A stretch of 11,771 nt of DNA from Methanobacteriota archaeon (GTDB lineage Archaea > Thermoplasmatota > Poseidoniia > Poseidoniales > Poseidoniaceae), in NCBI GenBank assembly GCA_002702945.1, contig PADF01000066.1, positions 1 through 11,771 of the forward strand. The letters run 5' to 3'. The translations under genes and the position numbers were made by a program. Positions 1-11,771 of the stretch are shown piece after piece (within the stretch, counting starts at the first letter, position 1; each line of letters starts with the position of its first letter). The notes below the pieces were generated by a model. It was given only the letters and a program-made list of their open reading frames with translations. It was not told the DNA's origin and did not search any database.

Positions 1-1147
1 ATGTTTTGCCTTCTTTACCCACTTTATTTAGGTCGCCTGGTGCATAAATGCATACATCTTTCATTGTCAGTCCATCTGTAATAGGCGAATCCTCAAACTT
101 TGGAAATATACCATCTGCCAACACACCATCACGCCATGGTCTTGTGTCTGTGGAATACTTCTTGTCATCTGCTGATGCAATCATTCTGTAGACCCATTTC
201 TTGCGATCTTCGGTTTCAACTGATGTGTACACCTGTCCATTTGCTGTTGCAAGGAAGGGAGATGCACAATCGAAGGTTGCTGTAAAGTTTTCATTGTGAT
301 ATTTTCTTACTGCTCGTTGTATGTCTGTGAGTAGAGTTGCCCATTCAAGTTTTGATGTACCTAAAAAGTGCATCACATCATGTTTGCCTTTTTCTAATAA
401 ACCATCATATCTAAGTGCAACCAAACGTTTCAATACCAAATGTACATCACACATGTTTTGTCCACCCATGGCCCAACCTTTGAAATGTGTTTCTGGGTAT
501 TTGTTTGGATCACTGTAATGTTTCATGTGTGCATACCAATTGTCTGCATCTGTGTGATTTTCACCTTGTAATACGTTAAGGAAATTACATGCACCTGTGG
601 TGTGCTTCATAAAGTATTCATTGTTGATGTCTGTGGCCGCTAATGCGTCTTTGTATTCACGTATGCCTGTAGCTTTTTGTCCTGCTTCAGACCTTGACAC
701 CCATGCTGGAATATCTAGTATCATACCATAGTCCATCAGTGCATCCATCCATTTTAAAACTAATTCTCTTTTCTTTGATGCTTTAGGACATGATGGATCT
801 TTCCAATCACCTTCCCATACACCTTTGCCTATTTGAAATCCACCTGAATCACCAAGTGCCCATGATGTTGACCTGTCTCTGTTGCGGAACATGTCTTCGC
901 CTGGAGCATCTTTGTTAAGATCAAGTGTGGCATGACCTGCTGAATATAAACACCATTTGTAATAAAACTGTGCTTTTGGGTCTAAGAAGTTTAAACTTTC
1001 AACACCATTTATAAAGTTTGATGGTATGCGTTTGTACTCAACGTATTCTTCACGCCTTTGTTTGCCAATGAACGTAGCATAAAAGCCACTCACTGCCGGC
1101 AAGAAACGGGCATAGTCAAATTGATTGTCTGTTAAGTTGCGGTTCAC
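1..1147 (-). CDS. TGT-superfamily (DpdA-like) guanine transglycosylase, 3' end outside window
   Basis: An open frame of 382 codons runs from a GTG at 1147-1145 to the window edge with no stop. Translated by hand, it shows tRNA-guanine transglycosylase active-site landmarks in the right order. DSGGFQ at residues 100-105 carries the aspartate equivalent to Zymomonas TGT D102. ILDIP has D145 where TGT has base-recognising D156. VLQGE has Q194 where TGT has Q203. GWAMGGQ at 224-230 matches the GGLAVGEG loop, HFLGTSK at 260-266 the YLMGVGKP strand, and TFDCASPF places D293 at the covalent nucleophile D280. The usual bacterial TGT N-terminus is absent, and the C-terminal zinc site would lie off the window. 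The GTG overlaps the clamp stop (TAGTG) with only a weak ribosome site; the next in-frame ATG (residue 86) would remove most of the N-terminal region. Phage DpdA proteins exchange guanine for 7-deazaguanine in DNA. That role is inferred here; a tRNA substrate is possible. Confidence 0.8.
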   Translation of the reverse strand, partial: MNRNLTDNQFDYARFLPAVSGFYATFIGKQRREEYVEYKRIPSNFINGVESLNFLDPKAQFYYKWCLYSAGHATLDLNKDAPGEDMFRNRDRSTSWALGDSGGFQIGKGVWEGDWKDPSCPKASKKRELVLKWMDALMDYGMILDIPAWVSRSEAGQKATGIREYKDALAATDINNEYFMKHTTGACNFLNVLQGENHTDADNWYAHMKHYSDPNKYPETHFKGWAMGGQNMCDVHLVLKRLVALRYDGLLEKGKHDVMHFLGTSKLEWATLLTDIQRAVRKYHNENFTATFDCASPFLATANGQVYTSVETEDRKKWVYRMIASADDKKYSTDTRPWRDGVLADGIFPKFEDSPITDGLTMKDVCIYAPGDLNKVGKEGKT

Positions 1148-1881
1148 TACTTGCTTTGAGCAGGAAGTATGAACTGATATTCACCAATACCAGAGTCAAC
1201 GGTTAATTGCAATGCACCTTCATTTGATAAATGCATTTTTACTGTGCTGGATTCTGCAAGTTTTAGTATTTGTAAAACCTGTGCCACTGGCCATGCCCAG
1301 TTTTTGTCAAGTGTGCCTGACACGCCTGGTTGGAAAATAAATTCACCTGCATGTGTAGAGTGATCACCAAAGTAAAATTTAAGATCTGTGCCATCAGTTT
1401 TTGCAACAAATGATGTTTCTTCACTGTTTGCTTGTACCTGATAACTCAGCCTTGTCACAGCCGCCATGCCGGGTTCGAATTCAATGTCCCAATTGACGCC
1501 TCTAAATTTAACTGATTTAAGTTTTTCTTCTATGATTTCTGCGTTCATAAAACGATAGTCGTTTTTGAAATCGCCATTTGCATTTTCAAAGTGTAGTCCT
1601 GTTGGATAGTCTACACCTTCTTTGTTTCTTGTGCTTACTGTTATCTTTGCACTATCTTTGTATTCTGGCACTTTGAGCAGTATGTCTAGTTTGTTCAACT
1701 GTGGCATACCAAACGTTCCTTCAATACCAATTGGTTTGTGAAACTTGCCTTTCATAATAACAGATCGATCATCTGCCATTGATTCGATTGTGGTTTCTTT
1801 AGTATCTGATACAATCTTAACCAGATTTAAAAAGCCTAATGCGTGTGTGTGCTTTACTATATCAAGTAGTGTGTCTTTCAT
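1147..1881 (-). CDS. 45: DNA polymerase sliding clamp (T4 gp45 type)
   Basis: This 244-aa protein resembles the T4 gp45 processivity clamp (228 aa), a trimeric ring that tethers gp43 to DNA and, in T4, also activates late transcription. The region around residues 52-70 (GIEGTFGMPQLNKLDILL) lines up with the T4 segment ending in DLNGFLGILSL. An ALTR-like strand appears as AVTRLSYQV, and a GEYQFILP strand lies at the C-terminus. The ATG at 1881 follows an AAGGA ribosome site and sits about 24 nt downstream of a predicted sigma70-type start. The stop codon overlaps the GTG of the transglycosylase gene by one base, so the two are probably translationally coupled. In T4, gene 45 is followed by the clamp-loader genes 44 and 62; here it is not. 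The family call rests on a recognised alignment pattern and on its place beside gp43. Confidence 0.82.
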   Translation of the reverse strand: MKDTLLDIVKHTHALGFLNLVKIVSDTKETTIESMADDRSVIMKGKFHKPIGIEGTFGMPQLNKLDILLKVPEYKDSAKITVSTRNKEGVDYPTGLHFENANGDFKNDYRFMNAEIIEEKLKSVKFRGVNWDIEFEPGMAAVTRLSYQVQANSEETSFVAKTDGTDLKFYFGDHSTHAGEFIFQPGVSGTLDKNWAWPVAQVLQILKLAESSTVKMHLSNEGALQLTVDSGIGEYQFILPAQSK

Positions 1882-1911
1882 ATGCCTGTTCCTTATAAGG
1901 TTGTTTAGTTA

Positions 1912-1940
1912 ATATTAACATTATTTAGATCTGTAGTCAA
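1912..1940 (-). promoter_or_regulatory. sigma70-like promoter of the clamp gene
   Basis: Read on the minus strand, TTGACT (1940-1935) is followed by exactly 17 bases and then TAATAT (1917-1912). The expected start near 1905 would leave a leader of about 24 nt that holds the AAGGA ribosome site. The -10 lies inside a perfect 12-base palindrome, GTTAATATTAAC (1908-1919). The promoter falls in the 63-base gap between the methyltransferase-like gene and gp45. This is one of the longer gaps in the window. Confidence 0.6.
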
Positions 1941-1944
1941 CTTT

Positions 1945-2838
1945 TTAATTATTTTCATCTTCTTCTGGAGGGTCAATGTTAACATGAGGATCACGTTCTC
2001 GTATCAAATGGTATCTCCACCATGCTTGTCTTTTCCAATCAACCTCACCTGGTTTTTTGAATCTTAAGTATGAACATTGATCTACTTCTGTGTTTATTTG
2101 TTCTATGTCAAAGTTAGTGCAATCAAACAATAGTTCTGTTATTGTTTTTTGATCGCAGTATTGGTAATAACCTTGTTTGATTAATTCTAAATCTCCTTTG
2201 TTATCTGCATTAGAAAAATGTATACAACCACGCCCACCTTTTATTAATTTATTATTGATTTGTTGGAAAAACTTTTCAATCTGTGGAATAGTAAAGTATG
2301 GTAAGAAGTCCCAACTAAACACAAATCCAATTTCAGTATTTGGAATACCGTCAAGGTTTGTGTATTCAAAGTTTGGGTCTAGTGTAGTATGTTTAAGATG
2401 TGTTAAGAATGATGGTTGAAATCTTTTTTCTAATAACTCTGGCCAGTGTGGAAACATGTCCACAGTATGAATTTGTTCAAATGCGTTTAGATGTTCTACC
2501 CAATATCCACTGCCTAAGCCAAGCAATATACAACTCAGCATATTGGTCTTTTCATTTTGGCAAATGCTTTCAAGCTCTTTGAGAAGTTGATCTGGTACAA
2601 TTGGTTTAGGTTTTTGCTTACGGTCAAGTTCAAACCATTCTGCCGATTTAATGTTGCCAGATTTCATATGTGCGGCTACAAGTTGATTTGGACTGATGTC
2701 TTTAACAAGTTCAATTGCTTGTTTGGTTTTTGCTAGTAGATCAATTAAAGTTTGTTGGTGTTGTTCTAGTTTATTCAAATCAGTTGCATTGATATCGTTG
2801 ATGATTTCATTGAATTGATTTTTCTTTTCGTTGTCCAT
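1945..2838 (-). CDS. class I SAM methyltransferase-fold protein
   Basis: This 297-aa protein has an N-terminal charged, probably helical region (residues 1-48). A Rossmann-like core follows: ILLGLGSG at 104-111 looks like methyltransferase motif I, an acidic loop TVDMFP places D127 where SAM ribose is usually bound, FVFSWDFLPYF at 172-182 fits motif IV, and a strand-turn LIKGGRGCIHF at 198-208 fits the following part of the fold. It has no DPPY/NPPY motif, so an adenine or cytosine-N4 DNA methylase is unlikely. The tail is rich in Trp/Arg and ends acidic (DPPEEDENN). Its ATG overlaps the gp43 stop by one base (TAATG) with no Shine-Dalgarno, suggesting re-initiation after polymerase translation. 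The substrate is unknown. Confidence 0.6.
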   Translation of the reverse strand: MDNEKKNQFNEIINDINATDLNKLEQHQQTLIDLLAKTKQAIELVKDISPNQLVAAHMKSGNIKSAEWFELDRKQKPKPIVPDQLLKELESICQNEKTNMLSCILLGLGSGYWVEHLNAFEQIHTVDMFPHWPELLEKRFQPSFLTHLKHTTLDPNFEYTNLDGIPNTEIGFVFSWDFLPYFTIPQIEKFFQQINNKLIKGGRGCIHFSNADNKGDLELIKQGYYQYCDQKTITELLFDCTNFDIEQINTEVDQCSYLRFKKPGEVDWKRQAWWRYHLIRERDPHVNIDPPEEDENN

Positions 2839-5504
2839 TAAAATTCAAACAGAGTTGAAAATGTGTTATTCTGTTCCGATGCTCCTATGTCGTAGTCTAG
2901 CACACCAATTAAGTTGTCTAGCTTCTTATTAATAATTGCTTGTTCCATAGCTTCGTCATCAAATGACAGATCTTTGAACCATTGTGGTATTCTAAGTTCA
3001 TCTATTGGATAAGCAATTGATGTATACCCAAGTGGGTTGTTTTTAAGTTTGCACACAATTACTTTTGCACCATCCATTATTTCTAATGAATGTTGGTCTT
3101 TATACATTTTTTTAACATTATTCCAGTTCATAGATGCTCTAACATGACCTGGCATGTTTGCTTTGCCCATACGTTGTTCTTTTCTTACATATTCTGTTAA
3201 GTTGTTTACTCTTTTTGGTGTTCCTTTTTCCCAACCAGGACGTTCTCTAAACTGCATACGAAAGTCTTGGATAAATTTAATTATTTCTGGTTCTTTTTTA
3301 TCTGTAAGTACCATTAACAAAATATCACTTAAAAAGTTTTGTACAAATTTTGGCGTGTCTGATCTTTTTAAATCAAGGCCCATTGCTTTGACTTTGCCTG
3401 GCTTGCCGTCAACATCATGTCTTACACCTTCTAGATCATAAATTAATGCGGCATATCTTTTCTTAGTGATGTACAGTCCTTTGGATGCAACAATCTCTCT
3501 ACCACCTTTAATGATTCTGCCTTTGTTGTCTGGTGCATGGAAAGCCTCGTACATAAATCTTGGAAAGGACTTGTTTACTTCATCTGCGATTTTATCATAG
3601 AGTTCTGTGCATGACTCTTTAGTCCATGTCATTTTGCCTGCTTCAACTTCTTCTTTTACCAGTGGATATGCTGAAAAGTACACAGAGTCTGTGTCACCAT
3701 ACACAATGCCTGCACCTTTGTGATCATATTCTCCAGCAATGATCTCATTTGTTTTTGCCGCCATGTGTTTAGTAATTGATCTGCCTGTGAGTGTGATTGA
3801 CTGTCCAATACGCATGTCAAAGAATCTACAGCCTGGATTTAACAATGCACCATATAAACTATTTAGGTTAATCTTTTTAACAAGTTGTCTTTTGGCCCAA
3901 AATGCTTCTTCTGTTTTGTTTTTGGCTTCTATGGCTTGACGCATTTTGTCTTGCATTTCTTTACGTTCAGCAAACCATTTTTCTAACAAGCCTGGTATGA
4001 TTGCTTCAAACTCAAATGTGAATATGGTGCCGTTGGCAGATAATCCCCAATTGGAACCATTTTCAAATATCATGCCATACAGTTCTGCGGCTGAGTGTGT
4101 GGTTTCTGTGCCGTTGGTCCATTCAACTATGCAATTAAATGCTCTGTTCTTACGCATGACTTCTGTGTATTCAACTGTGCTGAACTGTCCTTCCCATGCG
4201 CCTGCTGGTGATTTCTTTTCAAAGTTGATTCGTTCTTCTATCAATTTTGTTGTTGCGTCTTGTTTGATCTGTCCTACGATAGTTTCTGGACCCATGTTCA
4301 TTGCTCTAATGATAGATGGATACAGTGAATTGATGTCTATTGCACCTATGTAATCATGTAAACCTTTCTTAGGCGTTGCCACATAAGCACCAACTGCCGC
4401 TCCTGTAGAGTGTGGTTCACGATATGGTCTGTTTGGAACTACCATGCCACGTTTGTGTGTTTCATTGATGATTGCTTGTTCTGTGACTGCCACAGCACCC
4501 ATTGTAGTTTGTAATAAAACTGTATTTGCATGTGCCAACACATTCGCCAAATCTAAGAACTTTAGTTTCTCATCTAGTCTCGCAATCAACATTACATCTT
4601 GTCTATTGTATTCTATAAATGTTTTGAAGTCGTTGTTGTATAATGAGTCTAGTGTTCCTTCATATGGCGTTTTCATTTCTCCAAGTTCCATATTTGAAAT
4701 TGCATCTAATGAATAAGAATGTCTTTCTTCGTATGTGTACTTTCTATAAAGTTGCATGTAATCCAAATGCACTCGACCAATCAAATCATATGTGACTTCT
4801 TCGTTACCAAAACGTTCAAACTTTCTTTTGCGTGGTGGCAAGTTCCACAAACACAGTTGACGTGCATCATCTTTGCTTAATACTTTCAATATTCTGTTTA
4901 CTGTATATGGAATGTCATAACCTTCTGAGTTCCAACCACTCAGTACGTCGGCATCTTCAATCACACCTAAGAATGTTTGTAGCAGTTGTGCTTCTGTTTC
5001 AACAATGTATGTGTTGTTAAAATCTTTCACAGAATCAACTGCTTCTTCCATGGTCAGTGTTTTGGGTGGTACAGCAATTGTTATCAGTTGATCAATCCAT
5101 TGCAAATAAACTGTGATACTTGTAATTGGCATAAATGGGTCAGCTGGTTTTGAGAAACCTCTTGAAGGATCAAAGTCAACCTCAATATCAAAGAATGCTG
5201 TGTTCATTTGTGGTGCTTCTCTGTCAAGATAGTTTTCTTCCAAGCACCTAAATATTGGATTTATATCTGCTTCATATATTTGTTTGCCTTTGTGCATAGA
5301 CAATTCTTTTTGAAAGTCTTTGTGTAGTTTTGTGCTAACACGACTAACTGGTGTGTCATATATTGATCTGTGCTTACCTTTTTGGTCGTCATAGTAGAAC
5401 ACATACCTTGCTGGATAATCTGTGTACTGTCGTTTGCCATTCACACGTTCAACTACCCAAATTTGGTCACGTTCACGATCAAAGTATGCGTCTATGTAAC
5501 TCAT
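2838..5504 (-). CDS. 43: DNA polymerase, family B (T4 gp43 type)
   Basis: The replicative polymerase, 888 aa (T4: about 900), appears complete. The 3'-5' exonuclease domain shows Exo I FFDIE (D106, E108), Exo II GWNSEGYDIPY (190-200, D197) and Exo III YNRQD (299-303, D303). The polymerase domain has motif A DINSLYPSII (390-399), motif B KKINLNSLYG (543-552) and motif C YGDTDSVY (602-609, D604 and D606), plus KGLYITKKRYA (675-685) before the thumb. All catalytic acids are present, so both activities should be intact. The C-terminus ends in TLFEF, like the T4 gp43 tail (LFDMFDF) that docks on the gp45 clamp, encoded just downstream. The ATG overlaps the stop of the SGNH-like gene (ATGA); an AAAGGA lies 13 nt upstream, a long spacing. 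No intein or split is seen. Confidence 0.97.
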   Translation of the reverse strand: MSYIDAYFDRERDQIWVVERVNGKRQYTDYPARYVFYYDDQKGKHRSIYDTPVSRVSTKLHKDFQKELSMHKGKQIYEADINPIFRCLEENYLDREAPQMNTAFFDIEVDFDPSRGFSKPADPFMPITSITVYLQWIDQLITIAVPPKTLTMEEAVDSVKDFNNTYIVETEAQLLQTFLGVIEDADVLSGWNSEGYDIPYTVNRILKVLSKDDARQLCLWNLPPRKRKFERFGNEEVTYDLIGRVHLDYMQLYRKYTYEERHSYSLDAISNMELGEMKTPYEGTLDSLYNNDFKTFIEYNRQDVMLIARLDEKLKFLDLANVLAHANTVLLQTTMGAVAVTEQAIINETHKRGMVVPNRPYREPHSTGAAVGAYVATPKKGLHDYIGAIDINSLYPSIIRAMNMGPETIVGQIKQDATTKLIEERINFEKKSPAGAWEGQFSTVEYTEVMRKNRAFNCIVEWTNGTETTHSAAELYGMIFENGSNWGLSANGTIFTFEFEAIIPGLLEKWFAERKEMQDKMRQAIEAKNKTEEAFWAKRQLVKKINLNSLYGALLNPGCRFFDMRIGQSITLTGRSITKHMAAKTNEIIAGEYDHKGAGIVYGDTDSVYFSAYPLVKEEVEAGKMTWTKESCTELYDKIADEVNKSFPRFMYEAFHAPDNKGRIIKGGREIVASKGLYITKKRYAALIYDLEGVRHDVDGKPGKVKAMGLDLKRSDTPKFVQNFLSDILLMVLTDKKEPEIIKFIQDFRMQFRERPGWEKGTPKRVNNLTEYVRKEQRMGKANMPGHVRASMNWNNVKKMYKDQHSLEIMDGAKVIVCKLKNNPLGYTSIAYPIDELRIPQWFKDLSFDDEAMEQAIINKKLDNLIGVLDYDIGASEQNNTFSTLFEF

Positions 5505-6088
5505 AAATGTTTTTCAATCCTTTTGACTATTTGCAAAGCGGCTTTGTGATTGTAATGGTTTACTTTGCCTCTTTCGTTATTCCATAGATCATTACAGTCA
5601 ATAAAATTTTCACTGTCTGTGTCTAATGTTCTACTTTCGTTATGACCAATCAAGATATATTGTTTGTGTTTTATATGGTTAATTATCTTGTCTGTGATCA
5701 TTTCATATAACTCGTTTTGATATTGTTGGTCGTAAAAATACACAAACCAATTTTTAGCAGTGGTTAATGCTTTGTTAAACCAACTTGATCGATCTATGTC
5801 CATCCAAGCCAAATCACTTTCCATAAACATTCCTTGTTTGTGAACTGGGTGTGTTTTACAATGTACCCTGTTAGGTGAACCAATACTTACTAACACAACA
5901 TCAAATTTTTCTAGGTTTGCATTTTCAACTTGTTTCCAAATTTTCCATTGCCCAACACCAGGAGTTGCCAAGTTAGTGACATTGTGTTTGTCAGCCAAAT
6001 AATTAGGCCAACCTTTGTGTGGGATTTCAACATTGTATTTTTTATAGTCAATAGCAAAACTATCACCACATATCAAAATGTTTTTCAT
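5501..6088 (-). CDS. SGNH/GDSL-like hydrolase-fold protein
   Basis: This 195-aa protein starts with a beta-strand and GDSFA (residues 8-12), the block I nucleophile motif of SGNH hydrolases, with S10 the likely nucleophile. PGVGQ at 43-47 supplies the block II glycine. VSIGSPN at 67-73 fits block III, with N73 and without the usual following Asp. Near the C-terminus NHYNH (177-181) sits where the catalytic His belongs, but the Asp expected three residues before H178 is a Lys. The fold call is good; activity is less certain. The family removes acyl or acetyl groups from lipids and glycans, and the target here is unknown. It has no signal peptide. The gene has no Shine-Dalgarno, and a predicted promoter ends seven bases from its ATG. 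It overlaps gp43 by ATGA. Confidence 0.65.
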   Translation of the reverse strand: MKNILICGDSFAIDYKKYNVEIPHKGWPNYLADKHNVTNLATPGVGQWKIWKQVENANLEKFDVVLVSIGSPNRVHCKTHPVHKQGMFMESDLAWMDIDRSSWFNKALTTAKNWFVYFYDQQYQNELYEMITDKIINHIKHKQYILIGHNESRTLDTDSENFIDCNDLWNNERGKVNHYNHKAALQIVKRIEKHL

Positions 6089-6095
6089 GTGAACT

Positions 6096-6123
6096 ATTTT
6101 AACATGTTTGCACAGTTTGTCAA
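6096..6123 (-). promoter_or_regulatory. sigma70-like promoter abutting the SGNH-like gene
   Basis: Minus-strand TTGACA (6123-6118), a 16-base spacer and TAAAAT (6101-6096), with TG one base before the -10 (extended -10). The -35 is a perfect consensus. The expected start at about 6089 is next to the ATG at 6088, which would give a leaderless or nearly leaderless transcript. It would serve the SGNH-like gene, gp43 and the downstream methyltransferase. Confidence 0.55.
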
Positions 6124-6130
6124 ATTATGC

Positions 6131-6388
6131 TTACTGTGTTTTACCAACTGTTGCTAGTATAGTTTCAAGTTCTTCCAGTTTTGCTTGTTCGTCATGTAAT
6201 CCTGCCTTGAATGCTACGTTTATTGCTTTACCAAGCATGGCTGGTTTGATATCAAGTTCTTCTGATATTGCTTTAATTGTTTCTTTTAAGCCTGCATTCA
6301 AATCACTCATTTCTTGTTTGACCTGCATACCTTCATCTATAAGTTTTTTTAATTTTGATGTTTCTTCTGGATTGAATATTCGTGACAT
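6131..6388 (-). CDS. dsbA: DsbA-like dsDNA-binding late-transcription protein
   Basis: An 85-aa, highly charged, predicted all-helical protein. Its size and the pattern of helices resemble T4 DsbA (89 aa), which binds double-stranded DNA near late promoters and aids late transcription. The shared pattern is a leading L..LI.EG helix, a central ELDIKPAMLGKAINVA (T4: ELGVDGKMFNRLL) and a C-terminal acidic helix KLEELETIL. This is similarity recognised by eye and is moderate. The ATG at 6388 follows a strong AAAGGAG (6394-6400) at five bases' spacing, and the gene has its own sigma70-like promoter. It lies between the late cassette and the replication genes. Alternatives are another small phage regulator or a UvsY-like accessory factor. 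Confidence 0.55.
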   Translation of the reverse strand: MSRIFNPEETSKLKKLIDEGMQVKQEMSDLNAGLKETIKAISEELDIKPAMLGKAINVAFKAGLHDEQAKLEELETILATVGKTQ

Positions 6389-6398
6389 GTGTTCTCCT

Positions 6399-6410
6399 TT
6401 GTTATAACAA
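6399..6410. repeat. 12-base perfect palindrome at the dsbA start site
   Basis: TTGTTATAACAA reads the same on both strands and lies between the -10 and the ribosome site of the dsbA-like gene. It could be an operator for a dimeric regulator or a small RNA hairpin at the 5' end. In AT-rich DNA a 12-base palindrome can also arise by chance. Confidence 0.3.
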
Positions 6411-6414
6411 GACT

Positions 6415-6443
6415 AGTATAGCATGTTATTGTTTTTTAAGCAA
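6415..6443 (-). promoter_or_regulatory. sigma70-like promoter of the dsbA-like gene
   Basis: Minus-strand TTGCTT (6443-6438), 17 bases, then TATACT (6420-6415) preceded by TGC, an extended -10. The expected start near 6408 would fall in the perfect palindrome TTGTTATAACAA (6399-6410), just ahead of the ribosome site. The -35 lies within the last codons of the upstream methyltransferase-like gene. Confidence 0.6.
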
Positions 6444-7010
6444 CACAAAACTATACAGCTTATTTTTTTCCAATAAGACAATCTTGTAATTTATATTATT
6501 AGCAATTTGTTGTATTTGTTCAATGGTAAAATGAGATTTATCATTGTTGTCTTCGTTGTAAAATTCTTGGTTGTAAAAATTAAAAAATATTTTACAGTTT
6601 GGTTTTGCTATGGTATCAAACATATTAAAAGTTTGAACAAAATGATCAAATGTAAAATTTTCTACCACATCTTTAAGTAAAATTGTATTAACTTTAATGT
6701 CATGCAATGACTCAATGCTTGGTCCATGATGTTTGATGTTATTGTGTGTGTGGCAATTGTTTTCACACAGTTTGATCCAGTTTTGATCCACATCATAAGT
6801 GTGTACAAAATTTACTTTATTAGCAATTGCATTTGTGATAAATCCAAAACCAGCACCATAATCTAAAACGTCAATTGTTTCATTGAGTGCTAGGATTTTT
6901 AAAATCCATTCTGCTTCAAGTATTTTAAGTGATTCAACATCTTTGAGCTCAGTGATATTTTTGCCCACAGTAAGATTGATATACTTTTTAATTTGTTCAG
7001 CTGTTTCCAC
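6426..7010 (-). CDS. class I SAM-dependent methyltransferase-fold protein
   Basis: This 194-aa protein has a clear methyltransferase motif I, VLDYGAGFGFIT (residues 48-59). An acidic loop YDVD (72-75) binds the SAM ribose in this fold, and later strands LLKDVVENF and KIFFNFYNQEFY resemble the motif IV region and beyond. It contains no DNA-methylase DPPY/NPPY, so a small-molecule, protein or sugar substrate is more likely than DNA adenine. The only sensible start is the GTG at 7010: the frame is closed by a stop 9 nt upstream, no ATG exists in the N-terminal half, and there is no Shine-Dalgarno. Translation probably depends on the preceding 55-aa gene. The late promoter at 10264 is the nearest visible upstream promoter. 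The gene is very AT-rich, with many Asn and Lys codons. Confidence 0.65.
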   Translation of the reverse strand: METAEQIKKYINLTVGKNITELKDVESLKILEAEWILKILALNETIDVLDYGAGFGFITNAIANKVNFVHTYDVDQNWIKLCENNCHTHNNIKHHGPSIESLHDIKVNTILLKDVVENFTFDHFVQTFNMFDTIAKPNCKIFFNFYNQEFYNEDNNDKSHFTIEQIQQIANNINYKIVLLEKNKLYSFVLLKKQ

Positions 7011-7019
7011 GTGCTGTAA

Positions 7020-7187
7020 TTATTTTTTATTTTGATCTACTTTATTTTTTACAATAGGATGGTTTATTTTTTTAGTTGCTTCAATTTTTTTGGATACAAA
7101 TTCAAGACCACGTGAGCCTGCAGACTTTGGGTCTTTTTGTTGTACTTCTGAATCAATAAATGCTTCTGTGATATCTTTTATTTTCAT
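7020..7187 (-). CDS. small basic late protein, 55 aa, capsid-targeting-like leader
   Basis: A short gene found by hand translation of the space between the 309-aa and 194-aa genes. The ATG at 7187 overlaps the stop of the 309-aa gene (ATGA), and the TAA is at 7022-7020. The protein starts MKIKDITEAFIDSE and continues through an SRGLEFVSKK segment into a Lys/Asn-rich tail. Its first ten residues match the leader pattern shared by four other small late genes here, with an I-T-E (residues 6-8) that would suit a gp21-type prohead protease. I do not recognise the rest. The overlap, codon use like its neighbours and leader similarity support a real gene. Confidence 0.7.
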   Translation of the reverse strand: MKIKDITEAFIDSEVQQKDPKSAGSRGLEFVSKKIEATKKINHPIVKNKVDQNKK

Positions 7188-8113
7188 TTTGTTTTAACGT
7201 TTATAGCTTTGCCTGATCTATTTTTGCTTGGATCTTTTCTGCGTTTTCTACTTGCGGCTTTTTTACGACCTTTTTTGCCTAGTGAATGTGCTTTTGATCT
7301 TGGTAGGCATTTTGGTTTGCCTTCTTTAGATGAACCTCTTGCACAATCGCCTCTGATCTTTCCATCTGGCCCAAAACGTACCCATTTGTCTTTGAACCAT
7401 TTTTTTAAGTTTTCGTCCAAACCTTCTCCAAACACAAGTTCTCCACAGTTTACACAGTAGTCTACGTCTTCTTTTTTGACACAGTTTGGTACTCTTTTGC
7501 CAAACATTGTTTTCATGCCTTTGCGTTCATATCCTTTCCAACAACGAGTGCCTTCATCAATTTCTTCTTCATGTTCTTTGTAAAAAGGATTGTCTGGATC
7601 TGCATCTCCTGATTGATCTTCCCACCAATCATTTTCATAACGTTTGCCGTTTTCAAACATTTCACGCATGTTCAGTATGCGTTTTTCATACTCTTCTTTT
7701 ACTGGCTCAACTCTCCCAGCCACAGCGTCTAACACAAAGTCCAGTGTCACAGCGTTTGCAGTAAGTGATCCACATCTTGCACCAACTTCGTTTTTTAAAT
7801 GGTCAATCAGTATAGAACCTGAGCATTTTGCAAGTTCATCTGACATGTCTTCATCAACTTCTAGATCAATGTAGCAGTATATAAAGTCATAGTGTGGTGC
7901 TGGTGATCCATGTAAAATATATTCATCACGTGATACAATTCTTTTGAATCCGTCTTTGTTGTGCCACACCACTTGTTCGTCTGTGGCTTCATCCGGAGCA
8001 CCAAATGTTTTTTCTAAATGTTTAGAATACTCAGCAGGATAGGAATGATCCCAAGCTTCGTAACTTGTATTGTCTGCTTCGTCTATGATGTTGATTAGTT
8101 GTCTTAGATTCAC
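7184..8113 (-). CDS. modular late protein with Cys-containing motifs and a basic tail
   Basis: This 309-aa protein is of unknown function and built from pieces. The leader MNLRQLINIIDEA resembles the other late leaders. Residues 14-187 are acidic and unrecognised. Residues 188-224 contain CWKGY, a GKRVPNCVKKE segment and then CVNC, a module I recall from marine T4-like phage virion proteins; C191, C211, C220 and C223 could bind a metal. Residues 235-309 hold a KKWFKDKWVRFGPDGKIRG stretch, two more Cys (C257, C269) and a CLPRSKAHSL motif before a strongly basic tail suited to binding DNA. The start overlaps the 65-aa gene (ATGA) and the end overlaps the 55-aa gene (ATGA). A packaged, DNA-associated head protein is my inference. 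Confidence 0.75.
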   Translation of the reverse strand: MNLRQLINIIDEADNTSYEAWDHSYPAEYSKHLEKTFGAPDEATDEQVVWHNKDGFKRIVSRDEYILHGSPAPHYDFIYCYIDLEVDEDMSDELAKCSGSILIDHLKNEVGARCGSLTANAVTLDFVLDAVAGRVEPVKEEYEKRILNMREMFENGKRYENDWWEDQSGDADPDNPFYKEHEEEIDEGTRCWKGYERKGMKTMFGKRVPNCVKKEDVDYCVNCGELVFGEGLDENLKKWFKDKWVRFGPDGKIRGDCARGSSKEGKPKCLPRSKAHSLGKKGRKKAASRKRRKDPSKNRSGKAINVKTK

Positions 8114-8307
8114 TTGCTCTTGTTACCCCAGTTCGCGGCACCTTTTTTACGGCACTGGACTAGAGCACCAGAGGCATAGGCGCTAGGCCAAACTTTATAT
8201 CTTGCTTTCACTTTGTGATAACAAGCATCTTTCTTTTCTGCTAGTTTTTCAAACTCTTCTTCTGTAATAGGTTTATTGACACCTTCTAGTAATTCATGCA
8301 TTTTCAT
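8110..8307 (-). CDS. small conserved phage protein, 65 aa
   Basis: The leader MKMHELLEG is followed by an acidic linker and then a compact conserved segment, ACYHKVKARYKVWPSAYAS (residues 28-46) with a CRKKG motif after it. I recall this segment from many marine T4-like phage genomes, where it has no assigned function. Two Cys (C29, C52) and many Lys/Arg are notable. The L-L-E at residues 6-8 fits a gp21-type cleavage rule. The ATG overlaps the stop of the 48-aa gene and its own stop overlaps the next ATG, so it is embedded in a translationally coupled chain. Confidence 0.8.
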   Translation of the reverse strand: MKMHELLEGVNKPITEEEFEKLAEKKDACYHKVKARYKVWPSAYASGALVQCRKKGAANWGNKSK

Positions 8308-8450
8308 ACTTTACCTTGCCCCCTACTTTTCACATATTGTTTTCTTTTTGACTTGTTCTTTGGACGACTGCGTGGACTTTGTCCTATAGAAGTGCGTTTT
8401 TTTACAGGCGTTCTATATGTGCTTTGCTGTATGCCTCTAGCCTTGGCCAT
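8304..8450 (-). CDS. very basic 48-aa phage protein
   Basis: A short gene found by hand translation. The ATG at 8450-8448 lies inside the end of the 602-aa gene (14-base overlap in another frame), and the TGA at 8306-8304 overlaps the ATG of the 65-aa gene. The protein begins MAKARGIQQSTY and has a TPVKKRTSIGQSPRSRPKNK core, with about a third of residues Lys or Arg. I recall very similar small proteins in marine T4-like phages, which supports its reality. Its charge suggests nucleic-acid binding. No function is known to me. Unlike its neighbours it has no capsid-targeting-like leader. Confidence 0.75.
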   Translation of the reverse strand: MAKARGIQQSTYRTPVKKRTSIGQSPRSRPKNKSKRKQYVKSRGQGKV

Positions 8451-10245
8451 CGATAATGCCTTCAAGTTTTGCTAGTGCACCATATTTTTTAGGATTCTTT
8501 GCAACCAAATAGCCTAAAAACTGTGAAGGTTGCACTCCTTCTTCTTTTGCTTTTTCTCTAATTGCTTTGCCTACATTCAACAACTTAATTTTTTGATCCA
8601 TGGTCATTTTTTTACCTGATGATTTCTTTTCTTTGTCTTTGACTGCTTTCTTCATTGGTTCTTTTTTGTCACCATCTTTGTCTATGTCAATGTAATCTGG
8701 TTTTGCTTTTGATTCCATGCCAAATACTTTTCTCACATCTTCTGTTGCTTTATTAAGTTTAGAATTGCCTTGTTTGCTCACAAGATCAAGATAAGTTTCA
8801 AGTGTTTTGATTGTTTTGTCTACCAATGCTTCGTGTTGTGGATCTTTTTCTTTTTTATCTTTAGCGGCTTTTTTCATTGGCTCTTTTTTGTCGCCGTCGC
8901 CATCAATGTCTATGTAATCAGGTTTTGCTTTTTCTGAGCCTTCTTCTTGTTGGTCAGCATCATCATAATAACCTTTTGCCTTGTCAACTTCTGCACCAAA
9001 GTCTAATCCTGTGATTGTTGCGAAGTGCATGGCATCAGCAAGTAGATCAGCCAATGTGTCCATTCTGTTTGCTCTCATCATTTTGTCAATTCTGATTGCT
9101 CTGGCTTTGTCTGCACCTTCTGATAATGATGCTTTCATTTCTTCTTTGGACTTGCCGTGTTTCTTTTGGAACTCTGCATCGCTCAAGTCTTTCATGTCTA
9201 GTGCTATGTCGGACATTTTACCTTCAGTCACATCTTCTCCAGCCATATCTGCCTGCATCATCTCATGTTCTATGTAATGCTTAACTGAACTTAGATAGTC
9301 AGTTGCTTTTGTAAGTTTAGATGAAACCCAACCTTCAATGCCTTCACGTTCTGAAACTCTTTTCAACATATCATAAATGTCTTTTGAATATTTCATTGCT
9401 TGGTACATGTCTGACTTTGCCATGCCCACTTCATGATCACTGTGATCTTGTTCTGGTTTGCCGTCTTTGTCGTATTCTGAATCTTCCATTTTTGACATTG
9501 CTTTTGCTTCATCTTCATCATCTGGACGAGCAGAAGTAATTCTGTTGTCGTAGTCCATAGATATTTCGTATGGCACAAATACAGTTTTTCCTACTCTACT
9601 GTTTTTGGTGAAAAGAGTGTCTTTTTCAACCTTAACATGATATCCCATTGAACCTGGTTGTGATTTGGACTCAGCATCAACGGCAATAATTTCACCTTCG
9701 ATGTATTTGTCTTCTCTGCCTGGCACACCTGGTTGATGGTCGAATGCTTTTACTTTCATTCCAACTTCAAACTCTCCTTGATATTTTAAGTTCTCAAGCA
9801 CAAAGTTTGGAGTCCTCATTGCTTCTTCCAGTTTGCCTCTCAGTGTTTTTGGTTCATCAATCAATGCCTTGCCAATATGAGAAACAGACTCTCGGCCCGG
9901 GGGATTAATTGGTTTGCCTTCTTTCCTTTTCTGCATATTTGTAGCAATGGCATATATTGCTGATTCTGGATCATCAAATTTTCCTTTTGACCATTTACTA
10001 ATTGATTTTTTTGCTTTTGGTTTGTCTTTAATTTTGTCAGCTGTGCTGTGAGCTTTCTTAATTGACTTTTTGCTCATCTCTGCCAAGCCTGATAGCTTTC
10101 TTAAATCAGATACTGGAGCTATTGCTGGCGCTTCTGGAGATGTTTGTACTGACTCAACAATTTGTTTTTTCATGTCTTCGAAAGAGGTAGGGTCTATTTT
10201 TTGTAGTTTTGCCACCATGCTCTTAAAGTCAATTATATTGTCCAT
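8437..10245 (-). CDS. large charged late protein with duplicated Asp-rich motif (head/virion candidate)
   Basis: A 602-aa, Lys/Glu/Asp-rich protein of unknown function. Visible parts are: a variable N-terminus (1-60); a basic segment 60-90; FDDPESAIYAIATNMQKR (90-107); a beta-rich region (155-232) with VGMKVKAFDHQPGVPGR; a helical domain DMYQAMKYSKDIYDML...GWVSSKLTKATDYLSSVKHYIEHE (279-328); KKHGKSKEEM (361-370); and two copies of a KAKPDYIDID-x-DGDKKEPMKKA motif (439-461 and 513-535) whose DxDxDG resembles calcium-binding loops. I recall these helical and Asp-rich modules from marine T4-like phage proteins. No catalytic motif is seen. It is first in a late operon: TATAAATA lies upstream and AGGAG (10252-10256) six bases before the ATG. 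A scaffold-like, internal-head or virion role is inferred from composition and late expression. Confidence 0.8.
   Translation of the reverse strand: MDNIIDFKSMVAKLQKIDPTSFEDMKKQIVESVQTSPEAPAIAPVSDLRKLSGLAEMSKKSIKKAHSTADKIKDKPKAKKSISKWSKGKFDDPESAIYAIATNMQKRKEGKPINPPGRESVSHIGKALIDEPKTLRGKLEEAMRTPNFVLENLKYQGEFEVGMKVKAFDHQPGVPGREDKYIEGEIIAVDAESKSQPGSMGYHVKVEKDTLFTKNSRVGKTVFVPYEISMDYDNRITSARPDDEDEAKAMSKMEDSEYDKDGKPEQDHSDHEVGMAKSDMYQAMKYSKDIYDMLKRVSEREGIEGWVSSKLTKATDYLSSVKHYIEHEMMQADMAGEDVTEGKMSDIALDMKDLSDAEFQKKHGKSKEEMKASLSEGADKARAIRIDKMMRANRMDTLADLLADAMHFATITGLDFGAEVDKAKGYYDDADQQEEGSEKAKPDYIDIDGDGDKKEPMKKAAKDKKEKDPQHEALVDKTIKTLETYLDLVSKQGNSKLNKATEDVRKVFGMESKAKPDYIDIDKDGDKKEPMKKAVKDKEKKSSGKKMTMDQKIKLLNVGKAIREKAKEEGVQPSQFLGYLVAKNPKKYGALAKLEGIIDGQG
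8623..8709 (-). repeat. copy 2 of the DYIDID-x-DGDKKEPMKK motif
   Basis: This encodes residues 513-541 of the 602-aa protein. It matches copy 1 almost residue for residue, with Gly changed to Lys inside the Asp-rich loop, while the DNA differs at many third positions. The duplication is therefore old or the protein sequence is under selection. Confidence 0.75.
8848..8931 (-). repeat. copy 1 of the DYIDID-x-DGDKKEPMKK motif
   Basis: This encodes residues 439-466 of the 602-aa protein. The loop D446-x-D448-x-D450-G451-D452 is of the DxDxDG kind seen in EF-hand and dockerin calcium sites, though the rest of a canonical 12-residue EF loop is absent. Confidence 0.75.
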
Positions 10246-10263
10246 TAAACACTCCTGTTAGTG

Positions 10264-10271
10264 TATTTATA
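10264..10271 (-). promoter_or_regulatory. T4-type late promoter (TATAAATA)
   Basis: A perfect TATAAATA on the minus strand in the short gap upstream of the 602-aa gene. In T4 this octamer alone is the late promoter, read by gp55-RNA polymerase with the gp45 clamp. The distance to the ATG (19 bases from the end of the octamer) leaves room for a short leader and the AGGAG site. Confidence 0.8.
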
Positions 10272-10283
10272 ACAGAGAAATGA

Positions 10284-10535
10284 TTATCTTTTTATTGCAG
10301 GGCCACCAAAAATGCTTGTACCCTTCATATTGAGTGCATTATCGGTAGGTTTTTGCTTCTTTGGCAAAGGAACTTTAGGAGCTTTCTTGCCTGATTTGCC
10401 TGGTGATCCAGTGAATGATTTTTTAAATCTGTCTTTGCCTATGGCAATGTGTGGAGAAACCACAGTTGATATGTTTCCAGCAGAAGTTGCCCCTGCTGTT
10501 GCTTGTTCTTTGATGATGATTTCAGCTATTCTCAT
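10284..10535 (-). CDS. small basic late protein, 83 aa, capsid-targeting-like leader
   Basis: The protein starts MRIAEIIIKEQ, the same leader type as the gene before it (MRIDEVIAQEK), with I-K-E at residues 8-10. Next comes a GATSAGNISTVVSPHIAIG segment of a kind I recall in marine T4-like phage virion proteins. A Lys/Pro/Gly-rich disordered region (about 37-65) precedes a short C-terminus. No enzymatic motif is visible. The ATG directly follows the stop of the 119-aa gene (TAAATG), so the two share the late promoter at 10919. A packaged head protein is my inference. Confidence 0.75.
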   Translation of the reverse strand: MRIAEIIIKEQATAGATSAGNISTVVSPHIAIGKDRFKKSFTGSPGKSGKKAPKVPLPKKQKPTDNALNMKGTSIFGGPAIKR

Positions 10536-10895
10536 TTACCATTTTCTACAAGACCAGTATCTAGCTTTGGTTCTAGGTCCTGGATTGTCACAATTGTGTC
10601 TGGCTCTGAATGATTTTCTACGTTTTGGATTTGACTTTTTGATACGCATGTTAGGATCACCAAAGTTTACCTTCTTGATATTCTTGGTTTTTGGGTCTCT
10701 CACGTATACTTTGAACTTTTTAACGTCCCCACGCATAGGTTTACCCAGTTTTACTTTGCGTCCTTGGTATTCTGCTTCGTCTACGATATCATCGTCATTG
10801 AAGTAAAGGTCACCATAAGCTTCATAGAAATCGTTTCCATCGTATGTTTCTTCATCTACAAACTTTTCCTGTGCTATGACTTCGTCTATTCTCAT
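10536..10895 (-). CDS. conserved small phage protein, 119 aa, basic C-terminal domain
   Basis: The first 42 residues are acidic (leader MRIDEVIAQEK, then an acidic Tyr-rich stretch). From about residue 43 there is a conserved basic domain: YQGRKVKLGKPMRGD, KKFKVYVRDPK, VNFGDPNMRIKKSNP and KSFRARHNCDNPGPR, ending in ARYWSCRKW. I recall this domain from many marine T4-like phages, without assigned function. The His and two Cys (H100, C102, C116) might hold a metal, but that is speculative. AGGAG lies six bases before the ATG, behind a perfect late promoter. Confidence 0.82.
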   Translation of the reverse strand: MRIDEVIAQEKFVDEETYDGNDFYEAYGDLYFNDDDIVDEAEYQGRKVKLGKPMRGDVKKFKVYVRDPKTKNIKKVNFGDPNMRIKKSNPKRRKSFRARHNCDNPGPRTKARYWSCRKW

Positions 10896-10918
10896 TGTAG
10901 TCTCCTATATTTCAATAG

Positions 10919-10926
10919 TATTTATA
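10919..10926 (-). promoter_or_regulatory. T4-type late promoter (TATAAATA)
   Basis: A perfect TATAAATA on the minus strand between the lipase-like gene and the 119-aa gene, 23 bases from the ATG at 10895. The AGGAG ribosome site (10902-10906) lies between them. It is the same octamer and geometry as at 10264-10271. Confidence 0.8.
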
Positions 10927-10932
10927 TGCTTT

Positions 10933-11733
10933 TTATTTTTGTGGATTTTCCTTGCCTTGTGCCCAAGTATTAATATATGACACATAGTTGGCCATGCTGT
11001 GATCACTAAAACTGTCTACTTGACCCTTTTTGATACCTAGCCATAGGCCTCTCATCTTGTCTTTGAAGCGTTGCCAGCCTGACATTTTACGCACATTGCC
11101 CCATGTATTCAAGTACATACGTTCACCATCGTGTCTATATCCCATGATCCACATTGGTACTCTGGTTACAATGTCGTTGTTGTTAACCCAACGGTAATGA
11201 GTGATAGGTTCTGACTTTACATACTTTTTAAATCCAACTCTAGGTGACCCATATGTGTAAAGTTCTGCTGGATTAGGACATTCTTTTGATCCTGTGCATC
11301 TTGACGCTACAATAGTTGCCATTGCCGCTCCTAATGAATGTCCACAGAACCAAACAGTTCTTGTGTCTGCTTCACGCACAATGTCTTCGTGTAGTTTTGG
11401 CCATATTTTATCTACTTCAGTTTTGAATCCTGAATGCACATAACTCACAGTTTCTGATTTTGTTGGTATAGCATTTAGATCTGCTTTGATGTCATTGAAT
11501 TCAGTTGGCTCAGTGCCTCTACAAGCAATTACAAAATCAACTTTGTTCATGAATCTGTATGCTTGAGCACCTTCAATGTTGTAATATTCAACAGTTGTGA
11601 ATCCTAATTTCTTTGCTTCTTTGGTTGCTATTGTTTTTTCTGTGTATGCAAGTGTGGCCAATTCAGCAAACAGTAGACTTTTGTGTTGTACATCTAGATC
11701 TGCTATTGATCCTTTTAATTTTTTTGTGTGCAT
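10933..11733 (-). CDS. class 3 lipase-like alpha/beta hydrolase
   Basis: A 266-aa alpha/beta hydrolase of the fungal-type (class 3) lipase family. The nucleophile elbow is GHSLG (131-135, S133). YTYGSPRVG (159-167) is the conserved strand after it, D187 in NNND is the acid and H245 in DHSM completes the triad. ACRGTEP (70-76) fits the oxyanion-hole strand (FRGT in relatives). Length and motif order are those of the family, which cleaves acylglycerols or phospholipids. There is no signal peptide or membrane segment. I chose the ATG at 11733 because AGGGAG stands nine bases before it; a GTG at 11766 in frame would add 11 residues but has no ribosome site in view. Its promoter is outside the window. 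The role in infection is unknown: membrane lipid attack or a virion enzyme are options. Confidence 0.88.
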   Translation of the reverse strand: MHTKKLKGSIADLDVQHKSLLFAELATLAYTEKTIATKEAKKLGFTTVEYYNIEGAQAYRFMNKVDFVIACRGTEPTEFNDIKADLNAIPTKSETVSYVHSGFKTEVDKIWPKLHEDIVREADTRTVWFCGHSLGAAMATIVASRCTGSKECPNPAELYTYGSPRVGFKKYVKSEPITHYRWVNNNDIVTRVPMWIMGYRHDGERMYLNTWGNVRKMSGWQRFKDKMRGLWLGIKKGQVDSFSDHSMANYVSYINTWAQGKENPQK

Positions 11734-11742
11734 TATTTTTTT

Positions 11743-11748
11743 CTCCCT
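11743..11748 (-). promoter_or_regulatory. ribosome binding site deciding the lipase start
   Basis: AGGGAG on the minus strand, nine bases upstream of the ATG at 11733-11731. It favours this start over the in-frame GTG at 11766-11764, which would place the Shine-Dalgarno inside the coding region. Confidence 0.6.
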
Positions 11749-11771
11749 GATTTCATGTTTGCACACCAGTG

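Follow-up and report, generated by a model that had tools for sequence, protein, structure and literature searches.

A candidate DNA-guanine transglycosylase of the DpdA kind in a marine phage replication block, and a GT4-type glycosyltransferase family encoded with its relatives

Introduction

DNA modification of the DpdA type is already known, and its precursors come from a pathway in which FolE, QueD and QueE lead to 7-carboxy-7-deazaguanine (CDG), which QueC then converts to preQ0 (accessible part of PMC13329287). Enzymes of the DpdA1 type, found in Enterobacteria phage 9g, have a conserved His196, as described in the accessible part of PMC6884629. Two further groups are relevant here, namely DpdA2 of Vibrio phage nt-1 (YP_008125322), which has relatives in pf16, ACP17 and K567, and a set of proteins annotated as "TGT domain" in phages GR11A, Voja-6 (P. 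putida), NCTB, PhiXhv-16 and Motura (Achromobacter). The names DpdA3 and DpdA4 are said to originate with Cui et al. 2023. The tRNA-guanine transglycosylases (TGTs) of bacteria and eukaryotes (PF01702) carry a CxCxxC...H zinc site.

Here we compare with these systems a gene at the edge of an 11,771-nucleotide stretch of DNA, referred to below as the window (contig PADF01000066.1 of assembly GCA_002702945.1, positions 1..11,771, forward strand). The full-length version of its product was taken from L001, a contig that is 91-93% identical to the window over about 7 kb.

Results

The gene directly follows a clamp-like gene in a replication block

The putative transglycosylase gene occupies positions 2..1147 of the minus strand, where an open reading frame of 382 amino acids starts at GTG and remains open at the window edge. 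The L001 homologue, which is 98% identical to the window protein, is 485 amino acids long, and by this comparison ~103 C-terminal residues lie outside the window. Directly upstream is a gene for a sliding-clamp-like protein (1147..1881, minus), whose TAG stop codon overlaps the GTG start by one base. The clamp-like protein matches phrog_12062, a family of unknown function (1.5e-35), and is 38% identical to Paride_0113 and 31% identical to Phosso_221, which is annotated as a sliding clamp. The block also contains a family B DNA polymerase gene (2838..5504, minus; phrog_262, 2.3e-194; PF00136) and, between polymerase and clamp, a methyltransferase-like gene (1945..2838, minus; Methyltransf_25, E 0.0024, below the cut-off) whose position is matched in L001.

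A sequence-only reading of this DNA had placed a DpdA-like gene directly behind the sliding clamp in a replication operon of a T4-type phage. The placement was borne out, with the gene following clamp-like and polymerase genes, while the T4 label applies only in a wide sense: the window does encode a profile match to the T4-type DsbA regulator family (6131-6388), but among the best 40 of 2,596 matching records the top named relatives of the polymerase are Phosso (51% identity), Atu_ph07 (43%), 2.275.O and RaK2-type jumbo phages. The window also encodes a small methyltransferase-like protein (6426-7010, minus; PF13847, 8.1e-6, just under the cut-off) and a class 3 lipase-like phage protein (10933-11766, minus; PF01764, 2.3e-21; phrog_21992, 9.7e-27).

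A predicted TGT fold with conserved active-site residues

When the window protein was searched as a single sequence, it matched no Pfam family at E<=0.1, the curated TGT model PF01702 included, no PHROG at E<=0.01, nothing in NCBIfam or PADLOC at E<=0.1 and no PDB sequence at E<=1. A Pfam search of 64 family members likewise gave no match to the TGT model, and a profile built from these 64 members matched no PDB sequence. Since these searches failed, structure and profile-profile comparison were needed. With an AlphaFold model of the L001 protein as query, 25 PDB entries were matched at E<=1e-3; every one is a TGT, and many represent one and the same protein. In hhalign, the family aligned weakly to E. 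coli TGT alone (probability 20%, E 0.0011), against a background of E 0.16 or worse for five unrelated proteins. By sequence, the direct tie to TGT is modest, and it is the predicted structure that carries the assignment. The sequence-only reading had named a missing TGT match in a profile search as grounds for rejection; HMM search indeed gave no match, an outcome reversed by structure and profile-profile comparison.

The six active-site landmarks that had been named from the window alone (D100, D145, Q194, G228-G229, G263 and D293) are present at these numbers and align with D89, D143, Q187, G213, G245 and D264 of E. coli TGT when 14 sequences are aligned jointly. Conservation was counted over 243 aligned homologues, comprising L001, 240 database proteins, Phosso and 2.275.O. 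D100, D145 and G263 are invariant (243/243 each), and D293, which is the nucleophile by alignment with TGT, and G229 are each retained in 242 of the 243. At position 194, 123 homologues have Q and 120 have S, the S rows being Paride-like; at position 228, 123 have G and 119 have A. Structure matches and alignment agree that the TGT fold is kept together with both catalytic aspartates.

The family is common and by profile appears nearer DpdA2 than DpdA1

Relatives of the window protein are abundant: of 7,998 candidate proteins that were scored, 6,862 reached E<=0.001, and at least 600 pattern matches were obtained in IMG/VR, with all 600 encoding relatives. The best 80 of these at least 600 matches were kept, so locus counts out of 80 describe the best matches rather than a random sample. 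Among 50,697 phage records searched by tblastn at E<=1e-5, 13 matched the window transglycosylase, namely eleven PA5oct/Paride-type records (37%), Sinorhizobium phage Phosso (33%) and Vibrio phage 2.275.O (36% identity over half of the protein). All 13 homologues are annotated as hypothetical.

In hhalign comparisons, the best match of the family was the GR11A/Motura "TGT domain" group (98.0%, E 1.6e-13), which scored higher than nt-1 DpdA2 (93.8%, E 1.7e-7, 183 columns), while a DpdA1 (9g) profile built from three sequences showed no detectable similarity (0.1%, E 0.42). The GR11A group profile itself matches TGT at 84.5%, DpdA2 at 97.2% and DpdA1 at 76.4%. Judged by these profiles, the transglycosylase appears to be nearer to DpdA2 and the GR11A/Motura group than to DpdA1.

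The family shares with nt-1 DpdA2 a TGT-type core (motifs D/DSGG, D, Q or H, HxLG, D), and both are encoded with FolE, QueD and QueE genes. The two differ in length and are about 21% identical over the alignment, and nt-1 DpdA2 was unmatched when the window protein was searched against phages by tblastn at E<=1e-5. The GR11A-group proteins have the same motifs as the window family, and in Motura the gene is clustered with QueC, QueE and FolE; they differ in carrying His at the Q194 position (5/5), and QueC was detected in the five phages tested. DpdA1 of 9g has the same proposed kind of reaction and a strikingly similar gene order (polymerase-clamp-DpdA-FolE-QueD), but 9g has QueC fused to Gat and lacks the glycosyltransferase family described below. 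His196 of DpdA1 would correspond to the Q194 position, where the window family, like DpdA2, lacks the His; with Q or S at this site and no profile similarity, identity with the 9g type was dropped. We also compared 110 open reading frames (>=180 amino acids) of Campylobacter phage CP220, taken, perhaps wrongly, as a possible DpdA3 carrier, with four profiles, and the lowest E among the 440 comparisons (0.007) was at background level.

The fold matches are tRNA TGTs, and FolE, QueD and QueE also serve queuosine, so we considered whether the protein might instead modify host or phage tRNA, with the pathway genes feeding a queuosine-type modification. The family differs from tRNA TGTs (PF01702) in giving no Pfam match, in its gene neighbours and in the absence of the CxCxxC zinc motif; the sole conserved cysteine of the L001 protein is C366 (242/243). 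In addition, profile comparison places it closest to DpdA2 and similar proteins, the gene overlaps the clamp gene by one base, and QueF was found in only 1 of 32 records. Given the missing zinc motif and the closer link to DpdA2, we ranked a tRNA substrate low and regard it as improbable.

Relatives encode the 7-deazaguanine pathway up to QueE

The sequence-only reading had suggested looking elsewhere in the genome for folE, queD, queE, queC or gat-like genes. FolE, QueD and QueE were found on L001, whereas QueC or Gat was mostly undetectable. The gene order in L001 is clamp, transglycosylase, QueD, two small genes, glycosyltransferase, FolE, an amidinotransferase-like gene and QueE. QueD was recognized by PTPS (1.3e-15) and FolE at 5.7e-46; QueD and QueE fall under the NCBIfam cut-offs but match QueD-like (3e-37) and QueE-like (1.2e-51) PHROGs. 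Among related marine contigs, FolE was above the cut-off in 22/30, while QueE was found in 20/30 and Pfam PTPS (QueD) in 6/30, and FolE and QueD are present in each of Paride, Phosso, 2.275.O and nt-1. Among the best 80 loci of at least 600, 79 have the clamp, 69 the polymerase, 66 the glycosyltransferase, 44 FolE, 36 QueE and 3 QueD. When only those of the 80 with >=5 kb downstream were considered (n=50), 44 carried FolE, QueD or QueE, and the remaining 6 had none of the three by tblastn.

In 2.275.O, the genes close to the homologue include QueF, QueC, FolE and a YhhQ-like transporter, which its record assigns to PF02592. Directly after the homologue is a gene (L083:9723-10835) with a weak Amidoligase_2 match (1.8e-4), in a phage that has QueC, QueF and a Gat-like protein. 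Paride has two QueD-like genes (L163:3496-4014 and 5791-6261), with FolE adjoining the first. The amidinotransferase-like open reading frame between FolE and QueE (L001:11582-12529; inosamine-phosphate amidinotransferase, 2.1e-10) was dropped as a candidate part of the module, being found by tblastn in 2 of the best 80 of at least 600 loci at E<=1e-5 and in 3 at 1e-3. QueF, with its single occurrence in 32 records, was set aside as the missing pathway step.

Eighteen named phages with a TGT/DpdA-type gene were screened for QueC (PF06508), and 11 of them gave a match above the cut-off. QueC was not above the cut-off in Paride, Phosso, ACP17, Nadezda, X1, BUCT-ZZ01 or phiST, although X1 had a weak match below it; the transglycosylase of phiST is known from a structure library match. 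In 29 different marine contigs (16 + 14, one common to both sets), four weak QueC matches were found, one of them above the cut-off. These contigs are all fragments, which makes absence from them weak evidence, whereas the Paride and Phosso records are complete.

Taken together, these data confirm the observation of a TGT-type gene and support its interpretation as a DpdA-like base-exchange enzyme: the predicted fold is of the TGT type, both aspartates are kept, relatives encode the pathway genes and the profile links are on the DpdA2 side. The best-supported reading, and a well-supported one, is a distinct branch of DpdA-type DNA-guanine transglycosylase. We put the probability that the product is a phage enzyme of this kind, with DNA as the presumed substrate, at about 0.83.

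A GT4-type glycosyltransferase accompanies three transglycosylase types

The glycosyltransferase gene of L001 (9245-10345) was identified by its model fold and its homologues. Its product shares 43% identity with Paride_0116, encoded immediately behind the Paride transglycosylase, and 36% with the product of the gene that immediately follows DpdA2 in Acidovorax phage ACP17. The model (pLDDT 88.1) shows a predicted GT-B fold of the GT4 kind, and its matches include BshA, MshA and a tetrahydrobiopterin glucosyltransferase. The family is barely seen by HMM searches: the Paride copy matches Glycos_transf_1 at 9.7e-4, below the cut-off, and 7 of 48 members are recognized.

By tblastn at E<=1e-8 in the 50,697 phage records, the Paride copy found 19 records and the ACP17 copy 20, with a union of 20. 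These comprise eleven Paride-type records, Phosso, ACP17 (two records), X1, BUCT-ZZ01, Ep032 and three PhiXhv phages, which represent about six lineages and three transglycosylase types (the window family, DpdA2 and GR11A/Motura). A TGT/DpdA-type gene is present in 20/20, one of the two ACP17 records being listed among the DpdA matches and the other following from the tally, while DpdA-type genes overall were matched in no more than about 340 records of the 50,697 (13, 70, 236 and 18). The arrangement varies among the phages. In Phosso, polymerase, clamp, a small QueD-like gene, the glycosyltransferase and FolE lie together, with QueE five coding sequences on and the transglycosylase far from this cluster; the order in X1 is glycosyltransferase, DpdA2, small QueD-like gene and QueE, and in BUCT-ZZ01 it is DpdA2, a small gene and the glycosyltransferase.

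Two small families recur in the same cluster. The first is an unannotated protein of 130 amino acids (L001:8672-9064) that is 46-68% identical among marine contigs, Paride, ACP17 and Phosso and is present in 66 of the best 80 of at least 600 loci; the L001 protein shares 53-68% identity with the copies in Paride, ACP17 and Phosso. It was assigned as QueD-like from a weak similarity to the QueD profile (39.6%, E 3.1e-4), compared with 0.059 at best in seven other comparisons. The gene occurs in 26 phage records, including Cellulophaga phage phiST, where it is beside MazG, FolE, QueE and QueD. In Rhizobium phage RHph_I1_18, the small QueD-like gene (L167:7708-8085) is directly after FolE. Should the protein be the CDG decarboxylase DpdL, plain 7-deazaguanine would be the base that is inserted, and an acceptor for a sugar would be harder to name. 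The second family (L001:8148-8675) was found in 73 of the best 80 of at least 600 loci and weakly matches, at 25%, the gene directly before DpdA2 in ACP17.

The glycosyltransferase family is present in 6 of the 18 named phages, five of which have no QueC above the cut-off, the sixth being PhiXhv-16. For these hand-picked and related phages (n=18), Fisher's exact test of glycosyltransferase presence against QueC absence gave 0.013; a value of 0.0025 was set aside since it counted the X1 and BUCT-ZZ01 copies (23-26% identity) but omitted the PhiXhv-16 copy (24%). The association is a tendency, not a rule. In Xanthomonas phage PhiXhv-16, the distant, 24% identical glycosyltransferase is beside a gene annotated as GlcNAc-malate deacetylase and a Gat-QueC-like gene (L160:6856-8570; 106855-108569). 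This arrangement resembles the first two steps of bacillithiol synthesis, and the product may be a glucosamine-bearing deazaguanine.

FolE is common to pterin synthesis and the fold matches include a tetrahydrobiopterin glucosyltransferase, which raises the question of whether FolE, the QueD-like enzyme and the glycosyltransferase make a glycosylated pterin cofactor, comparable to cyanobacterial biopterin glucoside, with the barrel protein as a bystander. We consider this very improbable, since QueE, which is specific to deazaguanine, co-occurs in 20/30 marine contigs and the TGT-like protein is the constant partner.

Discussion

Our analyses argue for a DpdA-type enzyme and suggest how it might work. 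FolE and QueD would convert GTP to 6-carboxytetrahydropterin, from which QueE would lead to CDG. After replication, D293 would attack C1' of deoxyguanosine, guanine would be expelled and a 7-deazaguanine installed, with D100 acting as acid/base, as in TGT. The base may then stay at CDG or a small derivative and be glycosylated, a step less certain than the exchange itself. We propose this step because QueC is mostly undetectable while the GT4-type glycosyltransferase is conserved in the cluster; without QueC, CDG would be the product available from the phage pathway, unless host QueC helps. Given its close tie to the cluster, the glycosyltransferase would most simply act on this base, either once it is in DNA, like the T4 enzymes, or while it is still free. 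The benefit would probably be protection against host restriction, which is known for 7-deazaguanine phage DNA.

In this proposal, a module of transglycosylase, GT4-type glycosyltransferase and small QueD-like protein would replace QueC, and CDG, or a form of it altered by the QueD-like protein, would be glycosylated. With the same glycosyltransferase family joined to three transglycosylase types, this sugar-bearing base in DNA would constitute a widespread guanine counterpart of the glucosylated cytosine of T4, both in abundant marine phages and in the isolated phage Paride. We advance it tentatively, at slightly short of even odds. Animal QTMAN and QTGAL, the mannosyl- and galactosyltransferases of queuosine, are a precedent in that they glycosylate a deazaguanine nucleoside of a nucleic acid, although of tRNA rather than DNA.

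A substantial though minority possibility is that the DpdA enzyme makes an ordinary modification (dCDG, 7-deazaguanine, or dPreQ0 through host QueC), while the glycosyltransferase acts elsewhere, on another base, a pterin or the cell surface. Host enzymes may provide the missing pathway steps, GT4 acceptors are diverse, as the matches to BshA and tetrahydrobiopterin glucosyltransferase illustrate, and Nadezda and phiST, in which QueD, QueE and FolE genes are present and QueC was undetected, have no member of this glycosyltransferase family. The known 7-deazaguanine phages have no sugar on the base, as far as the accessible part of PMC6884629 goes. Against an unrelated role stands the confinement of the glycosyltransferase family, within the 50,697 phage records, to those with a TGT/DpdA-type gene, in about six unrelated groups and mostly inside the modification cluster.

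Our search of the openly accessible literature found no report of a glycosylated deazaguanine in DNA. The words queuosine, QueE and cyclohydrolase are absent from the accessible part of PMC6892783, on MIJ3, as are queuosine, QueE and 7-deaza from that of PMC10761892, on Paride. We also drew on the accessible parts of PMC12028318, PMC12783734, PMC13390438 and PMC13216743.

While DpdA-type modification of DNA is already known, the branch represented by the window escapes the family models used for phage annotation even though it is very common. If our reading of the transglycosylase is correct, modified guanine is present in many marine phages whose DNA currently passes for unmodified, with consequences for restriction, CRISPR and perhaps their recovery by sequencing. 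The link to the glycosyltransferase yields a testable prediction, namely that a sugar would be found on guanine in the DNA of an isolated phage, Paride of P. aeruginosa (grown on PAO1).
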